Source of the DNA: Acetobacteroides hydrogenigenes
Lineage (GTDB): Bacteria; Bacteroidota; Bacteroidia; Bacteroidales; ZOR0009
Direction of reading: 5' to 3'
Length of the DNA: 64,000 bases
Assembly (NCBI RefSeq): GCF_004340205.1
Contig: NZ_SLWB01000010.1
Location: 1-64,000, forward strand
Made by a program: the position numbers and the translations under genes. The notes below the pieces were generated by a model. The model searched no databases and was not told where the DNA came from. It saw only the letters and a list, made by a program, of their open reading frames with translations. Numbering within the stretch: the first letter of the stretch is position 1; every line of letters starts with the position of its first letter. Positions 1-64,000 of the stretch are shown piece by piece.

Positions 1-43
1 ACTTCGGCCTAACGAATCGGCTTTAGCCTTCTTTTGGTTGCTG

Positions 44-51
44 CAAAGATA
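44..51 (-). promoter_or_regulatory. Bacteroidota -7 promoter box for a gene left of the window
   Basis: On the minus strand this reads TATCTTTG, an exact match to the Bacteroidota primary sigma factor -7 consensus TAnnTTTG. It points left, so it probably drives a gene outside the window. The rest of the first 321 bases holds short hairpin-like repeats (for example AAGTCCTTCGGACT near 171) and no convincing gene. Confidence 0.5.
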
Positions 52-280
52 AAAAAATGATCGTAATCCTTGGATTTAATCATAGTATCTGACGGCAATA
101 GCTTGTCCCGGCATCTAAATAGTAGACCGAAGGTCTTTTATGGTCTATAATAAATTTGGAATTGTAGAAAGAAGTCCTTCGGACTAGATTTTAGATTGGC
201 TACGCCGAACTAAAGTTTCCGTGACAAGCACGGGATGATACTATGGGTAATATTGTACGTTATATCGAGCGCACGTTAAA

Positions 281-313
281 AAAGATAGCCTCCGCATTTG
301 CGGAGGCTTTTTC
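281..313. terminator. Bidirectional intrinsic terminator
   Basis: Hairpin AGCCTCCGCA-TT-TGCGGAGGCT followed by a T run on the plus strand, and by TATCTTTTTT on the minus strand. It lies directly downstream of the minus-strand gene that ends at 322. Confidence 0.7.
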
Positions 314-321
314 GTTTATGG

Positions 322-1257
322 TTAGTTCTTATCCATTTTTATATCCAGCGTTGTCATTTCATTATCCGATATGCTTACGGTTTCGGTAATGGTTGCATAC
401 CCTGACTTCTCAATTATAACGGTATAGGTTCCTTCGGGTAAGCTCTTAACCTTAAAGATGCCCTTTTCGGCAGTTTTCTTTACGATGGGTTTAGATTCTT
501 TTGTTGCCGATGCTACTGCTGCTTTTGATGCAGCAAAGAAGGTTGCCTTTGCACCCTTTATGGGTTCGCCATTGGAGGCGCTTACGATCTTTGTTGTCAG
601 CGATAGCGTCGTTGATTTCTTGCCCTGAACCTTGCGGATGCTCTTGTACTGGCTGTAAAACTCAGGATGAGTGGTGCGAACAACTTCAACTAAAAGATCG
701 ATCTTCTCGAGAATTTCGTCATTCTCCGTAAAGATTCGGTTCAGCTGATGGGTGGCAGCCTTCGATTCGTTTCTTTCGATGCGCATCGATGGGATTTCGT
801 TGTTAAAGAGCGTAGTTGCATCCTTAAGCTCTGTTAGCATTTCGGGCGTTACACCGTATTCGGCCAGCTTACTGATATTGGCATTTGCCTTTATGTAAAT
901 AAGGTTTGCCTTATCGATGAGCTTGGAGTCGGGTGCATGCAGCAGCTCCGATTCGGTGAAGTGTACTTCTGCTGCCAGCACGGGATTACCGTTAATCTTA
1001 GCGTAAGCTTCGGTTTTGATGGCAATGCCAAAGGCTTTTGTAGCTAGGCTGGTACGTAGCTGCTCCTTTTTTACAGCCGTTCCTGTTTTGTCGGCCACCT
1101 TTAACCCGCATATGTCCCCAATTTGCTGGAGATTGCTGGTAAACCGAGGGAAGAGAACGTTAAATGTTGGAAGCTTATCGGTAATTTCCTTGTTTCTACC
1201 TAAGAAATCGCGGGTAGACTGCTCCATTACATACTTGGTTTCTTGCTTGCTGTTCAT
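322..1257 (-). CDS. Hypothetical protein with C-terminal carboxypeptidase-regulatory-like domain
   Basis: 311 aa, no signal peptide. Residues 1 to about 215 are predicted mainly helical, charged, and not recognised. Residues about 220-311 look like a CarboxypepD_reg/PEGA-type beta-sandwich: TLSLTTKIVSASNGEPIKG, then GIFKVKSLPEGTYTVIIEKSGY near the end. Such domains are usually exported, so one on an apparently cytosolic protein is mildly odd. The gene stands alone, followed by a strong hairpin terminator. Its helical half resembles in style, but not detectably in sequence, the lone hypothetical gene at 38654. The start at 1257 is the first in frame; an internal Met 11 codons later is an alternative. 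Function unknown. Confidence 0.75.
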   Translation of the reverse strand: MNSKQETKYVMEQSTRDFLGRNKEITDKLPTFNVLFPRFTSNLQQIGDICGLKVADKTGTAVKKEQLRTSLATKAFGIAIKTEAYAKINGNPVLAAEVHFTESELLHAPDSKLIDKANLIYIKANANISKLAEYGVTPEMLTELKDATTLFNNEIPSMRIERNESKAATHQLNRIFTENDEILEKIDLLVEVVRTTHPEFYSQYKSIRKVQGKKSTTLSLTTKIVSASNGEPIKGAKATFFAASKAAVASATKESKPIVKKTAEKGIFKVKSLPEGTYTVIIEKSGYATITETVSISDNEMTTLDIKMDKN

Positions 1258-1449
1258 TGCTATTCAACTTTTAGTGGCTTTTTAAACGTTAACAAATTAA
1301 AAATACAAATAAATTTATATTGATATTTACTACGGATAGTAAAATATAACAAACATTAATTATGTGAGAATGTACAAGGGGGGAAGAGGCGTTCTGAATG
1401 GGTAAAATAGTATTGTACAGGGGAACGGACTGCTGCTAATTATATAAAA

Positions 1450-1857
1450 GGATACACTTCGAAGGTATAAAGCCTATAGCATATCTCTAAAGTAACAGCA
1501 GACTCGAAAATAGCTATGGAAAAAATTATATAAAAACTATTACACGGGGTGGTAATGGTATCATGCAATATAAAAACGCTGTCATTCGAAGTTTTAAATC
1601 TTGTCATATAGTATAAAAATGCAATCATTCGGGGTCTCAAGCCTTGTCAGATGGCATAAAAGTGCTGTTACATGGATTAAAAATGACGACAGATGCAATA
1701 AAAATGGTGGCATTCGGGGTATAAGGTCTTGTCATATGCAATAAAAGCTCCGTCATCTGTAGTAAAAGTGCTGTCACACGCGATAAAAATGGTGACAGAT
1801 GTAATAAAAGCATTGTCACATGGGGTAAAAATGGTGACAGATGGGGTATATTTATGG
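1450..1857. repeat. Degenerate tandem repeat array 1, 21-22 bp period
   Basis: Read on the plus strand, a degenerate unit TGTCAnnnGGnnTAAAAnnn recurs. The GTCA/GACA core sits at 1539, 1560, 1581, 1603, 1624, 1646, 1667, 1688, 1709, 1731, 1752, 1773, 1794, 1815 and 1836, i.e. spacings of only 21 or 22 bp. More decayed units reach back to about 1450. The drift between 21 and 22 rules out a conserved reading frame. The unit family is the same as in array 2 (15535-16320). It lies downstream of the BtuG-like gene on the minus strand. Confidence 0.9.
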
Positions 1858-1875
1858 AATTGTACCTTCTATATT

Positions 1876-1947
1876 GAGACTGTTCATGCAACTGTGTCTG
1901 CAAAGTTAACGTTATCATTTTGCAGACACAGTTGCATGAACAGTCTC
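1876..1947. repeat. Perfect 29-bp inverted repeat (long hairpin)
   Basis: The left arm 1876-1904 begins GAGACTGTTCATGC and the right arm 1919-1947 is its exact reverse complement. The 14-nt loop contains GTTAAC. The hairpin lies between array 1 and the btuG-like terminator. It is absent from the paralogous block at 15451-15526, where homology stops exactly at its outer edge (GCTGCTAC). That is consistent with a small palindromic insertion, though no target duplication is obvious. Confidence 0.9.
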
Positions 1948-1968
1948 GTAGCAGCAGCATGGTTTCAT

Positions 1969-2002
1969 AAAAAAGCCGCACGATTCCTCGTGCGGCTCTT
2001 TT
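1969..2002 (-). terminator. Intrinsic terminator of the B12 uptake operon
   Basis: On the minus strand: AAAAGAGCCGCACGA-GGAA-TCGTGCGGCTTTTTT, 18 bases beyond the stop of the BtuG-like gene. The same block (1948-2023) is duplicated at 15451-15526 and, decayed, at 16557-16608. Confidence 0.9.
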
Positions 2003-2019
2003 GCTGATGTATGAAAAAA

Positions 2020-3081
2020 CTAGTTGAAGAAGTATCCGCCGTTAGGATAAATACCAACATTGTACTCTTTTATTTTCTCGCCATTGGTACTATTGTAACG
2101 AATCATCTTGTGGGTAAGAGAGGTATAAGGAGCAGTCATAGCCATTATTTCACCATTAGAAGGATTGATGGCTAATCCATAAAAATCGCCACTAATGAAT
2201 GGCTTTGTTGGAGCCGCAGCTGCCGCAATGTCCATTTGGAAGATACCGGGTGCTCCATAGCTTCCTATATAGTAAAGCTTATCCTTGGTGCTGCTTATCT
2301 GAAGTCTATCAGGATTAAAGCCTTCTATGTTAATTTTAGTAACTTCATAATTAGATGGATTAATCTTGCAAATAGCACCTTTAGTGCTATTTGCTGAATT
2401 TGTCCAATCGGTATAGCCTGCGCATACAACCCATACTACTCCTGTCTTATCTACCACAAATGCTTTAGGAGAATCTGCTACATTAATGGTTCTTTCAATG
2501 GTGTTGTTGCTAAGATTGATAACCGATATGGTGTTATTTTTACCACCGCTTCCAGCGCTATTGGCTACATAAAGCTTATTATTATAAATAACCATTCCTT
2601 CTGGATCAGATCCTACTTTAATAGACCCCGTAACCTTATTCTCTTTAAGATTAACTATAGCTATCTCATCATTTTTCCAAGCGCTTACATAGCCTGTTTT
2701 TCCATTTACAACCATATAGCGAGGACCTTCTACTGGAATCATAGCGTATTTCTTGCAGGAGTACTTGCTTACGGCAACTATCTTGTTCGATCCGTTGAGA
2801 ACTAAATAGGCTGAAGTATCTGCCACCGCAATACTTTGGAGTACGTCACCCAACTCCTCCTTGTTCACCTTATAGTAAACGTCGTTGGCAAGGCTATCGC
2901 CGTTGGTGTAGTAGAGCGAAATCGATGCCTCATTCTTTCCGAAGCTTCCCTCGTTGACGATCACCATTCCTTGGGTAAGGTCGTAGCGTTGCTTAGGTTT
3001 TGCAGGCGAATCATCATCATCGCAAGCTGTAAACTGTATTGCAGCACCTAGCAGAAGGGCCGCGTAAAGTAGCTTTTTCAT
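2020..3081 (-). CDS. BtuG-like surface lipoprotein (YncE/DUF5074-type beta-propeller)
   Basis: 353 aa. The signal peptide ends in lipobox FTAC, with Cys20 followed by acidic DDDDS, the pattern that favours surface export in Bacteroidota. The rest is a beta-propeller with recurring blades such as YVANSAGSGGKNNTISVINL and VWVVCAGYTD. It is transcribed directly after a TonB-dependent receptor and a cobalamin riboswitch. In Bacteroides, BtuG lipoproteins of this fold cap BtuB and bind B12 very tightly (established knowledge). The inference here is therefore capture of corrinoid at the cell surface and hand-over to the receptor encoded at 3135-5012. A 3'-terminal remnant of a paralogue lies at 16365-16556. 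The B12 role rests on context plus fold, not on identified binding residues. Confidence 0.85.
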   Translation of the reverse strand: MKKLLYAALLLGAAIQFTACDDDDSPAKPKQRYDLTQGMVIVNEGSFGKNEASISLYYTNGDSLANDVYYKVNKEELGDVLQSIAVADTSAYLVLNGSNKIVAVSKYSCKKYAMIPVEGPRYMVVNGKTGYVSAWKNDEIAIVNLKENKVTGSIKVGSDPEGMVIYNNKLYVANSAGSGGKNNTISVINLSNNTIERTINVADSPKAFVVDKTGVVWVVCAGYTDWTNSANSTKGAICKINPSNYEVTKINIEGFNPDRLQISSTKDKLYYIGSYGAPGIFQMDIAAAAAPTKPFISGDFYGLAINPSNGEIMAMTAPYTSLTHKMIRYNSTNGEKIKEYNVGIYPNGGYFFN

Positions 3082-3134
3082 GTTTCTATTGTTGGTTTAT
3101 TGTTGATTACTTCTATTGTCGGTATATGCTGAGG

Positions 3135-5012
3135 CTACCTCTGCTTTCCAAAGCTTACGGATACTCCGGCTTGGAAGGTTCTTAGCGGTAGCGCGTAGCC
3201 TTTTACCATTTGGTAGTCCCTGTTCCAGATGTTATCTATCCGTGCGAATGGTCGCATACCGCCCCAGCTAAAGTGCATCTGTGCTTCAACCACAACCGAG
3301 CCTATGCTGTACGGATTCAGCCAGTCGGTGTTGCTGATGTAGTAGCGCCTACCCGTATACGAATGTGCGTACCGGATGCTATACCACTTTGTTTGAAGGT
3401 AAATAGCGGCGCTTCCTTTGTATTTCGGCTTGTACGGAAGCTGCTGTCCTTTTACAGCCGATCCCGAGGTCTGATCGGTCGATCGCGTAAACAGCCCCGA
3501 GAGATCCACCCCCAGCGTGGTACGATTCAGCTGCTGCTTGGCCGTAATGTTGGCCTCGGCACCTCTCGACCATACCGACTTCACGTTTTGAGGAGTCCAG
3601 ATCGACCCGCTTGGCATCCACAGAATCCAGTTGTCGACGTTGTTGTTGAATGCAGCCGTCTTTACCGAAAGCAAGAACCCTTTCTTCATGTACAGGTAGT
3701 CCAGCCCCAGCTCTTCGCCGTAGCCGTCTTCCGGTTTCAGATCCGGATTTCCCCATCCCGTCCAGTACAGATCGTTAAACGAAGGCACTCGGTAGTTTCG
3801 CGATACGTTCCCCCTTAGCTGTAGCCCAGGTAGTAGCCTTTTTTGTAAACCTACCGACCAAGTCATAGGCGATGCATCGCCATTTATAAGCTCCTGCCGA
3901 ATGCTTGCAAATGCCTCGAACCCACCATTGCTGGTGCGGAAGCGATATCCAAGCACACCGGCAGGTCGGTATCGCTCTTTGGCGTCAGGATAGTTGGTAG
4001 AGGAGGCTCTCTCGTACGATGCGTTTATACCGCCCTCCAGCGTGCTGCCCGCGCTAAGGGTCACAATGGCTTCGCCCTCCAGCTGTCCCTGTGTGGTATG
4101 GTGATTCGATCGTTCTATGCCCGGATTGCGGTATTTCTGCCAGTCGTTAAAGAGTGCCGACTTTACGTTGAAGCGAACCCGATGGCGCGTAGCTTGCCAT
4201 TGCGCTGCTGCTCTAAGAAAACGGTTGTAGTCGTATTCGCTGCTCATGGTGTTGCTCACCATCGGGGGGTACTGGTTGTATCCGTCCTGTCCCCAAACCG
4301 ATACCACCAGCTTGTCGTTGCCAGTAAGCGCAAATGTTCCGGTTTCCATGATTCCGCCCTTGGAGTAGCGGGCGTTTATCTGCCTATCGCGGTTGTCGCT
4401 GCTGTTAACTTTGTAGTCGTTCTCGGCTTCGGTGTAGAATAGTCGGGTGGATAGCGCCATTTTAGAGCCGCTGTAGGTGTGCTTGGCTCCGGTGTACGAA
4501 AGGCCGTAGCTACCTACCGACTGCATCACCTCGCCGCTATGCCCTTCGCCAAGATTCAGGGTGTTGTCCAGGTGAATAACTCCGCCAATGGCACCGCTGC
4601 CAAACAGCGCGCCGTTTCCGCCCTGCTGTACCACCACTTGATCTACAAAGAAGGTAGGGATGCTTCCGAAGTTAACCCCGGCGTTCATGGTGCTCTGCAG
4701 GTTGATGCCGTTCCAGAGCACGGCCGTATGCGAAGAGTTTAATCCGCGCATCGACACGTTCGAGGTCCCTCCCGGACTGTAGCTGTTTACCGTAACCGCA
4801 GCTTGGCTGGTAAGCAGTTCGGAGAGTAGCATGCTGCTGTTCTGCCGAAGTTCGGTTGGCGAAACTATTTTTAGCGATAGCCCCGACGTGTAGCGCTTAA
4901 GTTTGCTGCTTACCACTACCTCTTTAAGGTGTATGGTATCCGCAATGGGCCTTTCCTCAGGAAGATTCCCTGGAATGGAAAGCGCGCTAAAAAGAAGAAC
5001 GTTAAGTAACAT
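3135..5012 (-). CDS. btuB: TonB-dependent receptor, BtuB-type vitamin B12 transporter
   Basis: 625 aa, about the length of E. coli BtuB and shorter than SusC-like receptors. A short signal peptide is followed by a TonB-box-like stretch (DTIHLKEVVVSS, about residues 26-37). The plug domain spans about residues 40-150, with SNVSMRGLNSSHTAVLWNG and GNGALFGSGAIGGVI. The rest is a 22-strand-type barrel ending TFQAGVSVSFGKQR. It is the first gene behind a cobalamin riboswitch and is followed after 53 bases by the BtuG-like lipoprotein. Predicted role: TonB-driven import of cobalamin across the outer membrane. No inner-membrane BtuCDF genes are in the window. Confidence 0.92.
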   Translation of the reverse strand: MLLNVLLFSALSIPGNLPEERPIADTIHLKEVVVSSKLKRYTSGLSLKIVSPTELRQNSSMLLSELLTSQAAVTVNSYSPGGTSNVSMRGLNSSHTAVLWNGINLQSTMNAGVNFGSIPTFFVDQVVVQQGGNGALFGSGAIGGVIHLDNTLNLGEGHSGEVMQSVGSYGLSYTGAKHTYSGSKMALSTRLFYTEAENDYKVNSSDNRDRQINARYSKGGIMETGTFALTGNDKLVVSVWGQDGYNQYPPMVSNTMSSEYDYNRFLRAAAQWQATRHRVRFNVKSALFNDWQKYRNPGIERSNHHTTQGQLEGEAIVTLSAGSTLEGGINASYERASSTNYPDAKERYRPAGVLGYRFRTSNGGFEAFASIRQELINGDASPMTWSVGLQKRLLPGLQLRGNVSRNYRVPSFNDLYWTGWGNPDLKPEDGYGEELGLDYLYMKKGFLLSVKTAAFNNNVDNWILWMPSGSIWTPQNVKSVWSRGAEANITAKQQLNRTTLGVDLSGLFTRSTDQTSGSAVKGQQLPYKPKYKGSAAIYLQTKWYSIRYAHSYTGRRYYISNTDWLNPYSIGSVVVEAQMHFSWGGMRPFARIDNIWNRDYQMVKGYALPLRTFQAGVSVSFGKQR

Positions 5013-5140
5013 GTTTTACAAATGATCAAAATCGTTAGCGATTCAACCATTTAAAACCTGCGAATAAAAAGATGTGATGCTGTAAGCAATGTAAAAGAAT
5101 TACACCAAGCCCTTTATCCGAAAGCTATAAATGTTCACGT

Positions 5141-5306
5141 TCTGGCAGGTCTTCTGGCTTGTTCCCCTTTTATCGGCCTTCCCGTCCCAACCGGACAGTG
5201 GCATTTGGATGGTGATAAAAGGTTTTGGTAGAACTTACAGCAGCGGTAACTGCTCGGGATTTTCACCCGATTCCCTTTTCGCCCCGCATATGGCGGAAAC
5301 CAAAAC
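5141..5306 (-). promoter_or_regulatory. Cobalamin (B12) riboswitch
   Basis: Minus-strand RNA with the class I hallmarks in order: GGGAATCGGGTGAAAATCCC, then GAGCAGTTACCGCTGCTGTAA, a GCCACTG element, GGGAAGGC, and the 3' AAGCCAGAAGACCTGCC. It lies between a -7/-33 promoter and btuB, with about 130 bases of leader after the aptamer. It is expected to switch off btuB and the BtuG-like gene when adenosylcobalamin is plentiful. Confidence 0.96.
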
Positions 5307-5311
5307 TGGCG

Positions 5312-5340
5312 CAAAGATAGGCTTAATTTATGTACTCAAA
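5312..5340 (-). promoter_or_regulatory. Promoter of the riboswitch-btuB operon
   Basis: Minus strand TTTG (5340-5337), 17-base spacer, TATCTTTG (5319-5312): a full Bacteroidota -33/-7 promoter. Transcription would start about 5306, at the first base of the riboswitch. The stretch from 5341 to 5696 holds no gene I can support. Confidence 0.8.
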
Positions 5341-5696
5341 GGCGAATTAGCTTTTTTCTTTTCAGATTTCCTAAAAGTGCCCCACTTTTCGGCTTTTGCT
5401 AAATGCTAACCGTATCATGTTAATTTTTTTTTGCAATAATGTTTGCTACAATCGGTAAAAGAATATTTTTGCAAAATGCCTTATTCAGAAACAGGTGCGG
5501 AGTGAATGGATTATCCACTATCTCTGCACCTTTTGTTTCTAAGCTTAGGCATGAGCTAGCCATGCTATTGTATCCTTCTGTAACAATCCTACGACAATCG
5601 ATTAACGCTAGATGTAAGGCGTTTGGAGTATGTTGGCAGAAATAGCTAACTTCGTGGCTGGATGTATAACTACTGCATCTTTCAACATCAAATTTT

Positions 5697-6137
5697 ATGC
5701 AACAACGTAAAAAGGATGCCGTTCGCCTTAATAAGCTAATTAGCGACGCTGGGTTTTGTTCGCGTCGAGAGGCCGACGAGTATATTGCGCAAGAACGCGT
5801 TACCGTTAATGGACATACCGCAGAAGTGGGCGATAAAGCTTTTAAAACAGACTTTATTCGAATTGACGGAGAGCCGCTTCGATTTGTTGAAAAGGTTGTG
5901 GCAGAAAAGAAACAGCCCGAATTTCGCTCTAAACGTATAGGTCGAAACCTAGGGACAGAGGAAAAAAAGTCCAAACCAGTTCCGGCAGAAAAGGAATATG
6001 AGCGAGCGCCTAAGGGAGGTAAGCAGTCGGGTAAAACAGGTCTCGTTAAAAAGGCTGATTCAAAAGAAAGAGCATCAACAAAGCCCGAAAAGAAGGTAGG
6101 TGCTGCAAAAAAATGGTTCTCTAGCCGCAAAAAGTAG
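5697..6137 (+). CDS. Stand-alone S4 RNA-binding domain protein with basic tail
   Basis: 146 aa. Residues 8-55 form an S4 domain (RLNKLISDAGFCSRREADEY, then ERVTVNGHTAEVGDKA), the N-terminal fold of RsuA/RluB-type pseudouridine synthases. The catalytic domain is absent. Instead residues about 70-146 are a low-complexity Lys/Arg/Glu tail ending AAKKWFSSRKK. Likely binds structured RNA, perhaps on the ribosome; no enzyme activity is visible. A truncated RluB is possible, but the clean stop and basic tail look like a finished protein. It is followed after 79 bases by the CobS-like gene. Confidence 0.8.
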   Translation: MQQRKKDAVRLNKLISDAGFCSRREADEYIAQERVTVNGHTAEVGDKAFKTDFIRIDGEPLRFVEKVVAEKKQPEFRSKRIGRNLGTEEKKSKPVPAEKEYERAPKGGKQSGKTGLVKKADSKERASTKPEKKVGAAKKWFSSRKK

Positions 6138-6216
6138 CCAACAACCTGTACTCTTCGCTTTTCATTTCATAAGTTTGTGTGAAATATCACCGCTAAGCCC
6201 AAAGTCTGCATTAATA

Positions 6217-6966
6217 ATGTTTCGAAGAATTGCTGCAACGATATCTCTGTTCACCCGAATTCCTATTGCACGATGGATGTCAATCTCCCATGTGGAATAC
6301 GGGAGAACCGCTCCATTTTATGCTATTGTAGGATGGATTGTTGGTGGGCTTGTTGCGCTGGTATTCTACTTGGTCGATTTCCTATTTACCCAACCCGTTA
6401 CGGTTGCCATTGCGTTAACCTTTTCTGTTTTTTTGACAGGAGGTTTGCAGGAAGGAGGCTTAGCCTATTTCTTCGATAACCTAGGAGGTAGGCATGGGCA
6501 ACGCTTCTACGTTAAAAATAGGACCGATAAGCAAATTGGCATACAAGGTATTCTTGGTGTTGCGCTAGCGCTGATACTTCAGTTTGCAATACTGCAAGAG
6601 CTAAGCCCCGCTTTGGTTCCTTGGATTATCCTTTCGGGCGAAAGCTTATCGCGCTTGGCAACCATTACATTAATAGATACCAATAGGTACCTACGGCCAA
6701 AGGAAGGATACGATGCCGCCCCGGCTTTTAGTAAGTTGGGTATAGATGGCTGGCTTATTGTTCTGGCTACAGGAACTCTTCCATTTTTGCTAACGCTTAA
6801 GTTGAAAATTTGGTTTGCGATTATACCTCTGGTTGCCGTTCGTATTATTATGGAGATTTTCTTTAAACGATTTAGGGGCGGAGTTAACTTTGAGGAGTGT
6901 TTGGCAACTCAGCAGTTTTGCCTGATCGCATTTTACTTAGGTGTTTCAGCAATTCCTAATGTATAG
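6217..6966 (+). CDS. CobS-like membrane protein with degenerate catalytic motif
   Basis: 249 aa, several membrane helices. The overall pattern is that of adenosylcobinamide-GDP ribazoletransferase CobS: LFTRIPIARW near the N-terminus, TGGLQEGGLAYFFDNLGG at 74-91, IGIQGILGV at 108-116, ECLATQQFCLIAFYL near the C-terminus. The normally conserved H-E-D-G-L-A-D-x-x-D-G is here Q78-E-G80-G-L-A-Y84-x-x-D87-N, so two Asp residues thought to hold metal are gone. MKDSRIGTYG is also lost. No cob genes adjoin it. I chose the start at 6217 (MFRRIAA, matching CobS N-termini) because the longer reading overlaps the upstream gene. Function is probably not ribazole transfer. A hairpin terminator follows. Confidence 0.75.
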   Translation: MFRRIAATISLFTRIPIARWMSISHVEYGRTAPFYAIVGWIVGGLVALVFYLVDFLFTQPVTVAIALTFSVFLTGGLQEGGLAYFFDNLGGRHGQRFYVKNRTDKQIGIQGILGVALALILQFAILQELSPALVPWIILSGESLSRLATITLIDTNRYLRPKEGYDAAPAFSKLGIDGWLIVLATGTLPFLLTLKLKIWFAIIPLVAVRIIMEIFFKRFRGGVNFEECLATQQFCLIAFYLGVSAIPNV

Positions 6967-6992
6967 ATAGGTCTCGTAAAAGCATTAATGCT

Positions 6993-7028
6993 AAAAGGCC
7001 TCGAAGAATGCTTCTTCGAGGCCTTTTT
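6993..7028 (+). terminator. Intrinsic terminator
   Basis: AAAAGGCCTCGAAGAA-TG-CTTCTTCGAGGCCTTTTT, a perfect stem 26 bases after the CobS-like stop codon. Confidence 0.9.
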
Positions 7029-7081
7029 ATTGAATAGTTTAATGCTCGCGTATCGTTGCGTTTGGGTATAAACGCAAAAAA

Positions 7082-7180
7082 GGGTAAGCTACTTACATCG
7101 CACCGCTACAACCGCTTACCCTTGCTACCTTCCGGTCCTGGGGGGATTCAGCAGGAGCTGGTCGTGTAAGACTTACCCGG
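7082..7180 (-). ncRNA. ffs: Bacterial small SRP RNA (4.5S RNA)
   Basis: The minus strand carries the SRP domain IV signature CCAGGACCGGAAGGTAGCAAGG. The flanking arms GGGTAAGTCTTACA (5') and TGTAAGTAGCTTACCC (3') pair to close a roughly 100-nt rod. A T run follows the 3' end. It scaffolds Ffh for co-translational membrane targeting. A Bacteroidota promoter sits just upstream; exact ends are estimates. Confidence 0.95.
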
Positions 7181-7183
7181 GCA

Positions 7184-7214
7184 CAAAAGTACAACAAAAT
7201 CCGAAGAAGCCAAA
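7184..7214 (-). promoter_or_regulatory. Promoter of the SRP RNA
   Basis: Minus strand TTTG (7214-7211), 19-base spacer, TACTTTTG (7191-7184), placing the start near 7178-7180 at the foot of the SRP RNA stem. Confidence 0.8.
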
Positions 7215-7243
7215 TAAAATATGCAGGCATTCGCCAAAACTGC

Positions 7244-7251
7244 TATCTTTG
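7244..7251 (+). promoter_or_regulatory. -7 box for the DUF4199-GT2 operon
   Basis: TATCTTTG, followed by an expected start near 7257 and the DUF4199 start codon at 7280. No clear -33 element. It fires away from the SRP RNA promoter; the two share about 50 bases of DNA. Confidence 0.7.
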
Positions 7252-7279
7252 ACAATCATTAACCATTAAACGCAAACTT

Positions 7280-7816
7280 ATGGAAGAAGAAGTAAAGGTA
7301 TCGACATCAGAGATGCTTAAATCGGCATCAATGAATGGTGTTTACGTGTCATTAGTTCCAATTGTCATTGCTGTCCTGATCTTTGTAATGAATCCTTCAT
7401 TTATAATGATGGGGGTATTGGGTATTCTTTCTTTTATTTTGACTTACATTTTGGTAGTGGTTCTTTCGATCAAGTATCGTAAAGAAAAGCTCGATAACAG
7501 GATGAAGTATGCCGATGCGCTGGTGTACACCCTGGTAGTGGGGTTAGTGGCAAGCATAATCTCCTCCGTTTTCAGCGCCTTTTACCAGTATGTTATAGAT
7601 CCATCGTACATTGATAACATGGCGGTAAGAATGCAAAACTTTATGGAAGCTCAGAATGTTCCTCAAGCGCAGGTTGACGAGGCCATTGATGAAATAATGA
7701 AGGCTAAGGAAGTCGGAGCCTTCTTGGTTTCACAGCTTAAGTCTATTTTGATTTTTAACTTGCTAATTATCCTATTTGCACCTTTATTTGTAAAGAAAAG
7801 TGCACCTGTTTTTTAG
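7280..7816 (+). CDS. DUF4199 membrane protein
   Basis: 178 aa. Four hydrophobic helices (about 20-38, 43-65, 81-104, 152-172) with a soluble acidic loop at about 105-150 containing VDEAIDEIMKAKE. This matches the DUF4199 family of Bacteroidota membrane proteins, whose function is unknown. Genes of this family are often directly followed by a GT2 polyprenol-phosphate glycosyltransferase, as here after 30 bases. The pairing suggests a shared role in envelope glycan export or lipid-linked sugar supply; that is inference. Confidence 0.85.
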   Translation: MEEEVKVSTSEMLKSASMNGVYVSLVPIVIAVLIFVMNPSFIMMGVLGILSFILTYILVVVLSIKYRKEKLDNRMKYADALVYTLVVGLVASIISSVFSAFYQYVIDPSYIDNMAVRMQNFMEAQNVPQAQVDEAIDEIMKAKEVGAFLVSQLKSILIFNLLIILFAPLFVKKSAPVF

Positions 7817-7846
7817 GAACAGAGTTTTAAGGGTAAAATTTGACTA

Positions 7847-8803
7847 ATGAGTAAGTTAGATATTTCGGTAGTAGTTCCGTTGTACAACGAGGAGGAGTCG
7901 CTCCCCGAATTGGCAGAGTGGATTGATAGGGTTATGAAAGCCAACGGCTTCTCTTTCGAGGTAATTATGGTCGACGATGGAAGTACCGATGACTCTTGGA
8001 GTGTTGTTGAAGAGTTGGCCTCAAAGTATTCCTTTGTTAGAGGAATTAGTTTTCTTCGCAACTATGGGAAATCGGCTGCGCTATATTCAGGATTCGATGC
8101 GGCTCAAGGCGATGTGGTGATTACCATGGATGCCGATTTGCAGGATAGCCCTAACGAGATCCCTGAGCTTTACCGAATGATAGTTGAAGAAAAGTACGAC
8201 CTTGTGTCGGGTTGGAAGCAAAAGCGCTACGATCCCATCGGGAAGAGGCTTCCTAGCAAGTTCTTTAACGCCACAGCTCGTTTGGTTAGCGGCATTAAGC
8301 TCAACGATTTTAACTGTGGGCTTAAGGCGTATCGACGTAGAGTTATTAAGAGCATTGAAGTCTATGGAGAGATGCACCGCTATATTCCCGTTCTTGCAAA
8401 GCAGGCTGGCTTTAAGCGAATTGGAGAGAAAGTGGTAGAGCATCAGGCTCGAAAGTATGGCGTCACAAAGTTTGGTTGGGAGCGTTTTATTCATGGGTTC
8501 TTGGATCTGCTCTCAGTTGTGTTTGTGTCTAAATTCGGTAAAAAGCCAATGCACTTTTTTGGAACACTTGGCATAATAACCTTTTTAGTGGGAGGTATCT
8601 TATCCGGATTTATGATTGGCGAAAAGATATACCATCTAGCCAACCATATGAAGGTAAGAGAAGTTACGGACCAGCCTCTATTCTACATTTCGCTAACATT
8701 GGTTATTATAGGAGTGCAGCTCTTTCTTACAGGTTTTCTTGGAGAATTGGTTTCAAGAAGTTCTAGTGAGCGTAATAGCTACCAAATAGACAAAAGATTG
8801 TAA
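7847..8803 (+). CDS. GT2 glycosyltransferase, polyprenyl-phosphate sugar transferase (DPM1/GtrB-like)
   Basis: 318 aa. N-terminal GT-A domain: SVVVPLYNEEESLPEL, VDDGSTDDSW (about 40-50), ITMDADLQDSP (D-x-D-type metal site, about 92-102), GLKAYRR near 160. Two C-terminal membrane helices (about 238-262 and 280-305) follow, the architecture of enzymes that load a hexose onto undecaprenyl or dolichyl phosphate at the inner membrane. The donor sugar cannot be read from sequence. It is the second gene of the DUF4199 operon and is followed by a strong terminator. Confidence 0.9.
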   Translation: MSKLDISVVVPLYNEEESLPELAEWIDRVMKANGFSFEVIMVDDGSTDDSWSVVEELASKYSFVRGISFLRNYGKSAALYSGFDAAQGDVVITMDADLQDSPNEIPELYRMIVEEKYDLVSGWKQKRYDPIGKRLPSKFFNATARLVSGIKLNDFNCGLKAYRRRVIKSIEVYGEMHRYIPVLAKQAGFKRIGEKVVEHQARKYGVTKFGWERFIHGFLDLLSVVFVSKFGKKPMHFFGTLGIITFLVGGILSGFMIGEKIYHLANHMKVREVTDQPLFYISLTLVIIGVQLFLTGFLGELVSRSSSERNSYQIDKRL

Positions 8804-8814
8804 GATAAAATGTA

Positions 8815-8846
8815 AAAAAGGAGCCCTTAGCAAGGGCTCCTTTTTT
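8815..8846 (+). terminator. Intrinsic terminator
   Basis: AAAAAAGGAGCCCTT-AGC-AAGGGCTCCTTTTTT immediately after the GT2 stop codon. Confidence 0.92.
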
Positions 8847-9079
8847 GTTGACAGCGTCTCTTTTCTACCTGGAAAGAGGATGCTGTTTTGAAGCTTTCTT
8901 AAAAGATTAGTATCACTTCCCTTTTTTTAGCGGTCATCTAAATTCCTATACTTCCCCCCATTTCTGAAAAAAAAATTTTATCTTTAAAATTGTTTGGGGA
9001 TAATTTTAAAGATCGCCAGATAAATACTAGATTCGCAGTATTAGTTAACGAGTTTTTTTGTACTAAAAACATGATAATA

Positions 9080-9196
9080 ATGAAGAAGTTACTAGTTGTT
9101 CTGCTAGCATTGGTTGTTTTATCTGGAGTTGTGTCGTCATGTGCAAGTTCTTCAAAGCCTTGTCCTGCATACCCACAAGCACCAAATCGGAGGTAG
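9080..9196 (+). CDS. Very small lipoprotein
   Basis: 38 aa from the ATG at 9080: MKKLL, hydrophobic stretch, lipobox VVSSC (Cys18), then ASSSKPCPAYPQAP and stop. Mature peptide of about 20 residues. Tiny Cys-rich lipoproteins with a CPAY motif are common in Bacteroidales and of unknown role. A longer in-frame reading from 8990 would put 30 unlikely residues ahead of the signal peptide, so I prefer 9080. The 241 bases between it and gapA hold only the gapA promoter. Confidence 0.65.
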   Translation: MKKLLVVLLALVVLSGVVSSCASSSKPCPAYPQAPNRR

Positions 9197-9365
9197 TATT
9201 TCTTTGACCTTTCTAGTGTAACTTTTCAGGGGAATTCTTACAAGCCCTTAAGGGAGGGCGTTTTAGTTGGCTGGCTGTCGTTTGAATCATCTAAGATTTT
9301 TAAGATCAACAATGTAAATTAGTAATATTTTATACTATTACAATTGTTGGGCTGTTTGTTGGGGG

Positions 9366-9394
9366 TTGATGTATCCTCTAATTTGCTATCTTTG
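9366..9394 (+). promoter_or_regulatory. gapA promoter
   Basis: TTG (9366-9368), 18-base spacer, TATCTTTG (9387-9394), then about 44 bases of leader to the gapA ATG. A strong consensus match, as expected for an abundant glycolytic enzyme. Confidence 0.8.
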
Positions 9395-9434
9395 TGAATC
9401 GATAAACAGCAATTTATTTCATTATAACATTTAA

Positions 9435-10442
<1,008 letters not shown>

Positions 10443-10460
10443 TCTAGTACTATATAAAAT

Positions 10461-10489
10461 AAAAAGGCCGACAATTGTCGGCCTTTTTA
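10461..10489. terminator. Bidirectional terminator between gapA and the permease gene
   Basis: AAAAAGGCCGACA-A-TTGTCGGCCTTTTTA, a symmetrical hairpin with A and T tracts on both sides. It serves the convergent genes gapA (plus) and the MacB-type permease (minus). Confidence 0.92.
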
Positions 10490-10507
10490 TTTTTAGAGCT
10501 TTTCTAT

Positions 10508-11758
10508 CTATTCGTACCTCAGGGCTTCAATTGGATCAAGTCGTGCTGCCTTTACGGCGGGAAGGTATCCAGAGGCTAAACCTACCCCAAAACTTAGCAG
10601 AATCCCAATGGCAATCCATCCCCAGGGAACAATAAAAGGACTCCCTATTAATGATGATATTACGTTGCCAATTAAAACACCTAGTATAATACCCAGCATC
10701 CCCCCCATTTGGCATATCATAATCGATTCGAAAAGGAACTGCTGCTTGATGTTTTTAGATTTTGCTCCTATGGCTTTTCGAACCCCTATCTCCTGCGTTT
10801 TTTCTGCAACTGCAACAAGCATAATGTTCATTAGGCCAACGGCAGCACCAAGCAGGGTTATAAAGCCGATGAGGGTAGCCGCATAGGTAACGTACTTTAG
10901 ATTTTCGATAAGAACTTTTGCTATTGCATCGCTTTTTATGATGTTGAAATCCGATGGATCTGTAGCTCTGAGCTTTCGAATGGATCGGAATAGCCCTTCG
11001 GCTTGCTTTGGAGCTTCCTTAAAGTGCATTGGGTTTCTTGGCATGACCAATATGGAGAAGGAGGATTGCTCGCGAGCGCGCAGCGTTTTGCCTATGGTGA
11101 CAGGTATAATAACCATTCGGTCTGTACCTCCGCCCATCATTCCTCCTTTGCTTTTAAGGACTCCTACTACCCTATATTTCCCGCCTACAGTATTGATAAT
11201 TTCCCCTGTGGCATCGGTTTTTTTCGGGAATAGCTTTTTTGCAATATCTTGACCAATCACCGCCACGTGGTTTAGGTTCTCTACCTCCGATCGAACTATT
11301 CCTCGCCCTTTCTCCATCTCATATCCAGAGTTGGTTATAAAGTTTTCATCTGCGGAAACAATGGTGTTGTTGGGATTCGTTTCGTTACCATTTCCTCGAA
11401 TAATTCTGGCTCCACCTATTCGCATGTAGATGCTGATGTTCGAAGGCATCTCGTATCTTTCCTTGAATTGGATTGCTTCATTGTACGAGACATTGGGATT
11501 GTTCCTTACGCGTCCTCGAGAATCACCACCTACGCGTATGTTAAAGTCGCGGCTTGTTATGGTAAAGGAATTGGCCCCCATCATAGAAAAGGTGCTGGTG
11601 ATGGAACTTTTTATAGAATCTATAGCTGTTGTGATACCAACCAAGGCCATAAGTCCGATTGCAATAATAACAATGGTAAGGATTGTTCTTAGCGGGTTCG
11701 ACCTTATGGAAAGCCATGATATTCGGAGGTTTTCGTGTACAAATGCTCCTGCTCGCAT
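10508..11758 (-). CDS. MacB-type ABC transporter permease (FtsX family)
   Basis: 416 aa from ATG 11758. N-terminal membrane helix ([19 protein letters not shown]), a large periplasmic MacB_PCD-type domain (about 50-260), then three helices of the FtsX domain with the family motif [12 protein letters not shown] and a C-terminal [18 protein letters not shown]. No ATPase gene adjoins, so the partner must be elsewhere. Proteins of this class perform mechanotransmission to export peptides, lipoproteins or drugs rather than classical transport. A start at 11806 would add 16 residues encoded by promoter-like AT-rich DNA; 11758 is preferred. Confidence 0.88.
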
Positions 11759-11892
11759 ATTCAATCGGTTTTTACTTATATATTTTTCTAAATGTACAAA
11801 AATCATTAGTAAAACAAAGCTTTTGCAATAGTGGCTTTGTTCATTCTATATTTTTTATTTTTGGGGAATAATTAACGACTAAAATCTTTTAT

Positions 11893-12411
11893 ATGGTTTT
11901 TAAATTCAGAGCATTGTCAGGCGATGTGGATAGCTTTGCTCGTGATTACGAAATATCTGAAGAGAATACCCTTTTTGATCTTCACCAGCTTATACAGTCC
12001 GACCTGAACTTCGATTCTTCGCAAATGGCCTCATTCTTTTCGGTAGATCATGAGTGGAATAAGCTTCGTGAGTACACCCTTTTTGAGATAGGAGAAGAGG
12101 CTGATGACATGGAAGATGCTCCTGTTCCTATGGATGTAGTAACATTAAAGGAGGTTGTAAAGGAAAAAAATCAGCGTTTGCTCTATACGTTTGATATTTA
12201 CAACGACAGAAGCCTCTTTCTTGAAGTACTTGAGCATAAAAAGCTAGACCCAAGCGTGAAGTACCCAATTATTACCTATTCTGTGGGTGAGCCTCCTTTC
12301 CAAATTGAGAACGCAAGCGAAGAAGACTCTATCTACGATGATGTGATGGAGGACTTCAACGATTTCGAATCGTATGAGGATTACAACGAGCATTCGGACG
12401 ATGATTTTTAG
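11893..12411 (+). CDS. pRiA4b ORF-3-like domain protein
   Basis: 172 aa, acidic. Residues 1 to about 130 match the plasmid pRiA4b ORF-3/IS1096 passenger-like fold: FRALSGDVDSFARDYEISEENTLFDLHQLIQ, FFSVDHEWNK, LLYTFDIYNDRSLFLEVLE. The last 35 residues are almost all Asp/Glu/Ser. The family name comes from mobile elements, but this gene looks chromosomal: it is 5 bases upstream of miaA and shares its orientation, an arrangement I recall from other Bacteroidota. Role unknown. Confidence 0.8.
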   Translation: MVFKFRALSGDVDSFARDYEISEENTLFDLHQLIQSDLNFDSSQMASFFSVDHEWNKLREYTLFEIGEEADDMEDAPVPMDVVTLKEVVKEKNQRLLYTFDIYNDRSLFLEVLEHKKLDPSVKYPIITYSVGEPPFQIENASEEDSIYDDVMEDFNDFESYEDYNEHSDDDF

Positions 12412-12416
12412 TGCTA

Positions 12417-13325
12417 ATGGGTAAAAAAACTCTGGTTGTGCTGATAGGTCCAACGGCTGTCGGCAAAACCGATTTGAGCATTAGCATTGCCAAGGCGTTA
12501 AATGCCCCTATCGTTTCGTCGGATTCGCGGCAGATATATAAGGAGATGAGAATTGGAACTGCGGTTCCTGAACCGGAGCAGCTGGCTGCCGTTCCTCATT
12601 ACTTTATAGGTTCTCGTTCCATTCAAGAATCCTATACGGCCGGCCGTTACGAGTTTGATGCGGTAGAGGTCATCGAGAACCTTTTTAAGGAGGTAGACTA
12701 CGTTATTTTGTCGGGAGGATCGGGCTTATACATTGATGCGGTTTGCTTGGGGATTGACGCCATTCCTGCAACAAATAGTGAAACTCGCGAAATGTTGATA
12801 CAACGCTTAAAGAACGAAGGATTGGACGTTTTGACAGATTGGCTTAAGCGTTTGGATATCGACTCATATAGCACAATTGATTTGAACAACCATCAGCGCG
12901 TAATTAGGGCGCTCGAGGTGTGCATTATTTCAGGGGTGCCTTATTCTACTCTCCGAAAGAATTTTGAGAAGACGCGCAGCTTTAATATTGTAAAGATAGG
13001 CTTGCAGCGCGACCGCGAGGAACTCTACCAACGTATAAATCGGCGAGTGGATGTGATGATGGAGGATGGGCTGCTCGAAGAAGCGCGTTCTCTTTACCAA
13101 TTTCGAGATTTAAATGCGCTCAATACCGTTGGTTATCGCGAACTATTCGACTATTTCGATGGAAAGACATCGCTACAGGAGGCTGTTGATCTCATCAAAA
13201 GAAACTCGCGGAGGTATGCAAAGCGGCAGATTACCTGGTTTAATCGTTATAACGACATTACGTGGTTCTCGCCAAACGATTTTGACGCTATAATGGAGTA
13301 CATTGCTGCGACGAGCAAGATCTGA
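12417..13325 (+). CDS. miaA: tRNA dimethylallyltransferase
   Basis: 302 aa. P-loop LIGPTAVGKTDLS at 9-21, SSDSRQIYKEMRIGT (substrate-tRNA contacts), GGSGLYIDAV, and a C-terminal RRYAKRQITWFNR. Transfers dimethylallyl from DMAPP to N6 of A37 in tRNAs reading UNN codons. I use ATG 12417; a GTG at 12411 overlapping the previous stop would add two residues. Probably co-transcribed with the pRiA4b-like gene. Confidence 0.96.
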   Translation: MGKKTLVVLIGPTAVGKTDLSISIAKALNAPIVSSDSRQIYKEMRIGTAVPEPEQLAAVPHYFIGSRSIQESYTAGRYEFDAVEVIENLFKEVDYVILSGGSGLYIDAVCLGIDAIPATNSETREMLIQRLKNEGLDVLTDWLKRLDIDSYSTIDLNNHQRVIRALEVCIISGVPYSTLRKNFEKTRSFNIVKIGLQRDREELYQRINRRVDVMMEDGLLEEARSLYQFRDLNALNTVGYRELFDYFDGKTSLQEAVDLIKRNSRRYAKRQITWFNRYNDITWFSPNDFDAIMEYIAATSKI

Positions 13326-13388
13326 GGTGCTTGCATTTCGCAATTTCAATAAAAAGAGCCAATTTTGCTGGCTATCATTGCATTTAAC

Positions 13389-14540
13389 ATGACGAAACCT
13401 TTGGATATAGTAATAGTAGGTCCTGCTCATCCATTTCGAGGAGGTATTGCTGCCAATAACGACAGGTTGGCTTTAGAGCTTATGCGAATGGGGCATAGCG
13501 TGAAAATCTATACCTTTAGCTTACAGTATCCTTCGTTCCTTTTTCCTGGAAAAACACAGTATACAGCAGAACCCAAACCAGCCGAGCTGGACATCGATAT
13601 TGCGGTTAACTCCATTAATCCGCTTACATGGATAAATGTAGGGTTGAAAATACGTAAAAGAAGGCCGGATATTCTTCTTATTCGCTACTGGTTACCCTTT
13701 ATGGCCCCCTGCTTTGGATCTATTGCACGAATAGCCAAGAGTAACGGTCATACCAAAGTTGTTTCTGTTGCCGATAACATTATCCCGCACGAAAAAAGAA
13801 TTGGCGACCGCTTGCTTTCTAAGTTCTGGTTAGGCTCTACGCATGGCTTTGTGGTAATGTCGCACAGCGTTGGGAAAGATTTGGGAACGCTTGGCTATAA
13901 GCGACCTGTTGGTTTCTGTCATCACCCTCTATTCGATAATTTTGGCCGAATCATTCCTAAGGATGAGGCTAAAAAGCTTTTAAATCTCGACCCTTCGTTC
14001 GATTACATGCTGTTTTTCGGGTTGGTTCGCGACTACAAGGGGCTAGACTGGTTGCTTGAAGCCTTCGCAGATGCTCGTTTGCAGAGCAAAAAGCTAAAGC
14101 TGCTGGTTGCCGGAGAGTTTTATGCCGATCCCAAGCCTTACTACGATCAGGTGGAGCGTCTTGGTTTGAAGGATAAGGTGATCTTCTACCCGATATTTAT
14201 TCCAGACCCTGAAGTTGGTCGATACTTTTGCGCTGCCGATATCGTAGTTCAACCCTACAAGCATGCTACTCAAAGTGGGGTAACCCAAATTGGGTACCAC
14301 TTCAATAAGCCAATGCTGGTAACCAAGGTTGGTGGCCTGTCGGAGATTATTCCTGATGGAAAAGTTGGCTACGTTGTAGAGCCGAACACTCCTAGCATTG
14401 CCGATGCGCTTGTTGATTTCTACGAACGCGCTCGCGAAACCGAGATGTCGGATAATGCGCAAAAAGAAAAGGCAAAGTACTCGTGGAGCAGCATGGCCAA
14501 CGAAATTTTGCGAATATTTGATGAAACCAAAAAAGCTTAA
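13389..14540 (+). CDS. GT4-type glycosyltransferase
   Basis: 383 aa from ATG 13389, next to the family-like N-terminus IVIVGPAHPFRGGIAANN. GT-B fold: acceptor half to about residue 190, donor half after it, with FFGLVRDYKGLDWLLEA and the nucleotide-sugar site VVQPYKHATQSGVTQIGYHF followed by GGLSEII. Probably adds a sugar to a cell-surface polymer or LPS; donor and acceptor unknown. 63 bases after miaA, 30 before the nitroreductase, so possibly one transcript. Confidence 0.88.
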   Translation: MTKPLDIVIVGPAHPFRGGIAANNDRLALELMRMGHSVKIYTFSLQYPSFLFPGKTQYTAEPKPAELDIDIAVNSINPLTWINVGLKIRKRRPDILLIRYWLPFMAPCFGSIARIAKSNGHTKVVSVADNIIPHEKRIGDRLLSKFWLGSTHGFVVMSHSVGKDLGTLGYKRPVGFCHHPLFDNFGRIIPKDEAKKLLNLDPSFDYMLFFGLVRDYKGLDWLLEAFADARLQSKKLKLLVAGEFYADPKPYYDQVERLGLKDKVIFYPIFIPDPEVGRYFCAADIVVQPYKHATQSGVTQIGYHFNKPMLVTKVGGLSEIIPDGKVGYVVEPNTPSIADALVDFYERARETEMSDNAQKEKAKYSWSSMANEILRIFDETKKA

Positions 14541-14570
14541 CTAATCTCTAGCGCCTAAAAAAGGAAACGT

Positions 14571-15317
14571 ATGAATACCATATTTACTCATCGCTCGATT
14601 AGAAACTTCACCGAACAAAAGGTGGAGGAGGAAAAGCTAACCCGTATTCTTGAGGCTGGCGTACGCGCTTCGACCACTGGGAATATGCAGGTGTATAGCA
14701 TTGTTGTAACTACCGATAGCGAGTGCCGCGAGGCGCTTAATGCCTGTCACTTCAACCAGCCTGCAACCAAGGCTCCGGTTATGATGACCTTCTGTGCCGA
14801 CTTTAACCGCTTCAATAAGTGGTGCGAGCAGCGTAAGGCAGCTCCCGGATACGATAACTTTCATGCTTTTGTAGTTGCTGCTATTGATGCGCTATTGGCA
14901 TCGCAGAACGTGAGCCTGGAGGCCGAGAATCAGGGCTTGGGTATTTGCTACCTTGGCACCACAACCTACACCGCCGATAGAATCATCGATATTTTGAAAT
15001 TACCCCAAGGTGTTGTGCCTATCACTACCGTTGTAATGGGCTATCCTAGCGAAATGCCCGAGCTTACAGATAGGCTTCCTCTAGAGGCGGTTGTTCATCG
15101 CGAAGTTTACAACGATTATACTCCTGCGGATATCGATAGGATTTACGCCGAGCGCGACACGCAACCCTTAACCCTTAAGCTGCTCAAGGAAAATGGGAAG
15201 GAGACGCTTGCGCAGGTGTTTACCGATAACCGTTACACTAAAAAGGACTTTGTTGCCATCTCTAACCTGCTGCTCGATGTTCTGAAAAAGCAGGGATTTA
15301 TGAATAATGAGATGTAG
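14571..15317 (+). CDS. NfsA-type FMN nitroreductase
   Basis: 248 aa. FMN-binding HRSIRNFTEQKVEEEKL at 5-21, ASTTGNMQVYSIV (33-45), ALLASQNVSLEAENQGLGICYLGT (about 103-126). This is the NfsA/Frp branch of oxygen-insensitive flavin reductases. Uses NAD(P)H to reduce nitro or quinone compounds or flavins; physiological substrate not predictable. Cytosolic. Ends close to the large repeat region at 15451. Confidence 0.88.
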   Translation: MNTIFTHRSIRNFTEQKVEEEKLTRILEAGVRASTTGNMQVYSIVVTTDSECREALNACHFNQPATKAPVMMTFCADFNRFNKWCEQRKAAPGYDNFHAFVVAAIDALLASQNVSLEAENQGLGICYLGTTTYTADRIIDILKLPQGVVPITTVVMGYPSEMPELTDRLPLEAVVHREVYNDYTPADIDRIYAERDTQPLTLKLLKENGKETLAQVFTDNRYTKKDFVAISNLLLDVLKKQGFMNNEM

Positions 15318-15450
15318 CCATTAGAAGCTAATCGAAATTTAGGCGTAAGCTATTCTGAAGTAAACCGGAAATTGACATTAAAGAATTGTCCAAGTTGATC
15401 TTCTGTGGTTATCCAGCGTCTAAAATCTAGCATCTTGTTTAGGGATTACT

Positions 15451-15526
15451 CTAGTTTTTTCATATATCAGCAAAAGAGCCGCACGAGGAATCGTGCGGCT
15501 TTTTTATTAAACCATGCTGCTGCTAC
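15451..15526 (+). repeat. Duplicated btuG 3'-flank block (terminator copy 2)
   Basis: 76 bases matching, with a few substitutions, the minus strand of 1948-2023: stop-codon CTAG, TTTTTTCAT, the GAGCCGCACGA-GGAA-TCGTGCGGC hairpin with T tail, and ACCATGCTGCTGCTAC. No gene end precedes it here, so it is a detached paralogous piece. It may still stop transcription from the nitroreductase gene. Confidence 0.9.
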
Positions 15527-15534
15527 CATTTTCC

Positions 15535-16320
15535 ACCACCTTTTATGCCGTTAGCCGTAGGGCATTGCACCGCATCTTACTCAACATTTATAGCATCTTC
15601 CCCAATTTTTACCCCATGTGGCAGCGTTTTTATTGCATCAGCCATCATTTTTATTCCATGTGATCGCATTTTTATGCAATCTGACAGGACTTGATACCCC
15701 GAATGACAGCACGTTTATGCCATCTGACAAGGCTTGATACCCCGAATGACAGCACGTTTATATCATCTGACAGGGCTTGATACCCCGAATGACAGCACGT
15801 TTATACCATCTGACACGACGTGATACCCCGAATGACAGCACGTTTATACCATCTGACACGACGTGATACCCCGTATGACAGCACGTTTATACCATCTGAC
15901 ACGACGTGATACCCCGAATGACAGCACGTTTATGCCATCAGACACGACGTGATACCCCGAATGACAGCACGTTTATGCCATCAGACACGACGTGATACCC
16001 CGAATGACAGCACGTTTATGCCATCAGACACGACGTGATACCCCGAATGACAGCACGTTTATGCCATCAGACACGACGTGATACCCCGAATGACAGCACG
16101 TTTATGCCATCAGACACGACGTGATACCCCGAATGACAGCACTTTTATGCCATCTGACAGGGCTTGATACCCCGAATGACAGCGTTTTTATACCATCTGC
16201 CAAGGCTTGATACCCCGAATGATCGCACTTTTATACCATCTGACAACGCCTTATACCCCGAATGTCACCCTTTTTACAACGAATGACGGAGCTTATACAG
16301 CATCTGCCGCGGCTTATTTG
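15535..16320. repeat. Tandem repeat array 2, 43-bp unit made of two 21/22-bp halves
   Basis: Core unit 43 bp: GATACCCCGAATGACAGCAC plus GTTTATGCCATCAGACACGACGT. GACA cores alternate at 22 and 21 bases (15683, 15705, 15726, 15748, 15769 and on; 15961 to 16004 is 43). The centre (about 15700-16160) is nearly identical from copy to copy; both edges decay into variants resembling array 1. About 35 half-units in all. There are no unique spacers, so it is not CRISPR, and no fixed reading frame. It is the same family as array 1 on the opposite strand. Confidence 0.95.
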
Positions 16321-16364
16321 CGTCCTGCCGTCGTTTGGAGGAAATGTTATCGGTTTTTATACAA

Positions 16365-16556
16365 GCTAGGAGATTCTTCGTTAGCGGTAGCTTCTACGGT
16401 TTTGCAGTTAGTCCTTCGAATGGAGATGTAATGGCCATGGTTGCCGACAGGAAAGTAGCGGCCAACAATAAAATGGTTCGTTATATCGCTACTGGAAGCA
16501 AGGTTAAGGAGTATGTGGTTGGCGTTGGCCCTAACGGTAGATACATTTTCAGCTAG
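16365..16556 (+). pseudogene. 3'-terminal remnant of a BtuG-like gene
   Basis: Encodes about 63 residues, including FVSGSFYGFAVSPSNGDVMA, KMVRYIATGSKVKEY and VGVGPNGRYIFS-stop. This aligns end-to-end with the C-terminus of the lipoprotein at 2020-3081 (FISGDFYGLAINPSNGEIMA, KMIRYNSTNGEKIKEY, VGIYPNGGYFFN). The first 290 or so residues are missing and are replaced by the repeat array. An in-frame ATG at 16335 could allow a short peptide without signal sequence, but I treat it as a relic. Confidence 0.88.
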
Positions 16557-16608
16557 GTTTTTCATACATCAGCAAAAAAGGCGCTCGATTTCTCGTGCTG
16601 CTTTTCTA
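16557..16608 (+). repeat. Decayed btuG 3'-flank block (terminator copy 3)
   Basis: TAGGTTTTTCATACATCAGC, then AAAAAAGGCGCTCGA-TTTC-TCGTGCTGCTTTT. Same layout as 1948-2023 and 15451-15526, with several compensating and non-compensating changes in the stem. It follows the BtuG-like remnant as copy 1 follows the intact gene. Confidence 0.8.
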
Positions 16609-16807
16609 TTGCACCCAATTATTTCGGTATCGGTGAATAGCAAAAGGCTATACTCAAAAGCCATTAACCCATTTGGGAAGAATGGCTAGACTGGCGGGAA
16701 CGAGGTAACCGGATTGGATATAAGGGGATCCCACTTAAGAACACGAATGGGATTCTGGACTCCAGGCTCCTGTTTTTTGTATATTTAGGCAAGCTAATAA
16801 TACTTCT

Positions 16808-17245
16808 ATGGTACGAGTTGTTATTGTTTTCGGATTGTTGCTTGGTGGGGTGAGCGTTGCCTTTGCACAAGCATCTAGGGACAGGGCAAAGGCCGAGATT
16901 CTTGCAGCAGAGGCTCGCTTTCAGCAAATGGCAGCCGATAGCGGTGTTGCTGTGGCATTCGAGCACTTTGCGGCTCCCGATGCGGTAATCAACCGAAGCG
17001 ATATAATTATGGTTGGCATCGATGCCATTGTAAAGCATATGCGCAGCAGCAAGGTTACTGCTGTAAGGCTGCAGTGGAAGCCCGATTTTGTTGATGCCTC
17101 GGATGATGGTACGCTTGGCTACACCTATGGCAAGTATACCTTTTCGGCAATCGACCCTGATGGAAAACCGATTTCATCTACAGGAATATTCCATACCGTT
17201 TGGCGGCGGCAGCCCAATGGCGAATGGAAGTATGTTTGGGATTAG
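16808..17245 (+). CDS. Secreted DUF4440/SnoaL-like protein
   Basis: 145 aa. Signal peptide 1-20 (VVIVFGLLLGGVSVAFAQA) and then a cystatin/NTF2-like fold: EILAAEARFQQMAADSGVAVAFEHFAAPDAV, DGTLGYTYGKYTF, GIFHTVWRRQPNGEWKYVWD. This matches DUF4440, a small periplasmic alpha+beta family without an assigned reaction. It stands 124 bases before the glycosidase gene on the same strand; the two may be co-transcribed. Confidence 0.85.
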   Translation: MVRVVIVFGLLLGGVSVAFAQASRDRAKAEILAAEARFQQMAADSGVAVAFEHFAAPDAVINRSDIIMVGIDAIVKHMRSSKVTAVRLQWKPDFVDASDDGTLGYTYGKYTFSAIDPDGKPISSTGIFHTVWRRQPNGEWKYVWD

Positions 17246-17368
17246 CAATCTTCGACCTTTTACATAGAAAAACGTTGCTTATGTCCGCTAGCGTAGGCCA
17301 TTCGTCATAGGTCATCGTAGCGGCGATGGATATCGTATAAATTTGTAGTCAGCACAAAATCTTTTCTA

Positions 17369-19618
17369 ATGAAGCTGAAAGTTATACTGCTTGCCGCTGT
17401 CGGCTTAGCCTGCTTCAATGGCAGCTCGCAACCGTCGCAAAGGGCTATTTTTACATCGCCCAACTTCTCCATCTTCCCCGATATGGTAACGTGGAAAGCC
17501 GATCGTGCCTTTCTAAAGGGCGATACGCTATACTCTACCTTCAACGGTAACGATGAACCCGTGTTTAGCAGCACCACAGGAGCCTACAAGCGTTCCATCG
17601 TTTTAAAGAATAGCCACTATCCGCAGCTAAAGTCGTCGGTGCCTATGGTTGATGCACTCTATAACATGACGCTGAACGAGCTGGATCTTCTTCGCACAAA
17701 AGATGGATACTTTGATACCGGAAAGAGCTGGGGTGGCGTTTGGACGCGCGACCTTAGCTATGCTACGATACTTGGAATTGCCATTGCCGATCCGGAGGTG
17801 GCAAAGAATGGGCTAATGCGCAAAACCAAGGATGGCCATATTGTTCAGGATACCGGATCGGGTGGGTCGTGGCCAATATCGAGCGACCGCAACACCTGGG
17901 CGCTTGCCGCTTGGGAGGTGTATAAGTACACGGGCGACAGGAAATGGCTGGAAACTATCTATCCAATAGTAAAGAATACGGTAGAAGCCGACCTTAAGAC
18001 GATCTTCTATCCCGGAAGCCTTCCGCTTGGCGAATCTTCATTCCTAGATTGGAGAGAGCAAACCTACCCTATGTGGATGAAGCCTATTGACATCTACCGC
18101 TCGGCTAACCTCGGAACTACAGTGGTACACTTTCAGACCTACAGCATACTAAACAGCATCGAAACGATATTGGGTATTAAGGGAGGTAGGTACGGCAGGC
18201 TGGCCGATGAGGTAAAGAGCAACATCAACGCACAGCTGTGGATGGGCGATAAGGGGTACTACGGGCAGTACCTATACGGCATTAACTCTATGTCGATTTC
18301 TCCTCGATCGGAGGCCCTCGGCGAGGCGCTAGCCGTTCTATACGATGTGGCCGATGCCGATAGGCAAAAGTTGGTAGTAGAGAATACGCCCATTACCGAG
18401 TATGGCACTACCTGCATCTTTCCGCAAATCCCCGAGGTTGGACCATACCATAACAATAGCGTGTGGCCATTTGTGCAGGCGTTCTGGAACATTGCCGCCG
18501 CAAAGGTGAAGAACGAGGCTGCGCTGAGCTACGGCATGGCCTCCATCTATAGGGCCGCCGCCATGTACCTTACCAACAAGGAGAACTTTGTGGCATCAAC
18601 GGGCGATAGCCATGGAACGGCCATCAACTCCGACCGCCAGCTGTGGAGCGTTGGCGCCAATATCGGAATGACCTACAAGGTTATTCTGGGGATGAACTTC
18701 GAACCCAACGGTATTGCCTTTGCCCCTGTAATCCCTCATGCCTATGCAGGGAAGTACACGCTTACCAACTTTAAGTACCGCAACGCTACCATCAACGTAA
18801 CCGTCGATGGATTTGGTTACGAGATTGCCTCGTTCACCGTAAATGGGGTAGAGCAGACGCCTTTTGTTGACGGTGGCGCTACGGGCGTTCTCAACATTAG
18901 CATCAAAATGAAGAATGCGCCATTCGCCCCATCGAAGGTGAACCTAAGGAGCGTAGACTTTGCGCCTGCAACTCCCATTGTTGCGCTTAACGCCGGAATG
19001 CTGGAGTGGAAGAACGTGGCTGGCGCTGTAGCCTATACGGTAACCCGAAACGGCAAAGTGGTAGTAAACACTTCCAATAGCTCGTACGCTATTGGCAATG
19101 ATGACTGCTATACCGAGTATCAGGTTAAGGCGGTTGATGCGCAAGGGTACGAGTCGTTCCTTAGCAATCCTGTTGTTATAGAACCTCAAGATAAAACGTT
19201 TACCGTCGAAGCCGAAGACTTCAATCCTAAGTCTGAACTTCCCTATACCAGCTTCTCCGGCAAAGGTTTTGTGGAGATGACCACTACCAAGAATACGAGG
19301 GTTTTCATCCCTGTAACGGTAGGCGAGGAGGGCGACTACCTGCTCACCCTTCGCTACTCCAATGGAACCGACCGTATGTGCTGCGGGAACTCTGCCGCGC
19401 TTCGTACCCTTTGGGTTAACGGGAAGCAGGTAGCTACGATGGTTTTCCCGATTGTCGAAAAGGATGCATGGAGCGACTGGAGCCGATCGAACGCTGTTCG
19501 AGTGCATCTGAAGAGAGGAAAGAATGCCCTTAAGCTTACCTACGAAAGGCACAACCGCAACATGAACGGCGATATCAACCTGCTGATGCTCGACAACGTT
19601 AAGGTGGTGAAGCTGTAG
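17369..19618 (+). CDS. Exported (alpha/alpha)6-barrel glycoside hydrolase with C-terminal carbohydrate-binding modules
   Basis: 749 aa. N-terminal signal sequence with a possible but non-canonical lipobox (GLAC, Cys15). Residues about 90-470 read as a six-hairpin barrel: GGVWTRDLSYATILGIAIAD, GSGGSWPISSDRNTWALAAW, SSFLDWREQTYPMWM, HNNSVWPFVQAFW. Acidic residues in WTRD and LDWRE are candidate catalysts. A beta-sandwich follows, then an Fn3-like segment (about 525-600) and a CBM6/35-like C-terminus (FTVEAEDFNP to LLMLDNVKV). The fold is shared by GH15, GH37, GH63, GH78, GH125 and others; I cannot assign family or substrate. Base composition is somewhat GC-richer than neighbours. Confidence 0.82.
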   Translation: MKLKVILLAAVGLACFNGSSQPSQRAIFTSPNFSIFPDMVTWKADRAFLKGDTLYSTFNGNDEPVFSSTTGAYKRSIVLKNSHYPQLKSSVPMVDALYNMTLNELDLLRTKDGYFDTGKSWGGVWTRDLSYATILGIAIADPEVAKNGLMRKTKDGHIVQDTGSGGSWPISSDRNTWALAAWEVYKYTGDRKWLETIYPIVKNTVEADLKTIFYPGSLPLGESSFLDWREQTYPMWMKPIDIYRSANLGTTVVHFQTYSILNSIETILGIKGGRYGRLADEVKSNINAQLWMGDKGYYGQYLYGINSMSISPRSEALGEALAVLYDVADADRQKLVVENTPITEYGTTCIFPQIPEVGPYHNNSVWPFVQAFWNIAAAKVKNEAALSYGMASIYRAAAMYLTNKENFVASTGDSHGTAINSDRQLWSVGANIGMTYKVILGMNFEPNGIAFAPVIPHAYAGKYTLTNFKYRNATINVTVDGFGYEIASFTVNGVEQTPFVDGGATGVLNISIKMKNAPFAPSKVNLRSVDFAPATPIVALNAGMLEWKNVAGAVAYTVTRNGKVVVNTSNSSYAIGNDDCYTEYQVKAVDAQGYESFLSNPVVIEPQDKTFTVEAEDFNPKSELPYTSFSGKGFVEMTTTKNTRVFIPVTVGEEGDYLLTLRYSNGTDRMCCGNSAALRTLWVNGKQVATMVFPIVEKDAWSDWSRSNAVRVHLKRGKNALKLTYERHNRNMNGDINLLMLDNVKVVKL

Positions 19619-19684
19619 CACGAAAGAAGCAGAACGATGCTACTCCGAAAGTTAAGCCAGAAAAGGCACAACGATATGCTAGAA

Positions 19685-19720
19685 CCCCCAAGAAGGTGCA
19701 ATTCTTCTTGGGGATTTTTT
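19685..19720 (+). terminator. Intrinsic terminator
   Basis: CCCCAAGAAG-GTGCAATT-CTTCTTGGGG followed by ATTTTTT, 67 bases after the glycosidase stop. Confidence 0.88.
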
Positions 19721-19824
19721 GTGCAGGGATACTGTAACCGACACCAAAAAGCATGTAATCGAAGGGTAAAATGTGGCAACCCGGAGATAATACTAGGTAA
19801 CCATTCTTAAATTCTGTACATACC

Positions 19825-19858
19825 AAAAAGCCAGAAACCTCGCGGCATCTGGCTTTTA
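19825..19858 (-). terminator. Intrinsic terminator of the outer membrane protein gene
   Basis: AAAAGCCAG-AAACCTCGCGGCAT-CTGGCTTTT, read leftwards from the gene ending at 19890. Confidence 0.8.
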
Positions 19859-19889
19859 TGAATAAAAAATGGAATTACATCAAAAGTCG

Positions 19890-20657
19890 TTAGAATAGAT
19901 CTACGGCCAGCTGGATGTTGCCGCTGTTGAGCTCGGGGTTCCAGAGCGCGGTGGCCGATACCGGAATGGTGTAGCTGCCGATGGTAAGGCTCTTCGACAC
20001 CACGAAGCCCGTAGCCACGATGTTGCTCTTGGAGGCGTAGAAGTTCTGCGTCTGTCCGGCAAGGGCAAATGCGCCGCCAAGGTACAGCTTCAGGTCGTAG
20101 CCGTTGTAGTTGCAAACTGGGTACTCGGCGTGCACGTAGGTGGAGTAGCGGTTGTCGCCTAGGCGAGGTCCTACGCCGGGTAGGCTGCTCGGAATCGATT
20201 CCAGGTCTCTGCCGTACACGATGGTGCTAGCCGATAGGTACAGCGGAAACGATTTGCCGAACTGGTAGCCGAGGGTTACGTCGATAAAGTGGCTGGTCGT
20301 CTTTTGGTCGTAGTCGAACAGCTTGGTGGGCATGCCGGGCGAGAAGTTGAAGATATCCCACACCTCGAACTTAAACCCACCCTTGTTGTAGGCCACGTAG
20401 TAGTCGAACTCGCGGTAGTCGCCGTTGAATCCGGCACCACCCCACACGCCCACCTTAAAGGTCTTGGAGGGGTTAATGTAGGCCACGTTTAGCCCGGTCA
20501 TGGGCGCCTCGGTAACGGCGTAGCCGCGCCAAAGGTGCATGTTCTTAACCTGAAGGTGCATGTCGAGCGAGCCTTGAGCAGGCGAGTCTTGTGCTTGTGC
20601 GAACGGGAACACCGATAGCATTCCTACCGCTAGTATGATCGATTTAAATAGCTTCAT
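19890..20657 (-). CDS. Outer-membrane beta-barrel protein
   Basis: 255 aa from ATG 20657 (MKLFKSIILAVGML, signal peptide cut after AQA). A short linker LDMHLQVKNMHLWRGYAVTEAPM precedes alternating amphipathic strands rich in Tyr, Gly and Phe, ending GNIQLAVDLF with a terminal Phe typical of Bam-assembled barrels. Located downstream of glpF, 315 bases away and across a repeat element, so it may be the outer-membrane pore for glycerol or a phosphodiester. That is only a context inference; no substrate signature is visible. The 12 residues upstream of MKLF are not needed. Confidence 0.8.
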   Translation of the reverse strand: MKLFKSIILAVGMLSVFPFAQAQDSPAQGSLDMHLQVKNMHLWRGYAVTEAPMTGLNVAYINPSKTFKVGVWGGAGFNGDYREFDYYVAYNKGGFKFEVWDIFNFSPGMPTKLFDYDQKTTSHFIDVTLGYQFGKSFPLYLSASTIVYGRDLESIPSSLPGVGPRLGDNRYSTYVHAEYPVCNYNGYDLKLYLGGAFALAGQTQNFYASKSNIVATGFVVSKSLTIGSYTIPVSATALWNPELNSGNIQLAVDLF

Positions 20658-20792
20658 AGGTCGAAAATTTAGGGTGAAAAAGCCTGCATCCAAAAGCAGG
20701 GGCCTTTGGCGAGTGATGGTTAAGTAAAATGTCTAGATCGTTAAATCTGGAATGATGAGCTACTGGCTAGCAAATGGTGAAATCGAAGCTAT

Positions 20793-20921
20793 TCCCCTCC
20801 TTTTCAAGGAGGGGTGCCCGTAGGGCGGGGAGGTTGTTGTCGCTAACTTACATCTTTTAGATTCTTAAACCACCCCCGGCTGCGCCGACCCCTCCTTAAC
20901 AAGGAGGGGAGTAGCAGCTAA
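20793..20921. repeat. Paired REP-like palindromes (BIME-like element)
   Basis: Left half CCCCTCCTTTTCAAGGAGGGGTGCC followed by GGGCGGGGAGGTT. The right half is its inverted form, AACCACCCCCGGC then CCCCTCCTTAACAAGGAGGGG. The two halves face each other around 20840-20868. Single halves recur at 44356-44400 and, as a variant, at 41529-41560. No transposase of any kind is in the window. Confidence 0.85.
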
Positions 20922-20972
20922 TCATTCTTTTCTGAAGTTATAAATTGGTAGTTTGAGCTGCGTTCCTAACTG

Positions 20973-21704
20973 CTACACGAGGTACATGAAGGCAGCTGCA
21001 GCCAAAGCTCCACCTACGATAGGCGCAAGAACGGGAACCCACGAGTAGGCCCAGTCGTTCGATCCCTTTTCCTTGATAGGAAGGATGGCGTGCATAATGC
21101 GGGGGCCAAGGTCGCGGGCAGGGTTAATGGCGTAGCCGGTAGTACCACCCAGCGAAAGTCCGATTACCCAAACCAGGAGGGTTACGGGGAGCGCACCCAG
21201 CGAGCCTAACCCGATTGGGGTAGCCGATGGTCCTTCGATCTGTGCACCCGTAAAGAATAGGATTACAAAAACAAGGGCAAAGGTTCCGATTACCTCGCAG
21301 ATAAAGTTGACGGTATAGTTTCGGATGGCAGGCCCGGTGCTGAACACGGCCAGCTTGGCACCCTTATCCTCGGTTTGATCGAAGTGATCCTTATACGATA
21401 GCCATACCAGGAATGCTCCGGCAGCAGCGCCCAGCATTTGCGCCCCGATGTAGGGCATAACGTTTGCCCAGGCAAACTTGCCGGCAATGGCCAGCGCGAT
21501 GGATACGGCAGGGTTTAGGTGTGCGCCGCTGTAAGGCCCTGCTACGGTAACCCCAATAAATACGCCAAGCGCCCAAGCGGTGGTAATAACAATCCAACCT
21601 CCACCATTACCTTTTGTTCCCTTTAGTACAACGTTGGCAACTACTCCACCACCCATTAGTATAAGGAGCATTGTGCCTAAGAATTCTGCGGTTAGTGCGT
21701 TCAT
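20973..21704 (-). CDS. glpF: Glycerol facilitator (aquaglyceroporin)
   Basis: 243 aa from ATG 21704. Six membrane helices with the two half-helix signatures HLNPAVSIA (NPA 64-66) and AINPARDLGPR (NPA 195-197). Asp199 after the second NPA marks the glycerol-conducting GlpF branch rather than water-specific aquaporins. Lets glycerol diffuse across the inner membrane, to be trapped by GlpK. Lies about 100 bases after glpK in the glp cluster. A reading beginning at 21776 adds 24 unlikely residues. Confidence 0.95.
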   Translation of the reverse strand: MNALTAEFLGTMLLILMGGGVVANVVLKGTKGNGGGWIVITTAWALGVFIGVTVAGPYSGAHLNPAVSIALAIAGKFAWANVMPYIGAQMLGAAAGAFLVWLSYKDHFDQTEDKGAKLAVFSTGPAIRNYTVNFICEVIGTFALVFVILFFTGAQIEGPSATPIGLGSLGALPVTLLVWVIGLSLGGTTGYAINPARDLGPRIMHAILPIKEKGSNDWAYSWVPVLAPIVGGALAAAAFMYLV

Positions 21705-21804
21705 GTTTCGTCGATTTAAAAAGTTAGCTTGAAAGAGTATCGCAGCCCTTATTTCAGCCCTGGGCTGCGATACCATTGATTAAAAATACACAGCCAGCAT
21801 GATG

Positions 21805-23280
21805 CTAATCTTCGTCCAGGTCAATCCAGCTTTGGGCACGCTCAACAGCCTTATGCCACTGCTTAAGCTGCTTCTCGGCCTTATGCTTGTCCATTTTTGG
21901 TTCAAATACTTTGTCGATAGACCACTGCTTTTGCAGCTCGTCGGTGCTTCCCCAGTATCCCACTGCCAAGCCTGCAAGGTAGGCGGCTCCAAGAGCGGTT
22001 GTCTCGAGCACCTTAGGGCGGATAACCTTACCGCCAAAGATGTCGGATTGGAACTGCATCAGGAAGTTGTTGGCAACGGCGCCGCCGTCAACGCGGAGCT
22101 CGTGCGAGTCCTTACCCGAGTCGTGCTCCATTGCCTCCAGCACGTCGTACACCTGGAAGGCGATGGCCTCTAGCGCAGCGCGTACCATGTGCTCACGCGA
22201 GGTGCCGCGGGTAATGCCCACCATGGTTCCTCGGGCGTACTGGTCCCAGTAGGGAGCGCCAAGGCCGGTAAGCGCCGGAACGAAGTACACGCCTCCGTTA
22301 TCCTCTACGCTGGTAGCCATTGCCTCGGTTTCCGATGCGTGGGTAATAAGCTTTGCTCCATCGCGCAGCCACTGGATGGCGGCTCCACCAACGAATACGC
22401 TGCCCTCTAGGGCGTAGGTGGTTTTGCCGTCAATCTGCCAGGCAACGGTGGTAAGCAGGTTATTCTTCGATTTTACGGGTGTGTTTCCGGTATTCATCAT
22501 CATGAAGCAGCCGGTTCCGTAGGTGTTCTTTGCCATGCCTTCGTGTAGGCAAAGCTGTCCGAAAAGCGCAGCCTGTTGGTCGCCGGCAATCCCCGCAATA
22601 GGAATATGCGTTGCAAATAGGGTGGTTGCTGTTTCGCAGTATACCTCGCTGCACGACTTCACCTGTGGAAGCATGCTCTCGGGTATGGTGAATAGCTCCA
22701 GCAGCTCCTTATCCCACTGCATGGAGTTTATGTTGAAGAGGAGGGTTCGGCTGGCGTTCGATACATCGGTTATGTGATGCTTACCTTGGGTGAACTTCCA
22801 AACAAGCCAGCTGTCAACCGTGCCAAAGCACAGCTTGCCTTTTTCGGCTCGCGAACGCGCTCCGTCTATATTGTCGAGAATCCATTTTACTTTGGTTGCC
22901 GAGAAGTAGGCGTCCAATACGAGCCCAGTTTTTTCCTGAATCATTTTGGCAAGTCCCTGCTCCTTTAGCTCGTCGCAGTACTTAGCGGTGCGCCTATCCT
23001 GCCAAACAATGGCGTTGTATATGGGTAATCCAGTTTCGCGGTCCCACACAATGGTGGTTTCGCGCTGGTTGGTGATGCCGATTGCAGCAATATCTAACCC
23101 TGTAAAACCTGCTTTGGCAACTACCTCGGCGGCAACCGATGCCTGGGTGTACCAAATTTCGTTAGGATCGTGCTCTACCCATCCGGGTTTGGGGAATAGC
23201 TGCTCGAAAGGCTTTTGCGATACGGCCTTGATTTCGCCCGAATGGTCGAAGATAATCGCCCTGGAGCTGGTTGTACCTTG
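21805..23280 (-). pseudogene. glpK: Glycerol kinase, 5'-truncated and without a start codon
   Basis: Homology to GlpK is continuous for 491 codons from [17 protein letters not shown] through [36 protein letters not shown] and DVSNASRT to the stop. The family begins M-x8-LALDQGTTSSR. Here everything up to and including the conserved Asp is replaced by the fused lipoprotein DNA, and the frame upstream hits TGA without an ATG. The first usable start in frame is a GTG at 23049, after residue 77 or so, which would delete the ATP phosphate-binding strand. Unless translation re-initiates or shifts frame from the fused gene, or the assembly is wrong here, the kinase is inactive. Otherwise the sequence is intact, suggesting a recent event. 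Confidence 0.85.
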
Positions 23281-23447
23281 ACTGCATTGTTGGGAACGTA
23301 GTCTCTCACCTTTTGCATGTCCGCGGAGAGCTGTTGAACTTCAACTTCTTTCCAGTCTGCAGTTGGGTCTGCAAATTGCTCGCTTTCGCACGATGTCATG
23401 GCGATGACACCCACCCAAAAGCCTAGTTGAACCAGACGTTTAATCAT
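23279..23447 (-). pseudogene. 5' remnant of a lipoprotein gene fused to glpK (possibly glycerophosphodiester phosphodiesterase)
   Basis: Starts MIKRLVQLGFWVGVIAMTSC with lipobox AMTSC (Cys20). About 36 mature residues follow, to [12 protein letters not shown], after which the frame runs into glpK DNA out of frame and ends at 23175. The break point is at about 23278-23281. Its position between glpT and glpK, and the phrase PNNAVKV, recall GlpQ-type phosphodiesterases where VIAHRG would come next; this identity is a guess. It lies 26 bases after glpT. Confidence 0.6.
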
Positions 23448-23473
23448 TTTTTTAGGTTTTTAGTTGTTATTGA

Positions 23474-24823
23474 CTAGGAATTGTTTGTTCTAAGTTCTGC
23501 TTCTTTTTCTTTCTTCCAGGTGAAGCCCATGAAGACAATAGAAAGGATGCAGGCCGCAATTAGCATGGTAAATCCTCCGGTCCATCCCCAAGTGTCTACC
23601 ACCTTGCCCATTGCAACGTTGGCCAAAAGAGATGTTCCAATCATGTAGCCCATGAATCCGGTAAGTCCGGCTGCTGTGCCTGCTGCTTTCTTTGGCGCTA
23701 AGTCAAGGGCTTGTACCCCAATTAGCATAACCGGACCATAAATTAAGAACCCGATTGCAATTAGCGCAAGGCTATCGACAACAGGATGTCCGGCAGGGTT
23801 TAACCAGTAAACGAAAACAGCCGCCATTACTAATAACATAAATAGCATGGTTGTTACTGCACGTTTACCTTTAAAGAACTTGTCGCTTATGTATCCGCAC
23901 ACCAAAGTTCCAGGAATAGCGGCCCACTCGTAGGCAAAGTATGCCCATCCAATTTCCTTTATCGAGTATCCTTTAGCCTCTTTTAGATAGGTGGGAGCCC
24001 AGTCGAGCACACCGTACCTTACTAGGTATACAAATGCATTGGCAAATGCGATGAACCATAAAACTCTGTTGTTTAGAACATACTTAAAGAAGATCTCCTT
24101 GGTTGTAAGTTCCTTTTCTGAGTTTTTGGAATAGGTCGCTGGATAGTCGTTTTTGTACTCCTCGATAGGAGGTAAGCCACACGACTGAGGGGTATCCTTT
24201 ATGAGGAAAAAGGCAAAAATTGCTATTACAATGGCAACAACCGCAGGGAATGTGAACACCCCGGCTTGCCACGTTCCGAACCATAGCAGACCTAATGCTG
24301 ACATTGGTCCAATAATACCACCGCCAACGTTATGTGCTACATTCCAAAGCGCCATCTTAGTACCTCTCTCTTTGTGCGAGAACCAGTGCGTCATTACTCT
24401 TCCACAAGGAGGCCAGCCCATGCCTTGGAACCATCCGTTGAGAAACTGGAGGGAAAACATAATGGCAATAGACGATAGTCCTGCTTTTGTTCCCATAAAC
24501 AGGGTAGTAATGGCCGATAGTATAAGGCCCAATGGAAGAAACTTTTTGGCGTTGCTTCGGTCGGATACGCTGCCCATCAAGAACTTGCTTAGTCCATATG
24601 CAATTGCCACACCTGACATTGCGATGCCAAGATCCGCTTTAGAGTATCCTTGGCTTACCAGTTCGGGCATTGCTAAGGAGAAGTTCTTTCGAACTAGATA
24701 GTAGCCAGCATAACCAAAGAAAATACCTATAAAGACTTTTATGCGCTGCTGATGGTAGACTCTGTCTATCTTATCAGCGCTTAGCCTTGGTTTATGCTCG
24801 GCAGGCTTTAGAAATGAAAACAT
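23474..24823 (-). CDS. glpT: Glycerol-3-phosphate:phosphate antiporter (MFS, OPA family)
   Basis: 449 aa, 12 membrane helices. Family signatures: [31 protein letters not shown] near the start (with the conserved Arg), [35 protein letters not shown] at about 130-152. This is the GlpT/UhpT/UhpC group. Neighbours glpD and glpK argue for glycerol-3-phosphate as substrate. Starts 15 bases after glpD on the minus strand, so it is in the same operon. Confidence 0.92.
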
Positions 24824-24838
24824 GAAGATTGGTTTAGG

Positions 24839-26389
24839 TTAAATTAAGAATCCGTTTGCAAGAGCTGTGTAGGCTTCAACCTGTTGCTTTTGCCACTGCT
24901 CATCTTTGCCCAGCTCTTTTGCCATAATTTGGGCAACCTTTGGCGCCATTTCGATGCTGAGCTTGGCGTCGAGGAAGAGAACCCTTACTCTACGGGCAAG
25001 CACATCTTCTACCGTACGGGCCATTTCGTTACGAACAGCCCAAACAACCTCTGCTGCACGGTACTCGTGAGCGGGATGTAGCTTTTCAGCATATTCGGGT
25101 AACGCTATTATCTGATCCATATCCGAACCATAAACATATAGGTGGTTATTTAGATCGGGGTTTGGCCTATAGCCATGTATCTTAAACGTTTTGGTAGCGC
25201 ATTTTTTTGCGGCTATACCTACATTTTTGATTGCGGTATCTACGGTATCTTCGGCCATCTTTCTAAAGGTGGTCCATTTACCTCCGGTAATGGTAATCAG
25301 GCCGCTGTCCGATACAATGATCTTATGGCTTCGCGAAATTTCTTTGGTGCTCTTACCTTCACCCTTTGGCGCAGCAAGCGGACGAAGCCCTGCAAATACC
25401 GAAAGCACATCCTTACGGGTAGGCTTTTTGGTCATATATCTTCCCGCAGTGTTTAGGATAAATTCGATCTCTTGTTCCAGCGCCTGAGGCTCCATTTCTG
25501 GCTTCTCGCGGAGGGTGTCGGTTGTTCCTACCACAACCTTGTTGTGCCAAGGCACAGCAAAGAGTACGCGTCCATCATCGGTTTTTGGAATCATTAGTGC
25601 ATAGTCGCTTTGCAGGAACGATTTATCGAGCACTAGGTGTACCCCTTGGCTTGGACGAACCATATCTTTTGCTTCTGGTGTATCCATCTGCATTATAGAG
25701 TCTACGAATACGCCGGTTGCGTTTACTACGCTTTTGGCTTTTACCCTATAGTTACGATTGTTTTCGAGATCTGTTACTTCAACTCCTGCAACCTTGCCTC
25801 TGGCATCCTTTAGCAATCCGGTTACCTTAGTGTAGTTTACCACGCAACCTCCATTTTCTACACACGATTGAGCCACGTTAACCGCAAGGCGCGAATCGTC
25901 AAACTGTCCGTCGTGGTAAATTACGCCACCGTAAAGGCTGCTCTGCTTAAGCAGCGGAAGCTTCTTTATGGCCTTTTTCTTTCCAATATGTAACGATCGT
26001 CCTAGGCTTAGCCTTCCAGCAAGAACGTCGTAAAGTGTAAGTCCTATAGTATAGAATGCACCTTCCCACCAGCGGTAGTTTGGTATAATGAACGATTGGT
26101 TCTTAACCAAGTGTGGGGCATTTTTTAGAAGAAGTCCTCGTTCGTGTAGCGCTTCTAGTACTAATGCCACATCGCCTTGTCCGAGGTATCTTACCCCTCC
26201 GTGTACAAGTTTTGTGCTTCGGCTCGATGTTCCCTTGGTAAAGTCGGCTTGTTCTAGTAGCAAAACCTTTAGTCCACGGAGCGCTGCATCTAGGGCTGTT
26301 CCCAAACCTGTTGCTCCCCCACCTATTACCACAATATCCCAAACAATGCCTGTGTCCGCTAATTTATGAATCTGCTCTTCTCTTCTCAT
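24839..26389 (-). CDS. glpD: Aerobic-type FAD glycerol-3-phosphate dehydrogenase
   Basis: 516 aa. FAD-binding IVWDIVVIGGGATGLGTALDAA at 15-36, SSRSTKLVHGGVRYL (56-70), GKWTTFRKMAEDT and the C-terminal DAO_C domain with VWAVRNEMARTVEDVLARRVRVLFLD. Oxidises sn-glycerol-3-phosphate to dihydroxyacetone phosphate and passes electrons to quinone at the inner membrane. First gene of the minus-strand glp operon, directly downstream of a palindromic operator and divergent from glpR. Confidence 0.96.
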   Translation of the reverse strand: MRREEQIHKLADTGIVWDIVVIGGGATGLGTALDAALRGLKVLLLEQADFTKGTSSRSTKLVHGGVRYLGQGDVALVLEALHERGLLLKNAPHLVKNQSFIIPNYRWWEGAFYTIGLTLYDVLAGRLSLGRSLHIGKKKAIKKLPLLKQSSLYGGVIYHDGQFDDSRLAVNVAQSCVENGGCVVNYTKVTGLLKDARGKVAGVEVTDLENNRNYRVKAKSVVNATGVFVDSIMQMDTPEAKDMVRPSQGVHLVLDKSFLQSDYALMIPKTDDGRVLFAVPWHNKVVVGTTDTLREKPEMEPQALEQEIEFILNTAGRYMTKKPTRKDVLSVFAGLRPLAAPKGEGKSTKEISRSHKIIVSDSGLITITGGKWTTFRKMAEDTVDTAIKNVGIAAKKCATKTFKIHGYRPNPDLNNHLYVYGSDMDQIIALPEYAEKLHPAHEYRAAEVVWAVRNEMARTVEDVLARRVRVLFLDAKLSIEMAPKVAQIMAKELGKDEQWQKQQVEAYTALANGFLI

Positions 26390-26420
26390 GATTGCTTCCT
26401 TTTTGTTTCCTTTTTACTAT

Positions 26421-26441
26421 GTTTCGGAATAATTCCGAAAC
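26421..26441. promoter_or_regulatory. Palindromic operator, probable GlpR site
   Basis: Perfect inverted repeat with 10-base arms (GTTTCGGAAT and ATTCCGAAAC) around one base, 32 bases upstream of glpD and between it and glpR. DeoR-family repressors such as GlpR bind TTTCG-type palindromes. A half-site GTTTCGAT follows at about 26464. The minus-strand TAGTTTCG inside it is a one-mismatch -7 box, so binding would block the glpD promoter. Confidence 0.8.
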
Positions 26442-26568
26442 TACGATTAAAACCTTACGTAAAGTTTCGATGACAAATGCAAATGAAAGGATAAAAAATG
26501 AAAAACAAAACAAAACGAAAGTTTTTTTCATAAAAAGGCATAAAAAATTTTTTCATAAAAGAAATTGT

Positions 26569-26576
26569 TATATTTG
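26569..26576 (+). promoter_or_regulatory. -7 box of the glpR promoter
   Basis: TATATTTG, 29 bases upstream of the glpR ATG, in a very A/T-rich stretch (26500-26580). Confidence 0.7.
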
Positions 26577-26605
26577 AGGAAGTAGATTAAATCACATAGA
26601 ATAGT

Positions 26606-27367
26606 ATGAATATAGCAGATAGACACAAGTTTATACTTGATAAAGTTGTAAGAGAAGGAAATGTTTCGGTTTTAGAGTTAAGTGAAGAATTGGGTGTTTC
26701 GGCCGTAACTATTCGAAAGGATTTGAAATTTTTGGAGGAAAAAAAACTTCTTTTCCGAACGCATGGTAGCGCAAGCCACGTCGATCCTTACGTAAACGAC
26801 CGTCCGGTTAATGTAAAGGAAAGTATTCAGGTGGATGAGAAGCGGCGTATCGCACTAAAAGCTGTCGAACTTATCAAACCCGAAGATTCCATTATTATAG
26901 CATCGGGGACTACTGTTCTTGAGGTTGCTCGCGCTATCGATTCTCACATAAAGTTAACGGTGCTTACCGCAGCAATGAACATTGCAGAGTCGCTGTTGGG
27001 GCATAAGGATGTGGAGATTGTAATGCTGGGCGGAGTGCTACGCAAGAGTTCTTTTTCAGCGGTAGGACCTTACGCCGAAAAGATGCTGAACGATTTTGCC
27101 TGCAGCAACCTTTTTCTTGGTGTAGATGGAATTGATATGGAGTTTGGCCTTACCACAACCAACATGCTCGAGGCGCACCTTAACCAAAAGATGATGAAGG
27201 CCGCACAGCGAACAATCGTTGTTGCCGATTCATCGAAGTTTGGCCGTAAGGGGTTTGGTAAAATTTGCGACCTTGAGGCTGTCGATACCATTATTACCGA
27301 TAGTGGCATTAATCCCGCCTTCGTAAAGAAGATCGAGGAGGCAGGCGTTAAGCTGATTATAGCCTAG
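26606..27367 (+). CDS. glpR: DeoR-family repressor, GlpR-like
   Basis: 253 aa. N-terminal winged helix RHKFILDKVVREGNVSVLELSEELGVSAVTIRKDLKFLEEKKLLFRTHG (about 6-54), then the DeoR sugar-phosphate sensor domain: IASGTTVLEVARAI, TAAMNIA, GGVLRKSS, LFLGVDGID, VVADSSKFG. Divergent from glpD with a shared palindrome between them, so control of the glp operon by glycerol-3-phosphate is the simple reading. Other DeoR members respond to other sugar phosphates; the assignment rests on context. Confidence 0.9.
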   Translation: MNIADRHKFILDKVVREGNVSVLELSEELGVSAVTIRKDLKFLEEKKLLFRTHGSASHVDPYVNDRPVNVKESIQVDEKRRIALKAVELIKPEDSIIIASGTTVLEVARAIDSHIKLTVLTAAMNIAESLLGHKDVEIVMLGGVLRKSSFSAVGPYAEKMLNDFACSNLFLGVDGIDMEFGLTTTNMLEAHLNQKMMKAAQRTIVVADSSKFGRKGFGKICDLEAVDTIITDSGINPAFVKKIEEAGVKLIIA

Positions 27368-27439
27368 TTTAATTGTATCATGAGTTACCGACAGTGTTGC
27401 TCATCTTGTGTATTACGTCTTGATACTTGTTTCTGAAAA

Positions 27440-28138
27440 CTACATTATCATTCTCATCAGTGGAACTAGCAAGGCAGTTGCGGCGCCCATCAAACCAATA
27501 GCAAGCCCGCTGATAGCCCCTTCTATGGCTCCGAGTTCCATTGCGCGCGCTGTTCCCATTCCGTGTGCAGCAGCACCTAATGCCAATCCACGCGCAATCT
27601 TGCTCGATACGCCCAGTTTGTCTAGCACAAATGGTCCTACGATTCCTCCAAATATTCCAACGGCAACAACAACAACTGCAGTTAGCGAAGGTAGCCCTCC
27701 AAACTTTTCAGAAATGCTCATGGCAATTGGTGTAGTAACCGATTTGGGCTGAAGCGTAGCAACAAGAGCTTCGTTTGCGCCCATTGCGTAGAGTACTACC
27801 GTAACGCTGGCAATGCCAACGATTGCCCCCACAAAAATCGAGGTAAGGATAGAAAGCAGATTACCCTTAATGTGGGTAACCTGATCGTATAGGGTAACAC
27901 CAAGCGCTACAACGGTTGGGCCGAGCATAAAGTCAACGATGGAAGAACCTTGCTCGAAGGTTTGGTATTCAACATCAAATAGCTTTAGAACTACGATAAT
28001 CAGGAATATGCTGGTAAGTAGCGGATGGAGAAGGCTTATTTTTGTTTTGCGGAATAGCCATAGGCTAAACGTGTAGGTTCCTAGCACAAAGGCAAGCACA
28101 AAAGCCTGCGAGGCGAATAGCTCCTTTACTGTTTCCAT
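27440..28138 (-). CDS. lrgB: LrgB-family membrane protein
   Basis: 232 aa from ATG 28138 (METVKELFASQAF). Multiple membrane helices with family motifs LGPTVVALGVTLY (about 72-84), KSVTTPIAMSISEKFGG (about 130-146) and RGLALGAAAHGMGTARAMELG (about 182-202). Partner of LrgA/CidA-type holin-like proteins; the pair affects murein hydrolase release and, in plants and bacteria, glycolate or pyruvate transport. Overlaps the end of lrgA by 13 bases, hence translationally coupled. Confidence 0.9.
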   Translation of the reverse strand: METVKELFASQAFVLAFVLGTYTFSLWLFRKTKISLLHPLLTSIFLIIVVLKLFDVEYQTFEQGSSIVDFMLGPTVVALGVTLYDQVTHIKGNLLSILTSIFVGAIVGIASVTVVLYAMGANEALVATLQPKSVTTPIAMSISEKFGGLPSLTAVVVVAVGIFGGIVGPFVLDKLGVSSKIARGLALGAAAHGMGTARAMELGAIEGAISGLAIGLMGAATALLVPLMRMIM

Positions 28139-28467
28139 TTCTCCATTTTTTGTTGAATCCAACCTACGGTAATAATAACCAGCACGGTGCTAGCTATGCT
28201 CGATAACAAAATTGAAGCCCAGTACTTCTCTAGTATGGCAGTTGCCGTAACAATTCCAACCCCTGCCGGAAGGAAAAACAGCGACATGTTTTGAGTTAAC
28301 GTGTTGGCTGTTGGACGAATTTTGTCTGCTTTTACAATTTTAAGGAGCAGCGATGCGAAAAGAAGGAGCATTCCAATAACGCTTCCTGGGACAAAGTTGT
28401 CGATCATGCTGCTAATCAAATTCCCAATGGTAAGGTGTAGGAAGATGATGAATAGGCCGTAAATCAT
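28126..28467 (-). CDS. lrgA: LrgA/CidA-family holin-like protein
   Basis: 113 aa, four short membrane helices. Family phrase VPGSVIGMLLLFASLLLKIVK at about 27-47 and FLPAGVGIV at 70-78. Thought to form small membrane pores acting with LrgB. First gene of the lrgAB pair. Confidence 0.9.
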   Translation of the reverse strand: MIYGLFIIFLHLTIGNLISSMIDNFVPGSVIGMLLLFASLLLKIVKADKIRPTANTLTQNMSLFFLPAGVGIVTATAILEKYWASILLSSIASTVLVIITVGWIQQKMEKWKQ

Positions 28468-28791
28468 GCTATTATTATGTTTAGGGCAAAGTTAGCCTCC
28501 TTTTAAGAACGTTGGCATGTTGGTTTTGAGTGATTAACAGATAAAAGGTTTATTAAGGATGAAGAGGTTGTGCCAAAGGTCGCCGAGAACTGTACTGCAG
28601 AAGTTCTTATCATAAGAAGTTAGAGGAATAATAGAGGTAGTAAGGTGGAGCGAGTAGGTAATAGACAAAAGCCCAGAAGGAGAGAAATTTGGTAACTCTA
28701 GGAAGGAGCGTGGGGGCTAGCTTATTTTTATGCTAACCCCTTTTAGCCTGTTTTACTGCAAGACATTTATACTTGTATACTTGAAACTCCG
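28468..28791. other. Intergenic stretch without recognised content
   Basis: 324 bases between lrgA and the cytochrome gene, both transcribed leftwards. I see no reading frame, clear hairpin terminator or repeat that I would defend. It may hold the promoter of neither gene in consensus form. Confidence 0.5.
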
Positions 28792-29424
28792 TTATCGCAT
28801 CAGCACATAAACCAGTACCGATAACGTTGCTATTCCTGCAAGAACCGTAAATGCTTTCTGCCAAATGTTTAGGTTGGCATTTATTCCTGGAAGTCTTTTA
28901 ACCCCCGAGAACATAGAATATACAGTTTTAGATCCTTTGTCGATGTATAGGCTAGTTGCCAAACCTACAATATGCAATCCAATAAGTGCTATTAATATTG
29001 CTATAAAGGTTTCATGCAGTTCTAGGTTTCCGTCAAAGTCCGAAAAACGGGCAGTCCCAAAGAAATCGGTATCAACGGATAATGCCGTAGCTAGTCCTGT
29101 TGCTGCAACGCATATACCTGTAATGATTATTAGCAGCATAACAATAGCTGCTGCAGGGTTGTGTCCCGTATAAAGGTGCTCCTCCGTTTTGATGTGCTTG
29201 GTGAAAGAGATCACCTTTTTGGGAGAGATGGGAAAGTCCTTAAATCGGGAGTAGCGAGGCCCGATAAAGCCCCATACTACCCGGAAGAGTAAGAGTGTGC
29301 CTATGCTCAGCCCAATTGCTGCATGGGTTTGCGTGTAATTGCTTAAAAGGTAGGCCAGCACGCAGCCTGCTGCTAAGTACCAGTGGAATATTCGTGTAGG
29401 TAGTGTCCAAACGTTTGTTTTCAT
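28792..29424 (-). CDS. Di-haem cytochrome b (b561/hydrogenase-type)
   Basis: 210 aa. Four to five membrane helices carrying haem-ligand-like histidines: TRIFHWYLAAG (H14), YTQTHAAIGL (H34), LYTGHNPAAA (about H88), LELHETF and LIGLHIVGL (about H132 and H144). RVVWGFIGPRYSRF is the signature of the Ni_hydr_CYTB/cytochrome b561 group. Would carry electrons between a periplasmic or membrane dehydrogenase and quinone. No partner enzyme (hydrogenase, cytochrome c, formate dehydrogenase) adjoins, so its donor is unknown. Confidence 0.88.
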   Translation of the reverse strand: MKTNVWTLPTRIFHWYLAAGCVLAYLLSNYTQTHAAIGLSIGTLLLFRVVWGFIGPRYSRFKDFPISPKKVISFTKHIKTEEHLYTGHNPAAAIVMLLIIITGICVAATGLATALSVDTDFFGTARFSDFDGNLELHETFIAILIALIGLHIVGLATSLYIDKGSKTVYSMFSGVKRLPGINANLNIWQKAFTVLAGIATLSVLVYVLMR

Positions 29425-29682
29425 AGGTTAGGTGGTTTTGTAGACCACCAAATTAGCTAAATTTTACAACTTATCAAAGGGGTGTCCTTCTAAACACAGA
29501 GTTTCATAGAGCATATATTTTGAAGACAACGGGAACAAAAAGAGTGTAAAACCACAAAAGGAGGGAATCCCCCTTTCTTTAGCTTCTTTAACTTCTCCAT
29601 TATTCGAAGTTCATTACTATCCAATTTCTAGTGCTACTTTTACACTCTTTTGAAAACCTTCGACAGAAATATTGACAGCTAA

Positions 29683-30069
29683 ATGAAAACATATAAAGTT
29701 CTGCTAGACGACTATCGTAATCCCGAAGACGTTTACTACCTTACTCACGATGAGGTTTACCTCGAACAAGGGTGGCTGGTGGTTCGCAGCTTCGAGGAGC
29801 TTACCGCGAACATTAGCGGGTACTACCATCGGGGCGCATTCCCCTATTTGGTATCGTTCGATAGCGCCATTTCGACAATGCACCTTAGTCGCGATAGTGG
29901 AAGTGTCGAAACCTTTGTGGAGAAGACCGCCGTCGATTGTGCCTGCTGGTTGGCAGAGTACGTGGCAAAGTATGCGCTCGAGCTGCCCGAGGTTAGAGTC
30001 CACTCTTCTGATGATGAAGCGGCTAAAAGTATCCTGAAGGTTTTTGATGCCTTTAAAGAGAAAAAGTAG
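29683..30069 (+). CDS. cREC-like (cyclic-phosphate-processing receiver domain) protein with altered active site
   Basis: 128 aa. LLDDYRNPEDV at 7-17, GWLVVRSFEEL (30-40), LVSFDSAIS (56-64), EKTAVDCACWLAEY (80-93), EVRVHSSDDEAAKSI (103-117). The layout fits the small receiver-like family in which LDD(x)RxP and SFDHDLA supply the acidic centre and EKTGxDCAKWL follows. Here SFDHDLA has become SFDSAIS: His and the second Asp are gone. Either a non-catalytic member or a variant. Single gene with a terminator; no neighbour suggests a substrate. Confidence 0.75.
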   Translation: MKTYKVLLDDYRNPEDVYYLTHDEVYLEQGWLVVRSFEELTANISGYYHRGAFPYLVSFDSAISTMHLSRDSGSVETFVEKTAVDCACWLAEYVAKYALELPEVRVHSSDDEAAKSILKVFDAFKEKK

Positions 30070-30080
30070 CCTCAAATAAT

Positions 30081-30125
30081 AAAAGAGGAAAGCTCCAGAA
30101 TTACTCAGGGGCTTTCCTCTTTTTA
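30081..30125. terminator. Terminator between convergent genes
   Basis: AAAAGAGGAAAGCTCC, loop, GGGGCTTTCCTCTTTTT. Serves the cREC-like gene and, from the other side, the acyltransferase gene. Confidence 0.85.
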
Positions 30126-30142
30126 TTTTATAGGGTACACGG

Positions 30143-31237
30143 TTACTTTTTCAACTTCTGCTGCCTCTTGTTGCTTAGGTATCTTCTTACCGGAATATCG
30201 TAAATCACCATCATCAGGTATGCAAATCCAACCAGGAGAAGCGTTCCTGCTATTACGACAAAAGATAGCTCGCTAGTGCCAGGTTTGTTGCTGGTTAGGT
30301 AGCTGCCGAATATCCATATAGCGGCATAGTGCGTCATGTAGAGGGGATACGATATATTTCCAGAAAATACGCACAACTTTCTTTCCCCCATTGATAGCGT
30401 AGATCCGGCTCCTAGCGATACAAGTAGCGGGAAGTAGATTACTACAACCAGCACTTCTGCCAGCCAGTTCCACTTAAAGTGGGGCATTACGAATGCTAGC
30501 CCCAAAAGAATCGACAGGCTGATAAAGCCAAGCCTGTTTTTTATAATCAAATTAAACCTATAGATAAGAAGTCCAGCTAAAAACGAGAACGAAACACGAG
30601 CTCCTCCATGCCAAAAGGTATCGCCATTCCATCCGCCCAGTAGGTTACCCGATGTGTAGCCCACGTAGCCAATTACTGCTGTAGCTGCAACAGCTAAAAT
30701 AGCCAAGTAGCGACGGTTTATCTTGCATAGGATAAGCGCATAGAAGATGTTGGCGATATACTCCCAAAAAAGAGACCACGAAGGAGCGTTGAGTCCGAAT
30801 AGGTTAAATGCTCGATCTTCCATTGCCGGAAGGGGAATCAGGAAGGTGGTACAGAGGAAAAGTAGCGCTAACATCCCTGTGCTGTACATCCCCGAATGGC
30901 TTGCGAATGGATCGAAGAGGAAGCCCAATATGCCCAGTACAGCTCCTAGTATGATTAACGGATGCAGCCTTATGAGCCTCGACTTGAAGAACTCTTTTAC
31001 TCCCATTGTGCCAATACGGCTATCATAGGCGTATCCGATTACAAATCCGGATAGGCAGAAAAAGAAGTCCACCGCTAAAAATCCGTGACCAATAAAGTTT
31101 TTGCTGGCATCCGGATAAATCCACTCCATAAAGTGGAAGATTACAACGGCCAAAGCGGCAACTCCTCTTAGGCCATCGAGGATCTCAAAATGCTGCTTGC
31201 CTTTTAGAATGTCTGTGGTTAGCTCTTTTCTGTTCAT
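30143..31237 (-). CDS. Acyltransferase family 3 membrane protein
   Basis: 364 aa, about ten membrane helices. FEILDGLRGVAALAVVIFHF at 18-37 holds the conserved R and the family His; FFCLSGFVIGYAYDSRIG, then RLIRLHPLIILG at about 88-99. This is the OafA/NodX/OpgC superfamily, which transfers acetyl or succinyl groups to surface sugars. The GT2 gene 184 bases upstream on the same strand suggests O-acylation of an LPS or glycan, an inference only. Confidence 0.88.
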   Translation of the reverse strand: MNRKELTTDILKGKQHFEILDGLRGVAALAVVIFHFMEWIYPDASKNFIGHGFLAVDFFFCLSGFVIGYAYDSRIGTMGVKEFFKSRLIRLHPLIILGAVLGILGFLFDPFASHSGMYSTGMLALLFLCTTFLIPLPAMEDRAFNLFGLNAPSWSLFWEYIANIFYALILCKINRRYLAILAVAATAVIGYVGYTSGNLLGGWNGDTFWHGGARVSFSFLAGLLIYRFNLIIKNRLGFISLSILLGLAFVMPHFKWNWLAEVLVVVIYFPLLVSLGAGSTLSMGERKLCVFSGNISYPLYMTHYAAIWIFGSYLTSNKPGTSELSFVVIAGTLLLVGFAYLMMVIYDIPVRRYLSNKRQQKLKK

Positions 31238-31420
31238 TGGTACTTATTAGAGGTTGCTTGAAAAACAGCCGATGGCAGGCTTGTGCTGTGTGCCGACCGA
31301 ATGGCAAAGGAAGCATTTTTTTGTGTTTAGCGACTTCCAAAAGCTTAAAGAGTAGGGCAGGAGGAGCCTGAAAAAACTATAAGGTTGCTCGGATACCACA
31401 GATTCCCTTAAATCAGGCGA

Positions 31421-32203
31421 TCAATGGTTTTTATTGGTTGTTTTTTGACTTTCTAGGTTCTCCCAGTGTTTGGCGATGGAGATGATTTTGTAGGTTGCAT
31501 CGAGTGTACTTCGCGTGAAACCTGCTTTCCCATCAAAAATTCCTCCTTTTATGAAGTAAGACTTTATAAAGCGATGGAGTGCAGATAGTACTGCGCTGGT
31601 AATGGTGTAGTTTTTCCCCTTTTTTTGGTACTTGCTCTGTTCTTTTTCTGTGTAGCTGTTCATCTTTGTGAGGATGTTCTTAATCGAGGCATCTTCGATG
31701 TGGACTAGTGCAAGTTCCTTTTGCTTAAACGGGATCTTGTCTATGGTACCGTTGATAATGGGGCGGGAGTGTATTTCGGATGGCCAGAAGCTGCGGTCTT
31801 TTTGAAAGAAACGTAGCTGGTAGTCGGGATAAATGCTCCTCATGAACCGACCCATAAAGTAGTTGGCTCTTGGTATAAGCAGCCCTGATGTTGTCTTGTT
31901 ATTCTTAGTAAAACGGTACAGGTATTTATTTAGAGATTCGGGAACCAGCTCATCGGCATCGAGCACTAACACCCATGGGTTTGTTGCTGCTGCAATGGCG
32001 TAGTTTCGAGCCGGCTCAACATACCCTGTTCGCTCGTGCATTACAATCTTACATCCAAATGATTTAGCGATATCGAGAGTACTGTCTTCACTGTACATGT
32101 CACAAATTACAACTTCATCAAAGCTTCTTACCGTTTCGAGGCATTGTTTAAGAGTGGATTCTGCGTTAAACGTGTTTATTACAACTGATATCATTGGAGT
32201 CAA
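31421..32203 (-). CDS. GT2 glycosyltransferase of the LPS-core beta-glucosyltransferase (WaaE-like) type
   Basis: 260 aa. ISVVINTFNAESTLKQCLE at 5-23, SFDEVVICDMYSEDSTLDIA, VEPARNYAIAAATNPWVLVLDADELVP (D-x-D-E at about 78-81), FWPSEIHSRPIING. This short form with EP(A)RN and DADE is typical of WaaE/KdtX-like transferases that decorate the lipid A inner core. Acts at the cytosolic face; the acceptor is not proven. No other LPS genes adjoin except the acyltransferase. Confidence 0.85.
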   Translation of the reverse strand: MTPMISVVINTFNAESTLKQCLETVRSFDEVVICDMYSEDSTLDIAKSFGCKIVMHERTGYVEPARNYAIAAATNPWVLVLDADELVPESLNKYLYRFTKNNKTTSGLLIPRANYFMGRFMRSIYPDYQLRFFQKDRSFWPSEIHSRPIINGTIDKIPFKQKELALVHIEDASIKNILTKMNSYTEKEQSKYQKKGKNYTITSAVLSALHRFIKSYFIKGGIFDGKAGFTRSTLDATYKIISIAKHWENLESQKTTNKNH

Positions 32204-32360
32204 TTAAAAGGGAGGCAAATGTAGGTAATTCTGACTATATTGATATTTGTCCTTGATTATCTTAAAAATATTTCAGAGATAGTATTTGTAAAGGAATACC
32301 CTTGAAATAAGATTCCCGATCTTGATGCTTCTATCTAGTAACTCTTCCGATATTAAAAGT

Positions 32361-32391
32361 AAAGCGCAACCCTATGGCTGCGCTCTTATTT
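32361..32391 (-). terminator. Intrinsic terminator
   Basis: AAAGCGCAACC-CTAT-GGCTGCGCTCTT, 25 bases beyond the stop of the collagen-like lipoprotein gene. Confidence 0.75.
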
Positions 32392-32415
32392 TGATTGCCT
32401 GTATGCTTACGCTTT

Positions 32416-32859
32416 TTACCAGTTCATTACGACCCTAAACTTACTGCTCGGCGGAACAATGGAGGTTTGGAAGTCGCTGTACTGTACGTATATCCTAATC
32501 GAACCCGGAGTAAAGTCAAAGTCGTATGTTTCTGTCCATAGGGCAGTCCCTTCGGCTTTGTGGGAAACGTAGGGTAGAGGCGCTTGTACGTTGTTGCTGG
32601 TGTACTTGTATACAAAAACATTCCCATTTTGAGCAATAAAGGGAGTGAGCTTCGGAATTACCAAGTCGGCATAGTAAAACGAGTTGTTCCCGTTTACGGT
32701 TCCGCTAAGCGTCCATTGGTTTACAGTCCATTCCGATACGTCCCAGCTGGTTCCTTCGCCGGGAGGGCCCTCTGGTCCTTCAGGCCCCATAGGCCCCATA
32801 GGTCCTTCGCATCCTAAAAGAAGGAAAGCGGCTACAAGTAAAGTTAGAAGTCTTTTCAT
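32416..32859 (-). CDS. Small lipoprotein with short collagen-like segment
   Basis: 147 aa. Signal peptide with lipobox LLGC (Cys17), then seven G-x-x triplets (EGPMGPMGPEGPEGPPGEG), too few for a long triple helix but enough to trimerise. A beta-rich domain follows (about residues 36-147) with NQWTLSGTVNGNNSFYYADL and GSIRIYVQYSDFQ. Lipoproteins of this form are frequent in Bacteroidota; function unknown. Probably surface-exposed or periplasmic. Confidence 0.82.
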   Translation of the reverse strand: MKRLLTLLVAAFLLLGCEGPMGPMGPEGPEGPPGEGTSWDVSEWTVNQWTLSGTVNGNNSFYYADLVIPKLTPFIAQNGNVFVYKYTSNNVQAPLPYVSHKAEGTALWTETYDFDFTPGSIRIYVQYSDFQTSIVPPSSKFRVVMNW

Positions 32860-33003
32860 GGTATTCTGCTTTTTTAAGATTTGAAATGGCTAAAAACTCC
32901 GTCATTATCATCGTTGCTACTGACGAGCAGGCAACATGTGTTAGCCTTTTTACGCTAGCCGAAGGTAACATTTTTAACCATAACCCAAAGTAGCAAAAAA
33001 GAT

Positions 33004-33034
33004 GAGCGCAGCCGCTGGTGGTGGCTGCGCTTTT
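33004..33034. terminator. Terminator hairpin
   Basis: AGCGCAGCC-GCTGGTGGT-GGCTGCGCTTTTA. On the minus strand it lies 135 bases past the stop at 33170. The remaining bases between 32860 and 33169 hold nothing else I can support. Confidence 0.7.
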
Positions 33035-33169
33035 ATTAGGTTGCTGCTAAATGTCGTACCAACTCTGCTACATGCTTCCAGCTAAGTCGAAACCTTCGGC
33101 AAGCCTTGTGCTTGTTGGTTAAAGCTTGCCGAGCATAGCGTGTGGCCAACTCTCCAATTATTTATCTAG

Positions 33170-35064
33170 CTAATCGAATAGGTAGAAACCTTCGGAGTTT
33201 ACAACTATAACATGCTTATTATTCGTAATGATGGTCTTTATTCTATTCAAGGAATAAATAGAGTAGTCAAGAGAAATCTTTCTTACCAAGCTCATCTTTC
33301 CATTCTGCATACCTGCTATTTTGTACCAGTAAAGGACGTCGTTTGCAATAAGCATTAGGTTGTTATCATCATCAATCTGCCAATAAGCAATATCCTTAAA
33401 TGGAAGGTTTAGCCTGTTTACTTTCGACCTGTCAAAATAGTAGATTCCATCTTCCTGTATCTGAAACCAGATATTACCAATGTGGTCTTGATATATTTTT
33501 TGGTAGTCGATATCGCCATTCTTTGATGTAGGATATAACCTCCATCGCTTCGATACTATATCGTAGGTAACAACGCTATGCTTTCCAAACATATGTATAA
33601 CATCTTTCTTATTGACGTATATTCGATTTAGCAACCAAAAGGAGTTCATTTTATACTCTTCAACCTCTTTCTGCTTAACGCTATCCAAGGCTGCTTTTAT
33701 GTTCCTTTTGGTGTCTTGGGTTTCATTTATCAGCTCGCCATTTTCAACCTTCCAGCGATTCCCTTGGCTATCCTTATTTGTATTGTAAAAGTTATAGCCT
33801 ATTCCAGTTTTGCCAGTAACGGACTTACTCCATACTTTATCTGACCATAACTTTATAGGAAGGTTGTATAGGTAATCGTTTTTGTTCAATTCGAGGAGCT
33901 TGTAAATTGTCTTAAACGAAGATCCATCGACACCTGGCAGCGTTTTGTACGTTCCATTTTCGTATTTTACGATACCCCCATAGTAGGTAATAATGTAGAT
34001 CGAATTGTTGTTAGCGAGTATGGTGTTCGAATAGTCGAGATCGCAGTCGTTCCCTAACGATGCCGTAAAGTTAGAGGCAGCAACCAGTACCGGCTGCTGG
34101 TTGTTTCGTAGCTTCTCCTCCCAGCCATTCTCGATATAGTTTAGGTAGTAGCTCTTTTCGTCCGACCTATAGCTAGTGTACCATATGTTGCCTTTGGTAT
34201 CGACCCCAATCATTTTCGAGAAATTGAGCTTTAGCATATAGTCGCTCTTGTCCGACAAAAAGTACACTGCGCTAGAATCTTTATTGGCAGCTACTATGTA
34301 GTCACGATACCGATAGTAGCCGCTGTAGAAATGGGGCAGATAGCACTTGTCTATACCTTTAACAAACGACTGGTATTGGGCAGAATTCTGCTTGTCCACC
34401 AGCTCTACACCCTTGCTGCTATACTTAAGCAGGCCTGTTTTCGTAATGGCAACCAGCTCCTTATTCGAATTGCAGCAGAATTTATTGGTGCGTAGGCTTT
34501 CTTTTACAGCGTATCGCACGCCTCCTTTTTGGTCAATAAGGTAGATGTCGTCGTTTGCTATTGCCCATATCCCATTTTCGGCATCGTATATCTCGCGAAT
34601 ACTTGCATTGCTACCATTCTTCTTAATGTAGTATACCAGCGTATCCTTTTGCCTTAAGAGGTATATTTTCGAGTCTTCGAGCATCCATTTTTCATTTGCC
34701 TTTTCGACAACGCACTTAGGATGGTTAAACGGATTGCTGTCGAACATATAGCGTAGCGAATCTGTACTTAAAATCTTCACGCTACCTATACTGCTACTAA
34801 AGGTGAAAAGAATCTGACCATCGATATAGCTAGAGGCACCTCCTAACGACCAGTAGTTTAAAGGAAAATATTTTTTACCGGAACGTAATGCCTCACCTCA
34901 ATCTCCCAGCTTTTAGCTAGCTCGTTGCTACCATTGGCCTGATTGTAATCGTATAAGCGAAAACCTTCTGGTCTGGTACTATTTTGCGAAAAAGCGGATG
35001 CCGAAATTAACACACCTGCTAAGGCAATGAAAAATTTGCTAAAGGTTGTCCCCATATTCATCAA
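33170..35064 (-). pseudogene. Frameshifted exported beta-propeller-like protein
   Basis: Two frames join into one protein of about 630 aa. The first (35064-34858) has a signal peptide (FFIALAGVLISASAFSQ) and ends EVRHYVPVKNIFL-stop. The next frame starts inside the same spot and reads FPLNYWSLGGASSYIDGQ, then SVKILSTDSLRYMFD and on to 33170. One additional A in the A6 run at about 34869-34876 would restore VPVKKYFPLNYWSLGG. The body is rich in propeller-type phrases (GIWAIANDDIYLI, GNIWFQIQEDGIYYFD) like two-component-regulator propellers, but lacks a kinase or Y_Y_Y domain. Either a recent mutation, phase variation, or a sequencing error. Confidence 0.8.
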
Positions 35065-35180
35065 AATGATTCTGATTGCTTACTCCGTTATCCCAAAGCC
35101 TAGATGCTGTCTGCGCATTTTACGTTCGGTACACGAGTGTTATTTGTAAGCGCAAAGATAGTTTTCCGATCCTATTTTGT

Positions 35181-35306
35181 CTCCGCTAAGCGTAGCGTCC
35201 TCGCTACGCTTTTGTCTTTAGCGGCCTCTGGCCGCTTTCTATGGCAGGCCAGAGGCCTTGGCTACCCGAGCGTAACGAGGACGCTACGCTCAGCAGGGGC
35301 GGAGCG
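35181..35306. repeat. Long imperfect inverted repeat, extragenic
   Basis: CTCCGCTAAGCGTAGCGTCC and CTCGCTACGC on the left are answered by GCGTAACGAGGACGCTACGC and GGGGCGGAG on the right. In between, GCGGCCTCTGGCCGC and GGCCAGAGGCC form further hairpins. The same word set (CCGTTxGGCG, GCGTAG) reappears around 36833-36960 and 38221-38300. Confidence 0.7.
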
Positions 35307-35336
35307 AGAAACTGCGGCCTACAAATTAGCCATCGA

Positions 35337-35861
35337 TCACCATAGCTTGAAATTGGTAAACGATTTCCACTTGCCGTTAACCTTTAGTATCTCGCCAAAG
35401 CTATAGCTTATGGTAGCCTCTTTAGAGGAGCACTTAACGAATATTTCCTCAAAGAGTATTTCGGGGCAGCCGCATTCGTTGAGCTTTTCGGGCATCAGCT
35501 TTCTCTCGAATCCTTCAAATTTTAGGTCATCAAGCTGATTCATGCGCTCTAGCTTCAACGAGTAGTTGTACAGCTTTTCGGTATAGTGGGCTTTCACAGA
35601 GTCGAGCAGCTGGGGCGATTGGTTGATGACTCGTGGTATTCTTCGGTATTCGCACTTGCGCTTATTCATGTACGTAATGGTTCCCTTGTCGGGGATAATC
35701 TTTTCGATAAACTCCCTGATCTTTTGCCTATCCTTCGACTTTATTACCTCAACGCTCTCCTTGTAGAGCGATTCAATGCTATCAAACCCTTTTGAGGGCA
35801 CGGTGCCAAATGATACTATGCTAATGCAAACGGCAAGCAGCGTTAGTTTAAGTCTCTTCAT
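35337..35861 (-). CDS. Hypothetical exported protein
   Basis: 174 aa. Signal peptide 1-23 (LTLLAVCISIVSFGTVPS), then a charged helical region (SIESLYKESVEVIKSKDRQKIREFIEKIIPDKGTI) and a C-terminal beta part ending YSFGEILKVNGKWKSFTNFKLW. The end resembles small NTF2-like or lumazine-type periplasmic domains, without a firm match. Two close Cys (ECGCPE) and a third (VKCSS) could form disulfides. Not recognised. Confidence 0.7.
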   Translation of the reverse strand: MKRLKLTLLAVCISIVSFGTVPSKGFDSIESLYKESVEVIKSKDRQKIREFIEKIIPDKGTITYMNKRKCEYRRIPRVINQSPQLLDSVKAHYTEKLYNYSLKLERMNQLDDLKFEGFERKLMPEKLNECGCPEILFEEIFVKCSSKEATISYSFGEILKVNGKWKSFTNFKLW

Positions 35862-36034
35862 CGGTGCTGTTTTGTATGTTAACTAAAGTTTTCTATTTGG
35901 TGAATGCTTTACTTCGCGTAAGCACCCCCCACGCCTTTACTCTTTGCAGCCGCCTGCTATTTTTTGCTTTAGGCTATAAATTCTGGTTGCAGGAGCGGTA
36001 CAAGGATGCTCCGCTTAACCGTGGTCCATACCTA

Positions 36035-36682
36035 CTAAAGGGCATACTTAATACCTACAACCAACCCCGCAGAGTTTGTTTTGATGTCAGTGCTGTAGAT
36101 GTTGCGTAGCCCCAAGTTCTCCACAACACCAAGATCGAGTACTATCCTGTTATAAATAGGGATGTAAGCTCCAGCACCCACCGTAATACCAAAATCAAAT
36201 CGTTTGAAGTCGCTGGTTGTAGGCGAAAGATATGAGCTGATGGTAATACTCCCAAGATCCTTCCATTTCTCGGTGTACTTTAGCAGATACCCTATAAAAA
36301 CGCCTCCGTTAATGTACCCTTTGATTTTCCCCCCGGTTTGGAACGATGCCTTAATGGGAAGAATGAGGTAGTCGAAGTTGAGGTGCATTTCTGGTGATGC
36401 GGTCTTAGATCCGATATAGTCTAGCATTGAAAATTTGGCAGTTTTTCCTCCCTTTCTTTCGTATCCTAAACCGGTACTAATCGACAGATTTGGATAAACG
36501 CTGTAGCTGGCCGTTATTGCGCATCCATTGCCAAGCTTGCTCTTTAGCTCATCGATGGGCTCGCTACCGCGGAGCGAGGTGATGGTTGTGGCTGATTCTA
36601 CCCCAACGGTTAGCTTCGACGATTGCCCTAAGGCCGAAATGGCAAATGCCAACATTAGCGGAACGATTATGAATCTTTTCAT
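36035..36682 (-). CDS. Outer-membrane beta-barrel protein (PorT-like)
   Basis: 215 aa. Signal peptide (FIIVPLMLAFAISALGQ). An eight-strand barrel pattern follows: LTVGVESATTITSL, YPNLSISTGLGYERKGGKTA, LNFDYLILPIKASFQTGGKIKGYINGGVFIGYLL, FDFGITVGAGAYIPIYNRIVLDLG. The C-terminus TNSAGLVVGIKYAL fits the OMP_b-brl_2 family. Small barrels of this family serve in adhesion or type IX secretion; nothing here tells which. Confidence 0.85.
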   Translation of the reverse strand: MKRFIIVPLMLAFAISALGQSSKLTVGVESATTITSLRGSEPIDELKSKLGNGCAITASYSVYPNLSISTGLGYERKGGKTAKFSMLDYIGSKTASPEMHLNFDYLILPIKASFQTGGKIKGYINGGVFIGYLLKYTEKWKDLGSITISSYLSPTTSDFKRFDFGITVGAGAYIPIYNRIVLDLGVVENLGLRNIYSTDIKTNSAGLVVGIKYAL

Positions 36683-36800
36683 TTTTTAGGTATGCTATTT
36701 TTTTAGAAGGAGCAAATGTAGGTATTCCTATGCAAAGCTTCAGCCTCAACCGAACGTAGAGATGCATTCAAAGTCCCTTTACCCGCAACGCCCATTCGTA

Positions 36801-36825
36801 GAGCCGCGATTCATCGCGGCTCTTT
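36801..36825. terminator. Hairpin, possible terminator
   Basis: GAGCCGCGAT-TCA-TCGCGGCTCTTT with TTTAATTT after it. It lies between abiH (which ends at 37000 going left) and the PorT-like gene's promoter region. Confidence 0.6.
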
Positions 36826-36832
36826 AATTTGT

Positions 36833-36853
36833 CTCCGTTCGGCGAAGGCTCCT
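36833..36853 (+). repeat. Left 21-bp direct repeat flanking the abiH island
   Basis: Begins CTCCGTTCGGCG and ends AAGGCTCCT; identical to 38240-38260. Between this copy and the AT-rich island lie GC-richer repeats ending about 36970. Confidence 0.85.
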
Positions 36854-36999
36854 GCCTTCGTCGTTCCTATCCCCGTAGAATGAAGCTACGCACTAGCTTA
36901 ACGCTTGTAGGCTTTAGCCTACTTGGATAGATTCGACTGAGGCAGGAGCCTCAGCCTAACGAGGGATTAATGACATGTTTCTATGTCCTTATGCTTATT

Positions 37000-38031
37000 T
37001 TATATTGATGTTGAATTCATTATTTCAGATAATATTAATTCATTCATTTTTTCTTGATCGTCAAATTTGAATATGTCCGTATTGTATCCAATATATATTC
37101 TATTGCTTACTTTTTCAATTTCTTCATTGGATATGTTCGCTTTTTTTATAAATGTATTTTTTATTTTTCTTTCTTCTCTAGGAAAAAAAATATCCATATT
37201 TTCTGCTAACTCTTTTCCTTTGTGAAATAAGATTAAATGGCCGCCAGTTTTTGCTATTTTTTTACCAATATATTCCCACCATATTTTGTCTGTTTCTCCC
37301 ATAGAAAGACCAAATAGGCAAATTATATCCGATCTTTCTATTGTTTCTATGCACTCTTGATCTATTAAGTGCTTTAAATTTTTATTTAACTCTTGTTTTA
37401 TCAATGTTTCTGCAATTTCTGCATTGATTTTAAATTTTTCATTTTTTATTTGAGAAGCATCGTTCACACCAAGTATCATTCTTTCATTGTAAAATCCATG
37501 TATATGATAAATGTTTTGTATTTTGCAGCCAGGATGATTAACGATATCAATTGGTTTGTTTTCATATTTTAATATTTGTTCTAATGATTTTGAGTAGTTG
37601 AACGTTATAATATTAATTGTTGTATTATTTGGACTTATAAATGATAATCTTGCTCTTTCAACACTACTTCTGTCTCCTCTAACTAAATATATTTCTGGAT
37701 GTAATAAATCTTCATAGCATTTTGATGTTGTATTAATACTTATTTCATTTGAATCGTACTCTTGTTTTTTTATGAAATCAGATAGATTGCTCCTGATATC
37801 ATTGAATACTGTGTCAAACTCTGTTAGGTCTTTTAAATTCTCAGTGTATTCTCCTAATCCTAATTCAAGATCTGACCAGTTTTCATAATTGATAATTAGA
37901 TCGTTTTTTAATCTTCTTATTATTTCATTTTCTGAAGGCTGTGCTTTGTAATATTTGTAAAAATCATAATAACTTGTTTTTTTACCTATATTCAAATCAA
38001 ATCCATTACCAATTAAAAAAGTTATGTTCAT
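37000..38031 (-). CDS. abiH: AbiH-family phage abortive-infection protein
   Basis: 343 aa. The N-terminal TFLIGNGFDLNIGKKTSYYDFYKYY (4-28) is the AbiH nucleotide-binding-like signature. The middle has INIITFNYSKSLEQIL and IYHIHGFYNERMILGVND; the C-terminal third has DIICLFGLSMGETDKIWWEYIGKKI, also family-typical. AbiH was described in lactococcal plasmids as a single-gene phage-exclusion system; its mechanism is not settled. Extremely AT-rich: positions 37141-37200 contain 9 G/C in 60, unlike the flanks. It sits in an island between identical 21-bp direct repeats next to a truncated gene. A -7 box just ahead leaves almost no leader. Confidence 0.9.
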   Translation of the reverse strand: MNITFLIGNGFDLNIGKKTSYYDFYKYYKAQPSENEIIRRLKNDLIINYENWSDLELGLGEYTENLKDLTEFDTVFNDIRSNLSDFIKKQEYDSNEISINTTSKCYEDLLHPEIYLVRGDRSSVERARLSFISPNNTTINIITFNYSKSLEQILKYENKPIDIVNHPGCKIQNIYHIHGFYNERMILGVNDASQIKNEKFKINAEIAETLIKQELNKNLKHLIDQECIETIERSDIICLFGLSMGETDKIWWEYIGKKIAKTGGHLILFHKGKELAENMDIFFPREERKIKNTFIKKANISNEEIEKVSNRIYIGYNTDIFKFDDQEKMNELILSEIMNSTSI

Positions 38032-38041
38032 TTTTGTGATG

Positions 38042-38049
38042 CAAATTTA
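38042..38049 (-). promoter_or_regulatory. -7 box upstream of abiH
   Basis: Minus strand TAAATTTG. A start about six bases downstream would fall near 38036, leaving about 5 bases before the abiH ATG at 38031, i.e. a nearly leaderless mRNA. No clear -33 element. Confidence 0.6.
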
Positions 38050-38067
38050 TGTTGTGTCGATTGGTTT

Positions 38068-38220
38068 CTAGTTTGGTAAATGTTCTTTTAATATATCAAA
38101 TGAATTATTGATGTCTTTTATGGCATCTCTTATTTCGTCTGCTTCAAAAGATGAATTGGGAATTTTTAAATATTCAACCTGAGAGTTTAACTTTTCGATT
38201 CCTTCTTCTAAATCTTTACT
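38068..38220 (-). pseudogene. 3' remnant of an AT-rich gene upstream of abiH
   Basis: An open stretch of 50 codons reads SKDLEEGIEKLNSQVEYLK, then SFEADEIRDAIKDINNSFD and a stop TAG 37 bases before abiH. It has no start: the frame meets TAA exactly where AT-rich DNA gives way to the repeat region (about 38221). The residues suggest a coiled-coil C-terminus. Its composition matches abiH, so the two probably arrived together and the rest was deleted. Confidence 0.7.
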
Positions 38221-38239
38221 CCGTTAAGTGTAGTTTAAC

Positions 38240-38260
38240 CTCCGTTCGGCGAAGGCTCCT
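38240..38260 (+). repeat. Right 21-bp direct repeat flanking the abiH island
   Basis: Identical in sequence and orientation to 36833-36853. From 38261 to 38653 I see only further short repeats (GTTAGGCGTAGGCTCTGCCTACGCC at 38263) and no gene I can defend. Confidence 0.85.
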
Positions 38261-38653
38261 CTGTTAGGCGTAGGCTCTGCCTACGCCTATGTATTTCTGC
38301 GTCCTCTGGCCGTATTCGGTAAACCTCAAAGCCGCCTCTATGCTAAATAGCGGTCCCGGTTCTATCCCCTCTGTTCGGCTGCGTCTCCAAGCCTTCGTCG
38401 CCTCTATCCCCACAGGCTCTCGCCAGCGAAAGCCGAAAGAACTTCCAAATATATCCACATTCCCCCTTACATTATCCTCCATCAGCTAAAAAATAATCTA
38501 CAAAAAATGGCTTTACACGCTACCACAGCCACATACAGGTAAAATATTTTTAGTTGTAGCTAAAAAAAGTTGTAGAAAATCTTGGTTATGTTAACCAAAG
38601 TGTTTAGCTTTAGGTCGGTTCAAAACTTAAGTATAACCTAAAAATGAATAATT

Positions 38654-39373
38654 ATGGCAAGTACATCTGAAACTGGACACGCCAAGAACGTGGATAACCT
38701 AGGACTACTAATCTCTAACATCGCCAGCTACGGCGATAGGTACAAGCCCACCAATCCCTCTATTTTACTCGAAGCGCTTAAGAAGATGGAAGCCGACGGA
38801 CGTGCCGCCGTTCTCGCTGTTAACGATGCCATGCCCATCTATAGCCGAGCCACCATCGAGCGCGATAACGCTTTTGCACCGCTAGGTCAGCTGGTAACCC
38901 GTTCGCTCAACTCGCTTCGCGCTTCCAGCTCGTCCGAGCAAACCGATGAGGCAGCCTCTGCCATCGTTCGTAAGATAAGGGGTAACCGCACCACTGCCAA
39001 GACTGCTGCTGCTACCGATGTTAAGGTGGCCACCGTTTCTACCTCGCAGCAGAGCTACGACAGCGTAATCGACAACTACGAGCGCTACATTCAGTATATT
39101 GCCGCTACTCCCGAGTACGCGCCCAACGAGGATGATATCAAGCTCCCTGTGCTCAAAGCCCTAGCGGTGGATCTGCGCGCCAAGAATACCGCCTGCAACA
39201 ACGCCAAGGTTGCCATCGATAATGCCCGCATGGCCCGCAACCGCGTGCTATACACTCCCCTTACCGGCTTGGTAGACGTGGCTCTCGATGCCAAGACCTA
39301 CATCAAGTCGCTATTTGGCTCTACCAGCCCCGAGTACAAGCAGGTGGCCAAGATCGATTTTACCAAGGCATAG
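38654..39373 (+). CDS. Hypothetical helical protein
   Basis: 239 aa, no signal peptide, no cysteine except one near residue 180. Almost wholly helical, rich in Ala, Lys and Asp: SETGHAKNVDNLGLLISNIASYGDRYKPTNPSILLEAL, then STSQQSYDSVIDNYERYIQYI and KLPVLKALAVDLRAKNTACNNAKVAIDNARMARN. It resembles the uncharacterised helical proteins often found as lone genes in Bacteroidales. GC-rich and strongly codon-biased compared with abiH next door. Terminator follows. Confidence 0.75.
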   Translation: MASTSETGHAKNVDNLGLLISNIASYGDRYKPTNPSILLEALKKMEADGRAAVLAVNDAMPIYSRATIERDNAFAPLGQLVTRSLNSLRASSSSEQTDEAASAIVRKIRGNRTTAKTAAATDVKVATVSTSQQSYDSVIDNYERYIQYIAATPEYAPNEDDIKLPVLKALAVDLRAKNTACNNAKVAIDNARMARNRVLYTPLTGLVDVALDAKTYIKSLFGSTSPEYKQVAKIDFTKA

Positions 39374-39426
39374 TCAGGTCGCTCTTGCCTTTCGGCTTCC
39401 GAGCATTGCCGGACACCCCATCGTAT

Positions 39427-39467
39427 AAAAGGCGGGAGTACACCGAAAGGTTGCTCCCGCCTTCTTT
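39427..39467 (+). terminator. Intrinsic terminator
   Basis: AAAAGGCGGGAG, 15-base loop, CTCCCGCCTTCTTT, 54 bases after the helical protein stop. Confidence 0.85.
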
Positions 39468-39483
39468 ATGCCGATAGCCGTCC

Positions 39484-39756
39484 CCAAGCTTTTGCCCTCC
39501 CGTCTGCCACTTTTCGGTTCCCCACTGTAGCTTCTTGCTTCCCGTTTGTAGCTTTTCGTTTCCTGTCTGTGACTTTTGGCTTCCCGTCTGAGACTTTTCG
39601 GCTCCTGTCTGTAGCTTTTGGCTTCCCGTCTGAAGCTTTTCGTCTCCCGTTTGTAGCTTTTGGCTTCCCGTCTGAAGCTTCTCGTCTCCCGTCTGAAGCT
39701 TTTCGCTTCCTGTCTGTCACTTTTCGCTTCCCGGCTGTAGCTTTTAGCTTCATGAT
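39484..39756. repeat. Tandem repeat array 3, thirteen exact 21-bp units
   Basis: Unit TGTAGCTTTTGGCTTCCCGTC and variants starts at 39484, 39505, 39526, 39547, 39568, 39589, 39610, 39631, 39652, 39673, 39694, 39715 and 39736: always 21 apart, with substitutions but no indels. Because 21 is a multiple of three, open frames run through it on both strands (for example a minus-strand heptad EAKSYRR). I regard these as by-products. From 39757 to 39990 there is generic low-complexity intergenic text (GTGCCCTTAGTGCC) and the lpdA terminator. Confidence 0.95.
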
Positions 39757-39912
39757 TACTACCTAAAGCTAAAACAGCAACCACTAATCTCCTTATGGCA
39801 TCCTGTTAAGCCGCAACCCTAAAATCTCCGTGCCCTTAGTGCCATCCTCCGTGCCCTTTGTGATAAAAGGGCATCTAATATCTCACATCTCAATCCTTGC
39901 CCCTAAAAACAA

Positions 39913-39940
39913 AAGGCCCCGGAGCAACCCCAGAGCCTTT
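39913..39940 (-). terminator. lpdA terminator
   Basis: Minus strand AAAGGCTCTGGGG-TTGC-TCCGGGGCCTTTTGTTTTT, 54 bases past the lpdA stop. Confidence 0.8.
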
Positions 39941-39993
39941 CGTTCTATCGTATCAAGATGTCAGTCTAACGTCTAACATCTAATATCTAAAAT

Positions 39994-41385
39994 CTAGATG
40001 TGAATCACCTCCCCGTAAGCCGCCGCAGCCGCCTCCATGATAGCCTCGCTCATGGTAGGGTGGGGGTGGATCGCCTTAATAATCTGGTGACCGGTAGCCC
40101 CAAGGTTTTGGGCTAGTACCATTTCGGCAACCATCTCGGTAACGTTGGCACCAATCAGGTGAGCACCCAGCAGCTTGCCATCCTTGGCATCGAAGATCAC
40201 CTTCACGAAGCCATCCCTAGCGCCGGCAGCCGTAGCCTTGCCCGATGCGGTAAATGGGAACTTGCCCACCTTCACCTCGTGTCCGGCCTCGATGGCCTTC
40301 TTCTCGGTAAGCCCCACCGATGCCACCTCGGGCGTGGTGTAGGTACATCCGGGGATGATGCTGTAGTCTACAGGATGCACGTCCATGCCGGCAATCTTCT
40401 CCACGCAGCAGATACCCTCGGCCGATGCCACGTGGGCAAGCGCTGGTCCTGCAACGATATCGCCAATGGCGTACACACCCTCGATGTTGGTGCGGTAGAA
40501 CTCGTCAACGATCACCTTACCGCGCTCGTTGGCTACGCCTACCTCCTCAAGGCCCAAGCCTTCGAGGTTGGTGGCAATGCCCACTGCCGATAGAACGATG
40601 TCTGCCTCTACCGTCTCTTCTCCTTTTTTTGTTTTGATGATGACCGAGCACTTCTCGCCGGTAGTATCCACCGAAAGCACCTCGCTGTTGGTCATCACCT
40701 TGATGCCTGCCTTTTTGAACGAGCGCTCGAGCTGCTTCGATACCTCCTCATCCTCCAGCGGAACGATGTTAGGAAGGAACTCCACCAGCGTAACCTTCGT
40801 TCCGATGGCGTTGTAGAAGTAGGCGAACTCGCTACCAATGGCGCCCGAGCCCACTACAACCATCGACTCTGGCTGCTTGGCAAGCGTCATTGCCTGACGG
40901 TATCCGATGATCTTTTCACCATCGATGGGCAGGTTAGGAAGCTCGCGGCTGCGTGCACCCGTTGCAAGGATAATGTGGTTAGCCTCTACCGTGGTTACGG
41001 TACCATCGGCTGCGGTAACCTCTACCTTATGTGGGGCAACCAGCTTGCCGAAGCCCTGTATCACCTCAATCTTATTCTTTTTGAAAAGGAACTGAATGCC
41101 CTTGCTCATGTTATCGGCCACCCCGCGACTGCGCGCTACGATTGCCGCAAAGTCTGGTTTGATGGTGCCATCAACCACCACGCCGTACTCGGCTGCATGG
41201 TGGGCGTACTCGTATACCGATGCGCTCTTAAGCAGCGCCTTGGTTGGGATGCATCCCCAGTTTAGGCAGATACCACCAAGTTCGGCACGTTCAACAACGG
41301 CCACCTTCATGCCCAGCTGGCTCGCGCGGATGGCTGCCACATAGCCTCCAGGACCGCTACCTATAACTATCAGGTCAAAATTCAT
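39994..41385 (-). CDS. lpdA: Dihydrolipoyl dehydrogenase (E3)
   Basis: 463 aa. FAD motif LIVIGSGPGGYVAAIRASQLG (5-25), redox-active disulfide GGICLNWGCIPTKALL with Cys pair C-x4-C at about 41/46, NAD motif VVVGSGAIGSEFAYF, C-terminal IHPHPTMSEAIMEAA with the catalytic His-Glu. Reoxidises lipoyl groups of 2-oxoacid dehydrogenase or glycine cleavage complexes. No E1/E2 genes adjoin. Start taken at ATG 41385 directly before the FAD strand; a TTG eight codons upstream also exists. ATCTAA-type low-complexity runs flank the gene in opposite orientation. Confidence 0.96.
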   Translation of the reverse strand: MNFDLIVIGSGPGGYVAAIRASQLGMKVAVVERAELGGICLNWGCIPTKALLKSASVYEYAHHAAEYGVVVDGTIKPDFAAIVARSRGVADNMSKGIQFLFKKNKIEVIQGFGKLVAPHKVEVTAADGTVTTVEANHIILATGARSRELPNLPIDGEKIIGYRQAMTLAKQPESMVVVGSGAIGSEFAYFYNAIGTKVTLVEFLPNIVPLEDEEVSKQLERSFKKAGIKVMTNSEVLSVDTTGEKCSVIIKTKKGEETVEADIVLSAVGIATNLEGLGLEEVGVANERGKVIVDEFYRTNIEGVYAIGDIVAGPALAHVASAEGICCVEKIAGMDVHPVDYSIIPGCTYTTPEVASVGLTEKKAIEAGHEVKVGKFPFTASGKATAAGARDGFVKVIFDAKDGKLLGAHLIGANVTEMVAEMVLAQNLGATGHQIIKAIHPHPTMSEAIMEAAAAAYGEVIHI

Positions 41386-41528
41386 CTTGTTAGTTTTATT
41401 TTGTGTCAAGTGTTTCGTTTACTAAAAGAGACGTTAGATATTAGATTTTAGATGATAGAAGGGGTTGATTGTTATTTTTTCATTTCTTCTTCCTAATTCC
41501 TAATGTCTCGAGTCTTTCCTCTGCTTTA

Positions 41529-41560
41529 TCCTCCCGCTTAGGCGGGAGGTAGGGGTGGGT
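41529..41560. repeat. REP-like palindrome, variant half-element
   Basis: CCTCCCGC-TTAG-GCGGGAGGTAGGGGTGGGTT, structurally like the halves at 20793 and 44356. The rest of 41386-41745 is degenerate CCTTAGTGC/TTCGTGT-type text with no gene. Confidence 0.65.
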
Positions 41561-41745
41561 TTGCGTCTTTCCCAATATCATCTGTATACCTTACTAATCC
41601 CTTTGTGCCCCTTAGTGCTTACCTTAATGTCCTTCGTGTTCAACTATCCGTGTAAATCTGTTCAATCAGTAAAATCAGTGTTCTAATATTCTCCCTACTC
41701 CCTAGCTCTTCCTCTAACTTCTGAAATAACTCCGTCTAACTTCCT

Positions 41746-42573
41746 CTAACTCCTTTTTACCTTCTTCAAAAACTCCACCCCCTTACACCCCAACCATATC
41801 ACCGACTGCGCAAGTATGATAGCCGCCCCCGAAGGCAAATTCACCTCAAAGCTGATGTACAATCCCACCAGCATCCCCACAAATCCGAGCACGATGGAGG
41901 CAACCATTATGCACTTAAAATCTTTGTAGAAGATATTGGCCGTAACAACCGGAATAGTCAGCAGCGCAATCAGCAGGATAATCCCCACCACCCGAATGCA
42001 CATCACAATGGTAACCGAAATAAGGATTATCATCATGTAGTTTACCAGCTTCACCGCAGCATTTTGCGAGATGGCAAACTCCTTGTCGAAGGCTATATAA
42101 AGGATAGTTCGAAGTCCAAAAATGAAAAGAAGCAGCAGCACCACGTCGAGGGCCAGCATCACCGCAAGGTCAACCTTGGTAACACCCAGCAGTCCCCCGA
42201 AGAGGAAGCTCATCAGGTTTGGCGCGTAGCCCGGCGTCATCGAAACGAAGATCACCCCGATGGCAGTACCCAATGCCCAAAGTATTCCGATAGCCGAATC
42301 CTCGCGCATCTTGGTCTTATCGGCAAAGAACTCAATCCCCATTGCCGAAAGCACCGAGAATACGAAGGCACCCAGAATAGGGTTCAGCCCCAGGTAGTAG
42401 GCAATCCCAATCCCCCCAAACGACGAGTGGGTTATGCCTCCGCTGAGGAACACCAGCCGCTTGGCCACAATGTAGGTGCCAACAATTCCGCAGGCGATGC
42501 TCACCAGCAGCCCGGCGATAAAGGCGTTCTGCAGGAATTGATACTGGAATATGTCGTTTACGAATTCTACCAT
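41746..42573 (-). CDS. znuB: Zinc/manganese ABC transporter permease
   Basis: 275 aa, eight to nine membrane helices of the ABC-3 family: AFIAGLLVSIACGIVGTYIVAKRLVFLSGGITHSSFGGIG at about 17-56 with the conserved GG-x-(S/A)H segment, then EDSAIGILWALGTAIGVIF and VGIILLIALLTIPV. Forms the metal channel of a ZnuABC-type importer. Its start codon overlaps the end of znuC by one base. Confidence 0.92.
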   Translation of the reverse strand: MVEFVNDIFQYQFLQNAFIAGLLVSIACGIVGTYIVAKRLVFLSGGITHSSFGGIGIAYYLGLNPILGAFVFSVLSAMGIEFFADKTKMREDSAIGILWALGTAIGVIFVSMTPGYAPNLMSFLFGGLLGVTKVDLAVMLALDVVLLLLFIFGLRTILYIAFDKEFAISQNAAVKLVNYMMIILISVTIVMCIRVVGIILLIALLTIPVVTANIFYKDFKCIMVASIVLGFVGMLVGLYISFEVNLPSGAAIILAQSVIWLGCKGVEFLKKVKRS

Positions 42574-43331
42574 TACTTCTTATTATGATTTTCGAGAACG
42601 GTATGCGGAATATGCCCGTGCGTGATAAGCTGTATCGGACAGTTGTAGTTGTCCAGCTGCTCCTGGCTGATGATGTTCGACGGGTGGAGGTGCAGCCCTC
42701 GGTTCACGCAGGCAATCGACTTTACGTATTGGCTCACTGTTCCAAGGTCGTGCGTAACGATCACGATAGCCATCTGCTCGTTTAACTTGGTTAGCAGCTC
42801 GTAGAGTTCACCCTCAAACTTGTTATCCACGTAGGTGTTTGGCTCGTCGAGTATCAGCAGCTTCGGCTTCGATATCAGCGCACGGCTAAGGAATGCCCGC
42901 TGCATCTGTCCACCCGATAGCTCGCCGATCACCTTCTTTCGGAGATGCTCAATGCCGGTCCTCTCCATCAGCTCGCGTGCAAGCGCCTTATCCTGCTTGG
43001 AGTATCGGGTAAAGATACCCTTCCTCGACATGATGCCCGAAAGCACCACCTCCTGAACGGTTATAGGAAATTTCTTGTCGATGTTATTTACCTGTGGAAG
43101 ATACCCGATGAAGTCGCGCTTGCCATCGGTCGAGCCATGCAGCTTTACCTTTCCCGAAAAGGGAGGAAGGATGCCCAAGATTACCTTAAGCAGCGTAGTC
43201 TTTCCGCCTCCATTTGGTCCGATAATGCCAATGTAGTCCCGCTCGTTAATGGTCAGGTTAACGTGCTCGATGGCAGCAACGCCGTCGTATCCGGTGGTAA
43301 TATCGGTTAACTCAACCAGCCTTTCACTCAT
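42573..43331 (-). CDS. znuC: Zinc/manganese ABC transporter ATPase
   Basis: 252 aa. Walker A GPNGGGKTTL at about 38-47, Q-loop YLPQ, signature LSGGQMQRA, Walker B LLILDEPNT, switch His VTHD. Energises ZnuB. Overlaps znuA by the four bases ATGA and znuB by one base: tight translational coupling in the order znuA-znuC-znuB. Confidence 0.95.
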   Translation of the reverse strand: MSERLVELTDITTGYDGVAAIEHVNLTINERDYIGIIGPNGGGKTTLLKVILGILPPFSGKVKLHGSTDGKRDFIGYLPQVNNIDKKFPITVQEVVLSGIMSRKGIFTRYSKQDKALARELMERTGIEHLRKKVIGELSGGQMQRAFLSRALISKPKLLILDEPNTYVDNKFEGELYELLTKLNEQMAIVIVTHDLGTVSQYVKSIACVNRGLHLHPSNIISQEQLDNYNCPIQLITHGHIPHTVLENHNKK

Positions 43332-44239
43332 CGGTTAGCGGAATAAAGTGCGTTAATTATATGGTTTGTGCTTTCTGGCCAATCGTATGCAAAGGTATTT
43401 ATTGGTTCGATAGTAGCGCCAACTTCGCCGGCAAAACTTTTTATCAGGCTTAGGTCGAACTCCTTTTGCACGAATATCGTTTTGATGCCGGCCTCTTTAG
43501 CCTGCGATACAAGCCGCTTCATGTAGTCGGCGGCAGGCTCCTTACCATCCTTTTCGATGGATATCTGTTCCAAACCGTAGTCGCTGGCAAAGTAGCTTAG
43601 CGCCGGATGGTAGATGATAAACTTTTTAATCTTCAGATTAGCCAGCTTGCTTTTTGCCATCGCATCGATGCTGTCGATGGAGGCAACTAGTTTAATGTAG
43701 TTCTTTTCGTAGGTCGATTTGTTCTTCGGATTAAGGGCTACCAGCTCGTTAAGCGTTGCCGTTGCCATAGCCTTGTAGTTGGCAGGCGATAGCCAGATGT
43801 GAGGGTCCATTCCACCATGATGGTGTTCGTGTCCATGCTCCTCGCACTCCTCGTGGCTACACGAACCTTCAACCATTCGTACGCCTTCCGATAGGTTGGT
43901 ATATTTCAGCTCAGGATTGTTCGTCTTTATGTTGTCGATCCATTTCTGCTCAAACTCCAGCTCGCTTATACCAAGGTACAGCTTCGACTTTGCCACATCC
44001 TTCATCTGCGATGGCGTAGGCTCGTAGGTCTCCTGACAGGCGCCTGTTGCCACCATTACGTTTACATCAAACTCATCCCCCGATATCCTATCCACAAGGT
44101 ATTTGATGGGAGGGATGCTTACGGTTATTGTCGTTTTATTGCTGTCTGTCGATTTGTTTCCACAAGCCGTAAATCCCCAAACCAATGCAATTGCACCCAG
44201 TGCTGTTACAGCTTTACTAAATACTTTTTTGTAGTTCAT
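43328..44239 (-). CDS. znuA: Zinc-binding periplasmic/lipoprotein component
   Basis: 303 aa. Signal with lipobox FTAC (Cys26). Cluster A-I solute-binding fold: VSIPPIKYLVDRISGDEFDVNVMV, then the His/acid-rich loop SHEECEEHGHEHHHGG (about 130-147) directly before MDPHIWLSP, and IIYHPALSYFASDYGL. The charged His loop is the usual mark of zinc rather than manganese specificity. First gene of the operon; I found no convincing Zur box. Confidence 0.93.
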   Translation of the reverse strand: MNYKKVFSKAVTALGAIALVWGFTACGNKSTDSNKTTITVSIPPIKYLVDRISGDEFDVNVMVATGACQETYEPTPSQMKDVAKSKLYLGISELEFEQKWIDNIKTNNPELKYTNLSEGVRMVEGSCSHEECEEHGHEHHHGGMDPHIWLSPANYKAMATATLNELVALNPKNKSTYEKNYIKLVASIDSIDAMAKSKLANLKIKKFIIYHPALSYFASDYGLEQISIEKDGKEPAADYMKRLVSQAKEAGIKTIFVQKEFDLSLIKSFAGEVGATIEPINTFAYDWPESTNHIINALYSANR

Positions 44240-44355
44240 CTCTTTCTTTAAGTTCTTTAATCTGTCAATATACAGTTATTGCGACTAAATGTTCACTCTT
44301 TAGGTTCGCTCGAAGCAAGAATCTTATGTTATTAGCCAAGGTTGCCTGAGGCTTA

Positions 44356-44400
44356 CTCCCCTCCTTTTAAAGGAGGGGTGCCCGAAGGGCGGGGTGGTTT
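44356..44400. repeat. REP-like palindrome, single half-element
   Basis: CCCCTCCTTT-TA-AAGGAGGGG followed by TGCCCGAAGGGCGGGGTGGTT, nearly identical to the left half of 20793-20921. It lies six bases past the stop of the sigma-54 activator gene and may double as its terminator. Confidence 0.85.
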
Positions 44401-44406
44401 TGCTTT

Positions 44407-46323
44407 TTAATGATCAATCCCATACTTTTTCATCTTCAGGTAAAGCGTATTTCTGCTTATGCCCAGCGTTTTTGCCACCTGCGAAATGTTGCTATTTAGC
44501 TCCTTTATAGCCTCCTTAATCATCCTTTTCTCCATTTCATCCAGCGTAGTAAGGGTAACTTTAGATGATGAGCTACCCCTATGAGGCGTTGTACCAACTT
44601 CGGGAAGGTTCTTTACCTGATCTTTGGTCACATCCCAGACGATGTTGCCGTTCAGGTTCACCGTCTTTTCGATGAAGTTCTCCAGCTCGCGAACGTTGCC
44701 CGGCCAACTGTAGCTTAGCAGGAAGCGGTAAACCTCGGGCGATATCTCGGGCACATCCTTATTTAGCTTCAGCGCCTTCGAGTGTAGGAAGTAGTTAATC
44801 AGCATTGGAATGTCCTCCTTCCTTTCACGCAGCGATGGCAGCCGAAGGGGTATTACGCTTAATCGGTAGTATAGGTCTAAACGGAATCTACCTTCTTTTA
44901 TTTCCTCCTTTAAATCCTTGTTGGTAGCGGCAATAATGCGAACGTCAACGGGGATGTTCTTGGTTCCGCCAACGCGGGTTATTACCCCTTCCTGAATGAC
45001 CCGAAGCAGCTTTACCTGCATGTCGAGGGGCATTTCACCAATCTCATCTAAGAAAAGCGTACCTCCGTTGGCCAGTTCAAACTTACCGGGTTTACCACCC
45101 TTGCTCGCTCCGGTAAATGCACCGCTGTCGTAGCCAAACAGCTCGCTTTCGATAAGGGTTTCTGGTAGTGCACCGCAGTTTACTGCTACAAATCCGGCGT
45201 TCCTGCGGTTCGAGTAGTTGTGTATCGATTGGGCAAGCAGCTCCTTTCCGGTACCGCTTTCCCCATCAATTAGAATGGTAGATGGGCTGTTTGCAACAAT
45301 CTTGGCATATTCTATAACGCGCTGCATCTCGTAGCTCTCGCCGATGATATCCTCGAAGGTGTAACGCGCGTTCATCCCCGTAAACTTGTTCACGATGTTG
45401 TAAACGCGCTTCATCTCCCTAATAAGAATTACAGCACCTACAAACTCACCCTCAATAAAGGTGGGCAAAAGGTTTACCGCATATCGTTCTTTTATTGGTA
45501 CAATATCGAATACTACCTCCTCGTCGAAGATGCGCTCGTTACGTTTTAGGGTTGGCAGTGCCATTTCCCATTGTGGAAGAATGTCAGATATGTTGTAGCC
45601 TTTCAGCTCTTTTTCGCTTAAACCTAGTAGTGATAGCGCGGTTTTGTTGTGGCAAAGTACGTTTCCGTCTGCATTAACCGCAACCAGCCCGTGGTTAAGC
45701 GTATTGATGATGGTCGATAGTAGCTGGTTGCTGTGCTCCAAACTTTGCTGTGCTTGGCGATTCCGCACCTGAGTGCTGATCCCATCGGCTGCAGCACGCA
45801 CGATATTAATGGTGTTTGGTGCAACGCTTTCAGTTTTAAAGAAAATGGAGAGCACGGCAACAAGCGCATTCTCTTTGTCTAGCAAAGGTGCACTAACGCT
45901 CGTGTACTCGTTAAAGGTGAAGTAGAAATGGTCCTTGGCGGCTAATTGTATAGGTTGCTTCTCGTGTAAAACAATTCCGATTGATGTGCTGCCCAAGTTT
46001 TCCTCATCGGCAAAAGCACCTGGAATAAAGAATAGTTTTGCAGCTCCTTTCACCGATTGCGAATCTCCGTAGACTTTTAAGATGCACCCATCTTTATCGG
46101 TTAGCGCTAAAAAAGTACCTTTTTCGTTGAAGTAGCCGTTGAGCGCATGTTCCGAGGGCTCAGCAATAGAAATAAGTTCCTCATTGGCCGCTTGTCTTTC
46201 CATCAGCTCTTCTTTCGAAATGATTTTTGGACGAGGGGGCTGACGCCGTTCTAAACCAAAAGCCATACTTCGGGCAAATGAATGGCGGACGATTTCTTCG
46301 TATTTTTTTACGGAGTTAGTCAT
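44407..46323 (-). CDS. Sigma-54-dependent transcriptional activator (GAF-PAS-AAA-HTH, AcoR-like)
   Basis: 638 aa from ATG 46323. GAF-like sensor at about 50-205 ([33 protein letters not shown]), PAS domain at about 210-320 ([19 protein letters not shown]). The AAA+ domain has [17 protein letters not shown] (Walker A), the sigma-54 contact GAFTGA, and [13 protein letters not shown] (Walker B). The Fis-type helix-turn-helix at the end reads [24 protein letters not shown]. Senses a small ligand rather than phosphorylation. Its target genes are not obvious. A perfect -7 box at 46341-46348 makes the longer start at 46362 impossible. Confidence 0.93.
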
Positions 46324-46340
46324 AGTAGGTGTGTGTACGG

Positions 46341-46348
46341 CAAATGTA
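46341..46348 (-). promoter_or_regulatory. -7 box of the sigma-54 activator gene
   Basis: Minus strand TACATTTG, 17 bases before the ATG at 46323; predicted start near 46335. It decides the start codon choice. Confidence 0.7.
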
Positions 46349-46437
46349 ACAAATAATGGCAAGTTGTACTAAAAGTGAGCATTGTTGAGATGGAGCATAA
46401 AAACCTTTACTTTGTAGCCACAAATAATCGGCGATAG

Positions 46438-47121
46438 ATGGAGTTTGATAGTGAATACTTGCAAGAGCGTGTCCATGTTGTGGAAACTACCGATGGTTCA
46501 CAGACGCTCTCGATTGATGGAGGGATTGAGCATTACCATTCTATAAATGGAGCAATAGCCGAGGCGCTTCATGTTTATATAGATGCAGGGCTTGCACCAT
46601 TCGCTGGGCGAGAGGTTAATGTTTTTGAGGTTGGCTTTGGTACGGGCCTTAACGCTATGTTGGCCTATCAGTTTGCCGTTTGTAACGCTACTAAGGTGAA
46701 CTACACTTCCGTTGAGCGCTACCCTTTACCGTTGAATATTGTTGAAAAGTTTACCTATCCCGAGCAGGTCGAACTAGATAGAGAAAAATATTTCAACGCC
46801 CTTCATAGTGCGCCTTGGAATAGCAAGGTTGAACTCGATCCTTGCTTTACTCTGCAAAAAGTAGAGGTCGATCTGGTTGAGTACAGCCCATCTGCAGAAA
46901 TTGATGTTGTTTTCTTTGATGCTTTTGCTCCCGATTTGCAGCCCCAGCTTTGGTCGTTACAGGTCTTCGAAAGGATTTACAAGACTATGAATGCTGGTGG
47001 CGTGCTGGTAACCTATTCATCCAAAGGGTTTGTTAAAAATAATTTAAGAGAATCGGGATTTAATGTTAAGAGATTGCCAGGGCCTAAGGGTAAAAGACAT
47101 ATGATTTTAGCTCAAAAATAA
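46438..47121 (+). CDS. mnmD: MnmC-type tRNA U34 methyltransferase (MnmD)
   Basis: 227 aa. SAM-binding FEVGFGTGLNAMLAYQFA at about 63-80, TSVERYPLP, and the family motif DVVFFDAFAPDLQPQLWSLQVFERIY (about 159-184), ending VKRLPGPKGKRHMILA. It corresponds to the methyltransferase half of MnmC, encoded alone (DUF752 family). Completes mnm5s2U in the wobble position of Lys, Glu and Gln tRNAs. Divergent from the sigma-54 activator. Confidence 0.9.
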   Translation: MEFDSEYLQERVHVVETTDGSQTLSIDGGIEHYHSINGAIAEALHVYIDAGLAPFAGREVNVFEVGFGTGLNAMLAYQFAVCNATKVNYTSVERYPLPLNIVEKFTYPEQVELDREKYFNALHSAPWNSKVELDPCFTLQKVEVDLVEYSPSAEIDVVFFDAFAPDLQPQLWSLQVFERIYKTMNAGGVLVTYSSKGFVKNNLRESGFNVKRLPGPKGKRHMILAQK

Positions 47122-47176
47122 TTGGATTAACCATTGCGTGTTGGATGAATTTGCGTTAAATTCATTGCCAAATAGA

Positions 47177-47746
47177 ATGGTTATGTTTACAGCTAATAAT
47201 ACAGGAAAGCACGAGTTAACTTTAAGCGAGATAAAGCTCTCTTATATTGGATTGCCTTTTGTGGTAATAGTTTCATTATGTGGATTTTTGTATTATTCCA
47301 TTTGGGGGGTAGATCCTCTTATATGGGGAGTGCAAAAGTTTTTCTCATACATGGGGGTTCCTTTAGTTTTGATGGGGCTTTTTTTAAACGAATTTTTCTA
47401 TAGGCTTACGCTTGCCATATTTTGTAAGTTTCCAATGTCAACTTTTTGGTATGGATTTAATTTAGGACAGCTTATGAAGTGCGGCGATAGGGATATTCCT
47501 GCCGGTGTAAAATACTACCGTATTGCGCTGATATTGCCCCATCTAATTGTGGGCTTCTTTCCTTTAATATGGGGGATCGTAATTAACCATCCTACAATAT
47601 TTATCTTCGGTTTTCTTTTTACAATAGCATCGGTTGGCGATCTTGTTCTTCTTTGGGAAATGCGGCATCTAAAATCAGGAAATGCAGTAAGCGAGCTCCC
47701 ATCTCGCGAGGGGATTGCCGTAGAAGATGATGTGCTCGATGAGTAG
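47177..47746 (+). CDS. DUF3267-like membrane protein lacking the HExxH motif
   Basis: 189 aa from ATG 47177. Membrane helices at about 24-42, 57-72, 112-132 and 136-155. The second half, IPAGVKYYRIALILPHLIVGFFPLIWGI then FLFTIASVGDLVLLWEMRHL and SELPSREG, matches DUF3267, a family described as putative zinc peptidases. The expected HExxH is here N71-E-F-F-Y75: both histidines are lost, so a peptidase role is doubtful. An upstream GTG (47138) would add 13 residues. Follows mnmD by 55 bases. Confidence 0.75.
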   Translation: MVMFTANNTGKHELTLSEIKLSYIGLPFVVIVSLCGFLYYSIWGVDPLIWGVQKFFSYMGVPLVLMGLFLNEFFYRLTLAIFCKFPMSTFWYGFNLGQLMKCGDRDIPAGVKYYRIALILPHLIVGFFPLIWGIVINHPTIFIFGFLFTIASVGDLVLLWEMRHLKSGNAVSELPSREGIAVEDDVLDE

Positions 47747-47932
47747 CAAAATTTTAAGTTAAAACCCAATACTGAGTGGAGGCTTATTTAAATCGTATTG
47801 CGATCATTTGGTGGAGCTTTTACTATAAAACAACCAACTGTTAACCCGATTAAACTTTGTTAAAAGTCTACGTGCATAGAAAGCATTATGAAGGTTATAT
47901 GGTATCTTGTGAAGTGATATAAACAACTATTT

Positions 47933-48412
47933 ATGAGAAAAATGCTGGCGAAAAAACGTATCGCACTAGTAGCCCACGATAACTGTAAAAAAGATATGAT
48001 TCAGTGGGTTGAAAAGAATTCAGAAAGCTTAGTCGGTCACGATTTGATCTGTACTGGAACAACGGGTCGAATGATTGAAGATGCGCTCCGTCACAAGTAT
48101 GGCGATGAGGCTATCGATAAGGTTTCGATAAGCCGATTAAAATCCGGTCCTCTAGGGGGCGATCAGCAGCTAGGTTCGATGATTGCAGAAGGTAAAATTG
48201 ACGTGCTTATTTTCTTTTGGGATGCCATGCACGCGCAACCACACGATGTAGATGTTAAGGCTTTGCTACGTATTGCGTCGGTTTACAACATTCCAACCGC
48301 TCAAAATCGTTCAACTGCCGATTTTATTGTAACATCACCTATCCTGAGCAAGGAGTATACTCCAAAGGTGTACGATTACTCGAGTTACATCAGCCGTAAG
48401 ATCGATCTGTAG
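47933..48412 (+). CDS. mgsA: Methylglyoxal synthase
   Basis: 159 aa. KKRIALVAHDNCKKDMIQWV at 7-26, GTTGRMIED, the phosphate-binding KSGPLGGDQQLG (about 86-97), and FFWDAMHAQPHDVDVKALLRI with the catalytic Asp/His set. Converts dihydroxyacetone phosphate to methylglyoxal plus phosphate, an overflow route when phosphate is short or triose phosphates accumulate, for instance from glycerol-3-phosphate. Single gene with terminator. ATG at 47942 is an alternative start. Confidence 0.96.
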   Translation: MRKMLAKKRIALVAHDNCKKDMIQWVEKNSESLVGHDLICTGTTGRMIEDALRHKYGDEAIDKVSISRLKSGPLGGDQQLGSMIAEGKIDVLIFFWDAMHAQPHDVDVKALLRIASVYNIPTAQNRSTADFIVTSPILSKEYTPKVYDYSSYISRKIDL

Positions 48413-48434
48413 CCTTTCATTAGGTATCGTAAAC

Positions 48435-48461
48435 AAGCTGCTGCTCGAAAGGGCAGCTTTT
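48435..48461 (+). terminator. mgsA terminator
   Basis: AAGCTGC-TGCTCGAAAGG-GCAGCTTTT. The rest of 48462-48719 is the carA leader; no attenuator-like structure or exact -7 box stands out. Confidence 0.75.
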
Positions 48462-48719
48462 CTTGTTTTAGGGCATTTTGCTTTTTCGCAGATTCCCTTT
48501 TATAACTAGTCTTAAGTCAACGTTTAACGTGCTTTTAATCCGTTAAACTCTCCTAATCGAGTTGAGATGTTTGTTTTTATAAAACACGGGTAGTCAATGT
48601 TTTGATGGGTTGATTCTCTGTTGTTAAAAATAAGTCGTCTTTTACTTTCTCCCATAAAGCCGTAAGTTTACAAGGTTTTTCATTGCGAAAGGCCCTCCGT
48701 AACTTTATTAAACGCTTCA

Positions 48720-49802
48720 ATGGATCTTAAAAACGTTAAGCTTGTTCTGGAGGACGGCACTGAATTCATCGGTAAGTCTTTTGGCTACGAAGGATGCTCA
48801 GCAGGTGAGGTAGTTTTCAATACTGCCATGACCGGATATCCCGAGAGCCTCACCGACCCTTCTTACCGAGGTCAACTTCTAGTCCTCACCTATCCTCTTA
48901 TCGGAAACTATGGTGTTCCGGGTGCCAACCAAGAGGATAATCTCTTTAAATTTTACGAGTCCGATCAGCTCCACATCGATGGATTGATCATCTCTGACTA
49001 CTCTGAGGAGTACAGCCATTGGAATGCTAACGAAAGCTTAGGTGACTGGCTTAAGCGGAACAAGGTGCCCGGAATTACCGGGATTGACACTCGGGCGTTA
49101 ACCAAAATTCTTCGTGAAAGGGGTGCCATGATGGGCAAAATCGTTTTCGAAGGAGAGGATATTGCCTTCCGTGATCCTAACAAGGAGAACCTTGTAGACC
49201 AAGTCAGCACTAAAGATGTTAAGATTTACGGAGAAGGGCGGCATCGGGTAGTTTTGGTTGATTGTGGCGTTAAGAACAACATCATTCGTAACCTTATTAA
49301 GCGAGATGTGACGGTTGTTCGTGTTCCTTGGAACTACAATTTCCTAAATGAGGAGTATGATGGGCTGTTTATCTCAAACGGACCAGGCGACCCTAAGATG
49401 TGCGAGGCAACCATCAACCACTTAAAGGTGGCAATTACCCAGGATAAGCCTATTATGGGAATTTGTCTTGGCAATCAATTGCTTTCTTTAGCATCTGGAG
49501 CAAATACCTACAAGTTGAAGTATGGTCACCGCAGTCATAATCAGCCAGTTCTTCAGGTTGGGACAAACAGGGCGTTCGTAACTTCACAAAACCACGGTTT
49601 TGCTATTGACAACAACACCTTGAGCGGCGATTGGGAGCCTTACTTCATCAACCTAAACGACGGTACAAACGAGGGTGTGCGCCACAAAACAAAGCGTATC
49701 TTCTCGGCTCAGTTCCACCCCGAAGCTTCGAGTGGCCCAACTGATACCGAATTTTTGTTCGATGATTTCATCCGCAACATTGAGGCTTTCAAAGCCGAAT
49801 AG
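48720..49802 (+). CDS. carA: Carbamoyl-phosphate synthase small (glutaminase) subunit
   Basis: 360 aa. The N-terminal CPSase_sm_chain domain reads VLEDGTEFIGKSFGYEGCSAGEVVFNTAMTGYPESLTDPSY. The class I glutamine amidotransferase domain has LFISNGPGDP, the nucleophile in MGICLGNQLLSLA and the His-Glu in FSAQFHPEASSGP. Supplies ammonia to CarB for pyrimidine and arginine synthesis. 39 bases before carB on the same strand. Confidence 0.97.
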   Translation: MDLKNVKLVLEDGTEFIGKSFGYEGCSAGEVVFNTAMTGYPESLTDPSYRGQLLVLTYPLIGNYGVPGANQEDNLFKFYESDQLHIDGLIISDYSEEYSHWNANESLGDWLKRNKVPGITGIDTRALTKILRERGAMMGKIVFEGEDIAFRDPNKENLVDQVSTKDVKIYGEGRHRVVLVDCGVKNNIIRNLIKRDVTVVRVPWNYNFLNEEYDGLFISNGPGDPKMCEATINHLKVAITQDKPIMGICLGNQLLSLASGANTYKLKYGHRSHNQPVLQVGTNRAFVTSQNHGFAIDNNTLSGDWEPYFINLNDGTNEGVRHKTKRIFSAQFHPEASSGPTDTEFLFDDFIRNIEAFKAE

Positions 49803-49841
49803 CAACGTTTTTGCCGTTTAACCGATATTCGACATCAGATA

Positions 49842-52800
49842 ATGAGCGAAATAAAGAAATTTAAAAAGATAATCGTACTGGGTTCGGGTGCCCTTAAAAT
49901 TGGAGAGGCTGGCGAGTTCGACTACTCTGGTTCACAGGCTCTAAAGGCTCTCAAGGAAGAGGGAATCCAATCGGTGCTGATTAACCCAAATATTGCAACC
50001 GTTCAAACTTCCGAGGGTGTTGCAGATAAAATTTACTTCCTTCCTGTAACTCCATATTTTGTAGAGAAGGTTATCGAAAAGGAGCGTCCAGATGGGATTA
50101 TGCTCTCTTTCGGTGGACAAACTGCCCTTAACTGCGGTACGGAGCTTTTCGATTCGGGCGTTTTGGCAAAGTATGGTATCGAGGTTCTTGGAACACCGGT
50201 TCAAGCGATCAAAAATACCGAAGACCGCCAGCTTTTTGCCGACTTGCTCCACGAGATTGATGTTAAGACCCCTCGAAGCATCTCTTGTACTTCAGTTGAA
50301 GAAGCACTTAAGGCTTCGGAAGAACTAGGTTTCCCAATTATTGTTCGTGCTGCTTATACGCTTGGAGGTCAAGGTTCGGGTTTTTGCGATAACCGCGATG
50401 AACTGCTTAAACTTGCCGATAAAGCATTCTCGTACTCTCCACAAATCCTTGTCGAGGAATCGATCAAGGGTTGGAAAGAGGTAGAATACGAAGTGGTTCG
50501 CGACCGATTCGACAACTGTATTACGGTTTGTAACATGGAGAACTTCGACCCGCTTGGAATCCATACGGGTGAAAGTATCGTTGTTGCTCCATCGCAAACG
50601 CTTACCAATGCCGAGTATCATAAGCTTCGCCGTATTGCCATAAAGATTGTTCGCAAGGTGGGCATTGTGGGCGAGTGTAACGTTCAATATGCGCTCGATC
50701 CATACTCAGAGGATTACCGCGTTATCGAGGTTAATGCTCGTCTTTCGCGCTCTTCGGCACTTGCTTCTAAGGCCACGGGTTATCCGCTGGCGCACGTTGC
50801 TGCGAAGCTTGGCTTAGGCTATGGCTTGCATGAGCTAAAGAATGCGGTTACCAAAACTACTACTGCATTCTTCGAGCCTGCTCTAGATTACATCGTTTGT
50901 AAAATTCCTCGTTGGGATTTAAATAAGTTTATCGGCGTATCTAAGGAGATTGGCTCTAGCATGAAGTCAGTAGGAGAAGTAATGTCCATCGGTCGTACCT
51001 TCGAGGAGGCTATCCAAAAGGGACTTCGAATGGTTGGTCAGGGTATGCACGGTTTTGTTGGCAACAACGACCTCGTGTTCGACGATATAGACAAGGCGCT
51101 TTCTGAGCCAACCGATATGCGCGTGTATAGCATTGCTGCCGCTTTTGCTGCAGGATACGATATAGATAGGGTACACGATCTGACCAAAATAGACAAGTGG
51201 TTCCTCGTTAAATTAAAGTCGATTTTCGATACTAAGAAAGATTTACAAGAATATAGTAAGATCGAAAGCGTTCCTGCTGACATCCTGAAGGATGCTAAGC
51301 GAAAGGGATTCTCCGATTTCCAAATCGCCAGATTTGTGATTAAGGATGAGGAGCGTTCGATGCAGGATAGACTTCTTGAGGTTCGTAAGTATCGTAAGGG
51401 ATTAGGAATATTACCTTACATCAAGCAGATTGATACGCTTGCTGCTGAATATCCTGCAAAAACTAACTACCTGTATATAACATACAACGCTTCTGAAAAT
51501 GATATCGAACAGCCAAACGATAACCAATCGGTTGTGGTGCTTGGCTCCGGCGCTTATCGTATTGGAAGCTCAGTAGAGTTCGACTGGTGTTCGGTAAATG
51601 CTCTTCAAACCGTTCGTAAGCAGGGGCTTCGTGGGGTAATGATTAACTACAACCCCGAAACGGTTTCTACCGATTACGATGCCTGCGACCGTCTTTACTT
51701 CGATGAACTTACCTTTGAAAGGGTGATGGATATCATCGATTTCGAGACTCCTCAAGGGGTAATTGTATCTACGGGGGGGCAGATTGCCAATAATTTGGCT
51801 ATGAAGCTATACGACCAACAGGTATCGGTACTTGGAACCTCGCCGGTTGACATCGACCGAGCAGAGAATCGCCACAAGTTCTCCTCGCTTCTTGATGAGC
51901 TTAAGATAGATCAGCCACGTTGGAAGGAACTTACCTCGATGGACGATATTCATAAGTTTGTTGACGAGGTTGGATTCCCTGTGCTTATTCGTCCTTCATA
52001 TGTGCTTTCGGGTGCTGCCATGAATGTGGTGTCGAACCACTTCGAACTGGAGCACTTCCTTAAGCTTGCGGCGAATGTATCGAAGGAGTACCCTGTTGTA
52101 GTAACAGAATTCATTGAGAATGCTAAGGAAATTGAGATTGATGCAGTTGCAAACAAGGGTGAGGTAATTGCCTACGCTATCAGCGAGCATATTGAGTTTG
52201 CCGGGGTACACTCTGGCGATGCTACAATGGTTTTCCCTGCACAAAAGATTTACTTTGAAACGGCACGACGCATAAAGAAAATCGCTCGTCAGCTTGCAAA
52301 GGCGCTTAATATCACCGGACCATTTAATATGCAGTTCCTTGCAAAGGATAACGATATTAAGGTGATTGAGTGTAACCTGCGCGCATCGCGTAGCTTCCCA
52401 TTCGTATCGAAGGTGCTAAAAGTGAACTTCATTGAGTTGGCAACTAAGGTGATGCTCGGAATGGAGGTTCAGCGTCCTGATAAGTCAATTTTCGAACTAG
52501 ATTATATTGGTGTTAAGGCATCTCAGTTCTCGTTCTCGCGTCTTTCTAAAGCCGACCCTGTACTTGGTGTAGACATGGCATCGACAGGAGAGGTTGGTTG
52601 CATTGGCGAAAACTACTACGAGACGCTGCTTAAGGCGATGCTATCGGTGGGATATCGTGTGCCAAAGAAGAATATTCTTCTTTCCACGGGTGATGCTCGC
52701 TCAAAGATTGAGCTGCTGAACAGCGCCCGCATGCTTCGAGATAAGGGCTATAACCTATTTGCAACTAGAGGATCGGCTCAATTCCTGAACGATAATGGAA

Positions 52801-53069
52801 TTCAAGCAACCGTTCTTCACTGGCCAGATGAGGATGCTAAGCCAAATACGCTAGACTATCTTCGTGAAAAGAAGATTGACTTGGTGATAAATATTCCAAA
52901 GAACCTTACCAAAACAGAGTTGGCAAACGACTACACCATTCGTCGTAGCGCGGTAGATTTCAACATTCCGCTAATCACCAACGCACGTTTGGCAAGCGCA
53001 TTTGTGTACGCCATTTGCAAGTATGATTTGGATGATCTAAAAATTAAGAGCTGGGACGAGTATCGTTAA
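49842..53069 (+). CDS. carB: Carbamoyl-phosphate synthase large subunit
   Basis: 1075 aa, the family's full length. Two homologous ATP-grasp halves: the first with IIVLGSGALKIGEAGEFDYSGSQALKAL (about 8-35) and IIVRAAYTLGGQGSGF, the second with VVVLGSGAYRIGSSVEFDWC and VLIRPSYVLSGAAMNVV. A C-terminal MGS-like allosteric domain follows from about 940 (KNILLSTGDARSKIELLNSARML). Makes carbamoyl phosphate from bicarbonate, ammonia and two ATP. Ends at a strong terminator. Confidence 0.98.
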   Translation: MSEIKKFKKIIVLGSGALKIGEAGEFDYSGSQALKALKEEGIQSVLINPNIATVQTSEGVADKIYFLPVTPYFVEKVIEKERPDGIMLSFGGQTALNCGTELFDSGVLAKYGIEVLGTPVQAIKNTEDRQLFADLLHEIDVKTPRSISCTSVEEALKASEELGFPIIVRAAYTLGGQGSGFCDNRDELLKLADKAFSYSPQILVEESIKGWKEVEYEVVRDRFDNCITVCNMENFDPLGIHTGESIVVAPSQTLTNAEYHKLRRIAIKIVRKVGIVGECNVQYALDPYSEDYRVIEVNARLSRSSALASKATGYPLAHVAAKLGLGYGLHELKNAVTKTTTAFFEPALDYIVCKIPRWDLNKFIGVSKEIGSSMKSVGEVMSIGRTFEEAIQKGLRMVGQGMHGFVGNNDLVFDDIDKALSEPTDMRVYSIAAAFAAGYDIDRVHDLTKIDKWFLVKLKSIFDTKKDLQEYSKIESVPADILKDAKRKGFSDFQIARFVIKDEERSMQDRLLEVRKYRKGLGILPYIKQIDTLAAEYPAKTNYLYITYNASENDIEQPNDNQSVVVLGSGAYRIGSSVEFDWCSVNALQTVRKQGLRGVMINYNPETVSTDYDACDRLYFDELTFERVMDIIDFETPQGVIVSTGGQIANNLAMKLYDQQVSVLGTSPVDIDRAENRHKFSSLLDELKIDQPRWKELTSMDDIHKFVDEVGFPVLIRPSYVLSGAAMNVVSNHFELEHFLKLAANVSKEYPVVVTEFIENAKEIEIDAVANKGEVIAYAISEHIEFAGVHSGDATMVFPAQKIYFETARRIKKIARQLAKALNITGPFNMQFLAKDNDIKVIECNLRASRSFPFVSKVLKVNFIELATKVMLGMEVQRPDKSIFELDYIGVKASQFSFSRLSKADPVLGVDMASTGEVGCIGENYYETLLKAMLSVGYRVPKKNILLSTGDARSKIELLNSARMLRDKGYNLFATRGSAQFLNDNGIQATVLHWPDEDAKPNTLDYLREKKIDLVINIPKNLTKTELANDYTIRRSAVDFNIPLITNARLASAFVYAICKYDLDDLKIKSWDEYR

Positions 53070-53086
53070 CAGCATATTTATCAGCA

Positions 53087-53124
53087 CAAAAAGGCCGGAA
53101 ATTGTTTTGATTTCCGGCTTTTTT
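53087..53124 (+). terminator. carAB terminator
   Basis: AAAAAGGCCGGAAAT-TGTTTTG-ATTTCCGGCTTTTTTA, 18 bases after the carB stop. Confidence 0.93.
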
Positions 53125-53172
53125 ATATATTTAGGATTGAGAAAACTATTGAGAACCACTCATTTTTTCGCA

Positions 53173-55245
53173 ATGAGAGCACTCGTTGAACCATTAAGAT
53201 TATTACCAATCCTGAAAGTTGCCGTGGCTTTTAGTCTCGGCATTGCATTAGCAACAGAGGTAACCTTTTTGTGGCATTACTGGTTGCTAATTTCACCCTT
53301 TGCGCTACTTGTAATGTTTTGGGGATATAACTCGCTGCGGTATAGCCACCGCTGGGTATTTGGTGCAGGCGCATTTCTTCTATTCTTCTCGTTAGGTGCT
53401 GCCTATGTAAGTATCACAAAATCTAGGCTAGTTGACGGTTCATTTGATGAGAAAACTTTCCTAACCATTCAGGTTGATGACAACCCAGTTGAAACAAGGT
53501 ATGGATCTCGGTGGACATCGAAAGTTGTAGATGCTCCACAACATCTTAAGATATTGGTCGGGACAAAAGCAATTACCTACAGTAGAGATACTGTCATTCC
53601 AAACTATGCATCCATTTTGCGGGTTCGGGCACGAGTTACATCAATAGATCCACCTAAGAATCCTTACGAATTTAGCTTTAAGGACTACTATGCTCGCCAA
53701 GGCGTATACGCATCTGCTTTTATATCGAAAGGCTGTATTTTGCCTATAGGGCAGGCCAAGGTTAATCCGATATTGAAGTTGGCCTATTTTCTACAGCGCT
53801 ATACCCTTCAAACATTTAGGCAGTTCGGTTTTGAAGGAGCTGAACTAGGTGTTGTCCTTGCTTTAATGATTGGTGATAAGCAATTTCTTGATGGGAACCT
53901 TAAAACAATGTATGCCAACATAGGGGCAATGCATATACTAGCTGTGTCTGGTATGCATGTTGCGCTGTACTATATAGTTCTAGTGTGGTTACTTTTCTTT
54001 ATGCGAGGTAGGATTGGAGGCATATTCAAGAATGTCATCATACTTCTTGCGCTTTGGGTATTCGCTTTTGTGGCTGGATTCTCCCCTTCTATTGTGAGGG
54101 CTACCGTTATGTTCACATTTATACTGGTGGGGAAGATGTTGAATAGAAGCCACAACATTTTTAATTTGGTTGCTGCTTCGTTTATAGTTTTGCTCTTGTA
54201 CAACCCTTTTTCGCTCTATGATGTAGGCTTTTTGCTCTCATATGCAGCTGTTATATCAATACTGCTCTTTTATCCTTTCTTGGGTAGATGGGCTCCACAT
54301 AATAGGATATTTCGGTGGGGGTACGATCTTGTTGCAGTATCGCTAGCTGCGCAAATTCTAACGTTGCCGCTTACTGTTTACTACTTCCATCAGTTTCCGT
54401 TGGTCTTTTTGCTCACCAATATTATTCTTATTCCACTTACAACCATGATTATTTATGGAGGGTTGGTGCTGCTTTCAATCTCGTGGTGGAGTTGGGGGGC
54501 TAATTTGCTTGCTGCAATACTGATTTGGCTGTTGAAGCTAACCAATAGTTCGGTTTCGTTTATTGAGCATATTCCGGGAGGCGTACTATCGAGCATTTAC
54601 TTCGAACGTTGGCAGATGCTACTTCTTTTTGTGGCATTTATGTTGTTTTTTGTCTTTATGCTTTACCGAAAAGCCAAACTAGTACTGCTATCGCTAATGT
54701 TGATGGTTATAGTTACAGCAGGGGTTGCCTTTAGCAAGATTAAGGAACGAAGGCCAATTTTGGTTGTGTATGCCATGCGTGGAGGAACCGCTATTCTTAT
54801 GAGTAGCGGAGAGCGCAGCCGTTGCCTGTGCGATTCTGTTCGAGATGGGTACAGCTACAATTTTATGGATCAGTCGCTGCTAAAATGGGGAAGAGCAGCA
54901 TCCAATGATGTGGAATTTGTGGATTTCGAGGATTCTATAAGTAAGCACGATTGGAGGTATAGTCGTGGCTGGTGCTCTTTTGCCGGAAAAGTGCTATACG
55001 TTTGCTCCAAACAAATAGTAAAAAAGAGAACGACAGATCCTCCTATTGCCGTTGACTACCTTGTTGTTTGTAGAAAGACGCGGGGCAACCCGGATGAGCT
55101 GCTTAAGTATATTAGACCTAAGTTTGTGGTAATCGACGGCTCTGCCTCGAAATATTTGTCTGATAAGTGGACCCATAAATGTCTGCAAGGACAAATACCT
55201 TTTTACGATGTAAGCAAAAATGGGGCTTTTGTTGTCAATTTGTAA
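53173..55245 (+). CDS. comEC: ComEC/Rec2-family DNA uptake channel
   Basis: 690 aa from ATG 53173. An N-terminal DUF4131 region (about 10-180) with two helices precedes an OB-like part (NPYEFSFKDYYARQGVYASAFI). The competence domain follows with GAELGVVLALMIGDKQFL, NIGAMHILAVSGMHVALYYI and GFSPSIVRATVMFTFIL. The C-terminus is a short remnant without the metallo-beta-lactamase HxHxDH, the usual form in Bacteroidota. Moves single-stranded DNA across the inner membrane during transformation. An earlier in-frame start at 53107 lies inside the carB terminator and is rejected. Confidence 0.9.
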   Translation: MRALVEPLRLLPILKVAVAFSLGIALATEVTFLWHYWLLISPFALLVMFWGYNSLRYSHRWVFGAGAFLLFFSLGAAYVSITKSRLVDGSFDEKTFLTIQVDDNPVETRYGSRWTSKVVDAPQHLKILVGTKAITYSRDTVIPNYASILRVRARVTSIDPPKNPYEFSFKDYYARQGVYASAFISKGCILPIGQAKVNPILKLAYFLQRYTLQTFRQFGFEGAELGVVLALMIGDKQFLDGNLKTMYANIGAMHILAVSGMHVALYYIVLVWLLFFMRGRIGGIFKNVIILLALWVFAFVAGFSPSIVRATVMFTFILVGKMLNRSHNIFNLVAASFIVLLLYNPFSLYDVGFLLSYAAVISILLFYPFLGRWAPHNRIFRWGYDLVAVSLAAQILTLPLTVYYFHQFPLVFLLTNIILIPLTTMIIYGGLVLLSISWWSWGANLLAAILIWLLKLTNSSVSFIEHIPGGVLSSIYFERWQMLLLFVAFMLFFVFMLYRKAKLVLLSLMLMVIVTAGVAFSKIKERRPILVVYAMRGGTAILMSSGERSRCLCDSVRDGYSYNFMDQSLLKWGRAASNDVEFVDFEDSISKHDWRYSRGWCSFAGKVLYVCSKQIVKKRTTDPPIAVDYLVVCRKTRGNPDELLKYIRPKFVVIDGSASKYLSDKWTHKCLQGQIPFYDVSKNGAFVVNL

Positions 55246-55661
55246 TTTATGGTATTGCGTTGCTTCTTTAGGGCGATGCTTGATTACTATAGCATAATGC
55301 TACTGTACATCGTGTCGACAAGAAAGCAATTAAGAAGCTAGAGTGGCTTCAAATGTTTTAATCTTTTACACAAACTCACGAGAAAGATTACAAAGTGTAA
55401 CAATGGAGCTGTTAAACATGGTTAAGCAAGGCGATACCTAGAAACTTTTACTTATTTTCGAGCCGTGTTTTGAAGTGGGATGTAAGACAGCGAAGGTTGA
55501 CATAACGCTTACAATTTGTAAGCCCCTTCCCCTTTAAGCAAATCGCTTCAATTCTCCTTTATAAAGCAAGTAAGAGTGTACTGCGTAAGCATCTAAGATA
55601 CTGCTTGGCTCGTTTTCATATGTTAGAATATTGGTTAAGACACATTTATTGAGCTAAGAAC
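55246..55661. other. Long comEC 3' region without recognised gene
   Basis: About 415 bases between the comEC stop and the next terminator. Small hairpins such as GCTTACAA-TT-TGTAAGC (about 55508) are present, but no reading frame, tRNA or repeat that I can support. Confidence 0.5.
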
Positions 55662-55698
55662 AAAGAGGACGATGAGAATCGGTCCTCTTTTCTTTTTT
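55662..55698 (+). terminator. Intrinsic terminator
   Basis: AAAGAGGAC-CGATGAGAATCG-GTCCTCTTTTCTTTTTT (loop bases approximate). It is the first strong terminator after comEC, or belongs to an unseen small RNA in between. Confidence 0.8.
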
Positions 55699-55836
55699 AA
55701 TTAGGCAAATGAATGTACTTTGGTTTGTATTTTTGCTAGCACGAAAAGCACAGGACGTGCTACAATAACACTATTATTCAAACCGGAAGCATGAACCTCT
55801 ATGGGCCATGCTGCTATTTAAAATCAAGCAGTTCGT

Positions 55837-56913
55837 ATGAAACACCTAAAGCTAGTCGCGCTATTGCTCCTACTACCAATGCTACTATGCGCGCAGAAAA
55901 GAGGCAAGCATGCCGCTTCGTCTCATATTGCCGATATGAAAGGTGCCAAAAAGCTATGGATTTGGATGAATCCATCTCAGGCAACTACCGTTCAGCAGTA
56001 CGATTCCCTATTTTCGATTTGGGCCAAGTATGGCGTTACCGGAGTTTTCTTCGAGTCGGATGTCGAAAAGGCGTTTAGGAGCGCCAAAAGGCACGGCCTA
56101 GAGGCGCATCGATGGATGTGGACCATGAATAGGGGCGACATTCTGGCCCGTCATCCCGAGATGGCTGCTGTGAGCCGTACCGGAAAGTCAACCGCCGAAA
56201 ATCCACCCTACGTGAACTACTACCGATGGATGTGCCCCTCTTATCCAGGAGTGGCCGATACGCTTGCCCGCGAGGTGGAGGCGCTTTGCAAGAAGGACTA
56301 CATCGATGGCGTTCACCTCGACTACGTGCGCTTCTGCGATGTGGTGCTTCCGGTTACCCTTTGGAAGGGGTACGGCATAGAGCAGAAGGAGGAGCATGGC
56401 GAGTATGATTTCTGCTACTGCGAGCGATGCCGTAAGGCCTATGCCGATAGCCATAATGGGGTAGACCCGCTTACGATGCAGTTCCCTGATCAGTCGCCAT
56501 CGTGGCGAGCCTTCCGCTACCAGCAGGTGGTTGACATTGTTGCCAAGGTATGCCAGGTGGCTCACAGCTACCGTAAGCCCGTATCGGCTGCGGTATTCCC
56601 AACGCCCGAGGTGGCCCGTAGGCTGGTTCGTCAGGATTGGGTACGCTTCCCCATAGATGCTGTTTGCCCAATGGTGTACCACAGCTTCTACGACGAGCAA
56701 CCTTCGTGGATTCGTACGGCGGTGCGCGAGGGCGTAGACTTTATGGGTAACAAGAAGCCGATTTACGCCGGCCTTTTCCTGAGCGGTTTTAAGAGTATCG
56801 ACGAGCTGCGCCTGGGCGTTCGTATGGCTATTGAAGGTGGCGCCAAGGGGGTGTCGCTCTTTGCGCAGCCAACCCTCGACGAGCTAAAGGCGGTAAGCGC
56901 CGAGCTAAAGTAG
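55837..56913 (+). CDS. Exported family-10-like glycosyl hydrolase (GHL10/DUF187 type)
   Basis: 358 aa. Signal peptide (LVALLLLLPMLLCAQ). A (beta/alpha)8-type domain follows: KLWIWMNPSQATTVQQYDSLFSIWAKYGVTGVFFE, RWMWTMNRGDI, then the hallmark DGVHLDYVRFCD (about 168-179), CYCERCRKAY with a C-x-C-x2-C cluster, AVFPTPEV and CPMVYHSFY. These enzymes act on peptidoglycan-like or other glycans; the substrate is not known. The Cys cluster may bind metal. Starts the carbohydrate/sulfate region at the right end of the window. Confidence 0.85.
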   Translation: MKHLKLVALLLLLPMLLCAQKRGKHAASSHIADMKGAKKLWIWMNPSQATTVQQYDSLFSIWAKYGVTGVFFESDVEKAFRSAKRHGLEAHRWMWTMNRGDILARHPEMAAVSRTGKSTAENPPYVNYYRWMCPSYPGVADTLAREVEALCKKDYIDGVHLDYVRFCDVVLPVTLWKGYGIEQKEEHGEYDFCYCERCRKAYADSHNGVDPLTMQFPDQSPSWRAFRYQQVVDIVAKVCQVAHSYRKPVSAAVFPTPEVARRLVRQDWVRFPIDAVCPMVYHSFYDEQPSWIRTAVREGVDFMGNKKPIYAGLFLSGFKSIDELRLGVRMAIEGGAKGVSLFAQPTLDELKAVSAELK

Positions 56914-57055
56914 CAGTTGGGCTTCCTGCCCATTCGCTAGCGTTCCGCTTTGTGGGTACGTTGAGGTAGGCCTCCTCCGAATAGAGAACGTGGAAGAGCA
57001 TGGCCTACATAACCTGTTTCCTCTGCTGAACGCCGTTGCGCTTCAGCCAAGCATA

Positions 57056-57099
57056 AGAAAAGCGTCCATCCCGTGCTACCGGGGTGGACGCTTCTTTTA
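57056..57099. terminator. Terminator between convergent genes
   Basis: AAGAAAAGCGTCCATCCCG-TGCTAC-CGGGGTGGACGCTTCTTTT. Serves the GHL10-like gene (plus) and the DUF6261-like gene (minus). Confidence 0.9.
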
Positions 57100-57116
57100 T
57101 GGTGCGCCTTAGCGGG

Positions 57117-57866
57117 CTACTCCTCTGTGTTGCGGCTGCTCTTGCCCTCCCTTTTCTTGCGCGAGCGCGTGGCGCGCTGCTTTTGCGTTGCCCTGAATTC
57201 GGCTATGATGTGGTTTAGCGACGAGGCCATAGCCTTGTAGGTTTCGTTATTCCTAAATTCGATATGAAAGTTGATGTAGCGCCCCATCTTGTCGATGGCG
57301 AAGCCTAGCACCCGGGCTGCCTCCTGCGAGCTTACCCTGCTTTTGGGAGGCTTGGCCTGCGTTTGCTGCTCCTTGTGCAGGATGTAGCTGGCCTGCCCTT
57401 CGCGGATCTCCTCCACCCACTCCTGTGCGTTTATCGTTTCGATGGCCTGCTTTAGGTGGGGGTGCGTTTCCAGCATGTTGAGCAGCGTATCTACCAGGTT
57501 AGTCTCCTCCTTGTTGCCTTTGCGGTTCATCGTCCAGCCCACGGCCTTAATGGCGTAAACTAGCTGCTGGCCGGCGCTGGCCCAGGCTTCGTTCTTTCGG
57601 GCGGCGCACGTTTGCGCGTAGCGGCGCAGGTTCGAGATGCCCTTGTCGCGCTGGGCATCATCCTTTTTTACCAGGCTGCTGATGCTGGCGTTGCTCACCT
57701 TTTGCAGCGCCTGGTTCAGGGTTTCGACCTTACCCTCCATATCCTGTACGAGCAGCGCAAATTCGGCATCCTGATCCTGATCGCGCTTAACGATTTGGAG
57801 CATCTTTTCGGCAAATAGCGCTTTCTCGAGTATCCGCATATCGTGGTAGAAGAATCCTTTGATCAT
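57117..57866 (-). CDS. DUF6261-like helical protein
   Basis: 249 aa from ATG 57866 (MIKGFFYHDMRILEKALFAEKM). Predicted almost entirely helical: DMEGKVETLNQALQKVSNASISSLVKKDDAQRDKGISNLRRYAQ, then AGQQLVYAIKAVGWTMNRKGNKEETNLVDTLLNML. It ends in a basic tail TQKQRATRSRKKREGKSSRNTEE. This pattern fits DUF6261, a Bacteroidales family of unknown function often seen as isolated genes. The basic tail suggests nucleic-acid contact. GC-rich. The palindromic array begins 187 bases upstream of it. Confidence 0.75.
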   Translation of the reverse strand: MIKGFFYHDMRILEKALFAEKMLQIVKRDQDQDAEFALLVQDMEGKVETLNQALQKVSNASISSLVKKDDAQRDKGISNLRRYAQTCAARKNEAWASAGQQLVYAIKAVGWTMNRKGNKEETNLVDTLLNMLETHPHLKQAIETINAQEWVEEIREGQASYILHKEQQTQAKPPKSRVSSQEAARVLGFAIDKMGRYINFHIEFRNNETYKAMASSLNHIIAEFRATQKQRATRSRKKREGKSSRNTEE

Positions 57867-58052
57867 GAGCAAATAAATGAGTGGGTACCGCCCTAAATTT
57901 ATAAAGAAAGAACGGTTAAATATCCTTTACTGTGAAACTATTTTAGCTGATGCTGCCTGAGGATCGGCTGAACAGCGCTGCGCAGGGGGTGCGGGAATGG
58001 GGGTAGGGCTTATCGTGGCTCCGCGAAGGGGTACGGCGTGCAGGAAAGGATG

Positions 58053-58318
58053 TTCACGGCGCCGCGAATGGGCTATTTTAACTTGATTATTGAATTCACG
58101 GCGCCGTGAATTAGGTTTTGCATTGTGGTTATGAGATCACGGCACCGTGAATGGGCTGATTTGGTGTGATTATCATATGCGCGTGCCTGTTGATTTGTTT
58201 TCGCATTGCTTTAATGCATACACGGCGGCGGGAGTATTGTGTGCTATTGTGTTTGGTTGAATCCCGGCGCCGTGAATTGTCTTTTTGGGTGTGGTTGGGG
58301 GTTTCCCGGCGCCGGGAA
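58053..58318. repeat. Palindromic tandem array 4, 42-bp period
   Basis: Sixteen-base palindromes TTCACGGCGCCGTGAA (with variants) start at 58053, 58095, 58136, 58219, 58261 and 58303. The gaps are 42, 41, 83, 42 and 42, so a seventh, decayed copy is expected at about 58177. The 26-base partners between them are G/T-rich and alike (TTTTGCATTGTGGTTATG). The intervening DNA is therefore part of the unit, not unique spacer, and this is not CRISPR. It is placed between the DUF6261-like gene (minus) and the sulfatase (plus). From 58319 to 58628 nothing else is recognised. Confidence 0.92.
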
Positions 58319-58628
58319 TAGATTGCCCTTTGGCCTTTAGACGATGCAAGTGGTGGGTTATGAAGGGCGAGGTCACGGCTAGGCTATGGGCGGCAGCAGC
58401 CTACCGGTAGCGGAATTTTGGTGAACTATTCAACCTGCCAGATTGTGGCTCCTGTCTGCTACGGAGTATTGGCATGCTGCCTGGTGTGTAATTTGCACAT
58501 CGTCAGCGGGTATGCCGTGTGGCTGGACGTCTTTTTGCTTGGGTAAAAAAAGCCTAAAAGCAGGCCGAAAAGTTGCCGCATTCAGCAAAAGATACGCATC
58601 TTTGATTCTGTTACTAAAGCACAACCAA

Positions 58629-60197
58629 ATGAATTACACGAAGCTAACCACGCTCGGACTTTGCTCCATGGGGATCGTAACCCCCGCGCTGTCTAAGAAT
58701 GGGCAAGCCGAGAAGAAGCCGAACCGTAGGCCAAACATCATCTTTATGATGAGCGACGACCATGCCTACCAGGCTATCAGCGCCTATGGCTCTATCGTCA
58801 ACAAAACACCAAACATCGACCGCATTGCCAACGATGGTGCCATCTTTACGCACAACTACTGCGCCAACTCCATTAGCACCCCCAGCCGCGCCTGTGCGCT
58901 TACGGGCAAGCATAGCCACAAAAATGGGGTGCTTACGTGGGATGCAATTGATACAGCACAGGTAACTTTCCCCAAGCTGCTTCGTAGCAACGGCTACAGA
59001 ACCGGTATCTTTGGGAAGTGGCACTTGGGAAGCAATCCGGCAGGCTTCGACGAGTGGATGGTATATCCAGGTCAGGGCAGCTACTACAATCCCGACTACC
59101 TAACGGCAAAAGGTCCGGTTCAGATCGAAGGCTACTCCGAGGAGGTTACCACCGATTTAGCGCTCGACTTCCTAAAGCGCCAGTCGAACCCCGACCAGCC
59201 CTTCCTGCTGGTTTGCAACTTTAAGGCGCCTCACCGTTCGTGGATGCCCGGGCCAAAGTACCTCACCATGTACGCCAACGACACCATCCCCGAACCCGAA
59301 ACCCTTTTCGACGACTACAGCGACCGCGCTACGCCTGCCTCGCAGCATAAGATGGGTATCGACAAGCACATGCACATGGGCTACGACCTGAAGGTTCCGA
59401 TGGGCGAAGACTATTGGGATAAGGTTGGAGGCTACGAAAGGATGACCCCTGCCCAAAAGGAGGCCTGGAACAAGGCCTATGGCCCCGAGATCTACAAGTT
59501 CCTTATCGAAAGGCCAAAGGGTAAGGATTTGGTGCGATGGAAGTACCAGCACTACATGAAGGACTACCTGCGCTGCGTTGCCGCGGTTGACGATAATATT
59601 GGTAGAATACTGGACTACCTTAAGGAGAACAACCTCGAGGAGAATACCATTGTGGTGTACTGCGCCGATCAGGGCTTTTACCTGGGCGAGCACGGCTGGT
59701 TCGACAAGCGCTGGATGTACGAGGAGTCGTTCCGCATGCCGCTGCTGATGCGCTGGCCTAACGGCATCAAGAAGGGGATAACGATCGATCAGCTTACGCA
59801 GAACATCGACTTTGCCCCAACCTTGCTAGAGGCGGCAGGCATTAAGGCTCCTAAGGAGATGCAGGGGAAGAGCATGCTGCCCTTGCTCGAGGGCAAGAAG
59901 GTGAAGTGGCGCGATGCGCTCTACTACCACTACTACGACCATATCGGCGAGCATGGTGTGGCAAGGCACTACGGGGTGCGTACCGATAGGTACAAGCTTA
60001 TTCACTACTACACCACCAACGAGTGGGAGCTCTTCGATCTAGATAAAGACCCAAAGGAGATGCATAGCCAGTACAGCAACCCTGCCTATGCCGATGTAAA
60101 GAAGATGCTTCTTAAGAAGCTCGAGCAGCTAAAGGTGGAGTACAAGATCCCCGATTCGCTGACCAAGGAGCTGATGGAGAAGTTTGATAAAAAGTAA
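58629..60197 (+). CDS. Ser-type sulfatase (S1 family)
   Basis: 522 aa from ATG 58629. Signal peptide, then metal-binding PNIIFMMSDDHAYQAISAYG (about 35-54) and the formylglycine motif S83-T-P-S-R87-A-C-A-L-T-G. HLGSNPAGFDEW and CADQGFYLGEHGWFDKRWMYEESFRMPLLMRWP follow. Ser at the modified position means it needs an anaerobic radical-SAM maturase, which is encoded 72 bases downstream. The sequence style recalls GlcNAc-6-O-sulfatases (S1_11), and the GH20 gene nearby agrees, but the subfamily is not proven. Periplasmic. A longer frame back to 58443 has no signal peptide and is rejected. Confidence 0.92.
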   Translation: MNYTKLTTLGLCSMGIVTPALSKNGQAEKKPNRRPNIIFMMSDDHAYQAISAYGSIVNKTPNIDRIANDGAIFTHNYCANSISTPSRACALTGKHSHKNGVLTWDAIDTAQVTFPKLLRSNGYRTGIFGKWHLGSNPAGFDEWMVYPGQGSYYNPDYLTAKGPVQIEGYSEEVTTDLALDFLKRQSNPDQPFLLVCNFKAPHRSWMPGPKYLTMYANDTIPEPETLFDDYSDRATPASQHKMGIDKHMHMGYDLKVPMGEDYWDKVGGYERMTPAQKEAWNKAYGPEIYKFLIERPKGKDLVRWKYQHYMKDYLRCVAAVDDNIGRILDYLKENNLEENTIVVYCADQGFYLGEHGWFDKRWMYEESFRMPLLMRWPNGIKKGITIDQLTQNIDFAPTLLEAAGIKAPKEMQGKSMLPLLEGKKVKWRDALYYHYYDHIGEHGVARHYGVRTDRYKLIHYYTTNEWELFDLDKDPKEMHSQYSNPAYADVKKMLLKKLEQLKVEYKIPDSLTKELMEKFDKK

Positions 60198-60269
60198 ATT
60201 ACCATAAAAAGGGGAAGGTTTCTTCCTCTTTTTTGCTTTCTTTGATGCCCTAATTAGCCATTTATCGTA

Positions 60270-61499
60270 ATGAATAAGACAATTGCCCCATTTGCAAGGC
60301 ATCTCTACGTAATGCTTAAGCCTGTTGGGTCGATATGCAACCTCGACTGTAGCTACTGCTACTACCTCGAAAAGGAAAACCTCTACGCCAACACCGCAAA
60401 GCACTTCATGAGCGAGGAGCTGCTCGAGCGGTTCATTAAGGATTACCTCCGCTCGCAAACCAAGGCCGAGGTGCTCTTTACCTGGCATGGCGGCGAGGCG
60501 CTTATGCGCCCCATAAAGTTCTACCAAAAGGCGCTAGACCTGCAGAAGAAGTACGGAGGAGGACGCCCAATCGACAACTCCATCCAAACCAACGGGGTGC
60601 TGCTTACCGACGAGTGGTGCGAGTTCTTTAAGCGGAACAACTTCCTTGTGGGGATATCTATAGATGGTCCTCGCGAATTCCACGATAAGCATAGACGCTC
60701 GAAGCAGGGGCACTCCACCTTCGACCAGGTGATGCGCGGAGTAGAGCTGCTGAAGAAGCATCAGGTGGAGTTTAACGCCATGGCCGTTATCAATAGCGAT
60801 AACGTGAAGCATCCTTTGGAGGTGTACAACTTCTTTAAGGAGATCGGATGTCAGTTCATCCAATTCTCGCCAATCGTAGAGCGTATCTCTAGTAACGATA
60901 ACGGATTGAAGTTCTCGAGCCCGACAGAATCGGGTATTGCAGAGGTCGCCCCATATACGGTAGACCCTGATGAGTTTGCCAACTTCTACCTTAAGATATT
61001 CGACGAGTGGGTACGAAAGGATGTGGGCAGCATCTACATTCAGCTGTTCGATTCGACCCTTGCCAACTGGGTAGGCCAGCCACCGGGCGTTTGCACCCTG
61101 GCGAAGACCTGCGGGCATGCCGGCGTAATGGAGTTCAACGGCGATGTGTACTCGTGCGACCACTTCGTTTACCCCGAGTTTAAGATTGGAAACATCTACT
61201 CGCAGAACCTCACCTCGATGATGTATTCCGACAAGCAGCAGCGCTTTGGCAGCAACAAGTTTACATCGCTTCCTCGCCAGTGCAGGGAGTGCCGATACCT
61301 GTTTGCTTGCTACGGCGAGTGTCCCAAGAATCGTTTTATTACCGATAAGTATGGCGAGCCGGGGCTGAACTATCTCTGTAACGGGTTTTACAAGTTCTTC
61401 GACCACGTTCGGCCCTACATGGACTACATGAAGGAGGAGTACGAAAACCAACGCCCACCAGCTAATGTGATGAGTTGGGTAAATAGGGGAATGAAGTAG
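60270..61499 (+). CDS. Anaerobic sulfatase-maturating enzyme (radical SAM, SPASM)
   Basis: 409 aa. Radical SAM cluster C23-x3-C27-x2-C30 in GSICNLDCSYCYYLEKENLY, FTWHGGEALMRP, IQTNGVLL and FLVGISIDGP. The SPASM cysteines follow: GVCTLAKTCGHAG, VYSCDHFVYPE, PRQCRECRYLFACYGECPKNRF and YLCNGFYKFF. Oxidises the Ser or Cys of sulfatases to formylglycine without oxygen. It lies between two Ser-type sulfatase genes (58629 plus, 61562 minus), its probable clients. Confidence 0.95.
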   Translation: MNKTIAPFARHLYVMLKPVGSICNLDCSYCYYLEKENLYANTAKHFMSEELLERFIKDYLRSQTKAEVLFTWHGGEALMRPIKFYQKALDLQKKYGGGRPIDNSIQTNGVLLTDEWCEFFKRNNFLVGISIDGPREFHDKHRRSKQGHSTFDQVMRGVELLKKHQVEFNAMAVINSDNVKHPLEVYNFFKEIGCQFIQFSPIVERISSNDNGLKFSSPTESGIAEVAPYTVDPDEFANFYLKIFDEWVRKDVGSIYIQLFDSTLANWVGQPPGVCTLAKTCGHAGVMEFNGDVYSCDHFVYPEFKIGNIYSQNLTSMMYSDKQQRFGSNKFTSLPRQCRECRYLFACYGECPKNRFITDKYGEPGLNYLCNGFYKFFDHVRPYMDYMKEEYENQRPPANVMSWVNRGMK

Positions 61500-61522
61500 G
61501 TATATAATGTAAGGTATAAAGC

Positions 61523-61556
61523 AAAAAGGCAGATGGGGTTAATCATCTGCCTTTTT
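61523..61556. terminator. Terminator between convergent anSME and sulfatase genes
   Basis: AAAAAGGCAGATG-GGGTTAAT-CATCTGCCTTTTT. Confidence 0.92.
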
Positions 61557-61561
61557 CTATG

Positions 61562-62956
61562 CTATAAATCCCAGTACGGATTGCTAGTTCGTGCGGTGAG
61601 GAAAATCGTCTCCATCTTTTTCATTACCTCCGGATTCGACTTCGCCACATCGACCTTTTCGTAAGGATCGGAGCTCAAGTCGTAAAGCTCCGTCTTGGTC
61701 TTTTCGGGGATGGCAATGTTCAACCTAACAGCTTTCCATTTGCCCATCCTTATCGCCTGACGCTTGCCCATCTCGTGGAACTCCCAGTAGAGGTATTCGT
61801 GCTCCTTTGTCTTCTTGCCAAACAGTGCAGGTGTAAAGGATATGCCGTCGATATTCTTTGGCGCCTTAATTGAGGTAATATCGCAAATGGTTGGCATAAT
61901 ATCCCAGAATGCGCCCACGTGGTTGCTTACCTGTCCACCCTTTATCGATTTAGGCCACGAAACAATCAGTGGTGTGCGAACGCCTCCTTCGTATAGGTCG
62001 CGCTTAACACCCCGGTAGCCTCCGTTGCTGTTGAAGAAGTATGGATCGTTGCCACCCTCAACGTGAGGACCATTATCGGAGGCAAACATGATTACCGTAT
62101 TCTCGTCGATTCCTTGGGCTTTAAGCAGCGATTTAAGTTCGCCAACTTGTCCGTCTAGCCAGGTTACCATGGCTGCGTATGCGGCATGGGGATAATCCTG
62201 TTTGCCGTAGTGCTGCCCTGGGAATGGCTTTTCGGGGTACTTTCCAATGAAATCCTTCAAGTATTTTTCGGGAAGAACCATCTCGGCATGAGGTACCGTT
62301 ACCGCAAGGTATAGGAAGAACGGATTTTTCGAGTTCGACTTGATGAACGATTTGGCATGGTTCATAATTTCTTCCTGCGACCAGGTTTTTCTGGCCATTC
62401 CCTTGTTCTCGGGATATTCTACCTTTTTATTATTTTCCCAAAGATGCTCCGGGAATGCAAAGTGCGCCTGATACTGGCAGTTGTAGCCAAAGAAGTAGTC
62501 GAAGCCCATATGGTTTGGATCCGATTCCGATCCTGGATAGCCGAGTCCCCATTTACCTGTTAAACCTGTTTTGTATCCGGCATCTTTTAGCAGCTTCGCA
62601 ATAGTGATGGTACTTGCCGGCATTGGCTGTTGTCCTTCCGGATCGATCTCCTTGTTTCCTCTTATGGCAGCATGTCCGGTATGCATCCCTGTTAGCAGCG
62701 CACAGCGCGATGGTGCACTTACGCTACTCCCCGTATAGTGATTTGTGAAGCGTACGCCGCTAGAGGCTAATGCGTCGAGATTTGGAGTCGTGTATTTTTG
62801 CTGTCCGTAGCACGACAGGTCGCCGTACCCCATGTCGTCGGCAAGGATGAAGATGATGTTCGGCTTTTGCACCTTTGCCTTCTTTTCCCCCTTTGCGGCA
62901 AACGAGGGAACGGTACTAAGTAAAAGTCCTGCAGCCAGCAGCTCTTTGTTACTCAT
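61562..62956 (-). CDS. Second Ser-type sulfatase (S1 family)
   Basis: 464 aa. Short signal sequence (LLAAGLLLSTVPSFAA), PNIIFILADDMGYGDLSCYG at 32-51, formylglycine motif S80-A-P-S-R84-C-A-L-L-T-G, then TGKWGLG, YLAVTVPHAEM and FASDNGPH. The middle HTGHAAIRGNKE is shared with arylsulfatase-A-like exo-enzymes. Different from the first sulfatase by architecture and length, so probably a different linkage or sugar. Same maturase requirement. Followed upstream on the same strand by the GH20 gene, with 47 bases between. Confidence 0.92.
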   Translation of the reverse strand: MSNKELLAAGLLLSTVPSFAAKGEKKAKVQKPNIIFILADDMGYGDLSCYGQQKYTTPNLDALASSGVRFTNHYTGSSVSAPSRCALLTGMHTGHAAIRGNKEIDPEGQQPMPASTITIAKLLKDAGYKTGLTGKWGLGYPGSESDPNHMGFDYFFGYNCQYQAHFAFPEHLWENNKKVEYPENKGMARKTWSQEEIMNHAKSFIKSNSKNPFFLYLAVTVPHAEMVLPEKYLKDFIGKYPEKPFPGQHYGKQDYPHAAYAAMVTWLDGQVGELKSLLKAQGIDENTVIMFASDNGPHVEGGNDPYFFNSNGGYRGVKRDLYEGGVRTPLIVSWPKSIKGGQVSNHVGAFWDIMPTICDITSIKAPKNIDGISFTPALFGKKTKEHEYLYWEFHEMGKRQAIRMGKWKAVRLNIAIPEKTKTELYDLSSDPYEKVDVAKSNPEVMKKMETIFLTARTSNPYWDL

Positions 62957-63002
62957 GGTTGACTTCTGTTTAGTGTTGTAACTATTGTGATTTAAAGCGT
63001 GG

Positions 63003-64000
63003 CTAGTTTTCTTTAGTTGTAAACCTTAATCCATCCATGTTTAGCGGGGCAAACGTAAACGACCATCGTTGTGCTTGGTAGGATTTGGGCACTTTTATGA
63101 GTACCACGTTTTTGCCCTTTTGGAGATGTACCTTTGTAGGCTTTCTCGACCAGTAGAATTCCTCGTCTTCGTAGGGCATTTCCTCTTCAGGCTGGGCCCA
63201 TGTTGGTCGAAGTATTCTGTATTGGCCAGGCTTACTCCAAACAGGAGGAGTAAGTCGTGAGCCATTAATCCACACATCACCTCCGTTGGCATCCCAGCTA
63301 CCTTGCTGGGGAATTCCTGCATATTGCCTGTTCGAACGAGCTGGGGTTTCGAATCCTATCCAGCAATCAACAGTTTTGCTTTTATCCGAATAGATATAGG
63401 CGTAAGCATAGGCAACCAGCGAATCCTTTCCTTCAACCTTGTAGGCTCTTTTTAGTGCTTCCATGTCAATAGTACCACCTGAATACGAAACCCAGCGTAG
63501 GCTATCGGGTAAGCTTGCTAGTGCTTTGGTTGTCGATTTGGCAGTATGCTCTTCTTTCGATTTAAAAGGAATTGATACATTCCATTGGATAGTCGAGTTT
63601 GCAGTCCAAGGGAAAGGTTCTGACGCGAGAATACCCGTTTTGTGTACGTCCATGCGTTTCTCAAAATCTTCAAGATTATTCCTCATCTCGATATTCGACA
63701 GCTCGAGCAGGTTAGGATTTTTTACGAATGGAAGTTCTCCTCCATGCCAGTACCTCTCGGCAAATGCTAGAGTTGCAGGCCAAACCGGATTGTGCCTAAA
63801 TATATTTTTCTTGTCGGCCACTTTTACATCGGGCCAGCAGCAAAGAATTCCCCCTAATGCAAGGCTATCGCCTTTTACTTTGCCGCAGGCCTTGTTCAGT
63901 ATAATTCTGTTGACTAAAATGAGTGGATCGTATCCGTTAACGTAGCCTATCGATGAGTCGAAGAGTGGTGAGCTTAGGTTGACATCGTTCTGCTTATCCT
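63003..64000 (-). CDS. Family 20 beta-N-acetylhexosaminidase, C-terminal part (runs off the window)
   Basis: The frame stays open from 63003 to the window edge (332 codons). SLALGGILCCWPDVKV, then RHNPVWPATLAFAERYWHGG is the end of a GH20 barrel (the AER.W phrase is typical). A C-terminal beta-sandwich follows (WIGFETPARSNRQYAG, GDVWINGSRLTPP, VHLQKGKNVVLIKVP). The catalytic Asp-Glu pair must lie beyond 64000. Releases terminal GlcNAc or GalNAc. In one operon with the sulfatase at 61562, a combination that fits stepwise removal of sulfate and then the N-acetylhexosamine. The Met at 63821 is internal, not the start. Confidence 0.88.
   Translation of the reverse strand, partial: DKQNDVNLSSPLFDSSIGYVNGYDPLILVNRIILNKACGKVKGDSLALGGILCCWPDVKVADKKNIFRHNPVWPATLAFAERYWHGGELPFVKNPNLLELSNIEMRNNLEDFEKRMDVHKTGILASEPFPWTANSTIQWNVSIPFKSKEEHTAKSTTKALASLPDSLRWVSYSGGTIDMEALKRAYKVEGKDSLVAYAYAYIYSDKSKTVDCWIGFETPARSNRQYAGIPQQGSWDANGGDVWINGSRLTPPVWSKPGQYRILRPTWAQPEEEMPYEDEEFYWSRKPTKVHLQKGKNVVLIKVPKSYQAQRWSFTFAPLNMDGLRFTTKEN

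Follow-up and report, generated by a model that had tools for sequence, protein, structure and literature searches.

Why does a tandem array bracketed by pieces of a btuG-like gene lie between a nitroreductase gene and a DUF4440 gene, and to which gene does such an array belong? The array was found in a stretch of 64,000 nucleotides (hereafter, the window) of the genome designated G000, which is compared below with two genomes of the same genus, G001 and G002 (protein identity within the genus, 83-96%). At this site, locus 2, all features are on the plus strand: the left neighbour of the insert, a nitroreductase-family gene (14571-15317), is followed, after 133 bp of other sequence, by a copy of the btuG terminator block (15451-15526), which on alignment with locus 1 begins inside the stop codon, by the array (15545-16320), by a 61-codon stump corresponding to the C-terminus of a second BtuG-like gene (16371-16556), by the decayed terminator of that gene, as recognized by alignment (16553-16610), and by the right neighbour of the insert, the DUF4440 gene (16808-17245). 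The stump was found by alignment and by tblastn, in which the BtuG-like C-terminus matched positions 16371-16553 with 32 of 62 residues identical (E 3e-14). The array is formed by a 43-bp unit (21 + 22 bp), of which the best stretch (15671-16264) holds 13.8 copies; the central copies are homogeneous and the copies at both edges degenerate. The 43-bp units repeat throughout, and the unique spacers of constant length that would mark a CRISPR were not found between them.

Locus 1, on the minus strand, reads btuG, terminator block, two facing 29-bp repeats, array and gene 322-1257. Its btuG gene (2020-3081) codes for a beta-propeller protein (DUF5074; Pfam) and was taken as BtuG-like because it lies behind a gene for a BtuB-like TonB-dependent receptor (3135-5012; Pfam), upstream of which is a cobalamin riboswitch (5127-5319; Rfam RF00174, 110.6 bits); the name BtuG is used for DUF5074 proteins of this kind. 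The BtuG-like protein was matched in 55 of the 60 genomes searched, its own included. A Bacteroidales small SRP RNA lies on the same strand at 7078-7185 (RNA family match), which, with the relatives found, points to the order Bacteroidales. The terminator block (1948-2023) has a homologue after btuG in G002. The array (1540-1860; period 21/42) occupies the spacer between btuG and gene 322-1257, upstream of the latter, whose 311-aa product, the reference for what we call family B, has a helical N-terminus and a carboxypeptidase-regulatory-like C-terminal domain (Pfam). The hairpin described here in the original prediction (1876-1947), between array and terminator, consists of two facing copies of a 29-bp repeat separated by 14 bp. 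The same repeat is found, with 0 mismatches, near the ends of the G000 contigs C6, C8, C12, C13 and C26, as would be expected if an insertion sequence, itself not seen, interrupted the assembly there; the two copies are thus probably the ends of an insertion sequence, either as a solo remnant or as a copy collapsed in the assembly.

When locus 1 was reverse-complemented and aligned with locus 2, the two terminator blocks (1948-2023 and 15451-15526) differed at 2 positions in 76 bp, the best alignments between the arrays were 69-86% identical, and an 80-bp match (81%) at 16530-16609 took in the second terminator together with the last part of the stump. The alignment bears out the order of parts predicted for both loci: terminator and array follow one another in the same order, and the locus-2 copy adjoins the remains of a btuG 3'-end. 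The view that the array is bracketed by pieces of btuG holds in full on the right, where there is a coding stump with its terminator; on the left there is only non-coding terminator sequence, starting inside the stop codon. A 23-bp core of the terminator, allowing up to 3 mismatches, occurs at just two places in the genome, locus 1 and locus 2; this pattern does not pick up the decayed third block, which has diverged too far. The block was therefore rejected as a genome-wide repeat, and it was not found scattered beside unrelated genes, which is what would have made its link to btuG accidental. A search of the genome with the whole locus-2 region likewise matched loci 1 and 2 only. All eight exact matches to a 16-base pattern of the array unit fall inside the two arrays; with up to 2 mismatches there were 168 matches, vs 124 for a reversed control, so that inexact matches elsewhere mean little.

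How did locus 2 arise? The original prediction was of a tandem duplication of btuG, terminator and array, followed by loss of the gene bodies. Locus 2 reads exactly like a fragment of such a tandem, and the genome does contain a gene duplicated together with its array (C3:255114 and C1:275453; see below). However, the near-identity of the terminators and the state of the stump suggest two dates. Identity between the stump and the intact btuG is 0.67, 0.73 and 0.38 at the first, second and third codon positions, and since the changes are mostly at third positions the stump probably diverged as a working gene; at the protein level it is about as distant from the intact gene (32/60 residues) as the latter is from btuG of G002 (33/59). 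The terminator copies thus look far younger than the divergence of the stump, and a single tandem duplication does not readily explain both. Nor was any btuG coding sequence found to the left of the first locus-2 terminator, and in G001 the array is linked to the homologue of gene 322-1257 (see below). We therefore regard a tandem duplication as unlikely. More probably, judging from the sequences, a second btuG existed, worked for a long time and was truncated, and the terminator-array copy was gained afterwards by exchange with locus 1; this succession of steps is the one that we infer.

The order of genes around locus 2 is the same in G001 and G002, and the insert is absent from the syntenic site in both: in G001 the nitroreductase and DUF4440 genes are almost adjacent, and in G002 about 560 bp separate the nitroreductase gene from the next large gene, a stretch in which terminator block, array and stump are all missing. 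The reading that best suits the locus-2 array is that of an orphan copy of the btuG/322-1257 spacer (terminator plus array), which would have been copied to between the nitroreductase and DUF4440 genes in this lineage, beside the stump of an older second btuG. In itself this is a modest finding, a displaced spacer copy next to a pseudogene stump.

The array at locus 1 has two neighbours, and the proposal that it belongs to the 3'-end of btuG was not sustained. In G001, a gene for a Na+/H+ antiporter (PF06965) comes next after btuG and its terminator, and the array lies apart from btuG; its distance is 748 bp from the antiporter gene and 338 bp from the homologue of gene 322-1257, upstream of which it lies. 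An array was found at the same place by btuG in G002, with an unrelated unit (similarity z 0.6). Among the family-B genes with at least 589 bp of upstream sequence, seven of nine have an array upstream and two do not (a tenth, with only 97 bp, was left out of this count). Together, the arrangement in G001, the only genome to separate the two genes, and the family-B counts suggest that the array goes with gene 322-1257, its closeness to btuG apparently being a matter of neighbours.

These arrays are members of a large class. With genes called by a home-made coding-potential method, intergenic arrays of at least 90 bp numbered 26 in 464 kb of G000 (window included), 20 in 400 kb of G002 and 3 in 126 kb of G001, and for 41 of the 49 the best period was 21, 22, 41-44, 63, 83-84 or 126; five genomes of other families had 3 arrays in 720 kb, with periods of 14, 24 and 88. 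In a larger set, partly chosen by synteny (the later G002 and G000 stretches were not random picks), 81 of 100 arrays of at least 80 bp belonged to the 21-bp series by a fixed criterion. The fundamental period was 20.97 (sd 0.29) for 87 arrays preselected as near 21. Arrays with a period of 41 or 43 are hard to reconcile with a coding origin. Loci from named Bacteroidales (980 kb) contained 15 arrays of at least 80 bp, nine with best periods of 21-22 or 42-44; thus, such repeat lengths occur beyond the genus, at lower density. Arrays seemed enriched between convergent genes in G000 (9 of the 23 cases with both neighbours present), but G002 did not show this (2 of 17), and the idea was dropped. 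Curvature due to A-tracts was also rejected, as the 10.5-bp harmonic was not dominant. A second class of intergenic repeats, of 7/14 bp and of the type TTAGACG/ATCTAAC, is present in G000 and G002 (e.g., L118:16456-16623 and L122:16691-16756), and scattered repeats of this type were noticed by eye near position 15420 of the window.

The units differ in sequence between most loci. Fifteen of 31 G000 arrays were placed against G002, including the btuG locus, which was paired by hand; for 17 of the 31, the btuG locus among them, the sampled G002 DNA did not include the syntenic stretch. Nine of the placed arrays belong to the 21-bp series and have an array in the syntenic G002 gap, with related units in five cases (z 11-45) and unrelated ones in four (z near 0); five have no G002 counterpart (15671 in the window, C4:121251 and C4:30691, in short gaps, and C4:126338 and C1:426258, in long ones); and one is a 98-bp repeat outside the series. 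The four same-place pairs with unrelated units were not accepted as proof of replacement, as two of the intervals span several kb and coincidence is possible.

Could the arrays spread as transposable units? Arrays at distant loci of G002 can be 88-90% alike without common flanks; one array family is present at four loci in G002, three in G000 and none in G001, and another at five loci in G000, five in G002 and one in G001. For eight related array pairs, from distant loci or different genomes, likeness is confined to the arrays or to about 25 bp of their edges, except for one pair with a 31-bp match just outside. (Pairs that do have common flanks appear, from the extent of the match, to be orthologous or to be gene-plus-array duplicates.) However, at five empty sites terminal repeats, target duplications and transposase were not seen by eye, one DUF6261 protein (a family introduced below) gave no match to plasmid or phage collections, and DUF6261 lacks the conserved His required of a HUH nuclease. 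Mobility of the arrays as elements in their own right thus seems very improbable.

Most arrays are without a partner gene in this analysis, but a few protein families recur beside them. A comparison of 89 proteins flanking arrays gave 17 related pairs (E 1e-5 or better), among them btuG and its stump. In the window, the gene for S2 (38654-39373, plus strand), a 239-aa protein with no Pfam match, has an array downstream (39487-39751; period 21/42), and the array is downstream, not upstream, in the three members of this family examined, one per species of the genus. Family C has its array upstream (3/3), family E downstream (2/2), and family D upstream in two members, downstream in two and none in one. 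A single superfamily behind the array-linked genes was considered and dropped, as no relation emerged when the DUF6261 profile was compared with those of families B, C, D, E and S2 and of six single proteins.

The strongest association is with DUF6261 (PF19775), matched by 7 of 87 array-flanking proteins and represented in the window by gene 57117-57872 (minus strand; domain match). The three genomes of the genus have 33, 18 and 38 matches; none was found in five other genomes or in 14 control genomes. A wider draw of 393 Bacteroidales genomes included 45 with one match or more; since at most 9 candidates were scored per genome, the numbers per genome in this draw are lower bounds. We examined 82 of the 89 matches in the genus, 79 of which had 600 bp on both sides. 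An array of the 21-bp series lies within 600 bp upstream of 57 of these 79 genes, vs 38 of 580 other genes (Fisher p 2e-38), and within 600 bp downstream of 1 of 79 vs 52 of 580; by genome, the upstream counts are 24/31 (G000), 5/10 (G001) and 28/38 (G002). Outside the genus, where the best-scoring gene per genome was taken (27 loci, one dropped because of short upstream DNA), an array was present upstream of 18 of 26 genes, and one of any period downstream of 3. Measured over 59 DUF6261 arrays, the distance between array and start codon has a median of 130 bp, and the arrays themselves have a median length of 222 bp, or about five units. DUF6261 genes account for only about a tenth of the sampled arrays (12 genes; 100 arrays), and short arrays with periods of 22/44 bp were also observed in named or MAG Bacteroides (L198, L199, L219, L220 and L224), with no DUF6261-like ORF in the stretches examined.

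Likeness of the arrays follows likeness of the proteins. Units are shared by 10 of 13 pairs of DUF6261 arrays when the proteins are at least 75% identical, by 6 of 33 at 50-75% and by 0 of 1665 below 50%, and all 16 similar pairs have the same orientation relative to the gene. At C3:255114 and C1:275453 of G000 (L272 and L274), a DUF6261 gene is duplicated together with its upstream array (93% over 1.4 kb), and the duplicates differ by one 42-bp array unit. In the DUF6261 proteins scanned, PF19775 was the only match above cut-off, with no ParB domain in Pfam, NCBIfam and PDB sequence searches and no recognized DNA-binding domain. The single-sequence structure models made in this analysis were poor (pLDDT 45 and 52). 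A defence, phage or plasmid origin was set aside, since the proteins tried gave no match: one was compared with plasmid and phage collections and two with PADLOC. Two other array-linked proteins had weak PADLOC matches (E 0.002-0.04).

The regularity upstream of DUF6261 extends beyond recognizable arrays. By plain autocorrelation, independent of the repeat finder, the strongest lag is 40-43 bp in 76 of 81 DUF6261 upstream regions from the genus and in 23 of 26 from elsewhere (missing in 5 and 3, respectively), vs 66 of 657 other genes and 34 of the 156 with at least 300 bp of intergenic DNA upstream; it is dominant even in 17 of 22 DUF6261 upstream regions in the genus that have no tandem array. 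The units also tend to be palindromic. For all arrays together, no excess of palindromes was found in a first test with loops of 3-10 (5/49 vs 9/100 controls); the excess emerged after the set had been split and the units viewed by eye. With loops of 2-8, the mean longest perfect stem of DUF6261-linked units was 5.47 vs 3.88 after shuffling, with 29 of 75 units at p<0.05 (18 of the 75 are from outside the genus). The excess was weak for other arrays (4.67 vs 3.87; 13/55), and random genomic 42-mers gave 3.97 vs 3.86 (14/150). In 54 arrays with a stem of at least 5 bp, variation is about half as frequent at stem positions (6.0%) as at the other positions of the unit (12.6%; p 9e-7). Double changes that would compensate for each other within arrays were few and not in excess: 4 were paired and 3 unpaired, vs 33 and 38 in controls. 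The DUF6261 gene of the window is an example of palindromes without a detected array: no upstream tandem array was reported by the repeat finder, and yet a 16-bp palindrome, TTCACGGCGCCGTGAA, occurs upstream in seven copies with 0-5 mismatches (58012-58318), at spacings of 42, 42, 83, 41, 42 and 41 bp and with differing spacers; shuffles of the region gave 0.14 copies on average and at most 2. Two loci of G002 (925745 and 1327734) and one of G000 (C9:28474) resemble it in having phased palindromes. Overall, palindrome pairs upstream of DUF6261 at distances of 40-43, 82-85 and 124-127 bp number 58, 51 and 28, vs 5.8 per 4-bp bin elsewhere; for other genes the numbers are 16, 18 and 7, vs 10.4.

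Could slippage during replication, or unequal exchange, have produced all this as functionless, neutral minisatellites? The homogeneous centre and degenerate edges of the locus-2 array, the difference of one 42-bp unit between the duplicates and the arrays present in one species and missing from the other are all what such a process would leave. It does not, however, account for the position upstream of DUF6261 genes across families, for a palindrome phase of 41-42 bp where no tandem array is detected, or for the slower change at stem positions. We consider neutrality improbable: that palindrome and spacing are both kept favours phased protein sites over slippage.

The repeats might instead act as RNA. 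In type III toxin-antitoxin systems, the toxin gene is preceded by a tandem repeat whose transcript is processed into antitoxin RNAs, and DUF6261 loci, with about five units of 41-42 bp upstream of the gene, largely private to each paralogue, resemble systems such as ToxIN in the position of a short, locus-private array. TAnnTTTG, the Bacteroidetes-type -7 motif, is moreover scarce between -130 and -10: it was present at 6% of DUF6261 genes, vs 28% of control genes whose upstream regions are long. However, a simple scan of 59 loci found no terminator-like site separating the array from the gene, setting them apart from type III systems, and there is no signal of an RNA sense: G-U pairs are not preferred on the sense strand (42 sense vs 67 antisense) and the two strands fold about equally (p 0.31). 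The protein differs as well: DUF6261 is predicted to be all-helical, of about 245 aa, and the proteins scanned had no match to a ToxN-like endoribonuclease in Pfam, NCBIfam or PADLOC (the last, two proteins). An RNA-level element of this kind is thus quite unlikely.

What we favour, if by a small measure, is that the locus-2 array is an orphan spacer copy and that the arrays of the n x 21 bp class are cis elements of particular small genes, serving as phased sites for a dimeric DNA-binding protein. At 21 or about 42 bp, the repeat length is near a whole number of helical turns, which would place all units on the same face of the DNA, and most DUF6261 genes are preceded by several copies of their own palindrome 41-42 bp apart. 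A dimeric protein, most simply the product of the gene itself, would bind these sites cooperatively, and the resulting complex might serve in autoregulation or be centromere-like. Family-B arrays may act in the same manner, but here the DUF6261 mechanism is carried over to the window array by analogy only, because family B has no palindrome excess: palindromes are of ordinary density and not paired at 40-43 bp, this lag is the strongest in only 3 of 8 cases, and the best stems in the two window arrays (loci 1 and 2) are 2-3 bp, below those of shuffled sequences. Profile comparison found no relation between family B and DUF6261, and a fold search with a poor single-sequence model of a family-B protein gave nothing below E 0.4.

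A broader reading, which we put forward tentatively and with somewhat less than even confidence, is that a Bacteroidales chromosome with up to about 38 copies of DUF6261, most with a private palindrome array phased at four helical turns, would carry dozens of mutually independent, co-evolving protein-DNA pairs in one cell; unrelated families such as that of gene 322-1257 would use 21-bp arrays likewise, and orphan arrays (15545-16320) would be second sites in trans. Gene-linked arrays with near-helical spacing and largely private sequences are in any case an unusual lead, and no description of them was found in searches of the open-access literature. If the pairing is real, nature would have supplied many protein-site pairs, each with its own specificity, from which the evolution of DNA recognition could be studied and regulators that do not interfere with one another could be built; it would also give a first handle on the little-studied DUF6261, a term for which the literature search returned one paper, and would help to explain why the genus is so rich in intergenic repeats that seem unrelated between loci.

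Several known systems share some of these features. RAYT proteins and their REP elements also combine paralogous proteins with private palindromic repeats, as DUF6261 paralogues do; unlike REP elements, however, the DUF6261 repeats stay local, with a phase of 41-42 bp, and the conserved His of a HUH nuclease is missing from the family. The prokaryotic satellites surveyed by Subirana and Messeguer are non-coding and in part form dispersed families, those with long repeats being called rare (Leptospira, Methanocella); the parts of that survey considered here name neither a helical-turn series nor a gene partner (PMC6749651). Within the Bacteroidales, BrickBuilt, a minisatellite MITE of Porphyromonas gingivalis, is described as having intergenic tandem repeats with a 23-nt unit, or about two helical turns, close in this respect to the arrays of the genus, but as a single sequence family within a MITE (19 copies in ATCC 33277), whereas the genus arrays differ in unit between most loci and some are tied to genes (PMC4596501). 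The hallmarks of a MITE were not found in the genus arrays: dispersed pairs have no common flanks, units are mostly locus-specific, and inverted-repeat ends were not noticed by eye at five empty sites.

Another such system is the sopC centromere of the F plasmid, in which a palindrome-containing unit of about 43 bp is repeated in tandem beside the gene of the protein that binds it. DUF6261 arrays differ in being chromosomal, in belonging to many paralogues with mostly private sequences and in lying upstream of the gene for a helical protein in which, among those scanned, no ParB domain indicative of a ParB/SopB-type protein was found. As a set, if not in every unit, and leaving aside the family-B arrays of the window, they share with sopC both the period, 41-42 bp, and the excess of palindromes.
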